Source: Nitrospirota bacterium (GTDB taxonomy: Bacteria; Nitrospirota; Nitrospiria; Nitrospirales; UBA8639). From it: DNA of 51,205 nt. Position 1 is the first letter of the stretch, and each line of letters begins with the position of its first letter. This document shows positions 1 to 51,205 of the stretch, one piece after another. Both the position numbers and the translations under genes were made by a program. The stretch lies in NCBI GenBank assembly GCA_003695915.1, contig RFGF01000070.1, positions 1-51,205 of the forward strand, given 5' to 3'. The notes beneath the pieces are model-generated. The model did no database searches and was not told the origin of the DNA. It was given only the letters and a program-made list of their open reading frames with translations.

Positions 1-1418
1 ATGTCAAAGGTCACTTCGATTTGGGGGACGCCTCGTGGCGCGGGCGGAATCCCTACCAAATCGAACTGGCCCAGTAGTTTGTTATCGTTGGCCATTTCCC
101 GCTCGCCTTGGAACACGCGAATCGTGACCGCGGTTTGGTTATCGGCCGCCGTGGAAAAAATTTGGCTCTTTTTTGTCGGAATCGTGGTGTTCCGTTCGAT
201 CAGCCGGGTAAAGACGCCGCCGAGCGTTTCGATTCCAAGCGAAAGCGGCGTGACATCCAACAGCAGCACGTCTTTGACCTCGCCCCGGAGCACACCGCCC
301 TGAATGGCAGCTCCGATGGCGACAACTTCGTCCGGATTGACTCCCCGATGAGGATCCCTTCCAAAATATTGTTTGACCCGCTCGATGACTTTAGGCATAC
401 GGGTCATACCCCCGACGAGTACAACTTCGTGAATATCGCGGGGTGTGAGGCTCGCGTCGGCAAGCGCTTTTTTGCATGGCTCGATAGTTCGTTCAATGAG
501 GTCATCCACCAACTGTTCCAGCTTCGCCCGTGTTAATTTCATGACAAGGTGCTTTGGGCCGCTGGCATCCGCAGTGATGAACGGCAAATTGATTTCGGTC
601 TCTTGCGAAGAGGAAAGCTCGATTTTCGCCCGTTCAGCCGCTTCTTTGAGCCGTTGCAACGCCATTCGGTCGTTTCGGAGGTCGATACCCTGATCCTTTT
701 TGAACTCGTTGACCAACCAATCGATAATGCGGAGATCGAAATCGTCCCCCCCTAAATAGGTGTCGCCATTGGTGGATTTCACCTCGAACACACCTTCGCC
801 GATTTCGAGGATGGAAATATCGAATGTGCCTCCTCCGAGGTCGTAGACGCCAATCCGCTCATCTTTCTTTTTATCGAGCCCATAGGCCAGGGCGGCAGCC
901 GTCGGCTCATTGATAATCCGCACCACGTTCAGTCCGGCAATTTGTCCCGCATCTTTTGTCGCCTGCCGCTGGCTGTCATCGAAATATGCCGGGACCGTAA
1001 TCACGGCATCTTGTACCTTTTCCCCGAGAAAGTCTTCCGCCGTCTGTTTCATTTTTTGCAAAATCATGGCGGAAATCTCCGGTGGGCTGTACCGTTTGCC
1101 CCGAATTTCGACGTGTGCATCGCCATTTTCGGCCTCCACGATTTTATAAGGAAGGCGCTTCATGGCTTCTTTGACTTCGGGAGAGTTAAATTTTCTCCCC
1201 ATGAGCCGTTTTATCGAAAAAATGGTGTTTTCTGGATTGGTGATCGCTTGCCGTTTGGCTATTTGTCCGACCAACCGCTCACCTTTGTCCGTAATGGCGA
1301 CAACCGACGGCGTTGTTCGACTCCCTTCTGCATTGGGAATCACCACCGGTTCGCCTCCGCTCATCACAGCGACACACGAATTTGTCGTTCCTAAATCGAT
1401 CCCGATAATTTTACTCAT
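1..1418 (-). CDS. dnaK: Chaperone DnaK (Hsp70), C-terminus cut by the window edge
   Basis: ATP-dependent Hsp70 chaperone of the cytosol, working with GrpE and a J-protein in protein folding and heat-shock recovery. The reading frame starts at 1418 with [18 protein letters not shown], the Hsp70 phosphate-1 motif, and shows the phosphate-2 motif ([11 protein letters not shown]), the adenosine motif ([12 protein letters not shown]) and the linker [15 protein letters not shown] near residue 384, after which the substrate-binding domain begins. About 472 codons are present, so roughly the last quarter of a normal protein of about 640 residues lies outside the window. The start codon overlaps the grpE stop as ATGA, which implies translational coupling. 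No frameshift or missing catalytic residue is visible. Confidence 0.98.
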
Positions 1419-2020
1419 TGGTCAGCTCCTTCCTCTCCCTGATGTTGGTCACCGGTAGATGGCTGGTTCTTGTCGGACGGTTCTTTCGAAACCGTCACCA
1501 TTGCTGGTCGTAAAATCCGTTCATTCAGGAGATATCCTTTTTGATACTCCTCGACCACCATATTCGGGGGCGTCGATGGAGCTTCCACTTGGGCGACAGC
1601 TTGATGTTTCGAAGGGTCAAATGGTTGCCCAGCGCTTTCGATTTGCTTCACACCGAATTTTGTCAGCGTATCCACCAAGTGTTTATAAGTGAGCTCCACT
1701 CCCTCGAGCAAGGCTCCTACCGTTTGCTGATCTCGCCCGCATTGAATCGCACGCTCCAAATTATCTACGGTCGTCAACAACTCTTTGAGAATTTTTTCGT
1801 TGGCAAATTTAATCTGCTCGACTTGTTCTCGTTGTATCCGCCGTTTGTAATTTTCAAACTCAGCAGCCAATCGCAAATATTTCTCCTGCAACTCATTGTA
1901 TTCCTGTGTCTTTTTTGTCAGTTCCTCCCTCAAGGATTGTTCAGCAGTCTGGGTCTCCGACGTTCCAGACTCTTGCACCTCGGCATTCTCGCCCGAGAGG
2001 GGTTTTTCTTCGTTGTTCAC
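1415..2020 (-). CDS. grpE: Nucleotide exchange factor GrpE
   Basis: Nucleotide exchange factor that releases ADP from DnaK. At 201 residues it is normal for the family. An acidic, polar N-terminus is followed by a long coiled coil (about residues 30-85, with [14 protein letters not shown] typical of GrpE) and the C-terminal beta domain ending in [18 protein letters not shown]. The start is GTG at 2020, chosen because a strong Shine-Dalgarno (GGGAGGAAC) sits just upstream; there is no alternative ATG. It overlaps dnaK by 4 bases. hrcA, often the upstream neighbour, is absent here and coaX is found instead, so heat-shock control must come from elsewhere. Confidence 0.97.
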
Positions 2021-2032
2021 CTTTGTTCCTCC

Positions 2033-2049
2033 CTCTCTAGTCTAGAGAG
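2033..2049. repeat. Perfect 17-bp palindrome in the grpE leader
   Basis: CTCTCTAG-T-CTAGAGAG is a perfect inverted repeat between the predicted start of transcription and the grpE start codon. Its grpE-proximal arm runs directly into the Shine-Dalgarno sequence. It could be an operator or an RNA hairpin limiting ribosome access. It is not a CIRCE element, which would read TTAGCACTC-N9-GAGTGCTAA. Confidence 0.6.
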
Positions 2050-2073
2050 CTCGCAAAGATAGATGGCACGTCA

Positions 2074-2102
2074 CAGATAGTCACAAAATCTGAAAAAGTC
2101 AA
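2074..2102 (-). promoter_or_regulatory. Candidate promoter for grpE-dnaK
   Basis: On the minus strand TTGACT (2102-2097) is followed after 17 bases by TATCTG (2079-2074). This places transcription start near 2067 and gives a leader of about 47 bases containing the palindrome at 2033-2049. It resembles a housekeeping sigma-70 promoter more than a sigma-32 one. It is predicted by eye only. Confidence 0.45.
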
Positions 2103-2134
2103 CCCATCATCTGATTGCTGCGAGTTTTGCCCGC

Positions 2135-2938
2135 TCATTCCGATTGTTCGTGCGCAAAGATTCGGCGATAGATGAGTTCAAGCCCTTCAAGGGTCAAATG
2201 TGGACAGTATTCATCGATCGTTCGCGAGAGTGGAGCAATCACAGTTGCTAACCCCCCAGTGGCGATGACCTTGGTTCGTTGTTCGATCTCCTGTTGGATG
2301 CGGCTGACCAATTCATCCACGAGACCTGCATATCCATAAATCACTCCGGATTGAATGCTGCTGATGGTATCCTGTCCGATCACGCTCTTCGGTCGGACCA
2401 GATCCACCACGGGAAGCTTGGCGGTACGGAGGTGCAACGAATCTGCCGAACTTTTCAGCCCTGGCGCGATGGCGCCGCCTAAATACTCACCCTTGTCGGT
2501 TACGGTGCAGAACGTGGTGGCTGTTCCGAAATCGACGATGATCAGTGCACAACGAAAGCGAGCATAAGCTGCCGCGGCGTTCACCAAGCGGTCCGTGCCT
2601 ATTTCTTCGGGGTGCTGATAGCGAATCGTGAGCCCGAAGGGACACTGTCGCGTCACAATGACAGGGTCACAATGGAAGGTGGTCTGCACCATATGGGCGA
2701 AAACTGCAGTGAGCGGGGGTACCACGCTTGAGATTGCACAACCTGAGATTTCGCTCGGCAAGACAGGCTGTGTCGCCAGAAGTGCGCGAACGATAATGGC
2801 GTATTCGTCCGCTGTTTTGGCCTGATCGGTGGCTACTCGCCAAGATTGTTGAAGAGAGGAATTCCGAAAAAGTCCGATCACGATATGGGTATTGCCGATA
2901 TCGATGGCCAGAATTGATGAAGAATGCATTGACGACAT
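2135..2938 (-). CDS. coaX: Type III pantothenate kinase
   Basis: Phosphorylates pantothenate in the first step of coenzyme A synthesis; the type III enzyme belongs to the ASKHA fold. The protein shows the N-terminal phosphate loop DIGNTHIVIGLF, the GTDRLVNAAAA segment, the second phosphate loop DFGTATTF and GGAIAPGL, all typical of CoaX. I place the start at ATG 2938 (MSSMHSSSILAIDIGNTH), giving 267 residues; a second ATG at 2929 is equally possible, and neither has a good Shine-Dalgarno. A longer upstream reading would overlap birA and adds unrelated sequence. It begins 4 bases after the birA stop, so it is probably co-transcribed with nadC and birA. Confidence 0.95.
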   Translation of the reverse strand: MSSMHSSSILAIDIGNTHIVIGLFRNSSLQQSWRVATDQAKTADEYAIIVRALLATQPVLPSEISGCAISSVVPPLTAVFAHMVQTTFHCDPVIVTRQCPFGLTIRYQHPEEIGTDRLVNAAAAYARFRCALIIVDFGTATTFCTVTDKGEYLGGAIAPGLKSSADSLHLRTAKLPVVDLVRPKSVIGQDTISSIQSGVIYGYAGLVDELVSRIQQEIEQRTKVIATGGLATVIAPLSRTIDEYCPHLTLEGLELIYRRIFAHEQSE

Positions 2939-2942
2939 GAAA

Positions 2943-3854
2943 TCAGAACGATCGGTTTTCCAGGGGCATGTCCGGGTAGGGTGTGGAAAGGGGGTGTTCT
3001 CGTAAATGAAGAATATCGCCAGCCTGCACCTCAACAAAGGAAGGAGATCGTTCTGTGGTCATGCCCAGGGTTTGCGAAAAAGGGACCCGAACCAGCAACG
3101 CGCCATTCCAACCAACATCAACCGCTACCCCATAAAGAGCCGTGCCATCGGCATACTGGACGCGAACCTCATGCCCTATGGTGCGACAATACTGGAGATA
3201 TCTATTTTTGAGCTCTGCAAGATTCCCATCGCGCAAGCGATCATAAAAGCATTCGAGATGAGTGAGTATAGAGGCCAACAACTCATGTCGATCGCCATGT
3301 TGCCCTGTTTCCATAAACAAAGAAGTGGCAATTTCCCTCAGATCCGGAGGTAATTGATGGCGCTCGAGATTGACATTGAGTCCTAAACCGATCACGGCTA
3401 TCCAATCGGGCATTCTGTGGGAGACACTCTCACAAAGAATGCCACCGACCTTGCGAGACCCGACGACGAGATCATTAGGCCATTTGAGAGCCACGGAGCA
3501 GGCCACTCGGGGATGCAATGCCTCGCAGACGGCCACGCCGGCCATGAGAGAAATCCAGGAGAGACCGGCTGATTGAGGAGGGTGTCTGAGAACGATTGAG
3601 CAATACAGATTCACTCCGGGCGGAGAATGCCATGACCGGCCAAGGCGACCCCGTCCCGCATGCTGCGTTTCGCTGACGATCACCGTTCCATGAGGAGCAC
3701 CGCGACGAGCTTGGGCCAGAGCAGTGGTATTGGTCGAATCCAGTTCGTCGTACACCTCAAGGCGCGTTCCCATCCATGCGGTGTTCAGAAGTGATCGGAG
3801 TCGTTCAGCCGAGAGGGGGGTGTCGGTAAAACGGGATACCAAATAAGATGCCAT
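2943..3854 (-). CDS. birA: Biotin--[acetyl-CoA-carboxylase] ligase
   Basis: Biotin protein ligase that activates biotin as biotinyl-AMP and attaches it to the biotin carrier protein of acetyl-CoA carboxylase. The biotin-binding loop GRGRLGRSWHSPPGVNLY, the KWPNDLVV motif and the KVGGILCES strand are all present, and the C-terminal SH3-like domain follows (VQAGDILHLREHPL). There is no N-terminal winged helix, so this is the short, non-repressor type. The start is ATG 3854 without a clear Shine-Dalgarno; 303 residues. It lies 10 bases after nadC and 4 bases before coaX within a minus-strand cofactor-synthesis operon. Confidence 0.95.
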   Translation of the reverse strand: MASYLVSRFTDTPLSAERLRSLLNTAWMGTRLEVYDELDSTNTTALAQARRGAPHGTVIVSETQHAGRGRLGRSWHSPPGVNLYCSIVLRHPPQSAGLSWISLMAGVAVCEALHPRVACSVALKWPNDLVVGSRKVGGILCESVSHRMPDWIAVIGLGLNVNLERHQLPPDLREIATSLFMETGQHGDRHELLASILTHLECFYDRLRDGNLAELKNRYLQYCRTIGHEVRVQYADGTALYGVAVDVGWNGALLVRVPFSQTLGMTTERSPSFVEVQAGDILHLREHPLSTPYPDMPLENRSF

Positions 3855-3864
3855 ACATGAAATG

Positions 3865-4737
3865 CTAACGAAATGATCGACGGGTCCGTAACGGTTCGAT
3901 GCTCATGCTGATGTTCACAGCCGGAGCCGAGTGGGTCAACATTCCAATGGAAATAAAGTCTGCTCCAGCCTCAGCGAACTGTCTGACATTTTCCACTGTA
4001 ACCCCGCCAGAGACCTCGATCAAGGCACGCCCGCCGACAAGCGCGACGGCTTCTTGCACCATAGCAGGTGTCATATTGTCGAGCAAAATAATATCGGCTC
4101 CCCCTTGAAGTGCCTCACGGACTTGGCGAAGGGATTCGGCTTCGATGCTGATACGGAGGCCGTGCGGAGCGCGCTGCCGCGCCAAGCGACAAGCTTGTTC
4201 GATCGACAGACGACTTCGAAGCAAGGCAAGGTGGTTGTCTTTGATCAAGAAGCCTTCGCTCAATGTGTGCCGATGATTTTTGGCTCCGCCTAAGCGAACG
4301 GCCCATTTCTCCAAAACGCGAAGGCCCGGCGTGGTTTTGCGTGTATCCAGGATAATAGCGGGATATCCTTTGATTAGTTGACAGAGTTTCGCGGTGAGCG
4401 TTGCGATGCCCGAGAGATGCTGCAAAAAATTCAGGGCTGTCCGTTCCCCCTGCAGAAGGCACCGACCGTCTCCGATACAGGTCAAGATCACAGCGTCGGG
4501 CCGCACAGTGTCGCCATCTTCCCGCGAACGCGGAAAACGCACCTGAGGGTCCAGTTCACGAAACACCTGTTTTGCGAGGGCGATCCCGGCCAGCGTCAGC
4601 GGTTCCTGGGCTCGGATTTCGGCTCGAGCTGGTATGGGCGTGGGGAAGAGGGACTGGGTCGTAATGTCGCCGGATCCGAGATCCTCTTGCAATGCTGTGA
4701 GGACAGCTTGACGAATGTGAATGGCTGGGACCGTCAC
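3865..4737 (-). CDS. nadC: Nicotinate-nucleotide pyrophosphorylase (quinolinate phosphoribosyltransferase)
   Basis: Converts quinolinate and PRPP to nicotinate mononucleotide, CO2 and pyrophosphate in de novo NAD synthesis. Diagnostic segments are GDITTQSLF near the N-terminus, LLQGERTALNFLQHLSGIAT, the active-site stretch DTRKTTPGLRVLEKWAV with GGAKNHR, and the C-terminal barrel strands ILLDNM and EVSGGV. The length, 290 residues, is normal. The start is GTG 4737. It begins 15 bases after the end of valS and is followed 10 bases later by birA. No nadA or nadB is present in the window. Confidence 0.96.
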   Translation of the reverse strand: MTVPAIHIRQAVLTALQEDLGSGDITTQSLFPTPIPARAEIRAQEPLTLAGIALAKQVFRELDPQVRFPRSREDGDTVRPDAVILTCIGDGRCLLQGERTALNFLQHLSGIATLTAKLCQLIKGYPAIILDTRKTTPGLRVLEKWAVRLGGAKNHRHTLSEGFLIKDNHLALLRSRLSIEQACRLARQRAPHGLRISIEAESLRQVREALQGGADIILLDNMTPAMVQEAVALVGGRALIEVSGGVTVENVRQFAEAGADFISIGMLTHSAPAVNISMSIEPLRTRRSFR

Positions 4738-4752
4738 GGAAACGTTTGGTTT

Positions 4753-7503
4753 TTAAACAGACTGTGCCATAGCGCGGAGTTGGGCTAGACAAGAGTCCAA
4801 CAGCGAGGCCTCCTGCCTCAAAGCAGCCAAGCGATGTTCGGATTGCGTGACGACGGCGGGATCGGCTTTGCTTTTGAAGGCTGGAGAGGCTAATCGCGCT
4901 TCGAGCCTTGCGCACTCTTTGTGTGTGTCGTTAACCTGTTTTTCGATCCGTTTGATGACGGCCGCCAGATCGAAGTTTTGCTCGATCGGCGTTCCTACCG
5001 AGAGCGACCCGACGACCAAGCGAAGCATTCGCTCCGTCGGCCATTGCTCCGGCGGCTTGAGATGACACGGCCCACGGGCAAGGGCTATGAGTCGAGGTGC
5101 GAGCTGAACGAGTGTTTGCTGTTCGCGCTCGTCGGAAGAGCCTCCGTAAAATGCGACCGGTTGAGTCGGCGTGTATTGCAGCAAGGCACGAAGCGTCCGC
5201 GTGGCGTCGATGAACTGCTCGAGCACAGAAAAGTCCCGCTCGATCTCCGGTGCATCCCATTCTGGACGCGGAATTGGATAAGGCTGCGTGGCGATACTCT
5301 CCCCGGTATGCGGGAAGGACTGCCAAATTTCTTCCGTCACGAACGGAATGAAAGGATGGAAAAGGCGTTGGATCAGTTCCAATGTTTCTAGTAGTGTATG
5401 GCGAGTGGATGGCGCGTCGGGCGATGATGCATCCTGTAACGCGGCTTTCGCCAGTTCGATGTACCAATCACAATATTCATGCCAAAGAAACTGATACAGG
5501 ATTGAAGCGGCTCGATCGAAACGATAGCACGTCAATTCTTCCGTACATGCGCGAATGGCGTGATTCAACCGACTGAGAATCCACCGGTCATGAAAAGGAC
5601 GCAAGGCAGGGGAAAGAGCGCTTCGCTCACCGTTCGCGTGCAGCGCGATAAATCGCGCGGCGTTCCATAACTTGGTGATGAAGTTGCGATAGCCTTCGAT
5701 GCGTTCTTCGGCCAGTTTGATGTCTCGCCCCGGCGAGGCCATCGCGGCGAGTGTGAACCGGAGGGCATCCGTGCCGTATTGACGCATTTTCGTCAAAGGA
5801 TCGATGACATTGCCTTTGGATTTGCTCATTTTTTGCCCTTCGGCGTCTCGGACGAGGGCATGGATATACACATCGTAAAACGGGACAGTGCCGGTGAATT
5901 TCAGACCCATCATGATCATCCGGGAAACCCAGAAAAAAAGGATGTCCAAGCCCGTGACGAGGACAGAGGTCGGATAATAGGTCTCGAAATCGGCAGTACG
6001 GTCTGGCCAACCCAAGGTCGAAAACGGCCACAGGGCCGAAGAAAACCACGTGTCCAAGACATCGGGGTCTTGAAACATGTCCGAACTTCCACAGCGTGGG
6101 CACTGTGTGGGAGGCTGCTCGGCCACGATCGGGGTCGCATGTTGGGGAATGAGGCAGGATTGAAGTTCCGCTTGCGGGCTGAGTGATTGACCGAGGCAGG
6201 ACCGGCAATACCAGGCCGGAATTTGGTGGCCCCACCACAATTGGCGCGAAATACACCAATCTTTAATGTGTTTCATCCATCCTAAATAATTGTTGACCCA
6301 GCCAGAGGGGATGATGCGAATGTGTCCGCTCTCTACGACTTCGATTGCCGGATCGGCGAGTGGTTGGATGCGCACGAACCATTGAGGCGACAGAAACGGT
6401 TCGATCACCGTCTTGCATCGATAGCAGTGTCCGCGAGCCAGCGTATGCGGCTCAACTTTGACCAATAGGCCTCGTTCCTTGAGCGTCTCGACGATGGTCG
6501 TCCGTGCTTCTTGTGCGGTGCGATGCGACAATGCAGGAACGAGGTCGGGTTCAACGTGAGCGGTCTCAAGCGCGTGAGGAGCCAATCGTGCATGAGCATC
6601 GAAAAGCGCGATTCGCGGCAAATGATGGCGGAGTCCGGCTTCAAAATCGTTGAAATCATGGGCCGGTGTGACTTTGACGACTCCAGTGCCAAATTCACGG
6701 TCGACCAAAATGGGATCGGCGAGAATAGGTATCGTTCGCGTGGTCAAGGGCAGGGCAACTTGTCTGCCGATCGCATGCGAATATCGGGGATCGTCCGGAT
6801 GGACGGCGACAGCCGTGTCTCCTAACAGTGTTTCCGGTCGCGTGGTGGCGACGACAAGGTCGAGCGCGGGATCCGATGGGACGGGATAGCGGATGAAGTA
6901 AAGATGATCGGTGATCGTTTCATGTTCCACTTCGATGTCGGAAAGGGCTGTCAGGCATCGAGGGCACCAGTTGATCAACCGTTCACCACGATATAACAGT
7001 CCTTCCTCATAAAGCTGGACGAACACTTTCCGTACGGCTCGAGATAGCCCCTCGTCCATAGTGAACCGCAATCGGCTCCAGTCGCAGGAGGCTCCCAATT
7101 GCTTGAGTTGTTCGACGATGGTGTTTCCCGATTGTTCTTTCCATGCCCAGATTCGTTGAATAAAGGTTTCGCGTCCCAATTTTTCTCGAGTTGTTCCTTC
7201 GGCCAAGAGTTGCCGTTCGACGACGTTTTGCGTCGCAATGCCGGCATGATCCGTGCCTGGAAGCCAGAGGGTATTGTACCCCTGCATGCGTTTCCATCGG
7301 ACAAGAATATCCTGTAACGTCGCGTTCAGGGCATGCCCGATATGAAGGGAACCGGTAATATTGGGGGGAGGAATGACGATGCAAAATGGCGGAGCTGGAT
7401 TCCGGGGATCGGCACGGAATAAGCCTCGCTCCACCCAAAAGCGGCTCCAACGTAGTTCAACGGATTGTGGATGATAGGTTTTTTCCAATCGAGGAGCGGC
7501 CAT
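4753..7503 (-). CDS. valS: Valine--tRNA ligase
   Basis: Class I aminoacyl-tRNA synthetase that charges tRNA-Val. The HIGH motif is at residues 54-57 (within PPPNITGSLHIGHALN), the editing domain contains VVATTRPETLLGDTAVAVHP, DVLDTWFSSALWPFSTLGWP identifies ValRS, and KMSKSKGNVIDP lies near residue 558. CxxC pairs in the middle (CYRCK, CPRCG) are typical zinc-binding knuckles. The C-terminal 70 residues form the usual tRNA-binding coiled coil. The protein is 916 residues from ATG 7503. It heads the minus-strand run valS-nadC-birA-coaX. Confidence 0.98.
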   Translation of the reverse strand: MAAPRLEKTYHPQSVELRWSRFWVERGLFRADPRNPAPPFCIVIPPPNITGSLHIGHALNATLQDILVRWKRMQGYNTLWLPGTDHAGIATQNVVERQLLAEGTTREKLGRETFIQRIWAWKEQSGNTIVEQLKQLGASCDWSRLRFTMDEGLSRAVRKVFVQLYEEGLLYRGERLINWCPRCLTALSDIEVEHETITDHLYFIRYPVPSDPALDLVVATTRPETLLGDTAVAVHPDDPRYSHAIGRQVALPLTTRTIPILADPILVDREFGTGVVKVTPAHDFNDFEAGLRHHLPRIALFDAHARLAPHALETAHVEPDLVPALSHRTAQEARTTIVETLKERGLLVKVEPHTLARGHCYRCKTVIEPFLSPQWFVRIQPLADPAIEVVESGHIRIIPSGWVNNYLGWMKHIKDWCISRQLWWGHQIPAWYCRSCLGQSLSPQAELQSCLIPQHATPIVAEQPPTQCPRCGSSDMFQDPDVLDTWFSSALWPFSTLGWPDRTADFETYYPTSVLVTGLDILFFWVSRMIMMGLKFTGTVPFYDVYIHALVRDAEGQKMSKSKGNVIDPLTKMRQYGTDALRFTLAAMASPGRDIKLAEERIEGYRNFITKLWNAARFIALHANGERSALSPALRPFHDRWILSRLNHAIRACTEELTCYRFDRAASILYQFLWHEYCDWYIELAKAALQDASSPDAPSTRHTLLETLELIQRLFHPFIPFVTEEIWQSFPHTGESIATQPYPIPRPEWDAPEIERDFSVLEQFIDATRTLRALLQYTPTQPVAFYGGSSDEREQQTLVQLAPRLIALARGPCHLKPPEQWPTERMLRLVVGSLSVGTPIEQNFDLAAVIKRIEKQVNDTHKECARLEARLASPAFKSKADPAVVTQSEHRLAALRQEASLLDSCLAQLRAMAQSV

Positions 7504-7600
7504 ATCGACGTGGGGGTCTTCCTACGACGGGTCTCGGCATGTTCGTCAGCGGTGCGACGGATCTTAGCATGCACCTTCGAGGCCTGCAATAGACCGACCT

Positions 7601-7628
7601 TTGCTTGTCCTCGCATCCCCACTATGGT
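7601..7628 (+). promoter_or_regulatory. Weak candidate promoter upstream of the small basic protein
   Basis: TTGCTT followed after 16 bases by TATGGT. The match to sigma-70 hexamers is only partial. It lies in the 290-base gap between valS and the small basic reading frame (7504-7793), in which I see no other gene. Confidence 0.25.
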
Positions 7629-7793
7629 ATAGAAAGCGCGAAAGCTCGGAGAGGGAAGTCGAAGAAAGAGGGTTCAAGGGGAAAGACCGAAGATGTCCCC
7701 TGTGCCAGAAGATGGCGCGACGAGAAGAGCTTGTGCCACTGGTCGAAGACGATGACACCAAATAAGAAACCGGGAAAGGAGGGGGATATCGCA

Positions 7794-7904
7794 ATGGCTC
7801 GTGGAAGAGAAAAAGATCGGGAATTGCGGCGCAAGCATCGGAAAAACCGTCAACGGATCAAAGCGCGGGAAGCAGCCCAGCGTCGACAGAAGACAAAATC
7901 ATGA
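7794..7904 (+). CDS. Very small, extremely basic protein of unknown function
   Basis: A 36-residue reading frame starting MARGREKDRELRRKHRKN that is more than one third Arg plus Lys. I chose ATG 7794 because AAGGAGG lies about a dozen bases upstream; the frame can be extended to an ATG at 7749 or further, but the extension looks like non-coding sequence. Composition and helix-forming character suggest an RNA- or ribosome-associated peptide, but this is inference only. I do not recognise a named family. It is followed by 131 bases before the HAD gene. Confidence 0.5.
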   Translation: MARGREKDRELRRKHRKNRQRIKAREAAQRRQKTKS

Positions 7905-8035
7905 GGGTATGCAAGTCGCCCCTCGTATCGTTTGTGGAATGATTCACGGTGCCGATTTCCCAGGCCCATCGGTTTTACTTTTGTCTTTGATCCTGCCGTT
8001 CGCCCACGTTCTTCCAGCATGTCCAATCCTGCTCC

Positions 8036-8803
8036 TTGGTGAGTCGCACGTCCTGTAATCGAGCGCATAGGAATCGCACACGGTCGTCAATTGCCGTCGT
8101 GTTTTTTGATGCCGCGGGAACCCTCTTTCATCTCAAAGGTTCGGTCGCCGATGTGTATTTAACCTATGCCGAAAAATATGGCGTCGTGCCGTCAGTGCAA
8201 CTGAAACAGGCTGTGAATCAGGCGTTTCGTGCAGCCTTTCAACAAGCTCCCCCGCCGGTTTTTGCTGCAGACGATCCGGTTACTTTGAAGCACTGTGAAC
8301 GGCTCTGGTGGTTTGATCTTGTCCATGCCGTCTTTTACCGAGTCGGCATGTTTGAGGGATTTGACGATTTTTTCGACGAGGTCTTTGAAGCCTTTTCAAC
8401 GGGTGCGCATTGGAGGGTGATTCCGGAAACCGTTTCTGTGCTTCAAGATTTGAAAGCCAAAGGCTATGAATTAGGAATTATTTCCAATTTTGACACACGG
8501 TTGTTCACCATTTTGCGCGAACTCGGAATTCGACATTATTTCGATTCCGTGACGATTTCCAGTTTGGCTGGAGCTGTCAAGCCCGCTCCGAAAATTTTCC
8601 AAGTCGCGGTCGAACAACATGTCATCGATCCTTCCGAAGCCGTTCACGTTGGGGATAGTTTCGCGGAAGACGTTGAGGGCGCTTTGGCGGCTGGTCTGCA
8701 TCCAGTGTGGCTGACTCAAGAACCAGTAGAGCGTCCTCAACATGAACCTGTTTCCATAATTCGGACACTGACAGAACTGCCACGCGTGCTAGAGGCCTGG
8801 TGA
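8036..8803 (+). CDS. HAD-superfamily hydrolase (subfamily IA, REG-2/HDHD3-like)
   Basis: Haloacid-dehalogenase-type phosphohydrolase; substrate unknown. Motif I is VVFFDAAGTLF, in which the usual second Asp is Ala, as in the DxxGT group of IA enzymes. Motif II is GIISNFDTR, motif III the Lys of GAVKPAPKIF and motif IV HVGDSFAEDVEGA. An alpha-helical cap lies between motifs I and II. The start is uncertain: TTG 8036 or GTG 8039 are the only in-frame candidates giving the complete motif I, and neither has a clear Shine-Dalgarno. 255 residues from the first. Likely roles include sugar-phosphate or nucleotide turnover, but nothing in the context decides this. Confidence 0.88.
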   Translation: MVSRTSCNRAHRNRTRSSIAVVFFDAAGTLFHLKGSVADVYLTYAEKYGVVPSVQLKQAVNQAFRAAFQQAPPPVFAADDPVTLKHCERLWWFDLVHAVFYRVGMFEGFDDFFDEVFEAFSTGAHWRVIPETVSVLQDLKAKGYELGIISNFDTRLFTILRELGIRHYFDSVTISSLAGAVKPAPKIFQVAVEQHVIDPSEAVHVGDSFAEDVEGALAAGLHPVWLTQEPVERPQHEPVSIIRTLTELPRVLEAW

Positions 8804-8867
8804 ACTGATCGAGGGAAAGAACGGTCTTCGCCCGTCTGAAAAAATGATCGAACAGTCGTGGAAATGC

Positions 8868-8896
8868 TTGACCTTCTTTCCATAACGGCGTACTGT
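8868..8896 (+). promoter_or_regulatory. Candidate promoter for the sensor kinase pair
   Basis: TTGACC, 17 bases, TACTGT, in the 140-base gap after the HAD gene. A small hairpin (TCCGGC-gca-GCCGGA, 8927-8941) follows immediately before the first possible kinase ATG at 8944 and could lie in the leader if translation starts at the later ATG 8989. Confidence 0.35.
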
Positions 8897-8943
8897 TTTC
8901 CGATAGCGCAGTATGGCTGTCGCGTTTCCGGCGCAGCCGGAGC

Positions 8944-11265
8944 ATGACCGCATCGGTATTTATCTCCGATATTTCCTTTAGAGCTTCTATGGACATGAAT
9001 TTTTTCGCCTTGAGTGGTTTGTTAAACGGTCTAGCGGCCACGGGATTGATGGCACTTGTCTATAGTCGCTCGCCGCGAGATCTTCGACATTGGACTTTTA
9101 TATTGTTCGGACTGGCTACGGCGATTTGGAGTTACGGCTACTGCGCCTGGCATGTATCCTCGGACAAAGAATTTGCACTGTTTTATGTTCGATTGCTGAT
9201 GGCAGGCGCGATTTTTATCCCCGTCACCTTTCTCCATCACGTGGTTGTGCTACGGGATCTCTTGCCCGATACCCGAGTCATTTTGAAAGCATGCTATGCC
9301 ATCGGCGTGTGCTTCCTGTTCACGGATCTGACGCCATTTTTTGTGGCCGATGTCCGAACGACGATGTCGTTTCCCTATTGGCCGGTCCCTGGTCCGCTCT
9401 TCCACGTATTCCTCATCTGGTGGGTGGGGGTCGTGGTGTATTCTCATGTCCTTTTGGGCCGAGCGGTGTTTCAAGAAAAAGGCATTCGGCGTCAACAGTT
9501 CAGCCATCTGCTGCTCGGCTCGAGTATCGGGTATGCAGGGGGAGCGACAAATTTTCCTTTGTGGTATGGGATCGAACTGCTTCCTTACGGAACCATCTGT
9601 TTTACAGTGTATATTGCCTTGGTCGCCTATGCGCTGCTTCGCTATCATCTGTTGGACTTTTCCATATACGTCGAGCGTGGGTTGAGTTATCTCGGCGTGT
9701 TGTTCTTGATTTCTCAGCCGGCCTTTCCCATTTTACTGTTGGCCCAACAGTCGATCTTTGGGGCCATCAGTCTGCGATTTTCCCTTGTGCAAGCCGCCGT
9801 GCATCTTTTGACGGTAGCAGGAGCCTATCAGTTGAAGGTTGGAACTCGCGGTGCCATTGCGCGCACGGTAATGAGAGGACGCGAATTGCGATTCAAAACA
9901 TTTTCGCGGTTTTCTTCCACTGTCGCGAATAGCTCTGATCTCGATACGGTGGGGCAGGAAATTGTGCACACCTTCTGCGAAGAGCTCCATGCCAAAACGG
10001 CTGTGTTGTATCTCCTGGACCAGGAAAACAACCAGTACGCCCCTGTGTCTTTTTATGGCGAACGGTTGGCGCTGTCATCCTATCCGCGTTTTTCGGTTAC
10101 GCACGAACTGCCTCGTTATTTAGCCATTGTTCAGCGTGAAGTGTTATGGCGTGAATTGGAGCATCTCCCATCTGATGGATGGAAAGTGATCGTGGCTGAA
10201 ACTTTGGCTCGCATGGAAGCCGACATTTGTGTGCCGTTCATCACGAAAAATCGATTGCTAGGATTTTGCCTGTTGTTGAGGCCATTGATGCAACAGGCGA
10301 CAGAGCCTGGCCGAGCCGTGCAATTACTTGCGCCGTTGATTCAAGAAGCAGCCCTCTCCCTCGAAAATGCACTTCTCCAGAAAGAAGTTCAGCGATCGCG
10401 GGCTTTGGTCTTGCACCTGGATCGTCTGCGCTCGTTAGAAGCTATGGCAGGTGGGTTGGCCCACGAATTGCGTATGCCTTTGACGACGATTAAAGCGTTT
10501 ACTCAGCTTGCCCAGCTGCGAAAAGATGACGAGGAGTTTTTAGCCCGTTTCCGGGCTGTGGTGGCCGAAGATATCGAACGCATCGAGCGATTGACCAAAG
10601 AAATACGAGAGTATATGCAGGCCGACCAGCCGGTATTCGTCCGAACCGATGTGAACAAGATCCTCTATGATTGTGTGTCTCACTTGTCCCACAATCCGGA
10701 ATTCCGGAAGTACAAGGTCGATCTTTCGCTTTCACCTCAGCTCCCGCTCGTCTCGGCCAACCGCCAGCAACTCAAGCAGGCTTTGTTCAATATCCTACTT
10801 GATTGCTTGACCGACGAAGAATTGGAAGGAGAATGTGTTTGTGTCCGATCGTATGCTGTCAAGGCAGCCGCGAACGATCGATGGATACAGATCGAGATTT
10901 TTAGAACTCAGGACCATGGTTTACACCGAGGGACACAGGCCGGACACAGCGAGTTCTTGATGACGGAGGCCGTGCGCCGATCATCCATGGCAGAGGGCTT
11001 GGTCATTGTCGAAGAAATCATTCAATCGCATGGCGGGATTTTTTCTGTCCGAGCTGTCCGAGAGGGTATCCAGCCGACCAACCAACCCGCGAAGCTGTAT
11101 GTGGTGAATCTTCCGGAAACGGAGCATGCGTCCACAGAGGAGGGATCGAGATCAGCTTCTATACGATTGGAATCGCAGGCCGTTGCGCGACCATTATGTT
11201 CGGAGAGACAGCCTGACCCTGGCAAGGAAAGATACATCTACTCGCAATCCGAAGGCGATTCATGA
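8944..11265 (+). CDS. Membrane sensor protein, histidine-kinase-like, with degenerate ATP-binding domain
   Basis: The N-terminal 250 residues form about seven or eight hydrophobic membrane segments, resembling the 7TM sensor region found in front of many histidine kinases. A GAF domain follows (about 320-475), then a HisKA helix pair with GLAHELRMPLTTIKAF, where the usual Asn of HExxNP is Met but the phosphoacceptor His and the Pro remain. The C-terminal domain aligns by position with HATPase_c but the second Asn of the N box is Asp (NILLDCL), the DxGxG motif is replaced by RTQDHGLHRG, and only GLVIVEEIIQSHGG remains of the G2 region. ATP binding is therefore doubtful. ATG 8989 (MDMNFFALSGLL) is an equally good start. 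Its stop overlaps the next kinase gene by four bases. Confidence 0.88.
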   Translation: MTASVFISDISFRASMDMNFFALSGLLNGLAATGLMALVYSRSPRDLRHWTFILFGLATAIWSYGYCAWHVSSDKEFALFYVRLLMAGAIFIPVTFLHHVVVLRDLLPDTRVILKACYAIGVCFLFTDLTPFFVADVRTTMSFPYWPVPGPLFHVFLIWWVGVVVYSHVLLGRAVFQEKGIRRQQFSHLLLGSSIGYAGGATNFPLWYGIELLPYGTICFTVYIALVAYALLRYHLLDFSIYVERGLSYLGVLFLISQPAFPILLLAQQSIFGAISLRFSLVQAAVHLLTVAGAYQLKVGTRGAIARTVMRGRELRFKTFSRFSSTVANSSDLDTVGQEIVHTFCEELHAKTAVLYLLDQENNQYAPVSFYGERLALSSYPRFSVTHELPRYLAIVQREVLWRELEHLPSDGWKVIVAETLARMEADICVPFITKNRLLGFCLLLRPLMQQATEPGRAVQLLAPLIQEAALSLENALLQKEVQRSRALVLHLDRLRSLEAMAGGLAHELRMPLTTIKAFTQLAQLRKDDEEFLARFRAVVAEDIERIERLTKEIREYMQADQPVFVRTDVNKILYDCVSHLSHNPEFRKYKVDLSLSPQLPLVSANRQQLKQALFNILLDCLTDEELEGECVCVRSYAVKAAANDRWIQIEIFRTQDHGLHRGTQAGHSEFLMTEAVRRSSMAEGLVIVEEIIQSHGGIFSVRAVREGIQPTNQPAKLYVVNLPETEHASTEEGSRSASIRLESQAVARPLCSERQPDPGKERYIYSQSEGDS

Positions 11266-13616
11266 GCCTCGTTGAAGATTATTGTATCGATTCCCATAAT
11301 CCGTTTCGAAATCTGATCGAACACATTCCTCTCGTGACCTACTCAGCCTCGTTTGAAGACGGCTTTCGCTTGATCTATATCAGCCCACAGGTCGAAACGA
11401 TGCTGGGGTTTCCTCCGTCTTATTGGACCTCCACTCAAGATTGTTATATTCGGCATATTCATCCGGATGATCGGGAACGCGTGCTCAAAGCCAAAACCAA
11501 TTCGGCGATGTCGCGGACGACATTCGGTGCCGACTATCGAATGCTGACGGCCGAGGGTCAATCGATTTGGGTTCGCGATCAAGCGCACATTGTGTCTTCC
11601 AAAGAGCGTGGGGCTCTGTTTCAGGGTGTCTTGTTCGATATCTCGTCTGACCAGCAACTGGCGGAGGAATTAGGGCGGTGGGATGCTGAAGCTCGGTCAC
11701 TCGCCGAACATTTGCCCGTCATTCTTGCACGGTTCGATCGCCATCTGCGATTTCTCTATGCGAATCGGTGGCTTCGTTCTGATCGGTGCTTGGCCCCCGA
11801 AGCGTATCTCGGAAAAACGCTTCAGGAATTGGAAGACGACGAGCACGTTGTGAAGTCGTGGACAGAGACGATTCAGAAGGTATTTGCGGACGACCGACCG
11901 CGGCGCTTGGAATTCTCGATGGCGACCCCGCAAGGCCGGAAACACTATGAATCCCATTTTGTTCCGGAATATGGGCCCAAGGGATATGTCGAGGTCGTCT
12001 TGACTGTGACCAATGATCTCACCCATCGAAAAGAAACAGAAGCCTCGTTATACGAAAGCGAAGCGCGCTTTCGTCAACTGGCGGAATCCATTGACGATGT
12101 CTTTTGGTTGGCCGATGCCGCATCAGAGAAGATTTTGTATGTGAGTCCGGCTTATGAACGACTTTGGGGGGCGACAGCGCGGACGTTGTATCAACGATCG
12201 TCGGCCTGGCTGGATTTGGTGCATCCCGATGATCGGGCTACTGTGCGTGAACGATTTCGTGACCGGGTTCAGCGAGGCGGATATAGTGGAGAATATCGGC
12301 TGCTCCGATCCGATCGGACGATCCGGTGGGTCTATGAGCGAACCTTTCCGATTAAAACCCCGGATGGACGAGTGCACCGTGTGGCGGGGATCGTTGAAGA
12401 TATTACCGATCGGAAGCGGTACGAAGAAGAACGCCTTCGCATGAACAAACTGGATTCTTTAGGGTTGCTGGCCGGTGGCTTGGCCCATGATTTCAACAAC
12501 TTGTTGACGGCGATTCTTGGACAACTGACGTTGGCCAAATTGGCTTTGTCCCCGCATGACCGCCTTTTTCAGCGTTTGACGGAAGCTGAGGCGGCTTCCT
12601 TGCGGGCTCAGGAGTTGACGAATCAATTATTGACCTTTGCCAAGGGAGGGCTGCCCATCAAAAAGGCCGCTTCGCTTCGTCAGCTTGTAGAAGAATCGGC
12701 TCGATTTGTTCTACGCGGATCAAATGTCAAATGCCAGTTTCGATTCGCCTCCGATTTGTGGCCGGTGGAGATTGATGTCGGACAAATCGGGCAAGTCATT
12801 CAGAATTTGGTGATCAATGCCAAGCAGGCGATGCCCGATGGGGGCGTAGTAACGATCCAAGGTGAGAATGTCGTCATCACGGCAGGCGATCGACCACCGG
12901 GAAGCCTGGATCTTTCTGCCGGTCATTGGGTGCGTGTGACATTCGCTGACCGGGGCGTGGGAATCCCTGCCGAGAACCTGGAAAAAATTTTTGATCCGTA
13001 TTTTACGACAAAGCCAACTGGCTCAGGGTTAGGCCTGGCTACCTCGTATTCCATTGTGAAGAAACACGGCGGGGTGCTCAGCGTCGCCTCACAAGTGGGT
13101 GTGGGGACAACCTTTACTTTGTACTTGCCAGCCATGCCTTCTGCGAGCGTTGAACATTCGCAAGAGGATTCTTTGGCCGTGGAGTCGGGATGTGGTCGGA
13201 TTCTGATCATGGATGACGAAGAGCCGATCCGAAGGCTGCTCAATGATATGCTAGAGCTGTGTGGATACACTTGTGAGCTTGCTAAAGATGGATATGAAGC
13301 GTTAAAGATGTTTGAGCGCGCGCGATCAGAAGGTCAACCGTTTCATGTCGTGCTGCTGGACTTGACGGTTCCAGGAGGGATGGGAGGAAAAGAGACCTTC
13401 CAGCGCTTGAAAGAGCTCGATCCCCAGATTAAAGCCGTGGTCATGAGCGGGTATTCGAATGATCCGATTTTGGCTCGCTATCAGGACTATGGGTTCCACG
13501 CACGAATTACCAAACCGTTTAAATTCCGTGAACTTGCGGAGGTTGTTCGCAATGTTCTTTCTATCCGTACAAACCACGGTGACAACAGATCGACAGATCC
13601 ATGCAAACTGCGATAG
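11262..13616 (+). CDS. Hybrid sensor histidine kinase: PAS-PAS-PAS-HisKA-HATPase-receiver
   Basis: Soluble hybrid kinase of 784 residues with no membrane segment. Three PAS domains occupy about residues 15-390; the first and third carry the PAS_3 ending HPDDR. HisKA has the phosphoacceptor in GLAHDFNNLLTAILG, HATPase_c has intact boxes (NLVINAKQAM, FADRGVGIP, FDPYFTTK, GSGLGLATSY), and the C-terminal receiver (ILIMDDEEPIRRLL, phosphoacceptor Asp in VVLLDLTVPGGMGG, Lys in ITKPFKF) is complete. It starts inside the stop of the upstream membrane sensor (ATGA), so the two are translationally coupled and probably signal together. There is no output-domain response regulator next door. Confidence 0.95.
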   Translation: MSLVEDYCIDSHNPFRNLIEHIPLVTYSASFEDGFRLIYISPQVETMLGFPPSYWTSTQDCYIRHIHPDDRERVLKAKTNSAMSRTTFGADYRMLTAEGQSIWVRDQAHIVSSKERGALFQGVLFDISSDQQLAEELGRWDAEARSLAEHLPVILARFDRHLRFLYANRWLRSDRCLAPEAYLGKTLQELEDDEHVVKSWTETIQKVFADDRPRRLEFSMATPQGRKHYESHFVPEYGPKGYVEVVLTVTNDLTHRKETEASLYESEARFRQLAESIDDVFWLADAASEKILYVSPAYERLWGATARTLYQRSSAWLDLVHPDDRATVRERFRDRVQRGGYSGEYRLLRSDRTIRWVYERTFPIKTPDGRVHRVAGIVEDITDRKRYEEERLRMNKLDSLGLLAGGLAHDFNNLLTAILGQLTLAKLALSPHDRLFQRLTEAEAASLRAQELTNQLLTFAKGGLPIKKAASLRQLVEESARFVLRGSNVKCQFRFASDLWPVEIDVGQIGQVIQNLVINAKQAMPDGGVVTIQGENVVITAGDRPPGSLDLSAGHWVRVTFADRGVGIPAENLEKIFDPYFTTKPTGSGLGLATSYSIVKKHGGVLSVASQVGVGTTFTLYLPAMPSASVEHSQEDSLAVESGCGRILIMDDEEPIRRLLNDMLELCGYTCELAKDGYEALKMFERARSEGQPFHVVLLDLTVPGGMGGKETFQRLKELDPQIKAVVMSGYSNDPILARYQDYGFHARITKPFKFRELAEVVRNVLSIRTNHGDNRSTDPCKLR

Positions 13617-13644
13617 CCGGCGCAATCCTCGAAGAGCATAGCAA

Positions 13645-13685
13645 GATCGAGGAGAAGGGCTTTTCTCCTCCTCGATCCTTTTTCT
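13645..13685. terminator. Intrinsic terminator between convergent genes
   Basis: A perfect 10-bp stem (GATCGAGGAG / CTCCTCGATC, 13645-13654 and 13668-13677) with a 13-base loop is followed by CTTTTTCTG on the plus strand. It lies between the hybrid kinase stop (13616) and the end of the convergent methyltransferase gene (13691). The T-run supports termination of the plus-strand kinase transcript; action on the minus strand is possible but less supported. Confidence 0.8.
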
Positions 13686-13690
13686 GACGA

Positions 13691-14650
13691 TCACCCCTGA
13701 ATGTGGAGAAAAAGATTCACGCCTTCCGGCTCCTGGTCAATGGCAATGTTGGCGGGAGCTACGCCACAGTCCTCAGCCAGTTGTCGCAAATGCTCTTCGC
13801 TCCGATGGTTTAAGATCCAATCGAAGAGCTCCATGTAGCCTTTGCTGGGATTCCGATCGGAAAAATTTCCGATCACGAGTTTGCCGCCTGGAGCTAGCGC
13901 GGGCAATAATCGCTTGAGGACCCGCTTAAAGAGCGCATCGGTGAAATAATCGAACAGGCCAGCTGACCATATAAGGTGGTAGCTTCGTGCGGGTTTGAAA
14001 CGAAAAACATTGCAATGGAAGAAGGTGATTTGCGCCGAATAGTCTGCACAGAGTCGTGAAGCATAATCGATCGCTTGCTTGTCCTGGTCGAGACAATCGA
14101 AGTACACGGGTGTTTTGCCCAGGACTTTCAAGGCCTCGTACATGTCCCGGCCTGGCCCGCTGGCAAGATTTAATATGCGGGCTTCTTGCGGATGGCGAAG
14201 ATGTGCATCCCAGACTTGAGATAAAAAGTATGAAACCCGATTCCGCACGGCTTTCGGCGCACTGTGGGAGTGAAAAAACTTGTCCCAATTCGCCAGGCTG
14301 GGATTGTCCGACACATAGTATTGATAAATCCGGTCGATGATCTCGTAATCTCCCGCGTACCCATGAGGTTTGTGGAGAGCCATGCCTTGAATGGTATCCG
14401 TGGAGATGGCATCGCCTAAGCTAGTGCGAATGGCGTGCCATTGTTCAGGTGTCAATGCGCCCTTCCGCAGCCATTCTGCGAGCACATCGATCACAGTATT
14501 GAGTTGGGAGTATTCCGAGGGTTGTGGGCCTCCTTGGGCAGCAAGGTGGCAGAGGTACGCTTGAATGGAATCAACGACCTCGGCCGACGGTGCAGGGAAT
14601 GAGTTGGTCTGGTTCAAGAACGCGATGGGACAGGCAGTGATGGTGGTCAT
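13691..14650 (-). CDS. Class I SAM-dependent methyltransferase (PhcB/EF-like family)
   Basis: A 319-residue protein with the SAM-binding motif I ILNLASGPGRDMYE and a post-motif acidic strand VYFDCLDQDK, so a Rossmann-type methyltransferase. The motif HKPHGYAGDYEIIDRIYQYY upstream of the SAM domain is one I associate with the family that includes PhcB-like and 3-hydroxypalmitate methyl ester synthesis proteins; that link is from memory and the substrate is unknown. The start is ATG 14650, chosen because AAGGAGGAG lies 5 bases upstream. The frame extends upstream to 14848 but those residues look non-coding. The last 30 residues (CGVAPANIAIDQEPEGVNLFLHIQG) are the usual C-terminal strands. Confidence 0.85.
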   Translation of the reverse strand: MTTITACPIAFLNQTNSFPAPSAEVVDSIQAYLCHLAAQGGPQPSEYSQLNTVIDVLAEWLRKGALTPEQWHAIRTSLGDAISTDTIQGMALHKPHGYAGDYEIIDRIYQYYVSDNPSLANWDKFFHSHSAPKAVRNRVSYFLSQVWDAHLRHPQEARILNLASGPGRDMYEALKVLGKTPVYFDCLDQDKQAIDYASRLCADYSAQITFFHCNVFRFKPARSYHLIWSAGLFDYFTDALFKRVLKRLLPALAPGGKLVIGNFSDRNPSKGYMELFDWILNHRSEEHLRQLAEDCGVAPANIAIDQEPEGVNLFLHIQG

Positions 14651-15473
14651 GGGACTCCTCCTTATGAGAAATGCTGTTTCGACAGAACAGCAGTTGGTTA
14701 TGGTTGAAGGATAGAAAGCCGGATGAAAGGCGTCGAAGATAAGGAGGAGAAAACCGTATAAAACAATGAAGCCGATAACGCTGTCCCTTCGCCACGCAAA
14801 AGATAGGGAATGGGAGACGACGCAGCTCGATATTTGAGCCACGGTCATAGATAAAAATCTGATGCATACGAGAAGGCACCATGGCTGAGCTATCGTGTCC
14901 GACTGACCAAATTGAAAAAATCTACCAGCGTATTTACATAAAAGATGCTCCTCTGTTGAACATGATCAATGATGACACCAGCTAAGCTCATATCATGATT
15001 CTCGAACAAGATAGGATTTCAAAACGACGCAAAAATACAATGATGTAAAGCAGAAAGTCCAGTAACCCTATGGCTCCTGAACGACGAACCGATTGTCATC
15101 AGTCTCTGTCGTCGCCTGCCTTTGGAACGCATTCTATGTACTTACAATACTCCGGGTCTTCTGTCTAGATGCCTAGGCTCAGGCGATTTCTCCCATTGCG
15201 TTAGCGTTATTATTTGGTCATTGTGTCTCGAATAGGCAGGTTCTTGAGAAGAAGATCATGCACGAAAATTCTTTCGGTCCGCATGCACAATGATTGCGGA
15301 GTGACACAGTGCCCCTGAACGGAGTGTTGAAAAGAAGAGACTTAGCAGGCTGCAACGCCATCTTCTGCGAGAAATTAAAACGATGATGTCTCCCGCTTTG
15401 CGATATGCGCGTAAGTTGCCCGTTTTCAAGAGCGTTGCATGGAACCTGCTCATAAAAGATCAGGCTTCATGAA

Positions 15474-15498
15474 CCCTCGGTCGCCAGGCGACGGAGGG
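15474..15498. repeat. Hairpin-forming inverted repeat
   Basis: CCCTC-g-GTCGC-cag-GCGAC-g-GAGGG: ten paired bases with one internal mismatch and a three-base loop. No T-run follows on either strand, so it is not a standard terminator. It may be a repetitive extragenic palindrome or part of a structured RNA. Confidence 0.5.
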
Positions 15499-15519
15499 AA
15501 TCTTGGATAGCAAGAAGAA

Positions 15520-15543
15520 ATCGGACAAGAATGATCGTCCGAT
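15520..15543. repeat. 7-bp inverted repeat
   Basis: ATCGGAC and GTCCGAT separated by 10 bases, 21 bases after the hairpin at 15474-15498. It could be an operator for the downstream M16 gene or part of the same folded RNA. Confidence 0.3.
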
Positions 15544-15773
15544 ATTGGGACCCTATATTGGCCATCGCAAGATCGTGAACGGGATATCGGTGGGATCCTT
15601 ATGTATTCCTAGTAAGAGGTTTATTTACGCATCCGTGTTCCTCGCGCCCGTTTCTTCGATGCGCTCCGTTCACGCTTGACGCGATGTTGTCAAGGTCGCT
15701 TCTTGCACCGATTTCAGGCACCCGAATAAGATACGTGAGGGCAGTGAACAGGAGTGCTCTTTAATGGGAGATA

Positions 15774-17363
15774 ATGATGGCGAAGATGGGTGATCTCACA
15801 ACCAAGAACCGGTTTGCTTTGGGAAAACAACTCATGAGCGTAATCGCTCTGTGGGCCTCGCTCGTTATCCCGGTGCTTGGCGAGGCGCAAGATCTTGCAG
15901 CGTTTGAGAAACGAGTGACCGAATATACACTTCGCAATGGATGGACATTCCTCATTGTGGAGCGTCCTGTGGCACCCGTCTTTGCGTTTATGACTAGAGT
16001 GAATGTCGGTTCCGCGCAAGAGCGGACGGGTGAAACAGGGCTCGCCCATATGTTCGAGCATATGGCGTTCAAGGGAACATCTCGAATTGGAACAACCGAT
16101 TACGAGGCGGAACGACGCGCCATCGAGGAATTGGAGCAAGCCTATCAGGCCTATCAACGCGAACGGCTTTCAGATAAGCCTGATCCAGAACGTCTCAAAA
16201 TCCTCTATCAAGATTTTAAGGCCAAACAACAACACGCCGCACGCTATGTGGTGAAAAACGAGTTTGGCGCGATCATCGAACGCGAAGGTGGAGTGGCCCT
16301 GAATGCGTTTACCAGCGCGGATGTGACAGGGTATTTCTACGCTTTGCCCGCTAACAAAGTCGAACTCTTTGCCTATCTTGAGTCTGAACGGTTTTTGCAT
16401 CCGGTCTTTCGAGAATTCTATGAAGAACGCGATGTCGTGATGGAAGAACGGCGCTTGCGAACAGAAAGCCGTCCCTTCGGGCGCCTCCTCGAGCAATTTG
16501 GAGCAACGGCGTTTATAGCCCACCCCTATCACCATCCGGTGATCGGCTTTGCGAGCGATATTCAATCATTAACTATAACTGACGCCCGTCGGTTTTTTGA
16601 GACCTATTATGTGCCGGCCAATATGATCACGGCCATTGTCGGAGACGTCGATGCTCAGGAAGTGATCCCGTTGTTGGAGAAATATTTTGGGCGAATTCCG
16701 GCACGACCCAAACCCCTGGGGCTTCGTACGGTGGAACCGCCGTCGATTGCTGAAAAAATTGTGATTCTTCAAGATCCCGCTCAGCCGATTTATCTGGAAG
16801 GCTATCACAAAGGTGCGGTGACCGATCGCGACCAACCGATTTTCGATGCGATTGACGATATCTTGACGAACGGCAGGACGTCGCGGTTGTACCGGGCTTT
16901 GGTGCGCGATAAACGAGTGGCCGTGTCAGTAGGATCCTTGTCAAGTTATCCGGGAGAAAAATATCCTCATCTTTGGGTTGTCTATGCTGTACCAGCCGCC
17001 GATCAAACCAACGAAGCGGTTCAGGCTGCGCTTCGTGACGAGTTGAAGCGATTACAGGAAGAAGACGTGACGGACGAAGAACTCCAAAAGTTTCGGACGC
17101 GAGCCCAAGCGGGCCTCATTCGTTCGTTGGGCAACAATCTCGGCTTGGCGATGAATTTGACGGATTATCACCTCTTGTTTGGTGATTGGCGCGAATTGTT
17201 TCGGTATCTCGATCGATTGCCCCGTGTGACGAAAGCGGATATTCGGCGTCTGGCGCGCAAGACCTTTCGCCCATCTAACCGCATCGTCGCGATGATCGAA
17301 ACGGATACCCAACCGATCGTGCGCACGACCGCCGAGAAAGCGTCTCAGGCTTCGCATCCTTAA
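15774..17363 (+). CDS. M16-family zinc peptidase, catalytic subunit (secreted)
   Basis: A 529-residue insulinase/pitrilysin-type protease. The inverted zinc motif HMFEH is at residues 92-96 within GLAHMFEHMAFKGT, and the distal Glu lies near residue 220 in VVMEERR. A charged helical insertion (about residues 108-155, rich in Glu, Lys and Arg) sits between the zinc motif and FGAIIEREGG. The N-terminus has a signal peptide (hydrophobic core SVIALWASLVIPVLG, likely cleavage before AQD), so it acts in the periplasm. The second M16 domain covers the C-terminal half. The start is ATG 15774 after GGGAGATA. It is followed 52 bases later by a second, non-catalytic M16 protein, the usual two-gene arrangement. 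Confidence 0.94.
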   Translation: MMAKMGDLTTKNRFALGKQLMSVIALWASLVIPVLGEAQDLAAFEKRVTEYTLRNGWTFLIVERPVAPVFAFMTRVNVGSAQERTGETGLAHMFEHMAFKGTSRIGTTDYEAERRAIEELEQAYQAYQRERLSDKPDPERLKILYQDFKAKQQHAARYVVKNEFGAIIEREGGVALNAFTSADVTGYFYALPANKVELFAYLESERFLHPVFREFYEERDVVMEERRLRTESRPFGRLLEQFGATAFIAHPYHHPVIGFASDIQSLTITDARRFFETYYVPANMITAIVGDVDAQEVIPLLEKYFGRIPARPKPLGLRTVEPPSIAEKIVILQDPAQPIYLEGYHKGAVTDRDQPIFDAIDDILTNGRTSRLYRALVRDKRVAVSVGSLSSYPGEKYPHLWVVYAVPAADQTNEAVQAALRDELKRLQEEDVTDEELQKFRTRAQAGLIRSLGNNLGLAMNLTDYHLLFGDWRELFRYLDRLPRVTKADIRRLARKTFRPSNRIVAMIETDTQPIVRTTAEKASQASHP

Positions 17364-17415
17364 CGGCAAGCATGGCGCAAATGGAATTGTTCACCTGTAC
17401 CATAGAGGAAGATCG

Positions 17416-18879
17416 ATGACGGTGCTCAAATGGCTAATCAGTGCGGTTTTCGGTGCCTGGGGAGTATTCGGGATTTGCCATGCTCAAGTTGACCGCGTCG
17501 AAGACCTGGTTTTTCCGCCGCTGCCTGAATTGTCCATCCCTCGACCGGAGCGTGTGGTGCTCGAGAACGGGATGGTGGTCTTGATGATGGAGGATCATGA
17601 ACTTCCCCTTGTCGATGTGACGATCTATATTCGAACCGGATCACGTTATGAACCGCCGGAAAAAATCGGATTGGCAACTCTCACGGGATCCGTGATGCGG
17701 AGCGGAGGTACGCGGTCGATGTCAGGAGATGCCTTGGACGATTATCTGGAAGGCAAGGCGGCCGTCATCGAGACGGCCATCGATGTGACAGCCGGAACAG
17801 CTTCGATGAATTGTTTGAAGGCCGATTTTCCGGACGTCTTACGGATTTTCTCGGACCTTCTTCGCTATCCGGCCTTCGACGAGCGCAAACTCGCTATTGC
17901 CAAAAGTCAAGCGATTGCGGCGATTGCCAGACAAAATGACAATCCAGACGACATCTTAAGCCGAGAGTTTCGGAAGTTGGTCTATGGACCAGATTCTCCG
18001 TATGCACGAACCCCGACCTATGCGACGATCAACAACATTAGCCGAGCGGATCTCGTGAAATGGCATCGCACCTACTTCCATCCCGACCGCATGATTCTGG
18101 GATTGACCGGTGACTTCGATCCAGCCGAAGCCTTGGCGCTCATTCAGCAAGTGTTTGGAGACTGGCCTGCGGGACCTCCGTCTCACGATCTCGACGTTCC
18201 CTATCGGACCCAAGCGTCTCCCGCCATATTTTACGCTGAAAAGAACGATATGACACAGGCGAAGATCGCCATGGGCCATCTCGGGGTGACGCGACGTCAT
18301 CCGGATTATTATGCGCTGGTGATCGTCAATGAGATTCTCTCCGGGTCGTTCGGATCGCGGTTGTTTTCGAACATTCGCTCGAAACAAGGCCTTGCCTACG
18401 ATGTGTCTGGCGGAGTGGGATTCGGTTGGGATTATCCGGGATTGGCGATGTTGTCGATGTCGACGAAGGTGCAGACGACGGCTAAAGGCATCGAAGCATT
18501 GAGAGCTGAAGCCCGTCGGTTGGTCGCCGAGCCTCCAACGGCTGAAGAGGTGAAGAAAGCCAAGGCGAGCGTATTGAATTCGTTTGTGTTTTCGGTCGAT
18601 TCACCGGCAAAAATTCTCGCAAAATTTTTAATCTATGAATATTACGACTATCCTTCCGATTGGCTCCAAAGGTTTCGGCCGGGGATCGAAGGGGTGACTG
18701 TGGCACAGGTTCGCCAGGCCGCCCAAAAGCACCTTCGACCACATGATTTTGTTACGCTCGTTGTCGGTCCGGAAGAAGGGGTCGCTCCCGCGCTCGCGCG
18801 GTATCCGCAGGTTCACAAACTGGATATTACGGTGCCTCCTCCACCGGCAGACATGCTGAAGGCGCTCCGATCTTTTTGA
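17416..18879 (+). CDS. M16-family peptidase-like protein, non-catalytic subunit (secreted)
   Basis: A 487-residue paralogue of the upstream protease. The position of HxxEH is occupied by ATLTG (residues 87-91 within IGLATLTGSVMRSGG), so no zinc site is present. This matches the inactive partner in M16 heterodimers such as mitochondrial processing peptidase. The C-terminal domain has the conserved GSRLFSNIRSKQGLAYDVSGGVG segment in pieces (GSFGSRLFSNIR, KQGLAYDV). A signal peptide ends near residue 23 (GICHAQV). The start is ATG 17416, with GAGGAAGAT just upstream. I expect it to pair with the upstream protein and possibly to share substrate binding in the periplasm. Confidence 0.93.
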   Translation: MTVLKWLISAVFGAWGVFGICHAQVDRVEDLVFPPLPELSIPRPERVVLENGMVVLMMEDHELPLVDVTIYIRTGSRYEPPEKIGLATLTGSVMRSGGTRSMSGDALDDYLEGKAAVIETAIDVTAGTASMNCLKADFPDVLRIFSDLLRYPAFDERKLAIAKSQAIAAIARQNDNPDDILSREFRKLVYGPDSPYARTPTYATINNISRADLVKWHRTYFHPDRMILGLTGDFDPAEALALIQQVFGDWPAGPPSHDLDVPYRTQASPAIFYAEKNDMTQAKIAMGHLGVTRRHPDYYALVIVNEILSGSFGSRLFSNIRSKQGLAYDVSGGVGFGWDYPGLAMLSMSTKVQTTAKGIEALRAEARRLVAEPPTAEEVKKAKASVLNSFVFSVDSPAKILAKFLIYEYYDYPSDWLQRFRPGIEGVTVAQVRQAAQKHLRPHDFVTLVVGPEEGVAPALARYPQVHKLDITVPPPPADMLKALRSF

Positions 18880-18913
18880 GGGTAACAGACTCGTGTGACG
18901 GTGATGAATTACG

Positions 18914-19849
18914 ATGAGTAAGATGAGCGACATGAATCGTGCACCTCGACGGCTACCGCTGGTTTGTCGGCTGGTTCTCGGAAGCTGCGCGTGGATGCTA
19001 TGGATAGTCGTGATCGGATGCGCCACGAATCCTTATACACAGCGAACGCAATTCGTCTTAGTGCCCGATTCTTTTTTGAACGAAATCGCAGCGCAACAAT
19101 ATGAGCAAGTGTTGTCTGATCCCAAGATTGTCATTTCTCAGGATCCGCGAGAGGTAGAGCCGGTTAAACGGGTGGCGGCGCGAATCATCGAGGCAGCCAA
19201 GCATTCGAAATATGCGGAGACAGCCAAACAATTCGATTGGGAAGTCACCGTGATCAAGGATGATCAAACCAAGAATGCATGGGCGCTACCGGGCGGGAAA
19301 ATTGCCGTCTATACCGGGATGTTCCCCATTGCCAAAAACGAAGCGGGGTTGGCCGTTGTCCTAGGGCATGAAGTCGTTCACGCATTAGCCAAGCACGGTG
19401 CTGAACGGATGAGTCAAGCGTTGGTGGCCCAATTCGGCATGGCCGCTGCGTCGATCGTCCTCTCGGCGCAGGGATTGAGTCCGGAACTGCATCGATTGGC
19501 CTTGCAAGCCATCGGCCTCGGTGCCCAAGTGGGAGTGATTCTTCCTTTCAGCCGTCGCCATGAATCGGAAGCGGATTATGTCGGGCTGCTTCTTGCCGCT
19601 CAAGCCGGCTACGATCCTCGGGAAGCCGTTCGCCTATGGGAACGAATGGCGCAAGCGTCCCAAGGGCGGGAGCCTCCAGAATTTCTTTCGACCCATCCCT
19701 CGCACCAAACTCGTATTGCTGACCTCCAACGATGGATGCCTGAAGCCTTGGTCCTCTATCAGCAGGCCCCAAAAGCTCCGGTCGCGGATCTCCCGTCGAT
19801 TTCAGCTGACCCTCCTCCCTCGGTGTCGCGTTCGGCCAATGGGCAATAG
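18914..19849 (+). CDS. M48-family metallopeptidase lipoprotein (BepA/LoiP-like)
   Basis: A 311-residue lipoprotein with a hydrophobic signal and lipobox ending at Cys36 (VVIGC). The zinc motif HEVVH is at residues 152-156 and the third ligand region ESEAD at 217-221; the order PGGKIAVYTGM before HExxH is typical of M48 enzymes. Family members degrade misfolded outer-membrane proteins. The C-terminal tail is Pro-rich. It lies 34 bases after the M16 pair and two bases before the possible start of the BNR lipoprotein, which suggests an envelope quality-control operon. The exact start is uncertain; two later ATGs within the first seven codons are possible. Confidence 0.93.
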   Translation: MSKMSDMNRAPRRLPLVCRLVLGSCAWMLWIVVIGCATNPYTQRTQFVLVPDSFLNEIAAQQYEQVLSDPKIVISQDPREVEPVKRVAARIIEAAKHSKYAETAKQFDWEVTVIKDDQTKNAWALPGGKIAVYTGMFPIAKNEAGLAVVLGHEVVHALAKHGAERMSQALVAQFGMAAASIVLSAQGLSPELHRLALQAIGLGAQVGVILPFSRRHESEADYVGLLLAAQAGYDPREAVRLWERMAQASQGREPPEFLSTHPSHQTRIADLQRWMPEALVLYQQAPKAPVADLPSISADPPPSVSRSANGQ

Positions 19850-19905
19850 CGGTGCTGCGATCCATGATGTGTAAGGATTTTCGCAGGCCCGGTATCGGTG
19901 CCAGC

Positions 19906-21090
19906 ATGAGAACGCTCGGACGTATGCGCATGGCGGGTATGGTGATCAGCACGCTCATCGCCTTGTGCTCCCTTTCTTGCGGTCGCGGCCATCCGGTTGT
20001 CGAAATTGCCCTTCATCCCACGAATCCACAGATTCTCTATATTGCCACGAACGATTATATCTATAAAACTCGAGACGGGGGAAAGACTTGGCAGAATATC
20101 TCTCAAGGCATGACGCATTCGCGCGTCATCGCCTTGGCGATCGATCCGCTTTTTCCGGCGAACGTGTATGCGGGAACCAAAGGGGACGGGGTGTTTCGAA
20201 GCTATAACGGCGGACAAACATGGGTCGCAAAACGAACGGGGATGGCCGACGTGACGATTTCTTCAGTGGTTCATCAATTGGTCTTCGTTCCTGGATCGAG
20301 TGACCATCTCTTTGCCGCGACCTCCATGGGGGTGTTCGAAACGGAGAATGCCGGGGATACCTGGATCAAACGGATGGAAGGGATGAAAGAAGTACTGATG
20401 GTGGTGACTTTAGATGTGGATCCCCGTCAGATCACCACGATGTATGCGGGAACCAGTGGCGGGATGTACAAAACGATCGATCGCGCTCGTCATTGGATCA
20501 AGGTCAATCATGGACTGATCCCGCCGGAGGTTTTAAAATCTTCACGAGCTTTAGGCATCACCAGAGTCAAAGTCGATCCGCATCGCCTGAATGCAGTTTA
20601 TGCGGCGTCGCTCATGGGTTTGTATAAGACAACGGATGGCGCACAAACGTGGCAGCGGATTGGACAGGATCTTCCCGACCAGATGTTCAGTGATTTGGTC
20701 CTGGATCGGTCGACCCCGGATGTACTGTACGTCTCCAGCCGGAAAGGAGTGCATAAGAGCAGCGATGGCGGACATACATGGCAGGCAGCGAATGCGGGCT
20801 TGGGCAATCTCAATATTCGAGCATTGGCCATGAATCCGGTGGATTCTCAAGTACTGTATGCCGGAACCAACGGAGACGGGCTCTATCGGAGTCACGATGG
20901 GGGGCACACGTGGGAACCGGTGCCGCTCGTGTTGAATCGCAATCATGAGACTCGCGGATCCACGATCCTCAATAGAAACGGAGGCGTCGAGGACATAGCG
21001 AAAACGGTTGGGAGGAATTGCCTCTGCCCCGAAGGTATGCAAAGATTGACAGGGCATGGCCAAACGGACGGACTCAGAAGAGTCGGGTGA
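19906..21090 (+). CDS. Lipoprotein with BNR/Asp-box propeller repeats
   Basis: A secreted beta-propeller protein, here 394 residues from ATG 19906; GTG 19852 and ATG 19864 are also in frame. A signal peptide with lipobox SLSC puts the lipidated Cys at residue 25. Repeats of the type S/T-x-DGG-x-TW recur (KTRDGGKTWQN, RSYNGGQTWVA, ETENAGDTWIK, KTTDGAQTWQR, KSSDGGHTWQA, RSHDGGHTWEP), about seven blades, each with a YAGT strand. The closest known groups are Ycf48-like and sialidase-fold proteins; no catalytic site is evident. The last 45 residues after the final repeat have no propeller character. The neighbours suggest a role in envelope protein assembly, but this is inference. Confidence 0.88.
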   Translation: MRTLGRMRMAGMVISTLIALCSLSCGRGHPVVEIALHPTNPQILYIATNDYIYKTRDGGKTWQNISQGMTHSRVIALAIDPLFPANVYAGTKGDGVFRSYNGGQTWVAKRTGMADVTISSVVHQLVFVPGSSDHLFAATSMGVFETENAGDTWIKRMEGMKEVLMVVTLDVDPRQITTMYAGTSGGMYKTIDRARHWIKVNHGLIPPEVLKSSRALGITRVKVDPHRLNAVYAASLMGLYKTTDGAQTWQRIGQDLPDQMFSDLVLDRSTPDVLYVSSRKGVHKSSDGGHTWQAANAGLGNLNIRALAMNPVDSQVLYAGTNGDGLYRSHDGGHTWEPVPLVLNRNHETRGSTILNRNGGVEDIAKTVGRNCLCPEGMQRLTGHGQTDGLRRVG

Positions 21091-21182
21091 TACAGTAAGT
21101 ATCCAACGAACTCCATTGCTCGAAAGACATACCAGTGTAGTCATGGTCGATGTGCTGGATGAACAGATCACGGAGGAACATT

Positions 21183-22472
21183 GTGCCATTTTGGAATTCT
21201 AAAGAGACTCTGAGCAAAGACGAGCCGGCGTGTTCGTTTTGCGGCAAATCTCGGCATCTCGTGAACAAATTGGTTCGTGTGGCCACGCGATATGCTTGTG
21301 AACATTGTCAGTCCTTGAATGCGCTTGTGATTTGCAATGAATGTATTCAGCACTGTCATGCGTTGCTAGCTCGTGAAGGGAACTCGGTGAGCGATGGCGC
21401 GAACCAACAGATGTCACTTCTAACTCCACCGGAAATCAAGGCGATTTTGGATCAATATGTCATCGGCCAGGAACGCGCCAAAAAAGTGCTCGCTGTTGCC
21501 GTCCACAACCATTATAAGCGAGTGTTTAGTGGCAAAAATCTGCAACATGTGGAGTTGCAAAAAGGCAATGTGATGTTGATCGGTCCAACGGGAACCGGCA
21601 AGACATTGCTCGCTCAGACCCTCGCTAAGATTCTTCAAGTGCCGTTTGCCATTGCCGATGCTACGACGGTTACCGAAGCTGGGTATGTCGGGGAAGACGT
21701 CGAAAACGTGGTGCTGAAATTGCTTCAGGCCTGTGATTTCGATCTGGCTCGTGCACAAATAGGTATCATTTACATTGACGAAATCGACAAAATTAGTCGG
21801 AAATCGGAGAGCGTCTCTATCACGCGTGACGTCTCGGGCGAAGGTGTGCAGCAGGCGTTGCTCAAATTGGTGGAGGGCACGATATGCAATGTTCCTCCCA
21901 AGGGAGGGCGAAAACATCCCGAGCAGGAATTCTTGCGCGTCGATACCACGAATATTCTTTTTATCTGTGGCGGAGCGTTCGTGGGAATCGAAGACATCAT
22001 CTCGCGCCGCACGAATCAGAAACGGTTGGGGTTCGGGACCGATGGACTGATGCATGCGGCGGTGCCTGACGATCGTCTTTTGCGACAAGTGCGACAGGAA
22101 GACCTGCTTAAGTATGGGTTGATCCCGGAATTCGTAGGGCGGTTTCCGATCATCACAACGCTGGAAGACTTGAGCGTCGACGATATGATTCGCGTGTTGA
22201 CCGAGCCGAAAAACGCCTTGATTAAACAATATCAAGCGTTGTTTGAGCTTGATAACGTGCAATTGGAATTTACCGAAGGTGCGGTTAAAGCGGTTGCGAG
22301 CCGTGCAGTGTCCATGAAGACCGGGGCACGGGCACTTCGCGCCATTTTGGAAGATGTCATGCTCGATCTCATGTACAATATTCCCGCCCTCAAAGAGGTC
22401 AAACGCGTGATCATCACAGAAGACGTCATTACCGGTATCGGTCGCCCTCAGCTTCTCAAGCATTCGGCCTAG
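21183..22472 (+). CDS. clpX: ATP-dependent unfoldase ClpX with enlarged zinc-binding domain
   Basis: AAA+ unfoldase that delivers substrates to ClpP. Walker A (GPTGTGKT), Walker B (IIYIDEID), pore loop GYVG, RKH loop ([10 protein letters not shown]), sensor 2 (TGARALR) and a ClpP-binding loop of LGF type (KRLGFGTDG) are all intact. The zinc domain is unusual: normal ClpX has two CxxC pairs about 19 residues apart, but here a 12-residue insertion adds a third pair (Cys17/20, Cys39/42, Cys51/54, plus Cys58). I chose GTG 21183 because CGGAGGAAC lies 4 bases upstream; earlier starts add non-ClpX sequence. No tig, clpP or lon is adjacent, so this is an isolated and possibly second clpX. Confidence 0.94.
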
Positions 22473-22588
22473 CTGCCTGCTCTTATTCTCCGACGAAGAA
22501 CACACACGGTGTAGCAAGACGGCTCTATCAGGCACTAGGGCCGGCCCAGCTACCGATGGAGCATGAGAAGGGAGCGCGGGCTTCGTGT

Positions 22589-23608
22589 TCAGTGCGAGGG
22601 AGAACTGTGCGATGCTTTGAGTTGCTCTCGGAAATAATCGATGGTCAGCGACAAGCCCTGTTCGAGAGAGGTGGTGGGCGACCAATGCAGCAAGGCTTGC
22701 GCTCGTTGAATATCAGGCCGTCGGACCTTTGGATCGTCAACGGGCAAGTCGTCATGTTTGATCCCGCTTGACGATCCGGTGAGTTGAAGAATCATCGTGG
22801 CAATCTCCAAGACGGTCACTTCGCGTGGATTCCCGAGATTGACGGGATGATGAATGGTCCAATTGTGCCGGAGATACGGAACGGTGTCTGTACCTTGATC
22901 GACAGATGGTTCGGTCGAGGGGGCCAAAAGCAGCCGAACAATTCCTTCGATAAGATCGTCGACGTAGCAAAAACTCCGTGTCTGGCTCCCGTCGCCGTAC
23001 ACGGTCAACGGCTCGCCACGCAGAGCTTGGACGATAAAATTCGAAACCACACGTCCGTCTCGGATCCGCATGCGCGGACCATAGGTATTGAAGATTCGTG
23101 CAATGCGGGTGTCCAGGCGATGGTAACGATGGTACGCCATGGTCATTGCCTCAGCGAAACGTTTGGCCTCGTCGTAGACTCCGCGTGGGCTGATCGGATT
23201 GACATTGCCCCAATAAGATTCCGGCTGTGGATTGACAAGTGGATCCCCATACACCTCCGAAGTGCTGGCCAGCAGAAATCGTGCTCGTTTGGCTTTCGCA
23301 AGACCGAGAGCTTTATGAGTGCCGAGGGCACCGACTTTGAGTGTGGCAATGGGGTACTCGAGATAGTCCCGAGGACTGGCCGGAGAGGCGAAGTGCAGCA
23401 CGGCATCGAGCGATCCATCTACGTGCAGATAGTCGCAGACGTTATATTTAATGAACCTAAATCGATCGTGGCCCATCAATCCCGCGATGTTTTCGGGCCG
23501 CCCCGTTAAGAAATTATCCATGCAAATGACGTCGTGGCCTTGACTGACGAGAGAGGTACAGAGGTGGCTCCCCAGAAAACCGGCACCTCCAGTAATCAGT
23601 ATTCTCAT
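22589..23608 (-). CDS. NAD-dependent epimerase/dehydratase, UDP-glucuronate decarboxylase-like
   Basis: Extended short-chain dehydrogenase of 339 residues. The NAD-binding motif GGAGFLG is at residues 8-14, the active-site Tyr-Lys in YDEAKR is near residue 155, and TSEVYGDP and [10 protein letters not shown] follow the pattern of UDP-xylose synthase/dTDP-glucose dehydratase enzymes. The segment [12 protein letters not shown] and [10 protein letters not shown]-like [10 protein letters not shown] favour UDP-glucuronate decarboxylase, giving UDP-xylose for cell-surface polysaccharide. An insertion near residue 250 ([18 protein letters not shown]) is longer than usual. The start is ATG 23608 with AGAGG upstream; upstream residues are dismissed. 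It converges with clpX across 116 bases with no obvious terminator. Confidence 0.87.
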
Positions 23609-23740
23609 TGATTGCCTCTTTTCGGGGTGTTTCGCATTTTCTCCTCGCTGCGATATCACAAATATTGAGCGGCCTAAAATCTCTTGCCGGGTTCGCTCGG
23701 GCTAGGTGATAATAATCGCATGCCAGAAGAGGTGCAAGTA

Positions 23741-24769
23741 ATGCATGTCATTGAGAGCTTTCATTCCTGGCCGATTCGTCGGCGATCGCTCCTGCAATTG
23801 ACCGGATTGGCATGCCTTGCCGGAATCCTTCCCGGATGCGATTTCGGTCGCATGTTTGCCGTCCCACCGCGAGAGACAGTGTATTTTACGCCCAATCGAA
23901 AGTTTTATGTCGTCAATTACATGGATTCGCCCTATAATTTTACTCGCGATCTAGATGTGGAACAGTGGCGTCTGACCATTAAGGGAGAAGTCGCCCATCG
24001 GATGTCATTGGGATGGCGGGACATTTTGAACCGCAAATCGTTCGATCAGGCCGTGACGTTGATGTGCATCGATACTCTTCCGGGCGGGTCGAGTATAGGG
24101 AATGCGATGTGGCGCGGCATTTCGTTAAAAGCGCTGCTGAAAGATGCGGGGGTGCAGGAAGAAACCGCGCGCGATGTGATTTTCAGGGCAGCTGATGGCT
24201 ATCACGATAGCATCCCCTTTCATCGCGCGATGCAGGATGACGTGATGTTAGCCTATCTCATGAACGGGGAAAAGCTCCCCAAAGAGCACGGCTTCCCGCT
24301 TCGACTGGTCGTTCCTGGACTGTATGGCATCAAAAACGTGAAATGGATTACGGAAATCGAGGTTTATAACGGAGACTATCTTGGTTACTGGCAACGCAAG
24401 GGATGGACTGATGACGGAACGATCAAGATTTTTTCACGCATTGACAGCCCGGGTCATTACCAATTGCTTCGAGGGCCTCGGCATCGGCTGAGAGGGATAG
24501 CCTTTGGGGGGCCTAAAACCATTCGGGAGGTGCAGTTGAGTTTTGACCAGGAGAAAACTTGGAAAACGGCGTCTCTTGAACCGCCGTTGTCGCCATATAC
24601 CTGGGTCATTTGGAATTACGAGTGGACTCCTCCGAAGCCGGGGCGTTATTTTGTCTCGGTTCGGGCCATCGATGTCGATGGCAAGGTGCAAACCTCAGAA
24701 ATTACACGGCCACAACCATCAGGGGCTACGGGGCTCCATTCCATCGTGTTGGACGTTCGTGAAATTTAG
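23741..24769 (+). CDS. Sulfite-oxidase-family molybdopterin oxidoreductase, exported lipoprotein
   Basis: A 342-residue molybdopterin enzyme. The N-terminus has a twin-arginine pattern (RRRSLLQLTGL, residues 13-23) and a lipobox ILPGC with Cys33, so it is likely Tat-exported and lipidated. The Mo-ligand Cys is Cys109 in VTLMCIDTLPGG. The central GEKLPKEHGFPLRLVVPGLYG and VKWITEIEV are conserved in the SuOx fold. The C-terminal 100 residues match the Mo-cofactor dimerisation domain. No cytochrome or heme subunit is adjacent, so the electron acceptor is unknown. The start is ATG 23741, chosen for AGAGGTG upstream. The stop overlaps the convergent aspS stop by four bases. Confidence 0.9.
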   Translation: MHVIESFHSWPIRRRSLLQLTGLACLAGILPGCDFGRMFAVPPRETVYFTPNRKFYVVNYMDSPYNFTRDLDVEQWRLTIKGEVAHRMSLGWRDILNRKSFDQAVTLMCIDTLPGGSSIGNAMWRGISLKALLKDAGVQEETARDVIFRAADGYHDSIPFHRAMQDDVMLAYLMNGEKLPKEHGFPLRLVVPGLYGIKNVKWITEIEVYNGDYLGYWQRKGWTDDGTIKIFSRIDSPGHYQLLRGPRHRLRGIAFGGPKTIREVQLSFDQEKTWKTASLEPPLSPYTWVIWNYEWTPPKPGRYFVSVRAIDVDGKVQTSEITRPQPSGATGLHSIVLDVREI

Positions 24770-26547
24770 TGGCCTTCCTGTCCATCTTCAGCTTCGCGGG
24801 TTAAAGCAATATGCAGTTCCTGTAACTGTTCAGGATCCACGGGTGAAGGTGCGCCGGTTAACAGGCATTGAGCTTTTTGCGTTTTGGGGAAAGCGATGAC
24901 ATCTCGAATGGATTCTGTCCCTCCGAGAAGCATGACCAGTCGATCGAGTCCCAACGCGATGCCGCCGTGGGGAGGGGCTCCCAGCTCCAACGCTTCGATA
25001 AGGAATCCGAACTTCTCAGCGGCTTCGCTCTGAGCGATACCCAACAGGCTGAAAATGCGCCGCTGAAGAGCGGGAGAATGAATACGGATGCTCCCTCCTC
25101 CCAATTCAAAACCGTTGAGCACCAAATCGTAGGCTTGAGCACGAACGCGAAGCGGATCGGTTTCGAGATGGGGGAGATCCTCGGGCATCGGTGAGGTGAA
25201 CGGGTGGTGCAAGGCCACGTATCGTTTCGCCTCTTCATCGTACTCGAACATAGGAAAATCAATAACCCACAGCGGTTTCCATTGCGAAGTCTCGATGAGT
25301 TGGAGTTCGGTCCCCAGGCGGGATCGCAGGCGACCCAAGGTTTGCTGTGCGACGCTCGTGCTATCGGCCACGCAGATGACCAGATCTCCGACGTGAGCCC
25401 GAGGTAAAGCCTTTTGCAAGGCTGTCGCATCGAAGAATTTGGCAATGGCTGATTCCAGTTTCCAGCCCTCGCCGATTTTGATCCACGCCAAACCTTTGGC
25501 CCCGAATTCTTTTGCGCGGTCGACCAGCTGATCGATCCGACTCCGCGAAAAACCAGCCCCTTGCGGAATCACCAGCGCCTTCACGCTTCCTCCTGTCTCG
25601 ACTGCATGCCGAAAGACATTGAAGGACGACGTTTTGGCGAAGTCGGATAGATCTTCCAGCGGCAAATCAAAGCGGAGATCGGGTTTGTCAGTCCCATAAC
25701 GATTCATGACCTCGTCATAGGTCAATCGGGGAAATGGAGGAGAAAGGTGAAGTCCTGCAGTCCGTTGACACACCTCCGCGAGAAGGGCTTCGATGAGCGT
25801 GAGAATATCCTCTCGCTCCACAAACGACATTTCCAGATCGATTTGCGTAAACTCCGGTTGTCGGTCGAGCCGTAAATCTTCGTCTCGAAAACAACGGGCT
25901 AATTGGAAATAGCGATCAGCTCCGCCGATCATGAGAATTTGCTTGAACAGTTGCGGTGATTGGGGAAGGGCGTAAAAGGTGCCAGGATTGACGCGACTGG
26001 GGACGAGATAATCGCGGGCGCCTTCCGGAGTACTTTTGGTCAAAATAGGTGTTTCGATTTCCAGAAACCCTCGCTCATGGAGAAACGACCTTACGGCAAA
26101 CGAGACATGGTGACGAAGGGCGAGCAGCCGTTGCATGGTGGGTCGGCGAAGGTCCAGGTATCGATATTTCAATCGCAAGGCTTCGGTCGCGTGGATGGTA
26201 TCATCCACGGAGAACGGCGGGGTTTTGGCGGCATTCCAAATACGAAGAGCGGTGGCACGAACCTCGATCTCGCCGGTAGAGAGATGAGGATTCTCCGATC
26301 CCGGAGGTCTCAATGCCACCACCCCAGTCACTTCGATGACGTATTCGTCCCGCAGATGCTCCGCTTGCTGATGAGCCGACAGATTGGCGTCGGAGTCAAA
26401 CACCAGTTGTGTGATGCCCTCGCGATCACGAAGATCGATGAAAATGACCCCGCCATGATCGCGCCGGCCGTGGACCCATCCGGCAAGCGTCACCGTTTGA
26501 CCGACATGGGCGCGCGTCAGTTCTCCACATCGATGCGTTCTGGTCAC
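24766..26547 (-). CDS. aspS: Aspartate--tRNA ligase (bacterial type)
   Basis: Class II synthetase charging tRNA-Asp (possibly also tRNA-Asn). The OB-fold anticodon-binding domain opens with GELTRAHVGQTVTLAGWVHG; motif 2 is visible in FRDEDLRLDRQPEFTQIDLEMSF and motif 3 in GIALGLDRLVMLL. The GAD insertion domain typical of the bacterial type lies in the middle, and LPQSPQLFKQILMIGG forms part of the active site. The length of 593 residues is normal. The start is GTG 26547 with GGAG 5 bases upstream. It follows the pseudouridine synthase by 33 bases and may belong to the guaB-guaA-rluB run. Confidence 0.97.
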   Translation of the reverse strand: MTRTHRCGELTRAHVGQTVTLAGWVHGRRDHGGVIFIDLRDREGITQLVFDSDANLSAHQQAEHLRDEYVIEVTGVVALRPPGSENPHLSTGEIEVRATALRIWNAAKTPPFSVDDTIHATEALRLKYRYLDLRRPTMQRLLALRHHVSFAVRSFLHERGFLEIETPILTKSTPEGARDYLVPSRVNPGTFYALPQSPQLFKQILMIGGADRYFQLARCFRDEDLRLDRQPEFTQIDLEMSFVEREDILTLIEALLAEVCQRTAGLHLSPPFPRLTYDEVMNRYGTDKPDLRFDLPLEDLSDFAKTSSFNVFRHAVETGGSVKALVIPQGAGFSRSRIDQLVDRAKEFGAKGLAWIKIGEGWKLESAIAKFFDATALQKALPRAHVGDLVICVADSTSVAQQTLGRLRSRLGTELQLIETSQWKPLWVIDFPMFEYDEEAKRYVALHHPFTSPMPEDLPHLETDPLRVRAQAYDLVLNGFELGGGSIRIHSPALQRRIFSLLGIAQSEAAEKFGFLIEALELGAPPHGGIALGLDRLVMLLGGTESIRDVIAFPKTQKAQCLLTGAPSPVDPEQLQELHIALTREAEDGQEGH

Positions 26548-26580
26548 TGTCGCTCCATGGTGCTCACAGATCGTGTATCG

Positions 26581-27405
26581 TTAGGCGGAGGGCAAAGGCG
26601 TGACAGATTTCGATAAGACAGGTGCCCGCCTCGAGACTGGTTTGGGATGACCGGAAGACCCCACCGGTTGGTGACGTAATAAGGCCCGTAACGCATTGGC
26701 TTCGGCATCGGTCAGATATCGACTGTGCCCGACCGGTAGGGTCCCGAGGGAAAGAGGACCGAATTTCGTTCGGCGTAATTTGATCACGGGATGTCCAATA
26801 GCCTCGAGCATGCGTTTGACTTGATGTTTGCGTCCTTCGTAGATCGTCATTTCGATCCACGAGTTGGCTTCGGCTTTATGAAGTTTGCGAACTCGAGCCG
26901 GTTCGGTCGGCCCGTCATCGAGCACCACGCCTTTCTCTAGCTGTGCGATCTCCTCGTCGGTGAGGATGCCCTTTATTTTGACTTCATAGGTTTTGGCGAC
27001 ATGGTATCGAGGATGGAGGCAGGCGTGAGCGATCGCGCCGTTGTTGGTGAGCAGTAACAGCCCTTCGCTGTCATAGTCAAGACGTCCGACCGGAAAAATC
27101 CGGACTCCGCGCGTCACGATGAGATCGGCGATCGTTGGACGATCCAAGGGGTCGCTCATCGTGGATAGATATCCAGCGGGTTTGTTGAGCATAAGAAACG
27201 TATCGGGTTGAGGGGGTTTGATGTGCCGACCATCGACTTTGACGTGATCTCTGGTCGGATCGATACGGATCCCGAGTTCGGTAACCACTCGACCATTGAC
27301 GGTCACGCGTCCCGCCACAATCAATGCTTCCGCCTTTCGGCGAGAGGTCAACCCCGATTGCGCAATCACCTTTTGGAGTCGGATGGATGATGCCTGCGAG
27401 GCCAT
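26581..27405 (-). CDS. RluB/RsuA-family pseudouridine synthase
   Basis: Site-specific rRNA pseudouridine synthase of 274 residues. It begins with an S4 RNA-binding domain (RLQKVIAQSGLTSRRKAEALI), followed by the catalytic motif GRLDYDSEGLLLLTNNG, whose Asp is the nucleophile, and the KTYEVKI and YEGRKHQVKRML segments conserved in the RsuA/RluB/RluF group. The C-terminal 30 residues are polar and likely disordered. I place the start at ATG 27405, 2 bases after the guaA stop; ATG 27417, overlapping guaA, is also possible. It is probably RluB acting on 23S rRNA, but RsuA-type specificity cannot be excluded from sequence. Confidence 0.92.
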   Translation of the reverse strand: MASQASSIRLQKVIAQSGLTSRRKAEALIVAGRVTVNGRVVTELGIRIDPTRDHVKVDGRHIKPPQPDTFLMLNKPAGYLSTMSDPLDRPTIADLIVTRGVRIFPVGRLDYDSEGLLLLTNNGAIAHACLHPRYHVAKTYEVKIKGILTDEEIAQLEKGVVLDDGPTEPARVRKLHKAEANSWIEMTIYEGRKHQVKRMLEAIGHPVIKLRRTKFGPLSLGTLPVGHSRYLTDAEANALRALLRHQPVGSSGHPKPVSRRAPVLSKSVTPLPSA

Positions 27406-27407
27406 GA

Positions 27408-28982
27408 TTATTCCCATTCGATCGTTGCCGGGGGTTTGGAGCTGATGTCGTACACGACACGATTGACCCCGGCGACTTCATTTATGATACGGCTCGAAAG
27501 GCGTCCGAGCAACTCGTGCGGCAACGGGGCCCAATCTGCGGTCATGCCATCCACGCTGGTCACCGCGCGAATTGCGATGACGGATTCGTAGGTGCGTTGA
27601 TCGCCCATGACGCCGACCGTATGGATAGGGAGCAAAACGGCGAAGGCTTGCCAGATCTCCCGCGAGAGTCCGGCTTTTCGAATTTCTTCGGTCACGATGG
27701 CATCCGCCTCTTGTAGCTGAGCAAGACGCTCCGCAGTGACGGCGCCGATAATGCGAATGGCGAGCCCTGGTCCAGGAAAGGGTTGCCGCCACACCACCTC
27801 TTCGGGAAGGCCGAGTTCCAGGCCGAGTTGTCGGACCTCGTCTTTGAATAAATCTCGCAACGGCTCGATGAGCCTGAACTTCATGCGTGTAGGGAGGCCA
27901 CCGACATTGTGGTGCGTTTTGATCGTGGCCGATGGTCCACCGTTGACGCTCGTGCTTTCGATCACATCTGGATACAAGGTTCCCTGGACTAAAAACTCGA
28001 CATTGCCGAGGTGGCGGGCTTCGGCTTCAAAGGCCTTGATGAATTGTCGCCCGATGATTTTGCGCTTGCGTTCCGGATCGGTGGTTCGTCCGAGTGCCTT
28101 GAGAAACGCAGTAGATCGATCGACGATATGGACGTTCATGTGATAGTGCTGCGAAAACAGCGCCTGCAAGTGAGCAATTTCCTGCTTCCGCATGAGCCCG
28201 TGATCGATGCAAAAACAATGCAGTTGATCGCCGATGGCCCGATGGGTCAGGACCGCAGCGACCGCCGAATCCACACCCCCACTGAGCGCGCAGATCGCCT
28301 TGCCCGTGCCTACGGTTTGCCTAATGGTGCGGATCATGGAATCGGCTATGGAAGGCATGGTCCACGTCTGTCGGCAACCGCAGATGCGAAGGACGAAATT
28401 TGCGAGCATTGTGGATCCATGGGCAGTGTGGGCGACCTCAGGATGAAATTGAAGGCAAAAAATCGGCGAGCCGGAATCGATGCGCTTCATTGCGGCGACA
28501 GGAGAATTCTGCGTATGGGCTATCCGCACGAACCCCTCCGGCATATGGATGATGCGGTCACCATGAGACATCCAGACGGGAATCGACGCATGGGACGGAA
28601 GGCCTTGAAATAAATCGGTCTCGTCGTCAATGATCAGCTCTGCACGCCCGTATTCGCGTTCTGCCGCATGGTCGACTTCCCCACCCAACTCGTGGGTGAT
28701 GACTTGCATGCCATAGCAAATCCCTAGCAGGGGAATGGATTGCGACAACAAGCCGGCGGGAAGACGAGGAGCTTCGGCATCGATGACGCTGGCTGGACCA
28801 CCAGAAAGGATGATGCCCTTGGGCTGATGCTGCAGGATCGTCTCGAGATCGGTCGAGACCGGAAGAATCGCTGAATGGACGTGCAGTTCTCGAATACGTC
28901 TGGCGATGAGCTGCGTATATTGTGACCCGAAATCGATGATCAGAATCGTCTCGTGCTGGATATCGAATTCCTCCGTCTGCAT
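27408..28982 (-). CDS. guaA: GMP synthase (glutamine-hydrolysing)
   Basis: Converts XMP to GMP with glutamine as nitrogen donor. The class I amidotransferase domain has its nucleophile Cys in GICYGMQ near residue 90, and His and Glu in [10 protein letters not shown]. The ATP pyrophosphatase domain has [11 protein letters not shown], and the C-terminal dimerisation domain ends in the universal KPPATIEWE. 524 residues, normal length. The start is ATG 28982, without an obvious Shine-Dalgarno. It lies 36 bases downstream of guaB, an arrangement shared by many bacteria, so both GMP-branch genes are probably co-transcribed. Confidence 0.98.
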
Positions 28983-29018
28983 GGCAGGGGAATAAATCCG
29001 CGTAATAGATGGCGAGGC

Positions 29019-30506
29019 TTATTCGACGTCGACTTGATAATTCGGGGCCTCTTTGGTAACCACGACGTCATGGACATGCGCTTCGCGAAGCCCCGCTTGC
29101 GTTAATCGGATAAACGTCGCTTCTTCTTGCAGTTGGGGAATCGTGCGACATCCGCAGTATCCCATTCCTGCCTTCAAGCCGCCGACGAGCTGGTAGACAA
29201 GTGCGGAGAGAGTGCCTTTATAAGGGACGCGTGCTTCGATGCCTTCCGGAACGAGTTTGGCTGGTGATTGACTGTCTTGGAAATACCGATCGCGGGCTCC
29301 CCGTTCTAATGCGCCGAGCGATCCCATTCCTCGGTATTCTTTGTAGGCACGGCCTTGGTATAAGACCATTTCTCCTGGTGATTCTTCGGTCCCGGCGAAT
29401 AACGATCCGATCATCACGGAGGATGCTCCGATCGCGAGCGCTTTGGTGATATCACCGGAATATTTAATCCCCCCGTCAGCAATGATGGGAATCCCACTTC
29501 CATCAAGCGCCATTGCGCAATCCAGGATGGCGGTGAGTTGAGGCACTCCTGCTCCCGATACGATTCGGGTCGTGCAAATTGAGCCGGGACCGACGCCGAC
29601 TTTGACTGCGTCAACATCGACCTGTAAAAGATCCAATGCGGCTTCCGCGGTCGCGACGTTACCGGCCACGACCTGCAAGGAAGGGTAATGTTTCTTGATG
29701 AATTTGACCGTCTCTAAGACGCTTTGCGAATGCCCATGAGCCGTATCCACAGCGACCACGTCGACGCCAGCTTTCGTCAATCGCTCGAGTCGTTCTTCGA
29801 CCTCCGGACCGATGACGCCGATAGCAGCTCCCACGCGCAAACGACCATGCTCGTCTTTGCACGCAAAGGGATATTTGATCCGTTTTTGAATATCTTTGAT
29901 GGTGATGAGGCCCTGCAATTCGAAGTTCTCGTTGACGACCGGGAGTTTTTCGATGCGATGCTCATGGAGAATTTCTTGGGCTTTTTCCAAGCTGGTGCCC
30001 ACCGGAGCGGTAATCAAATTCCGTTTGGTCATCACCTGCGAGACTTTGAGATCCATGCGTGATTCGAATCGAAGGTCCCGATTGGTCAGAATGCCCACCA
30101 ACTTCCCATTTTCGGTAACAGGAATCCCAGAGATTCGGTAGGTCGACATCAGATGGAGCACATCTCGGATCGTATGGTTTGGCGAAATCGTAATGGGGGA
30201 AAGAATCATACCGCTTTCGGACTTTTTCACCTTATCCACTTCGTTCGCTTGAGCTTCGGGGGAAAGGGCTCGGTGTATAAAACCGATACCGCCCTCACGC
30301 GCCAACGCAATGGCCAACCGCCCTTCTGTTACCGTGTCCATTGCCGCGCTGACGAGGGGAATATTGATGCGGATGGATCTGGTGAGTTGGGTCGTTGTAT
30401 CTACGTCGGCAGGCACCACATCAGAGCGGGCTGGGACAAGCACGACATCGTCAAATGTCAGCCCGATACGGATATCGTCTGTTTTGCGTATCGCTTTCTT
30501 TTTCAC
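29019..30506 (-). CDS. guaB: Inosine-5'-monophosphate dehydrogenase
   Basis: Oxidises IMP to XMP with NAD, the committed step to GMP. The N-terminal barrel strand [15 protein letters not shown] is followed by two CBS domains (about residues 95-215; [19 protein letters not shown] and [17 protein letters not shown]), the catalytic Cys in GPGSICTTR, the IMP-binding [10 protein letters not shown] and the flap segment [11 protein letters not shown]. 495 residues. The start is GTG 30506; no ATG is available before the conserved region, and the Shine-Dalgarno is weak (AAAGAAA). Confidence 0.98.
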
Positions 30507-30730
30507 GTTTTTCTTTAATGTTGACGGAATGCAAATTCCGATTTGTTAAACCATGAGCAGACTTAGGCCAACAAAGCCGAGCCCGCGCGCTGCTCTTTTT
30601 TCTGCCAACGAACAGCGCGCGAGCCAATTCATTGCGCTTCCATGACGAGCACTCTTTCCTTGTTCAAGTTTTGAACTTACCAGCCCAGTGCGCTTCGATG
30701 CGTTTCGACTCTTCTGTTTCTGTTCGACCA
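30507..30730. other. Leader/intergenic region upstream of guaB
   Basis: The 224-base gap holds two dyads: a 9-bp stem CGCGCGCTG/CAGCGCGCG (30584-30592 and 30613-30621, 20-base loop) and GTTCAA-gtt-TTGAAC at 30662-30676. Neither is followed by a T-run on the minus strand. A 61-codon minus-strand frame begins in the overlapping TAATG of the NHL gene stop (30731) and ends at 30546, but its composition is not convincing. Confidence 0.45.
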
Positions 30731-30733
30731 TTA

Positions 30734-33682
30734 TTCTAAGGTTTCCGGGAGAAAACTCACGGTTTCTTCCTCGCTAAATTTCACTTCGGCTTCTTCAGCC
30801 GGAATGAACTGTTGGATTCGCATATTTCCACTATCGGCCACATACACGGTGCCGCGACTGTCTACGGCGATGCCGTACGGGAAATTAAATTGGCCGTCTC
30901 CGTTGCCAAAGCCACCCCATTGCGTGATGAAATTGCCATCACGATCGAATTTTTGAATTCGCTGATTCCCAGTATCCGCTACGTAGACATCGCCAGCGTC
31001 ATCGACGGCGATTCCCCATGGCGAGCGGAATTGTCCGGGTTCTTGGGCTTGTGGGCTGCTGGCATGACCAGCCCCGATTCCACCACCCCATTTGGCTAAT
31101 AATTGCGGAAGGACATTGGTGCTGGTGTCAAATTTTTGTATGCGATGGTTTCCCATATCGACGACATATACGGTGCCGTCGCTTTGATCAACGGCGATGC
31201 CACGTGCGAAATAAAATTGCCCATCACCGCTGCCAAAGCTCCCCCATTGCATAATGAATTCGCCCTGTTCATCGAATTTCTGAACGCGGAAGTTGGCGCT
31301 GTCGACAACGTAAATGTACCCGCGAACACGGTCGACGGCTACGCCCCAGGGTGAATTGAATTGTCCTTCTCCATTCCCGCGAGAACCAAACTTCATGAGA
31401 TAGTGGCCGAGCCGACCATCGAACTTTTGAATCCGATGATTGTTGGTGTCGGCGACATAGACATCGCCGTTGGCGTCGCAGGCAATACCGGTGGGATTGT
31501 TGAAATTGCTATTGGCTGCACCAAAGTTCCCCCACAGAAGAATGAAGTCGCCATTGGGCGAGAATTTCTGGATCCGATTATTCCCGTTGTCGACCACAAA
31601 AACAGATCCTTGTCGATCGATCGCGAGTCCGTAAATGGGGCTCATGAATTCTCCTCCGTGAAGGAGCGAAGCCCCACGGCCCGGCTTGCCCCATTTTGCC
31701 GCGCATATGTAGCCAGAAGTGTTCAGCAGGATACTTGCGCTCGCCGGGACCGACACATTGTTGTTGGCATCCTTGAACCAGACGTAAACCGTTTTGAGCC
31801 CATCTCCTGGCGAGGTCGTAAATGGGATAGTGGCGCCGAATCGATGTTCCGGTTCAACCTCGACCCAGCCTGGCATCGTGGCGCTCGGGGTCATGGGATT
31901 TTCGGAGATGAAGTAGGCGGCCACTCCGGTATCGAGGTCTTTAGCCGAAATGGTGGCGACGAGATCCGGGCTGTTGGTCATATAGGCCCCATGGTTCAAG
32001 ACGATGTCAGGATTTTGTGGAGCCGCAATATCAATGAGAACTGGAGTGGCTGACTCTTCAGCGGACAAGGGGCTTTCCGCTCCCTCTTCCGTCACTGCCG
32101 TCAGCGCGTAGTAGTAGGCTGTGTTATTCGTGAGGCCGGTATGGGTATAGGGGCTGGTGACGCCTTCGATCTTCGTTGCGGTTTCTTTCGTAAATCCTGG
32201 GGTAGTGCTGAAATACAGGTTGTAGGAGACTGCGCCAGGAATCTCCATCCAGCTGATGATGTTTTCTGTGTCGCCGGCTTTTACGGCAATATTCAAGGGA
32301 TGAGCTATTTCGGCAGATACCGGTGTTTGGCGTTGCTCTTGGTTGCGTTTCAATTCTTCTTCTGTCGGAGCATATTTGGTCACTCGATTGTTTCCGCTAT
32401 CGACGACATAAACATTGCCTTCTTTGTCGACCGCGATCCCAGAGGGAAAATTCAGCTGGCCTTCGGTCAGGCCTCGGTTGCCCCATGAACAGAGAAACGT
32501 TCCATTGGAATCAAACTTTTGAACACGATGATTGCCGCTATCGACCACGTACACATTCCCTAAAGCATCACAGGCGACGCCCCATGGAGCTTTGAATTGC
32601 CCCGGGCCACTACCTTCTTTTCCCCATTTCAACAAGAAATTGCCTCGCGAATCGAACTTTTGGATGCGATTATTGCCCTCATCAGCCACATAGACATTGC
32701 CGACAAAATCGACCGCGATGCCACGAGGATAGAAAAATGCGCCATCGTATCCGCCATCACGTCCCCATTTTAAGACAGGTGTGCCATCGGGAAGAAATTT
32801 CTGAATTCGAGAGTTGCTGGTATCGGAGACATACAGATGGCCTTGAAGATCGGTGGCCACACCCCACGGAACATCGAACTTTCCTGCCTCTGCTCCTCGC
32901 CAGGCAAAACCAAATTTGCCCCAGGCGTTGATCACGTTGCCATCACGATCCAATTTTTGGACCCGATTGTTCCCGCTGTCTGAAACGTAGATGTCGCCTT
33001 CCGGCGAGACCGCTAACCCACGCGGATAATAAAAGGTACCTTCTTCAGATCCGGGTTCATCTCCCCACCGCGCGATAAAATTCCCGTCTTTATCAAACTT
33101 TTGAATGGAGTGGTTGTCGGTGTCGGCGACATAAATGTTGCCTTCGTTATCGATTGCAATTCCGGTGGGAGATTGAAATTCGCCATCATCGATGCCTTCG
33201 ACGCCAAATTTCAAGACGGGTAAGTACGGAGCCGGAATGCTCATGACCTCTTCCGATTCTGGGCTCTCCCCGCTGGCTGTGACGGCCGTCACGACATAGT
33301 GATAACACAAATTGTTGGCGAGATCCGTATGGACATATGGACTCTCGACGCCTTCAATACAATTGCCCTTTTCTTTAGTTACACCGATGATTGGGTCAAA
33401 ATCGGCGGGGCTGGCGATAGGGCGAGCGACATCGGACTGTTTGATTTCTACACCCTTACTCGTGAGGAAATAAAGATTATAGTACAGAGTACCTGGAACC
33501 GGATCCCAGGTGATCGTGATGCGCCCATTGTCCGGCTTTGCTTTGACGTTTTGCGGTGGGGGAGGAAGCTCGCTTTCCTGTGGTTCGCCGGCTCCCCAAT
33601 CCTCTTCTTGACCAACGATGTTCAAGACATGGCAAACGTTTTGATCATCAACGAATTTCTCAAAGCGGTTATCCTTCATCAT
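30734..33682 (-). CDS. Large NHL-repeat protein: FN3, six-bladed propeller, FN3/Ig, second six-bladed propeller
   Basis: About 980 residues from ATG 33682, chosen over an upstream extension because of AGGGTG just before it and poor composition beyond. An N-terminal FN3-like domain (about 45-160) is followed by six NHL repeats, each about 47 residues with the pattern GIAVD..GNVYVADSGNNRIQKFD..G. Then come a second FN3 domain and an Ig-like segment with GDGLKTVYVWFKDANNNVS, and finally six more NHL repeats. That gives two complete six-bladed beta-propellers. I see no signal peptide, transmembrane helix or enzyme domain, so localisation is uncertain. The function is unknown; NHL propellers usually bind protein or RNA. 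The stop TAA is at 30731-30733, just outside the coordinates given. Confidence 0.9.
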
Positions 33683-34198
33683 AATGGTCACCCTATTCAA
33701 TGTGAGACTGAAGTTGGTGAAGAGAGACGATGGAAATTTTTCCAGTAAATCCAAATACTTATGCGTGAAAGTCTAGCAGCCAATTTTGAAGGAAGTCAAG
33801 GTAGGGAATTATTCGGTAGCGAGTCTACGTAGAATGCGACAAGATAACCTATCTGTTATGGCGCTTGGCGAGTGTCATACAATCCTGTGTCTTCCTGGGA
33901 ACGATAGCATGTGTGCTAGAGAATGTCAGTGTTTATCTTATGCCGAGAACGTCAACGCCGCACTTGTGGTTGTTCTTGAGAGTCATAGAGTCGTTGATGG
34001 ATTCACGGGATGTGTGACGTTGATTGAGCAGTGTCAACTCAACTCCCGCTTGCGCCAAAGATAACATGTTCGTCTATTCTAAGCTTGTTTGAACGGGGCA
34101 AAGGTTATTCTATCGTCTTGATTCATGAATTCTTGTCCGTGGAACGGAAAGAACCAGCGTGGGATGGTTCACCGCACAGCCTATGGATCTTGAAGTTT
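33683..34198. other. 516-base intergenic region between the NHL gene and the cold-shock gene
   Basis: It contains the promoter and leader of the NHL gene at its left end. A plus-strand frame at 33786-34064 (TTG start) looks non-coding: it has no Shine-Dalgarno and no recognisable fold. A short stem GAACCA-N8-TGGTTC (34151-34170) followed by TTT on the minus strand may terminate the cold-shock transcript. I see nothing else. Confidence 0.5.
33770..33799 (-). promoter_or_regulatory. Candidate promoter of the NHL-repeat gene
   Basis: On the minus strand, TTGACT (33799-33794), 18 bases, TAGACT (33775-33770). This gives an untranslated leader of about 80 bases before ATG 33682. Judged by eye from hexamer similarity only. 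Confidence 0.35.
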
Positions 34199-34417
34199 TT
34201 AAGAATCTAGGCTGTCGATTTTTACAACCTTGTCGGCCTGAGGCCCTTTCGCGCCTTCGATGAGATCGAATTCTACAGCTTCTCCTTCTTTGAGTGTTTT
34301 AAAGCCTTCTCCTTCGATGGCAGAATAGTGAACAAAGACATCGGCTCCGTTTTCTACGTGAATGAACCCGAATCCTTTCCGGTCATTAAACCATTTGACT
34401 TTGCCCCTACTTCTCAC
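34199..34417 (-). CDS. Cold-shock-domain protein (CspA family)
   Basis: A 72-residue single-stranded nucleic acid-binding protein with the RNP1 motif (KGFGFI) and RNP2 (VFVHYSAI), and the ending [10 protein letters not shown] typical of the CspA family. I chose GTG 34417 because GGAGGG lies 4 bases upstream; a GTG four codons earlier (34429) is the only longer alternative and would place the Shine-Dalgarno inside the gene. It is transcribed away from lptF. Its leader contains a terminator-like hairpin, so expression may be controlled by premature termination. Confidence 0.95.
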
Positions 34418-34447
34418 GGTGCCCTCCACGCTTAAATGGTTTGCAAC

Positions 34448-34480
34448 AAAAAAACCGTCAAAGGGGGATCCCTTTCACGG
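34448..34480 (-). terminator. Terminator-like hairpin in the cold-shock gene leader (candidate attenuator)
   Basis: Read on the minus strand, CCGTgAAAGGG (34480-34470) pairs with CCCTTTgACGG (34465-34455), ten pairs with one mismatch and a four-base loop, followed at once by seven Ts (34454-34448). This is a good intrinsic terminator lying about 30 bases before the GTG start at 34417. No other minus-strand gene lies upstream within the 317-base gap to lptF, so its most direct role is attenuation of the cold-shock gene. Confidence 0.65.
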
Positions 34481-34542
34481 CTTAGGATTCTGCGCTACGC
34501 ACGTCCATCGTTGATGATCTGATGAGCCCAAAAACCGCTTGG

Positions 34543-34571
34543 CATGTACCATAGATGACGAAACGTGTCAA
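34543..34571 (-). promoter_or_regulatory. Candidate promoter of the cold-shock gene
   Basis: On the minus strand, TTGACA (34571-34566) is followed after 17 bases by TACATG (34548-34543). The -35 hexamer is perfect, the -10 weak. Transcription would start near 34536 and cross the hairpin at 34448-34480, giving a leader of about 120 bases. Confidence 0.45.
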
Positions 34572-34684
34572 TAATGGTGTGGATATGCTCTAGCTGCGTC
34601 TCTCATGCTCGTACCCATGAGAACTCGGTTCATCACCGAAGGTGTCTCCAATGCCATGCTTTTTGAAGTCCGTTCGAAAGCCAT

Positions 34685-34713
34685 TTGCCGTTCCGAAAGC
34701 GGTACTCTAAGAT
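34685..34713 (+). promoter_or_regulatory. Candidate promoter for lptF-lptG
   Basis: TTGCCG, 17 bases, TAAGAT: a good sigma-70-type match ending 33 bases before the lptF start. The predicted leader is under 30 bases and contains no Shine-Dalgarno. Confidence 0.45.
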
Positions 34714-34746
34714 ACCTCAAATTTTCACATTTATGGTGCACCCTCC

Positions 34747-35832
34747 TTGTTGACGCTGCTCGATCGATACATCTTTAAAGAACTGCTCTCGCCATTTGCG
34801 TCAAGTTTATTCGCCTTAAGTTTTATTGTATTTGCCAAGGAAATGTTGCGTTTAGTGGATCTCATTGTCTCCAAGGGTGTCGGCCTGACTGCGATTGTGA
34901 AAGTTATTGTGCATTTGATGCCATCATTTTTGGTATTGACCATTCCCATTGCTTGCTTGATCGCTTCGATCGCGGCTTTCAGCCGGCTCTCGTACGACAA
35001 CGAGTTGCTGGCGATGCGGGCGACGGGCTTGAGTCTCTGGCGTATAGCAATGCCGGTGCTGTTGTTTTCCAGCCTGACCTTTGCCCTGACGGTGTATTTA
35101 TCGCAATGGGGACAACCATGGTCCAATATTTCGTTGAAGAAGATCGCTTTGAAAATGCTTGAGGATCAGTTAAATCTGGCTTTGGAGGCCGGAGTGTTCA
35201 ACGAGCCGATTCCCGGCTTGATGGTCTATGTCCCTCATCCACGTGATGGTCAAGAAGCGACAGGGCTTTTTATTTCGGATCACCGTGATGCCGATACGCC
35301 ATTGGTCATTGTGGCGAAGTCGTACCAGGTGCTCAAAGATCCGGCGCGTAAACGGCTAGGACTTCGACTTCATAATGGAACCATTCATCAAATTCCTCGC
35401 GATATTCAACAATATCATCAAGTTGGATTTACTACTTACGATCTCTGGTTGGAGATCCCTGCTTCTCAAAGAATTGGCACGATTGCCCGACCGAGTTATG
35501 CCGAGATCATCCAGCAGCTTGAAAAGACCGGTTGGCAAGATAGAGGAGCCCTGCGCCGGTTGATGGAATATTATAAGGATTGGGGATTTCCTGTTGCGTC
35601 GTTACTTTTGGGGTTGCTGGGTGTGCCGGTCGGCATTGTATCGAAACGATCTGGCCGGGTTGGGGGGTTTGCTATCGGAGTGATGATTATCGTCGGATTT
35701 TACCTCATGAATGTGTTGGGAGAGTATCTGGTGACCTCTTATTTCCTTCATCCATTTGTGGGAGCATGGCTCCCTGATGCTGTGATCTTGGGCGTCACAG
35801 GATGGTTGTTTGTTCGGGCGAGCCAGCAATAA
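34747..35832 (+). CDS. lptF: LPS export permease LptF
   Basis: Inner-membrane permease of the LptB2FGC lipopolysaccharide transporter. It is 361 residues with the YjgP/YjgQ architecture: the start LLDRYIFKELLSPF, three N-terminal membrane helices, a periplasmic beta-jellyroll domain (about 120-250, GLFISDHRDADTPLVIVAKS) and three C-terminal helices with SLLLGLLGVPVGI. TTG 34747 or 34750 are the only starts that give the complete N-terminus; no Shine-Dalgarno is visible, so initiation may be weak or leader-dependent. It is followed 6 bases later by lptG. Its presence indicates an LPS-bearing outer membrane. Confidence 0.93.
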   Translation: MLTLLDRYIFKELLSPFASSLFALSFIVFAKEMLRLVDLIVSKGVGLTAIVKVIVHLMPSFLVLTIPIACLIASIAAFSRLSYDNELLAMRATGLSLWRIAMPVLLFSSLTFALTVYLSQWGQPWSNISLKKIALKMLEDQLNLALEAGVFNEPIPGLMVYVPHPRDGQEATGLFISDHRDADTPLVIVAKSYQVLKDPARKRLGLRLHNGTIHQIPRDIQQYHQVGFTTYDLWLEIPASQRIGTIARPSYAEIIQQLEKTGWQDRGALRRLMEYYKDWGFPVASLLLGLLGVPVGIVSKRSGRVGGFAIGVMIIVGFYLMNVLGEYLVTSYFLHPFVGAWLPDAVILGVTGWLFVRASQQ

Positions 35833-35838
35833 CGAACC

Positions 35839-36930
35839 ATGAACATTCTCTTTCGATATATGTTCCGCCAATATGCCAAGATCTTTGGTCTGTGCCTTCT
35901 CGTGTTGGTCACTGTCTATGAGGTTGTCGATTTCTTCGAGAAGCTTCGGAAATTCCTGAAATACGAAGCCGATATCTCCTTCATCGCAGCCTATTTTTTG
36001 TACAAGGTCCCGGAAATTACCTTCACGCTGGCTCCATTGGCCGCGTTGATGGCCACACTCCTTTCAATCGGCACCCTGAATAAAAATAAAGAGATTACGG
36101 CGATGCGGAGCTGTGGCATAAGCAATCTTCAGATCGCCGCTCCGTTTGTGACGTTCGGTGCATTGCTCTCCGGACTTTTGTTCATTTGCACGGCGGTCGT
36201 GATCCCCATGAGCAATCTCAAGGCAAACTATATCAAGCGAGTGCTCATCGAACAGAAGTCCGAGGAATTATTGGTCACACCTGACAAGCTTTGGATTCGC
36301 TTGGATCCGTATGCGCTGCTCCAAGTCGAATCCGTAGAGCCTCAAGGTGCACGATTGCACCAGGTGCATTTCTTTCGCATGGCCCCGGGTTTTCGATTGC
36401 AAGAAGTGATTCAAGGTGACCGAGCGGTGTATGGCACAGGGCGTCAGTGGACGCTAGAAAATGCTGTCCGTAGAAGACTCGATGCTCAGGGGCGTGTCGT
36501 ATCGGCTCAATACGAAGCCTTGCCGTTCCCGCTCCCACTCACTCCCGAGGATTTCCGAACTTGGCTAGCCGTGGAGCCGAAAAATATGACCTTGATGCAG
36601 CTTGCGACTTATATTGAGCGAGTTGCACGCGATGGCCACGATACCGATTGGCTCGTGACGGAATACTGGGGAAGGATCGCCTTCTCGACGGTCGCACTTA
36701 ACATGACAATGTTGGGGTTGGGGTTAGGGCTGCTCCATTCCCGGACGCGCGGGGCAACAGTCACGAAAGGTGTCGGGCAGGCATTGGGGATAGGCTTTGT
36801 CTTTTGGGTGATTCATTCTCTCGGAATTGTTTTGGGGCGGAATGGTACCATCACGCCTCTTGTTGCAGCGTGGATCGCCAGCGCGATGTTTTTCGCGATT
36901 GGGCTCAAAGTCTTTTTGCAGGCACGGTAA
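35839..36930 (+). CDS. lptG: LPS export permease LptG
   Basis: Partner of LptF in the LPS export complex, 363 residues. It begins MNILFRYMFRQYAKIFGL and shows YKVPEITFTLAPLAALMATL and NKNKEITAMRSCGIS, the coupling-helix region that contacts LptB. A periplasmic domain follows, then three C-terminal helices (NMTMLGLGLGLL). The start is ATG 35839, 6 bases after lptF, so the pair is an operon. LptF and LptG are paralogues of similar length; the assignment of which is which follows the gene order usual in other bacteria. Confidence 0.93.
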   Translation: MNILFRYMFRQYAKIFGLCLLVLVTVYEVVDFFEKLRKFLKYEADISFIAAYFLYKVPEITFTLAPLAALMATLLSIGTLNKNKEITAMRSCGISNLQIAAPFVTFGALLSGLLFICTAVVIPMSNLKANYIKRVLIEQKSEELLVTPDKLWIRLDPYALLQVESVEPQGARLHQVHFFRMAPGFRLQEVIQGDRAVYGTGRQWTLENAVRRRLDAQGRVVSAQYEALPFPLPLTPEDFRTWLAVEPKNMTLMQLATYIERVARDGHDTDWLVTEYWGRIAFSTVALNMTMLGLGLGLLHSRTRGATVTKGVGQALGIGFVFWVIHSLGIVLGRNGTITPLVAAWIASAMFFAIGLKVFLQAR

Positions 36931-37217
36931 TCCAGAGAATTCGATTTTTTATCGATCCTCTTCACTCCGACTTTTCGCTTCCTTCTCTTCCTTTTCCACG
37001 CGTTTTGTGATTCTCATTCAGGTTGTCGTTGGTCTGGCACGGGCCTAAGGACGGGTGTGCGGTAGCCATCAATCTTAAGAAATTCTGGCCGAAAAGGGGG
37101 CAAGCCCTTCAATCGCGATTGCTCAGGAAAATGGTTGTCTCTGCCGATCATGCGACACGCGCGTCAAGAAAGCCAGACAAGCGAGAAAACACGTCAGGCG
37201 CAAAAATGAAATGACCC
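36931..37217. other. 287-base gap between lptG and the sigma factor gene
   Basis: A plus-strand frame of about 60 basic residues ends at 37214, but it has a poor start and no Shine-Dalgarno. A T-rich stretch follows lptG with the short stem GAT-TTTTTT-ATC near 36949, too weak to call a terminator. I find no RNA gene or riboswitch consensus. Confidence 0.4.
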
Positions 37218-38144
37218 ATGGCACAGAAAGACTCGACGGCCTCGATTGATGAAACAGCCGCAGAAACGGCTTCCGGCATTGCCGGTGATGGGCATGATCG
37301 GCTGACAGGGAAGCCATCGACGTCTGAAATTGTGCGAGAGTATTTGCCGCTGATCCGACGTATTGCGCTGACCGTGCTTTCGAAATCTCGGTGCTGTTTG
37401 GAAGTCGAGGACTTGGTCAGTGCCGGAGTTGTTGGCTTGCTGTCAGCGTTAGCGCGCTATGATTCCGGGCGAGCGGTCAAGTTCCGCACATTTGCTGAAT
37501 ACCGTATTCGTGGGATGATGCTCGACGAAATCCGAGCCATGGATTGGATTCCGCGTTCGGTCCGGACAAGGCAAGAGCAAATCTTCAAAACCGCCTCGAT
37601 CCTCACCTGTCATAACGGCCATCCCCCGAGCCGAACAGAAATCGCCGAATGCTTAGGTATTCCACAGGAGGAAGTCGAAGAAGCCATGGCCATGCTCGTT
37701 CCCATAGTAAGCCTCGATGAACCTGTGGCGGAAGACGATGGATTGGCTACCCTCAAGGATGTCATACCCGATACAGAACATCGGGACCCCTTTGCAGCCT
37801 CTGTCTCGATGGAAATCAGTCAGGTGTTGAACGCTGCGCTTCGACAACTGACAAAGAAACAGCAACGAGTAATGCGGTTGTACTATTTTCATGGCTGGTC
37901 GATGAAAGAAATCGGACGCGATCTCAATATAACGGAATCAGGGGTGTGCCGAATTCATGCCCAAGCCTTGCGTCGGCTTCATCTCGTGTTGGCCGAGCAA
38001 TATGCAGAATACGCTCCGCCGAACGAGGGAAGTGTTGTCGAGCGCACAGAGGCTTCGGCACATTTAGGCTCGTCATCTTCGACCCATACCATGCCGAAAC
38101 CACCGGACTGGGTTAGAAAAGAGATGCGGGAGACTTTGATATAG
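37218..38144 (+). CDS. RNA polymerase sigma factor, sigma-28/FliA-WhiG family
   Basis: A 308-residue alternative sigma factor. Region 2 is clear (VEDLVSAGVVGLLSALARYD, KFRTFAEYRIRGMMLDEIRA, DWIPRSVR), the last being the sigma-28 signature, as are region 3 (PPSRTEIAECLGI) and region 4.2 (HGWSMKEIGRDLNITESGVCRIHAQALRRL). The N-terminal 40 and C-terminal 50 residues are polar extensions, longer than a typical FliA of about 240. It would direct transcription of motility or late flagellar genes. No flagellar structural gene is near, but an FlgM-like anti-sigma gene lies 6 kb away at 43900-44223. The start is ATG 37218. Confidence 0.9.
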   Translation: MAQKDSTASIDETAAETASGIAGDGHDRLTGKPSTSEIVREYLPLIRRIALTVLSKSRCCLEVEDLVSAGVVGLLSALARYDSGRAVKFRTFAEYRIRGMMLDEIRAMDWIPRSVRTRQEQIFKTASILTCHNGHPPSRTEIAECLGIPQEEVEEAMAMLVPIVSLDEPVAEDDGLATLKDVIPDTEHRDPFAASVSMEISQVLNAALRQLTKKQQRVMRLYYFHGWSMKEIGRDLNITESGVCRIHAQALRRLHLVLAEQYAEYAPPNEGSVVERTEASAHLGSSSSTHTMPKPPDWVRKEMRETLI

Positions 38145-38187
38145 GAAGCGCGTGGTGACGCGACCTGCAACATATGGAGAAGCCTCA

Positions 38188-38301
38188 GTGAAGGACAGTT
38201 TGTCTTCCAAATATGTCTGTGTGAAATGCGGGTATGTCGGGTACTGTCAAGGGGCCAGAGCAGTCAAAGGGTTTTGCTCGTGTTCATACAGAGAGTTGTG
38301 A
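38188..38301 (+). CDS. Tiny Cys-rich protein, possible zinc ribbon
   Basis: A 37-residue frame beginning at GTG 38188 with GGAG 8 bases upstream. It encodes KYVCVKCGYVGYCQG followed by FCSCS near the C-terminus: five Cys in 37 residues, including one CxxC. It would fit a minimal zinc-ribbon or knuckle. I do not recognise a family, and a frame this short can arise by chance; the clear Shine-Dalgarno and Cys pattern argue for it. Confidence 0.35.
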   Translation: MKDSLSSKYVCVKCGYVGYCQGARAVKGFCSCSYREL

Positions 38302-38324
38302 CTAGTTATAAAAAAATCAGGAAT

Positions 38325-38444
38325 ATGAAGATTGGAATCGATCGGCGTCGTCCATGCCCTCGGTGTCACATGATCTCGATGATTCCGCTCTGCGGCCCCT
38401 CAGGATCCGATCTGGCTGCACTTTTTGGCAGTGAACGTTTATAG
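38325..38444 (+). CDS. Tiny basic protein with CxxC
   Basis: A 39-residue frame from ATG 38325 with AGGA 4 bases upstream: MKIGIDRRRPCPRCHMISM and a third Cys, ending LFGSERL. The CPRC knuckle could bind a metal. It lies 23 bases after the previous Cys-rich frame in the otherwise empty 477-base gap (38145-38621). Function unknown and existence uncertain. Confidence 0.35.
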   Translation: MKIGIDRRRPCPRCHMISMIPLCGPSGSDLAALFGSERL

Positions 38445-38621
38445 CGCGTTCTCAATCTATGACGAATTTGGTAATGAGCTGAAGGCGAGTTTTATCCGTT
38501 CGGCTGGGCTTGTGAAGGTAGGGTCGGGTTTTTGATCGTTCGTCTTTAGTAGGCGCCGCGCGATGGCGGTGCTCATAAAAAAATGAAAGTGATCAGGGCG
38601 ATTGGCGGAAGAGAAGAAGTA

Positions 38622-39695
38622 CTACGAAGAAATTGGTTGAGGGCCGTGTTCTTTCAATGATTCAACCATTTCATAGAGGAGGCTTTCTGTTTCTTCCCAT
38701 CCGAGACATGCATCGGTGATCGACACTCCGTATTCTAGCGCCTTGCCTTTTTCCCATTTTTGGTTCCCCGGTTTTAAATGGCTTTCGAGCAGCAATCCCA
38801 TGATGGCATGCTGTCCATCGCGGAACTGTTGGATGACCGACCGAGCCACCTGTACTTGCCGGGTGTGATCTTTTCCTGAATTTCCATGCGAGCAATCGAC
38901 CATGATGGGGCGAGCGATATCCTCGTCAGGGATGCTTTTCGCTGCCAATTCGATATCGTGAGCCTGATAATTAACTCGGCCTCCCCCGCCGCGGAGCACA
39001 ATGTGTCGGTCGGGGTTGCCGTTTGTCTTGATGATAGAAGTTTGGCCATCCACATTGATACCGATGAAACTTTGAGGATGTCGAGCGGCAATCATAGCAT
39101 TGAGCGCGACTTGGAGACTGCCGTCCGTTCCGTTTTTGAATCCGACAGGCATGGAAAGTCCGCTCGCCATTTCTCGATGGGTTTGGCTTTCTGTGGTGCG
39201 AGCGCCGACCGCTGCCCAACTGACGAGATCGCTCAAATATTGCGGCGTCACGGGATCCAAAAATTCCGTCGCGCATGGAAGCCCTAAATTATTGATGTAA
39301 AGCAAAATGCGTCGCGCAATATGATACCCTGCCGCAATGTCACATGAGCCATCGAGATGGGGGTCGTTGATCAGGCCCTTCCAACCAACCGTGGTCCGCG
39401 GTTTTTCAAAATAAGTCCGCATGAGAATGAGGAGATGATCGCGTACGGCGTTGGCGACACGGTGCAAACGTTCGGCGTATTCACAAGCCGAATCCGGGTC
39501 ATGAATGGAGCACGGACCGACAATCACCAACAAACGATGCCGATCGCGACCGTGAAGGATATCGCGGATAGCTTGTCGGGCTTGAACCACACACGCTTCC
39601 GACGCGGGGGTACTCGGGAGCCGTTCTTTTACCTCTCGAGGCGTGACGAGTGGACCGATCTCGATGATATTTGTGTTGTCGATGGGTTGGCGCAT
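38622..39695 (-). CDS. 3-deoxy-7-phosphoheptulonate synthase (class I, AroF/G/H type)
   Basis: Condenses phosphoenolpyruvate and erythrose 4-phosphate, the first step of the shikimate pathway. The 357-residue protein has the class I signature: VIVGPCSIHD with the metal-ligand Cys, MRTYFEKPRTTVGWKGLINDP in pieces, AVGARTTESQTHREMASGLS, GFKNGTDGS and VDCSHGNSGKDH. The length and motifs match AroG/AroF of Proteobacteria. Which amino acid inhibits it cannot be told from sequence here. The start is ATG 39695. It is a single gene with no other aromatic biosynthesis genes adjacent. Confidence 0.96.
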   Translation of the reverse strand: MRQPIDNTNIIEIGPLVTPREVKERLPSTPASEACVVQARQAIRDILHGRDRHRLLVIVGPCSIHDPDSACEYAERLHRVANAVRDHLLILMRTYFEKPRTTVGWKGLINDPHLDGSCDIAAGYHIARRILLYINNLGLPCATEFLDPVTPQYLSDLVSWAAVGARTTESQTHREMASGLSMPVGFKNGTDGSLQVALNAMIAARHPQSFIGINVDGQTSIIKTNGNPDRHIVLRGGGGRVNYQAHDIELAAKSIPDEDIARPIMVDCSHGNSGKDHTRQVQVARSVIQQFRDGQHAIMGLLLESHLKPGNQKWEKGKALEYGVSITDACLGWEETESLLYEMVESLKEHGPQPISS

Positions 39696-39844
39696 AGTTC
39701 TGGTCTCGAGGTATTGGCGCTTGATCTGAATCTAGGTGAAACAGCTGCTCGGAAAACCGTCCTGCAACAGATGTTCTTGAACAACAAAGTCTCCGTGCCT
39801 TATCTCGCGAGTCGGGAGGTGTATTGTAAAGGAGGTTCGATTCC

Positions 39845-39908
39845 GCTGACAAGTCAGCAGTCGAAGCCTTGAGGGGGCGAGGCTCCTTGTCTCTCTTGGC
39901 AGAGACAA
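39845..39908. repeat. Two inverted repeats upstream of the DAHP synthase gene
   Basis: GCTGAC-aa-GTCAGC at 39845-39858 and TTGTCTCT-cttggc-AGAGACAA at 39887-39908. Neither has a T-run on either strand. They lie between the DAHP synthase start (39695) and the end of the GMC pseudogene (39958), and could be operators for the synthase or the remains of the pseudogene's terminator. Confidence 0.4.
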
Positions 39909-39957
39909 ATAGCAAAGATGCCAGAAATTCCGTATGCAAGGATCGAAGATTTTGGAG

Positions 39958-42885
39958 TTAGCCTTCAACAAATTGATCAAAGGTGTCTTGTTGCTCGAAC
40001 TTATGTGGAAGATCGAGAGCAGGCATTCTGGTCACAAAGCTGGTATTCTGCAGGGGATTGAGAATGAAGACGAAGCCGTCGTGGACGGCGCGTTTCCCAA
40101 AGATTCAATCGATGTGTCCATAATCGGGAATGACGTGACGATGATACAAGCCTTTGCCGTGTGCATCTCGCAGGACCGCAAAAGTGCGCTCGGTACTTTC
40201 GGCCAAAAAGGTTTCGTTTTCTGCTCCTTGGAGAAACGTTATGGGGAACTTTAAGCGTTCGATGCGCGGGAGATAGCGATTGTGGCCTTGGTCGTCAAGC
40301 ATATATCCGGTTCGTGCCAGCAGTCCGAGGTGTTCGAAAATTTTCATGTTCGCAACGCCAGACGTTTCATGAAGCGTGCGATGGGTTGCGGCGTTGAGCT
40401 GGTCATGAACAGACAAACAAAACGCCGTACATGAATGAAATACAAGGGCATGTTGGACTTCGACACCGTTCTTCTTTTTGAACGGGATAGAGGTTGAGTG
40501 CAGCATTGGCGAGTCGGTCTTTCCAATCGGCATGCGTATCGACATAGGCCGTCAAGGAATCGATCCTAGGGTTTGGAGGACTTCCGGGAGATGCAATTCT
40601 GCTTTGCTTGCGGTAAGAGTCGGTACCACGTAATGGGCAGCTACTTGCGACGATACCGATGATTGAACACCCTGCAAGCTCGCCAACAACGACATGAATA
40701 AGGTAATAGAGCCCACGCAATGAGCGATAATTTGAATAGCAGAAACACCTGTCACCGTTCGAACTTTTGACACGGCTGCCGGATAATCATATTGGGCTAC
40801 CGTATCTCCACTGGCCAACAATTCGGAAGTCGGCAAGGCGATGCTGAATCGATAGTCCAATAGCCAGACGTCATAGCGAGGCGCGTACAGAAATTCCACT
40901 AAGTTCATGTCGATCGTGTCGAGTGAAAAAATCGAGCTGGAGATGTCTAGCCCGTGCGACAGCAGGACAGGGCCTTTTCGGCCTCCTCGATAGCGAGTGA
41001 GTCGCAATGGCACGCCGTCATCGGTGATGAATCCGTACACTTCCGATGGCTCCGCCCTCAGCGAGCGCTTTTTGCGGGGCGGTGCATCCGGATTGAACAC
41101 GGTCGGTTTGGCGAAAAGACCGCCATAGATATCGAACAGATCTGCGAAAAAGGCTCCTAAATGGGACTCGTGTTCGAAGACGGTCAGTGGTCGTGGAAGC
41201 GTTTTGAACTTTCAAGGTGTGTCCTTTGGCGGACAAAATCGATCGGGTCGATGATCAAAATTCCCTTTCCCAAAACGGAGCTCTCGGGAGAATCCCCGCC
41301 ATAGATGGCGATGTAGAGTGTTGTCGTATCTGTTCAAAGATCGCATCCTGGATCGTGTCGAATAACTTAAACTATTGAAATAATAAGCTCGTCCTGCTTG
41401 ACTGGTCATGGGATAGCGCATGTGGTTCGTTTCCGCATTATCCCGATCTTCGGTGAACAGATTGAACGTGCCTTTGGTCACGGTAAGGGGGATGCACAAA
41501 GCGCCTGGATGGTGACGGCGCCGATAATGCGTGCCGGGTGATTGTGATGTTCCAGAAGGTGACAAGGTTATCTGTCGCAAGCGCGACCACGAATTCCACC
41601 GGGGAATGATCGCGTTGGCCTTGTGCTGCGCCGGCGGCGAAATCATTCCTGACTCGAGTGGAGATGCAGCCGCTCATCCGTTCAGTCGATTGCATGCCCA
41701 GCGGTGAAGGGGGAGCGGCTTCTGGGAATGGCTGAGATGGCAAGTCGTCACGACTCGTCCATCCGCGATCGTGGGCCATGAGCGCACATTCCCGCTCAGC
41801 CAGAGCGGAAATCGTGAGAAACGGATTCGTGTCAAGAGACATTGGCACGATGGCGCCGTCTTGACGTAGAGGTTTTATACACGGTCGCTCCACGCGTCGA
41901 TGCGAACACTTGCCCCTTATGATTAACGACGCCTTGAGATGTGTCTTCACCCATGTTGCATCCGCCCAACGGGTGGGGAGCAATAAGCCCCGATTGAAGA
42001 GTGTGCTCATGACGGGGTTCATCACAACTGTGTCTCCGAGTGCACGAGTCGCTTCGATCAATCGTTGATTCATCTTTGCAAAGATCGGTTGTTGCCCCAC
42101 TCCAGGCCACTGAATACGGAGTCAGTCATTTTGCAACCTCCATGTTCCGTTGCCATCATCATGAGCCATGACGAGATCTTGGGTATGATCGATTGCGCCA
42201 TGATAGGGGCTCCCGATGAGGCTTTCTGAGACCCGTTTTCATTCCCGAATGCAATCGCCGATTCCAGTATCGGCATCGTGCCCGATCAATGCTGATGCAG
42301 CCGCCATCGGCATCGGCAGAAAGCCGACCAAGGCTCCGTAAATGGTTCCGTCTTCGATGACCATTCCGTCGACCAATTGAGGGGTGCTCTGCGCATCGAT
42401 CATTCCCGTGATGCACTAACCAACCGGTGGCCGATCATCCGGAAAACTCTCGTCGGATCCCACGCTGTGAATGGGCTGATCAGTATAGCGGGTGTACCCT
42501 CACCGTCTCCGTTTCCGGTGAAGTGGTGGCCGAGCTTGTCGGACAGCGGCAATCCATGTGCTTTCGAGCACAGAAGAAATTCCGCGGATCCTTGCGATCC
42601 CGCTGCGAGAAGCATCAAGTCCGCAGCCACAAGCAACGTGGGTGCATCGAAGGTTTCTCGACCTACATCGACGAGTTGGCCATGCAAGACCCATCGATCT
42701 TGTTGGCGCTCCAGATGCCGAACCGAGATTTGGGGAAAGATGTCAGCCCCATGGTTTTTGGCACAAACGTTTCGCCCAGCTCGAGCCAAACGAGGTGCGG
42801 CAATGCCTCCGTCATACCCGGAGCTCACAATGACGATCTGCTAGTGAGCTCAAAGCGATCCAATAGGTGATGAAAGGCGTCTCAT
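39958..42885 (-). pseudogene. Decayed GMC oxidoreductase / alpha-beta hydrolase fusion (cholesterol-oxidase-like)
   Basis: Read on the minus strand, fragments of one protein occur in order across three frames. They begin with MRRLSSPIGSL and the FAD-binding SSGYDGGIAAPRLARAGR, then [57 protein letters not shown] and [16 protein letters not shown] (GMC C-terminal domain), then KGTFNLFTEDRDNAETNHMRY, and last an alpha/beta hydrolase with VLLSHGLDISSS, the Ser elbow region IIAHCVGSI and the terminal His in PDYGHID. Stop codons occur at codons 12 and 15 and again after GHID, several frameshifts separate fragments, and about 0.5 kb is missing after the FAD motif. The gene is certainly inactive; family members oxidise sterols or alcohols. 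Confidence 0.9.
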
Positions 42886-43040
42886 GACGGGCTCATTTCT
42901 CCCGTGTGCCAGAACCGGCTCCGGGTTGAAAGATGGTTATGTGAAGCGGGCGTCCGCAGTGTAATGCTTGAGAATAACAATGCAAGAACGATTCGTGCAT
43001 GCTTATGGGAAACGAGAACCAGTTCAGTAAAGCTGTCTGG

Positions 43041-43703
43041 TTAAATGACAGTATTGATCAATTGGGCTTGTTGCGAGGTAAACCAGCGATGAAGATCTTG
43101 CCAGGCAGGTTCGTGAGCGGGAGAGAATTGAAATTGGATTCCGAGCCGGAGGACGGGCGCGGCGTCGATCCATTCGATCGTGCCAGGGATTTTGGATCGA
43201 TGAGCGAGCCCTGGCAAGGTGCAGCTAAGAAAGACAGAGAGCGACGAGATACTGGGCCATGTTTCTGATTGAAGGGTGAGTTGGCATCCCGTCGGGCATA
43301 AATTGGTGACCATGACTGGAAGCACGGCCAGAATTTCACCTTCTTCGCGAATGGGACGCAGTATTCCGGGAATATGAACGCGCAGGCGTGGGTACCCTCT
43401 GGAATGATGGGGTTCGATGTGTGCCGGTTCATGGAGAAGAATATGGGATTGTCGGGCGATAGTCTGACGAATCGTTGTCTCGAACTGATAGGTTTCACCT
43501 TCGAATAACGCGCGAAGTTTGCATCGCGTTCCAGGGACGAAGAGCGCAAGATCGCACTCCTGAGGCAACGCGCAGAGCAGAGCCCGATCGGGCGTCAGCC
43601 CCAAAAGTTGCGATCGAATGATGAGCGGAGGGGTATGGTCGACCAGCGTAAGCCACAGAGTATTCGGTGCGCAGCCGGGCAAAGCAGAGGAGGAATGATC
43701 CAT
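43041..43703 (-). CDS. PilZ-domain protein (YcgR-like, candidate c-di-GMP receptor)
   Basis: A 220-residue protein with an N-terminal YcgR-N-like beta domain (about 15-95) and a C-terminal PilZ domain. The first c-di-GMP motif RxxxR is RGYPR at residues 102-106. The second motif, normally [D/N]xSxxG, reads NLCPTG at 134-139, with Cys in place of Ser. In the known family, YcgR slows the flagellar motor when c-di-GMP is bound. It is downstream of, and on the same strand as, the FlgM-like gene, separated by 196 bases. The start is ATG 43703. I expect ligand binding, but the Ser-to-Cys change may weaken it. Confidence 0.88.
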   Translation of the reverse strand: MDHSSSALPGCAPNTLWLTLVDHTPPLIIRSQLLGLTPDRALLCALPQECDLALFVPGTRCKLRALFEGETYQFETTIRQTIARQSHILLHEPAHIEPHHSRGYPRLRVHIPGILRPIREEGEILAVLPVMVTNLCPTGCQLTLQSETWPSISSLSVFLSCTLPGLAHRSKIPGTIEWIDAAPVLRLGIQFQFSPAHEPAWQDLHRWFTSQQAQLINTVI

Positions 43704-43899
43704 CGTGTTCGCTCACAGAATGAATGAGTGGAAGCGCGTCGACTGGTTGATTATTGTTATAAGCAACAGTGATGCTCTGCCTCGCAGGTTGTCATCATTA
43801 CATTCGGCAAATTCTCGCGCGAAATGGAGCGGTTTATGGCGTACAAGATTTGAGCACCTACACGCAAGACAAGTACGACAGTCCATGAAGAAAGCGCGC

Positions 43900-44223
43900 T
43901 TATGATGAGTGTCGCCTCGAGCCGTCTCTAAGAATGTGCTGGATAAGCCGTTCTGCCACTTGCGCGGCATGAACGTGATAAGCGCCGCTTTCGAGCAGAT
44001 GCCGCAAGTGATGGAGTCGGTCTTCTCGAATCTCCGGTAACCGAGCGATGGCTTCTCGAATTGCGCGACTTTCGCGTTCGTCTTCCGAGAGTTCGACACG
44101 ATCTCTGGAAGGCGGAACAGATGATAATTGAGGAACAGGGCGCGCTGGATCGATCCGGCTTGATTCAGGACGGAGAGACAAGGAATCGGTGATAGGGCCA
44201 AGAGAATCGTGGGGATCTATCAT
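43900..44223 (-). CDS. FlgM-like anti-sigma-28 factor
   Basis: A 107-residue protein. The N-terminal 40 residues are polar and Pro/Ser-rich, as in the unfolded export-competent half of FlgM; the middle has DRVELSEDERESRAI, and the C-terminal half has RLPEIREDRLHHLRHLLESGAYHVHAAQVAERLI in pieces, corresponding to the sigma-binding helices of FlgM with the typical pattern PEIR-x-LR-x-I/L-x-x-G-x-Y. It should bind the FliA-type factor encoded at 37218-38144. The start is ATG 44223; a perfect palindrome lies 12-29 bases upstream. Not linked to flagellar structural genes here. Confidence 0.82.
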   Translation of the reverse strand: MIDPHDSLGPITDSLSLRPESSRIDPARPVPQLSSVPPSRDRVELSEDERESRAIREAIARLPEIREDRLHHLRHLLESGAYHVHAAQVAERLIQHILRDGSRRHSS

Positions 44224-44234
44224 GACTTCATAAT

Positions 44235-44252
44235 CTAATCAATCTTGATTAG
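44235..44252. promoter_or_regulatory. Perfect 18-bp palindrome, candidate operator
   Basis: CTAATCAA-TC-TTGATTAG lies between the divergent FlgM-like gene (start 44223) and the FNR-like reductase (start 44385). Its position, 12 bases before the FlgM-like ATG, and its perfect symmetry suggest a repressor or activator site. It is too AT-rich and lacks a T-run for a terminator. Confidence 0.6.
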
Positions 44253-44384
44253 TTCAGTATAGTGCAAAATGATGGAAGGTGTCACGAAAAAGGAAGCGCC
44301 ATTTGTGTTGTGCAGATCATTCAGGTATGGAAACAGTACGTCGTGACCATTCGAGGATCATTTTTTCTCAAAAGGTGGGAGACC

Positions 44385-45284
44385 ATGCACGAGATATTCG
44401 TTCCGGCCAGAATCACTCATTTGTTGACCATCGAGTCACAAGAAATCCGAGCAGTAGAATTAACGGTCCCTGAAGTATATGAAATTAACGGCGTCTCTTA
44501 TTCAGTCCGCGATGCAATGTGGCCGGGAACGGCCTTTCTTGCGCGTCCTATGGGATATCGAACTCGGAAACTTCGACGTCGGATGTACACCCGGTCAAAT
44601 TGCAGTATGACGGCGCCATATGTGCTCCAGACCATCATCAATCATACCCATGAAGAAAAAGCCGACACGTCGATCTGGTGGCAAACGTCGGAGGTCGAAG
44701 ATTGGATGCGAAAGGGGATTCCCCTCGACGTTCGCTTGGAATGGGATGACGCGCATACTGGACTGCACATCTATGAAAATACCAAAATCTGCAAGCCATC
44801 GAACTTACGGCTCGAACCGGATGGTGAATGGGAACACATGCGAATCGTGGCCATCGGATTTTCTACCGGGCTTACGCCGTTTCTCTCCTATGTTCGCTAC
44901 ATGGCAGCACACGATTTCGGAAAATCTACAGGCGAGGGGGTTCGCTTTACGTTGATCGTGAGTGTTCGTCATCCGGGACAGCTTATGTTTCATGAAGAAT
45001 TATTGGAAGTCGAACGTCTGTTCCCCCAACATTTTCGTTATCATCCGGTCTTGACGCGCGTCTGGCCCGATGATTGGAAATATTCGACTGGTCGCCTATT
45101 TCGGGTGGGCGCGACGGCGAGCGGTGAACCGGTAGTCGATCTTGGACCGCTGCGTCAGGTCGTTCCCGATCTCCAAGGCGTGCATCTTCGATTTTGCGGC
45201 AACAAAGAAGCCTGTCATCAATTGGAAATGGGACTTCGTCAGGCTGGGATCACGCCCTTGAGCTTTCGATCGGAGGTATGGTGA
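44385..45284 (+). CDS. Ferredoxin-NADP reductase-like oxidoreductase
   Basis: A 299-residue protein with the layout of FAD/NAD(P)-binding reductases. The flavin-binding motif RxYTxS appears as RMYTRS (residues 66-71), the pyridine-nucleotide domain begins MRIVAIGFSTGLTPFLSYVR, where the usual GTGxxP is STGLTP, and ends with FCGNKEACHQLEMGLRQAGI. The electron partner is unknown; no ferredoxin or oxygenase lies adjacent. I chose ATG 44385 for GGTGGGAG upstream; a longer frame to 44262 crosses poor sequence. The flavin domain is shorter than usual and shows a Tyr/Arg-rich region RKLRRRMY, so substrate and partner could be atypical. Confidence 0.8.
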   Translation: MHEIFVPARITHLLTIESQEIRAVELTVPEVYEINGVSYSVRDAMWPGTAFLARPMGYRTRKLRRRMYTRSNCSMTAPYVLQTIINHTHEEKADTSIWWQTSEVEDWMRKGIPLDVRLEWDDAHTGLHIYENTKICKPSNLRLEPDGEWEHMRIVAIGFSTGLTPFLSYVRYMAAHDFGKSTGEGVRFTLIVSVRHPGQLMFHEELLEVERLFPQHFRYHPVLTRVWPDDWKYSTGRLFRVGATASGEPVVDLGPLRQVVPDLQGVHLRFCGNKEACHQLEMGLRQAGITPLSFRSEVW

Positions 45285-45358
45285 GGAAGACCGGAGGAAT
45301 CGTGAACGCGATGGCTGCGTCCTCGTACTGTAGTCAATAGCTATGGCTTCAGAGAAAT

Positions 45359-45652
45359 CTATTCCTGTTGCAGCGGGCCGGTCTTCGATGGTGATGCGGA
45401 TTTCGGTAGTATCGGGCGACGCAGGAGGCGAATGACGGGCTTTCCTAAAAACATGTAATGACCGCAAATTAGGCAATGTAAGCCGATGGTAGCCAAGAGT
45501 TCTTGATGCATTTTTTCAAAATGAATGATTCGGGAGCCGCACCTTGTGCATCGAGGGAGTGTGAAATGAGAAGAATTGCTCGCAGAGGGGCTGCTACTGG
45601 GCGTTCGAGTTGTTCGGGAGCGAGAAGCACGTCGCGATGATTTGGATTTCAT
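45359..45652 (-). CDS. Small zinc-ribbon protein
   Basis: A 97-residue protein with a Ser/Arg-rich N-terminus (about 30 residues) and a two-knuckle zinc ribbon: CTRCGSRIIHFEK and, 21 residues on, HCLICGHYMFLGK. The spacing fits a rubredoxin-like or zinc-ribbon fold, usually in nucleic acid- or protein-binding. ATG 45652 has AAGGAA 8 bases upstream. A further 85-codon frame upstream (45649-45906, GTG start) overlaps its start by ATGA but is of poor quality. Function unknown. Confidence 0.6.
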   Translation of the reverse strand: MKSKSSRRASRSRTTRTPSSSPSASNSSHFTLPRCTRCGSRIIHFEKMHQELLATIGLHCLICGHYMFLGKPVIRLLRRPILPKSASPSKTGPLQQE

Positions 45653-45929
45653 GATAAATTCCTTCCTTGTTCAAAAAGAGCGTGATCGGTGCGGTGTGCC
45701 CTATCTGTTTTGTCAAGATCCTTTTCAAATTCAATGCCAATTTTGATCCCCGCTTGTTTTTCGTTCTTGTCCGTTGGCCTCCGATATTGTCCGGCCCTCG
45801 GCATTCCTGTGTCTTCGAATAGGTAAATTTTGCCGGTTCTGCTAATCAGGGTTGGGGGAATGGATGGAAAATAGGAAAAACAAGGCAACCCGTCGCGGAT
45901 ATGCACTTACTTCGTGAGTGAAGAGCGAG
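45653..45929. other. 277-base gap
   Basis: The only frame (45649-45906, minus, GTG start, 85 codons) has no recognisable family, a Lys/Asp-rich C-terminus and a start-stop overlap with the zinc-ribbon gene. I leave it as unlikely. I see no terminator or RNA. Confidence 0.35.
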
Positions 45930-46430
45930 CTAGGGAGTGCGCTGGCGGTATTGAGTCATAATGGCGTTTGCTCGTGCCACGAGATTTTCTGCCTCACGGT
46001 GTCGATTTGCGTCACGAAGCAAAGCAGCATATTCGTAAAGAATCGTGGCGATATCAGGATGGTTAGGGCCGGCTATACGCTCCTTGAGCATCAAGGCACG
46101 TTGGTATTGCTGTTCAGCTTTTTTATAGTTTCCATGCTCACGGTAAAATATCGCCAAACTGTATAAATGGCTCATGAACAAAGGGTTGCTGTCTCCCAAG
46201 TCTTCCGCAGCCTTCAGCGAAGCGAGCAATTGTCGTTCGACCGATTGTGTCACGGTCGATGGGGCGTGGGAAAGCGATTGGATCGGCGATGCCGATGGCT
46301 TCTTGTGCGCGATGCTCGAGTGACAGGCAGGGGTTCCTAGGATGCACCAGAAATACAACATCAGCAATAAACTATTCGGAAATTGGCGATCGAGAAAGAT
46401 GATCATAAGTGATCCATGGAGCTGAGCCAC
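45930..46430 (-). CDS. TPR-repeat protein, membrane-anchored or secreted
   Basis: A 166-residue protein with an N-terminal hydrophobic helix (SLLLMLYFWCILG, about residues 20-32) and then ACHSS, a poor lipobox. The C-terminal half carries kinesin-light-chain-type TPRs: LYSLAIFYREHGNYKKAEQQY, ALMLKERIAGPNHPDIATI and LYEYAALLRDANRHREAENL. Such repeats mediate protein binding. Start uncertain: the upstream ATG 46430 or the internal ATG at MIIFLDRQ. Nothing adjacent names its partner. Confidence 0.75.
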   Translation of the reverse strand: MAQLHGSLMIIFLDRQFPNSLLLMLYFWCILGTPACHSSIAHKKPSASPIQSLSHAPSTVTQSVERQLLASLKAAEDLGDSNPLFMSHLYSLAIFYREHGNYKKAEQQYQRALMLKERIAGPNHPDIATILYEYAALLRDANRHREAENLVARANAIMTQYRQRTP

Positions 46431-46568
46431 TGATTGGTATTGTCGGACTGATTGTACGGAGGAGTGTCGTTTCTGACAAGCGCCTGATTTGGCAAGGAAT
46501 TCCTCCTTCCCTCGCCTCTTGGTTATCGAAGGACACCTCTGTATGGCAAGGGCGATGAAGCGCCAGTT

Positions 46569-47663
46569 ATGCCGGTAATTTGGTGTGCCATTTCAGGTCA
46601 TGGATATGGGCATGCTGCCCAATTGATCCCTATCCTTAACGAGCTTGGTCACCGCCGCCCCGATCTTCTTGTGCATCTTCGAACGTCCCTGCCTCAGAAA
46701 TTCTTCCAGGACCAATTGCACGTGCCATGGACGCTCGATCGTCGCGAACAAGATGTCGGATGTGTTCAACGAGGTCCACTGGAGATCGATGTCGATAAAA
46801 CATGGCAGGAATATGCACGATTTCATGCGCAATGGGAGCAAGCTGTTGAATATGAAGCAGCGTGCATGGAAAGACGTCAACCGGATTTAGTGCTCTCCAA
46901 TATCTCGTATTTGGCTACGGCTGCGGGTGCCTTGGCTCATCGCCCAACTGTGGCCATCGGTAATTTATCGTGGGATCGAGTGCTCTTGCATCTCGATCCG
47001 CATGGGGCGGAGCGACGCCAGGATGTCATTGCTCATATTCGACGAGCCTATGGCGGAGCGCGTTCGATGATCCGCCTTCATCCTGCTATTGACCCGGTGC
47101 CGTTTGCCTCGGTGGTCGAGGTGGGGCCAATCTACGGGCCAGCTCGCACGTCAAGGGGTGTTGTACGGTCCCGTCTGGGTGCGCAACCGACAGATCGCAT
47201 AGTGCTCGTTGCGTGCGGCGGAGTGCCACTGGACCCTTTGCCGATTGAACGGTTGGATAGCTTGACGGGCTATCACATTATTGTGGGCGGTCTGGATTTG
47301 CCGCATCGGTCAGGGCGCGTCTCGACGGCGACGGCGTTTGGACTGCCTTTTTGTCAGATCCTGGCCGAGGCCGATATTGTGATCACGAAGCCGGGTTATG
47401 CCACAATTGTCGACGTCGTCCGTTACGGCATTCCTGTCGTCTACGTCCGCCGCTACAACTTCGTCGATGAAGAGTGTCTCGTTGGCTATCTGCACCGATA
47501 TGGGCGCGGAGTTGAGCTCTCTCGAGAAAAATTTTTGGCATGTGATTGGTCAGAGGCTTTAAGAGACGTCCAAGCGCTTCCTCCACCGCAGCAACTCCCT
47601 CCAACGTCTGGTGTTGCTGAGGCAGTTTCCATCATTGACGACTATTTAGTCACCCAAGCATAA
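46569..47663 (+). CDS. Glycosyltransferase-like protein (GT-B fold)
   Basis: A 364-residue protein. It begins with CAISGHGYGHAAQLIPIL, a Gly-rich loop found at the N-terminus of GT-B enzymes and of the glycosyltransferase-like half of L-arabinokinase. In the C-terminal domain, VLVACGGVPLDPLP and ADIVITKPGYATIVDVVRYGIPVVYV match the nucleotide-sugar-binding region (EAD-x-x-x-x-KPGY). Substrate unknown. It resembles a family found with sugar kinases, but no kinase is adjacent here. The start is ATG 46569 without a clear Shine-Dalgarno. Confidence 0.8.
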   Translation: MPVIWCAISGHGYGHAAQLIPILNELGHRRPDLLVHLRTSLPQKFFQDQLHVPWTLDRREQDVGCVQRGPLEIDVDKTWQEYARFHAQWEQAVEYEAACMERRQPDLVLSNISYLATAAGALAHRPTVAIGNLSWDRVLLHLDPHGAERRQDVIAHIRRAYGGARSMIRLHPAIDPVPFASVVEVGPIYGPARTSRGVVRSRLGAQPTDRIVLVACGGVPLDPLPIERLDSLTGYHIIVGGLDLPHRSGRVSTATAFGLPFCQILAEADIVITKPGYATIVDVVRYGIPVVYVRRYNFVDEECLVGYLHRYGRGVELSREKFLACDWSEALRDVQALPPPQQLPPTSGVAEAVSIIDDYLVTQA

Positions 47664-47679
47664 ACAACCCTGTCTTCGC

Positions 47680-48162
47680 TCATACGGCATCAGGATTGAG
47701 TGAAGGGTAGGGGGAAACCCGGCAGGCTTCAAGAGTGCTCCGCACACGATATCCCCCGGCCATCCGTTCCTTCCAAAAAAGACCCGTCACTTCCACCATG
47801 GCATCGGTGGCAATGGGAGTGTTTCCCAATGTGCGATCAAAGCGGCCGAAAACCACCAGAGTCTGAGCTTGTTCTTCAAGAACAAAAACGAAATCGAGGA
47901 ACAATTCCGTTTCGTCCAGATGAAGTTCGGGCTGGGTAATTCGACCGCGTACCGTCACGTACCGTAAGTGGTAACGATCGGGGGCGGCCACGAGTGTCGC
48001 GATAGATACCAGAATGGGTTCCCTGGTGCGATCGCAGGCTAATGTCTTTGAGCCTACTATGGCGATAACTGGCGAGGGGGAAAAGGGCAGACTATTCGAA
48101 GTTGAAAGTGCCAAACCGATTGCGCCTATCAAAAAAACGCGTCGCATCATTGTTCCCGTCAC
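47680..48162 (-). CDS. Secreted protein of unknown function, probable OB-fold
   Basis: A 160-residue protein with a signal peptide (MMRRVFLIGAIGLALS). The mature part shows the pattern YVTVRGRITQPELHLDETELFLDFVFVLEEQAQTLVV in pieces (VTVRGRI, LFLDFVFVLEE, MVEVTGLF), as in small periplasmic OB-fold proteins, but I do not know a named family. It is convergent with the glycosyltransferase gene. The start may be 48162 or the ATG pair four codons later. Confidence 0.65.
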   Translation of the reverse strand: MTGTMMRRVFLIGAIGLALSTSNSLPFSPSPVIAIVGSKTLACDRTREPILVSIATLVAAPDRYHLRYVTVRGRITQPELHLDETELFLDFVFVLEEQAQTLVVFGRFDRTLGNTPIATDAMVEVTGLFWKERMAGGYRVRSTLEACRVSPYPSLNPDAV

Positions 48163-48560
48163 GGATGCCTGTTGACGAGTATACCCTGCTTATTTCAGTA
48201 AGCGAATTTCGCTTGGATTGGAGTTGTTGCAGGGTTCAGACTCTATTGACCAGACATGAGATATTTAAGCAGAAGCACTATGAACATGGGAAATTGTGGT
48301 AAGTGGCTGTCATATCTCTGGTGTCTCTGCATGGGACAACAGATGTGAGTGGAAACCTGATCCTTCGAACACGATTCGAGCGATCATCTGTTCGGTGGAT
48401 CATTGAAAGGGGTTCAAATTGTGGTTTATGATTGATCGCGTATTGCCGGTCGATCCATCGAATGATCCAGCCTCGTCTCGTGGGTATTCGATGTTTCCTA
48501 GGAGTGCTGGTATTGTCTCGTGGATTCTCCAAGTGCAGCGAGTGGGAATGAGTGCGGACC
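48163..48560. other. 398-base intergenic region
   Basis: It contains one perfect dyad, AAGCGAA-t-TTCGCTT (48200-48214), between the divergent secreted protein and J-domain genes, a possible operator. No promoter matches well enough to call, and I see no reading frame that looks like a gene. Confidence 0.45.
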
Positions 48561-48902
48561 ATGCCTCGACTGGATTATTTTGCCATACTTGGCGTCAGTC
48601 CTGGCGCAACTGCCGAGGAAATCAAAAAAGCGTATCGTCAGCTGGTCTTCAAGTATCATCCTGATCGAAATCGCGACGATCCCGCTGCTGAAGCGAAAAT
48701 CCGGGACATCAATGCCGCCTATGAAATTTTGAGCGAACCGGACTCGCGTCTGGCTTATGAACGGCTCCGCTATGGCGGGTACCATCCCTCGCGATCGTCA
48801 GTCTACGAAACGGCCGAAGAGGAAACGAGTAATCCATCCGCCGTGTTGCAGGCGATGGAACAAAAACTTCAAGATGAGGCGCGGCAGGAAACATTTCGAT
48901 AG
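48561..48902 (+). CDS. J-domain protein (DnaJ-like co-chaperone)
   Basis: A 113-residue protein containing a complete J domain: MPRLDYFAILGVSPGATAEEIKKAYR with the HPD motif at residues 33-35 (KYHPDRN) and INAAYEILSEPDSRLAYE. It lacks the Gly/Phe, zinc-finger and C-terminal domains of DnaJ, so it is a class C J-protein, with a short acidic tail of 40 residues. It would stimulate the ATPase of an Hsp70, possibly the DnaK at the start of the window. ATG 48561 starts at the conserved MPRLDYF; a GTG three codons earlier is possible. Confidence 0.9.
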   Translation: MPRLDYFAILGVSPGATAEEIKKAYRQLVFKYHPDRNRDDPAAEAKIRDINAAYEILSEPDSRLAYERLRYGGYHPSRSSVYETAEEETSNPSAVLQAMEQKLQDEARQETFR

Positions 48903-48905
48903 CTG

Positions 48906-49229
48906 TTGAAAAATGTTTCAAAAATCAAGCAAGAACTCGCCGTCATTCGGCAGCGGGTTGTCGAACTTCAGGGGTATGACTCGTTTCGGCACGAGATTGT
49001 GATGGCACGGGGGGAAGAGGCGATTCAGGACTTGATCTCGACTGAAATGGCACGGAAACGGCAACACCTTGTGGATGTTGCCCTCCAGATGATGCTGGCA
49101 CAAGGTGTGGCACCGTCGAACAACGAAACTCAAGTCCAGGTCTTACGCGCCCAACTCGATAGAGTCTATGAGCGTGGTTGGGTTCAAGGTTATGTACACG
49201 CGTGTGAATTGTTTTATGCCCGTCGATAA
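48906..49229 (+). CDS. Protein of unknown function adjacent to the J-protein
   Basis: A 107-residue, helical protein (KNVSKIKQELAVIRQRVVEL at the start, then YDSFRHEIVMARGEEAIQDL) beginning with TTG 48906, 3 bases after the J-protein stop. Its C-terminus reads RGWVQGYVHACELFYARR. The composition and amphipathic pattern suggest a coiled-coil or helical bundle. I do not recognise a family. The close spacing suggests it is co-translated with the J-protein and could be its substrate adaptor. Confidence 0.55.
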   Translation: MKNVSKIKQELAVIRQRVVELQGYDSFRHEIVMARGEEAIQDLISTEMARKRQHLVDVALQMMLAQGVAPSNNETQVQVLRAQLDRVYERGWVQGYVHACELFYARR

Positions 49230-49383
49230 GATATCGAGAGATCCGTTTTTGCAGGGACGACGAAGAATCTTTAATTAGGGAGATTCCCTGCCGTCCGATT
49301 TAGGGGAACAACGTGTTTTTGCTAGCGGATTTTCCACAAAATACCTAGAGGGTTGCAGGTTTTCATGCTGGCCGCTATTTGGG

Positions 49384-49653
49384 TTATTCGGTGTCGAAAG
49401 GCGAGGTGTCTTGTCGATGTGCGCCTGGGTTCGCGCTTGAGACCTGTTTTGTTTGCGCCTGCTGGCGTGCTTCCTGAGAGAGCTCGACTCGATCGACCTG
49501 CTCGGAGACGGCAAGGTTCGATTTGTCGGTTGAAGCAGACTCATCGTGTGAGGCTGCTCGCTGAAGAGAGGCGATCTCGTGTTCACGAAACACGGAAGGT
49601 ACGGAATGAGAAGACGAAAATGTTGGGGGGACATTCGAAATCGTAATGGCCAT
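49384..49653 (-). CDS. Small protein with a DRVELS motif, unknown function
   Basis: An 89-residue, polar, probably disordered protein, MAITISNVPPTFSSSHSV at the start. It contains SEQVDRVELSQEARQQAQ, matching the DRVELS segment of the FlgM-like protein at 43900-44223 but without the sigma-binding helices. The start is ATG 49653 with GGAGG 6 bases upstream. It may be a motility-related peptide. Function unknown. Confidence 0.55.
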   Translation of the reverse strand: MAITISNVPPTFSSSHSVPSVFREHEIASLQRAASHDESASTDKSNLAVSEQVDRVELSQEARQQAQTKQVSSANPGAHRQDTSPFDTE

Positions 49654-49787
49654 AGTTGCCTCCGTGGTAGCATCCGAGTGATCGGGCAAGGATCGTTGCC
49701 CATTCTTTCGGAAACATTGAGGAAAAGCTTGAGTATGCGAGTTTGCAGTTTTCCTTCTCCATGCGTTGGTGTGCTTGGAATGGGAAT

Positions 49788-50267
49788 CTATTCCCAACCG
49801 ATGGGCTCATAGCCCCGTTCTTTGAGGCAGCGGTTGACGAAATTCCGATAGGTTGGACTTGGCTTGGTCGATGAAAAGAGTCCTCTCAGAAATCCATAGG
49901 TTGCTCCTGTTGCACCCCCAACTGCAGCCCCGGTTCCTGCAGACCCTCCGCTGACTGCTCCGCCTACGGCTCCCGTTGCAGCACCTGTTGCCGCGCCGAT
50001 AGCCGTATGCCCGGCAATCCGTTCAACGGTATGCGAGGACGTGTATCGCTCCGCAAGTGCGCGACATTCAGCAATGTCCCGTTCCGCTTGTGATTCACCA
50101 ACTCGTTTGAGATGATCGTTTGGGTAGAGGACGGGTTGTGGGGCAGCGCATCCGACGAAAGTCAGCAAGAAGACGATGAGGCAAAGCCGGATCTGCGACC
50201 AGAGCGATAAAGCCCTTGATGCACAAAAGAGGTGTTTCTCTTGAATCGTCAGCGACGGCGATCTCAT
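49788..50267 (-). CDS. Glycine-zipper lipoprotein
   Basis: A 159-residue protein with a signal peptide and lipobox FVGC at residues 37-40. The mature part has a Cys/Arg-rich segment followed by a long glycine-zipper stretch (AIGAATGAATGAVGGAVSGG and onward, about residues 95-130) and a C-terminal conserved tail (YRNFVNRCLKERGYEPIGW). Glycine-zipper lipoproteins such as the SlyB/YMGG group associate with the outer membrane. I chose ATG 50267, which overlaps the upstream SDR stop by ATGA; the frame continues to 50516, but that part is antisense to the SDR. Confidence 0.85.
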   Translation of the reverse strand: MRSPSLTIQEKHLFCASRALSLWSQIRLCLIVFLLTFVGCAAPQPVLYPNDHLKRVGESQAERDIAECRALAERYTSSHTVERIAGHTAIGAATGAATGAVGGAVSGGSAGTGAAVGGATGATYGFLRGLFSSTKPSPTYRNFVNRCLKERGYEPIGWE

Positions 50268-51088
50268 CGTGAGGCTTCTGCTAACCTTCTGCGAGTGACA
50301 ATATGGCTCATTCGACTGACCAGTGACGAGGGCATAAGGCGGCTCACGAGACGCAAAATTCGACCCTGCCAGCCCACGGGCACACAGACGCGGCTGGTAT
50401 GGAGCGCACGAAGCGATGCTGCGACGACGTGCTGAACGCATTGGGCCGGCAATGGATAAGAGCAAGAAACACCGGCAGTCCGGTGAAAATCGGTGGCCGT
50501 GTATCCGGGGCAACATGCTTGAATGTGGACTCCAAAGGGACGCACTTCTTCGGCCAAAGCTTCAGAGAAGGTTATTAAAAAAGTTTTGGTTGCAGCATAC
50601 TCCGCCATATAAGGAAGGGAGAAAAAGCCTGCGACAGATGCAACATTGATAATAGCGCCGGTCCTCGCTTCAACCATGGAGGGGAGGAAGAGACGAATAG
50701 ATTCCACCACCGTATTGATATGCAACCTCAGCATCTCCTGAACCTTGCTCAATGGATGCGTCACGAACGGTCCATAGAGACCAAATCCTGCATTGTTGAT
50801 AAGGAGACGGGTATGCGGCGCTCGGGCAGAAGCAGCGCTATACAGTCGTTGCGCAGCACCTGGCTGTGAAAGATCGAGCAATTCCAGTTCGATATCTACC
50901 GCATATTGAGCTGACAAAGTTGTGGCCACCGTTTCGAGTCGTGCTTGGTCGCGAGCTACCAAGAGAAGGTTGTATCCGCGTTCCGCCAATGCTCGAGCAT
51001 ATTCAGCGCCGATGCCTCGGGAAGCGCCGGTAACGACAGCCAATGGCCGGAAAGACGAGGCCTTGTCGATCTCAGGAGCTTCTCGCAT
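50264..51088 (-). CDS. Short-chain dehydrogenase/reductase (SDR)
   Basis: A 274-residue classical SDR. The cofactor motif TGASRGIG is at residues 20-27, NNAG follows in LLINNAGFGLYGPF, the catalytic Ser is in NVASVAG, and Tyr-Lys in YAATK. Arg residues after the first Rossmann strand (ARDQARLE) suggest NADP preference. Substrate unknown. The C-terminal tail is basic and hydrophobic (RILRLVSRLMPSSLVSRM) and could sit on the membrane. It ends overlapping the start of the glycine-zipper lipoprotein. The start is ATG 51088; 117 bases to the window edge hold nothing I can name. Confidence 0.92.
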   Translation of the reverse strand: MREAPEIDKASSFRPLAVVTGASRGIGAEYARALAERGYNLLLVARDQARLETVATTLSAQYAVDIELELLDLSQPGAAQRLYSAASARAPHTRLLINNAGFGLYGPFVTHPLSKVQEMLRLHINTVVESIRLFLPSMVEARTGAIINVASVAGFFSLPYMAEYAATKTFLITFSEALAEEVRPFGVHIQACCPGYTATDFHRTAGVSCSYPLPAQCVQHVVAASLRALHTSRVCVPVGWQGRILRLVSRLMPSSLVSRMSHIVTRRRLAEASR

Positions 51089-51205
51089 CTCGGTCGAGAT
51101 TACTGTTCGTTCGCATTACCGGTCAAGTTTTCGACTGTGTCCTCGAGAGCTCCACGAGGAGGATGAGGTGGAATTTCGAGAACATTCACGTTCGGACTTT
51201 AGAAA

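Follow-up and report, generated by a model that had tools for sequence, protein, structure and literature searches.

What keeps a membrane histidine kinase in a genome once its ATP site has gone? The question is raised by two adjacent genes on contig RFGF01000070.1 of a Nitrospirota bacterium (assembly GCA_003695915.1; the 51,205-nt stretch analysed here is called the window), the first encoding a degenerate membrane kinase, K1, and the second a soluble hybrid kinase, K2. To our knowledge, only a small number of bacterial histidine pseudokinases have been studied in detail, most of them as proteins on their own, and our literature search found no account of a Nitrospira histidine pseudokinase. 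The answer that we reach, and regard as likely, is that K1 is a conserved, dead membrane sensor, derived from a duplicated 7TM-GAF kinase, that allosterically sets K2.

Both open reading frames proposed by the first-pass annotation are present on the plus strand (773 and 784 aa). The longest K1 frame (ORF1) runs from 8944 to 11265, and because K1 orthologues begin at residue 18 of its 773 aa, the true start is probably the ATG at 8995. The locus comprises the following features:

8995–11265, plus strand: K1, membrane histidine pseudokinase, 756 aa from the probable start (ORF call, Pfam, orthologue starts)
9034–9660, plus strand: 7TM sensor region of K1 (HisKA_7TM), residues 31–239 of 773 (Pfam E 2.5e-14; helices in the AlphaFold model)
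9934–10356, plus strand: GAF-like domain of K1, residues 331–471 (weak Pfam GAF_2 match; alpha/beta pattern in the model)
10438–10629, plus strand: DHp/HisKA domain of K1 (Pfam HisKA E 1.3e-9)
10462–10464, plus strand: His507 of K1, phosphoacceptor position (sequence context GLAHELRMPL)
10639–11070, plus strand: degenerate catalytic (CA) domain of K1 (motif alignment; no HATPase_c match; CA fold in the model)
11262–11265, plus strand: ATGA stop/start overlap of K1 and K2 (sequence)
11262–13616, plus strand: K2 (ORF2), soluble hybrid kinase, 784 aa (Pfam; orthologue alignment)

The layout of K1 is 7TM-GAF-DHp followed by the degenerate catalytic domain. Its membrane region belongs to HisKA_7TM (PF16927), scoring 54.1 bits against a gathering score of 28.6, and the same family is matched by 15 of 15 K1 orthologues (Pfam, E ≤ 0.1). 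The GAF_2 match reaches only 19.6 bits, under the Pfam cut-off; the GAF domain is clear in the paralogues.

Loss of the ATP site across the K1 clade

K1 had been described as lacking both DxGxG and the second Asn of the N box, and we find the same losses in all of its orthologues but not in the intact paralogues. In the window copy the N box reads FNILLDCL, with the first Asn kept and the second replaced by Asp, DxGxG and GxGLGL are absent, G2 has shrunk to SSMAEGLVI, and Pfam finds no HATPase_c domain even at E ≤ 1. Searching 60 relatives and scanning named bacterial and archaeal genomes yielded 24 distinct orthologues that reach the motif region, the named ones all from Nitrospirota records titled Nitrospirales, Nitrospiraceae, Nitrospiria or similar. 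None of the 24 carries DxGxG or GxGLGL, and the second N-box Asn is gone from all of them, while the first is invariant. Against the HATPase_c profile (Pfam, E ≤ 0.1), 0 of 15 scanned orthologues matched, compared with 14 of 14 from the closest paralogue family. All K1 orthologues form one clade in a maximum-likelihood tree (support 100/100), sister to intact kinases. Orthologues with intact boxes would have made this copy merely divergent; intact boxes occur in paralogues only, which form a clade of their own, and that reading is ruled out. Because orthologues share the losses and intact paralogues do not, chance and sequencing error are ruled out as well, as is a pseudogene, the ORFs being conserved. 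K1 shares the loss of its ATP-binding motifs with all its orthologues and classes as a histidine pseudokinase. With the first N-box Asn invariant, so divergent a CA domain may keep residual nucleotide binding, which counts against the explanation that we prefer; the pseudokinase DivL itself weakly binds ATP.

The window genome also encodes a true paralogue of K1 (type B; G000:C37:31823-33880), about 36–37% identical, which shares the 7TM-GAF-DHp-CA layout but has all catalytic boxes intact and no K2-like neighbour. Its family occurs in most of the same genomes as K1, including this one. At type B loci (L100:5053-7404, on C37 of this genome, and others), a gene fusing Acyl_transf_2 (LuxD-like) and methyltransferase parts lies upstream of the kinase and a convergent O-methyltransferase downstream, both enzymes of lipid type, an arrangement conserved in most type B genomes. 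K1-like proteins are found at the type B locus too: one (G005, L094) carries Gln at the His position and has no second Asn in its N box, and two others (G012, L095; G006, L096) keep the His and have lost DxGxG. These three represent a second decay within the family, separate from that of K1. A third type of 7TM-GAF kinase (type C; L074, L075, L076) is intact and lies beside a gene that by eye resembles a fatty acid desaturase.

K1 lies beside a complete hybrid kinase

K2 fits its first description as a complete soluble hybrid kinase, with the layout PAS-PAS-PAS-HisKA-HATPase-REC and its catalytic and receiver residues kept. Pfam identifies three PAS domains, HisKA, HATPase_c (5e-22) and Response_reg; His409, N515/N519, DxGxG and GLGL, together with Asp651, Asp652, Asp700 and Lys751 of the REC domain, are invariant in 16 of 16 aligned K2 sequences. 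K2 is predicted to be a working hybrid kinase. The best NCBIfam models for it are those of CckA, at 268.9 bits against a cut-off of 1000, so that K2 falls outside the CckA family and would be CckA-like in layout only.

At 21 of 21 K1 loci with enough contig, K2 lies directly downstream in the same direction (the L108 and L111 contigs carry only its N-terminal part). The adjacency spans at least four genera, although shared descent confounds both it and co-occurrence, g1, g5, g8 and g9 all being genera of one family. The ATGA overlap, which the first-pass annotation took to tie the expression of the two genes, is real but unique to this genome; short spacers replace it elsewhere, about 6–270 nt by longest-ORF starts. 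Translational coupling through ATGA as the defining link between K1 and K2 is rejected as a conserved trait, and the conserved part of the link is co-directional adjacency rather than overlap. The pairing of a membrane pseudokinase with a soluble hybrid kinase holds up, given the orthologue-wide loss of the ATP site, the purifying selection described below and this constant adjacency.

Selection on K1 and its predicted fold

Between close species pairs, dN/dS was 0–0.09 in the K1 DHp domain, 0.06–0.15 in the 7TM region, 0.07–0.16 in the linker and GAF domain, and 0.10–0.23 in the dead CA domain versus 0.03–0.10 for the CA domain of the active paralogue; the pairs share branches and the estimates are non-independent, yet every value lies far below 1. 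K1 is maintained by selection (0–0.23 by domain). Its CA domain is relaxed but not free, and the DHp helices are the most strictly kept part although the His has gone. ORF length is 715–773 aa in all complete K1 orthologues except one on a low-coverage contig (G035 C401; L097/L119), where two overlapping ORFs of 485 and 327 aa make up K1 at a coverage of about 1, likely an assembly error.

An AlphaFold model of K1, built from 15 sequences and of modest overall confidence (mean pLDDT 67, pTM 0.39), shows helices in the membrane region, then a GAF-like domain, a long pair of DHp helices and an alpha/beta domain of CA type, in which the ATP-lid region (model residues 640–665) is unstructured. Among the many kinases matched by the CA domain in a comparison with solved structures is NtrB (Z 17.0, 129 residues, 2.7 A), and the domain also resembles the CA structures of RetS (7n0e, Z 15.9), one of its top matches, and DivL (Z 15.6). 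K1 is thus predicted to keep the CA fold, a statement about the CA part of the model only; by this match to NtrB and the HisKA match in Pfam, the histidine-kinase architecture of DHp plus CA fold is retained. A likeness of the 7TM region to GPCR structures (Z 17.1) was taken as a common helical arrangement only.

The constraint on the DHp, the highest in K1, would also suit a DHp that docks a phosphorylated response regulator, whether the K2 REC domain or another, and so brings information into K1, or a K1 that serves as phosphatase of the K2 REC domain. The HisKA phosphatase motif is Glu-x-x-Asn/Thr. At the motif position four residues past the His, K1 has Met in the window, whereas its orthologues have Ser, Asn, His, Gln or Tyr, so that phosphatase chemistry is unlikely. 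There is a precedent for docking in DivL, which acts as a receiver-binding sensor with DivK~P (PMC4211667), but no cognate response regulator gene adjoins the K1–K2 loci, and we consider the docking and phosphatase alternative improbable.

The phosphoacceptor histidine of K1

The first-pass statement that K1 keeps its phosphoacceptor His is right for this copy, where H507 is present, but describes a minority state. The His is kept in 4 of 24 orthologues (the window copy, G011/L103, L115 and L116); the position is otherwise occupied by Gln (18/24), Arg (1/24, G007) or Glu (1/24, L118). Since the distribution of His on the K1 tree requires at least three changes, the residue was lost more than once, or regained, after the ATP site had gone. 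The variation within the clade suggests an order of decay in which the ATP site went first and then the His, several times.

These counts bear on the possibility that K1 is a phosphotransfer intermediate, its His507 phosphorylated in trans by K2 or another kinase or drawing phosphate from the K2 receiver. The HELRxP context of His507 in this copy, a HisKA match above the Pfam cut-off and the four orthologues that keep the residue would all suit such a role, but 20 of 24 orthologues have replaced the His while K2, the pairing and the synteny persist, and so phosphate on K1 is not the conserved function. A phosphate relay through the K1 His is disfavoured by the sequences, and with it the earlier suggestion that K1 hands phosphate to its partner; we rate the intermediate as distinctly unlikely, although the window copy, which has the residue, may still use it and be trans-phosphorylated by K2. 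A K1 gene that is in decay and without function, or that encodes a sensor with no relation to K2 and is its neighbour by chance, fits the faster evolution of its CA domain and the long branches of the K1 (type A) clade but is very unlikely given its intact ORFs, low dN/dS in every domain and adjacency to K2 across genera.

A model for K1 and K2

The reading of K1 as a dead sensor that sets K2 is based on the loss of the ATP motifs, the repeated change of the His, purifying selection, invariant K2 residues and constant adjacency, all observed in the sequences. We infer from these that K1 does no catalysis, that it contacts K2 physically, that control runs from K1 to K2 and that a signal is sensed. 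An active 7TM-GAF histidine kinase would have been duplicated to give the ancestor of K1, which then lost ATP binding. K1 would dimerise through its retained DHp helices, sense a membrane or extracellular signal with its 7TM and GAF parts, and allosterically set the kinase/phosphatase balance of K2, with all chemistry carried out by K2, from ATP to His409, to Asp700 of the REC domain and on to a downstream HPt or regulator. K1 probably steers K2 instead of phosphorylating anything itself. Handing conformation to K2 is the half of the first-pass proposal that would survive.

In K1, decay can be followed while the active partner next to it stays unchanged and the same genomes carry an intact paralogue, and the comparison can address whether a dead kinase still needs its phosphoacceptor. 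The pair offers a receptor system of two proteins that can be put to the test, in a phylum that has had little study.

The neighbouring methyltransferase and the rest of the window

Two features follow K2:

13645–13684, plus strand: inverted repeat and then a T-run, terminator-like, between K2 and the methyltransferase (read from sequence)
13691–14848, minus strand: class I SAM methyltransferase, convergent neighbour downstream of K2 (Pfam Methyltransf_25; synteny)

The inverted repeat and T-run are likely a terminator; the repeat is absent from the listing of our terminator scan, which had a loop limit of 8. The promoter and terminator scans were no richer than shuffles, and Rfam gave no match in the window.

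The convergent methyltransferase is present in 17 of 60 relatives, the same set as K1–K2 except for G019, whose contig ends too early, and G022, in which only K1 fragments are assembled, and this co-occurrence is confounded by descent. The protein has only generic methyltransferase matches, among profiles that do not include PhcB, and its homologues on plasmids are about 25% identical, have unrelated neighbours and carry the generic name "class I SAM-dependent methyltransferase". In the Phc system of Ralstonia, of the PhcB/PhcS type, a methyltransferase that makes a 3-hydroxy fatty acid methyl ester is encoded beside a sensor kinase. By analogy, and from gene context, a three-gene Nitrospirota module can be imagined, in which a lipid-type methyl ester from the methyltransferase serves as the signal and K1 as its receptor, with receptor occupancy relayed to K2 by conformation alone; we hold this to be speculative and rather unlikely. 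If true, it would be a quorum-type system in relatives of nitrite oxidisers, with a receptor in which ATP binding was the first loss and the phospho-histidine followed on several independent occasions.

Elsewhere, the window encodes a protein of 1007 aa that has an fn3-like part at its N terminus and many NHL repeats (30731–33754, minus strand) and tandem LptF/LptG-family permease genes (34747–36930, plus strand).

Comparison with known pseudokinase systems

RetS–GacS of Pseudomonas resembles the proposed working of K1–K2 in that a kinase-like protein makes DHp contact with a hybrid kinase and regulates it. The input and tandem receivers of RetS differ from K1, and RetS and GacS are both membrane proteins. 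CovS of group A Streptococcus is a membrane, non-hybrid kinase, whereas K2 is a soluble hybrid. Its partner RocA is a pseudokinase with six TM segments that binds CovS in the membrane and, like K1, is a multi-TM protein with a degenerate CA domain and a His that is present, yet dispensable in RocA (PMC7028121). RocA has no GAF domain, unlike K1 with its 7TM region and GAF.

In Caulobacter, the hybrid kinase CckA is controlled by DivL, which needs no kinase activity to do so (PMC4211667), and this pair is like the proposed K1–K2 system in that a pseudo-histidine kinase with a substituted phosphoacceptor position controls a PAS-containing hybrid kinase. DivL has PAS input, keeps its H/N/G1/F/G2 boxes and carries Tyr for His; K1, with 7TM-GAF input, its ATP boxes lost and His, Gln, Arg or Glu at the phosphoacceptor site, falls outside the DivL family. 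There is no family-level homology between the two pairs, and no partner like ChpT or CtrA is seen near K1–K2. The likeness of K1–K2 to DivL–CckA and RocA–CovS is most likely one of working only.
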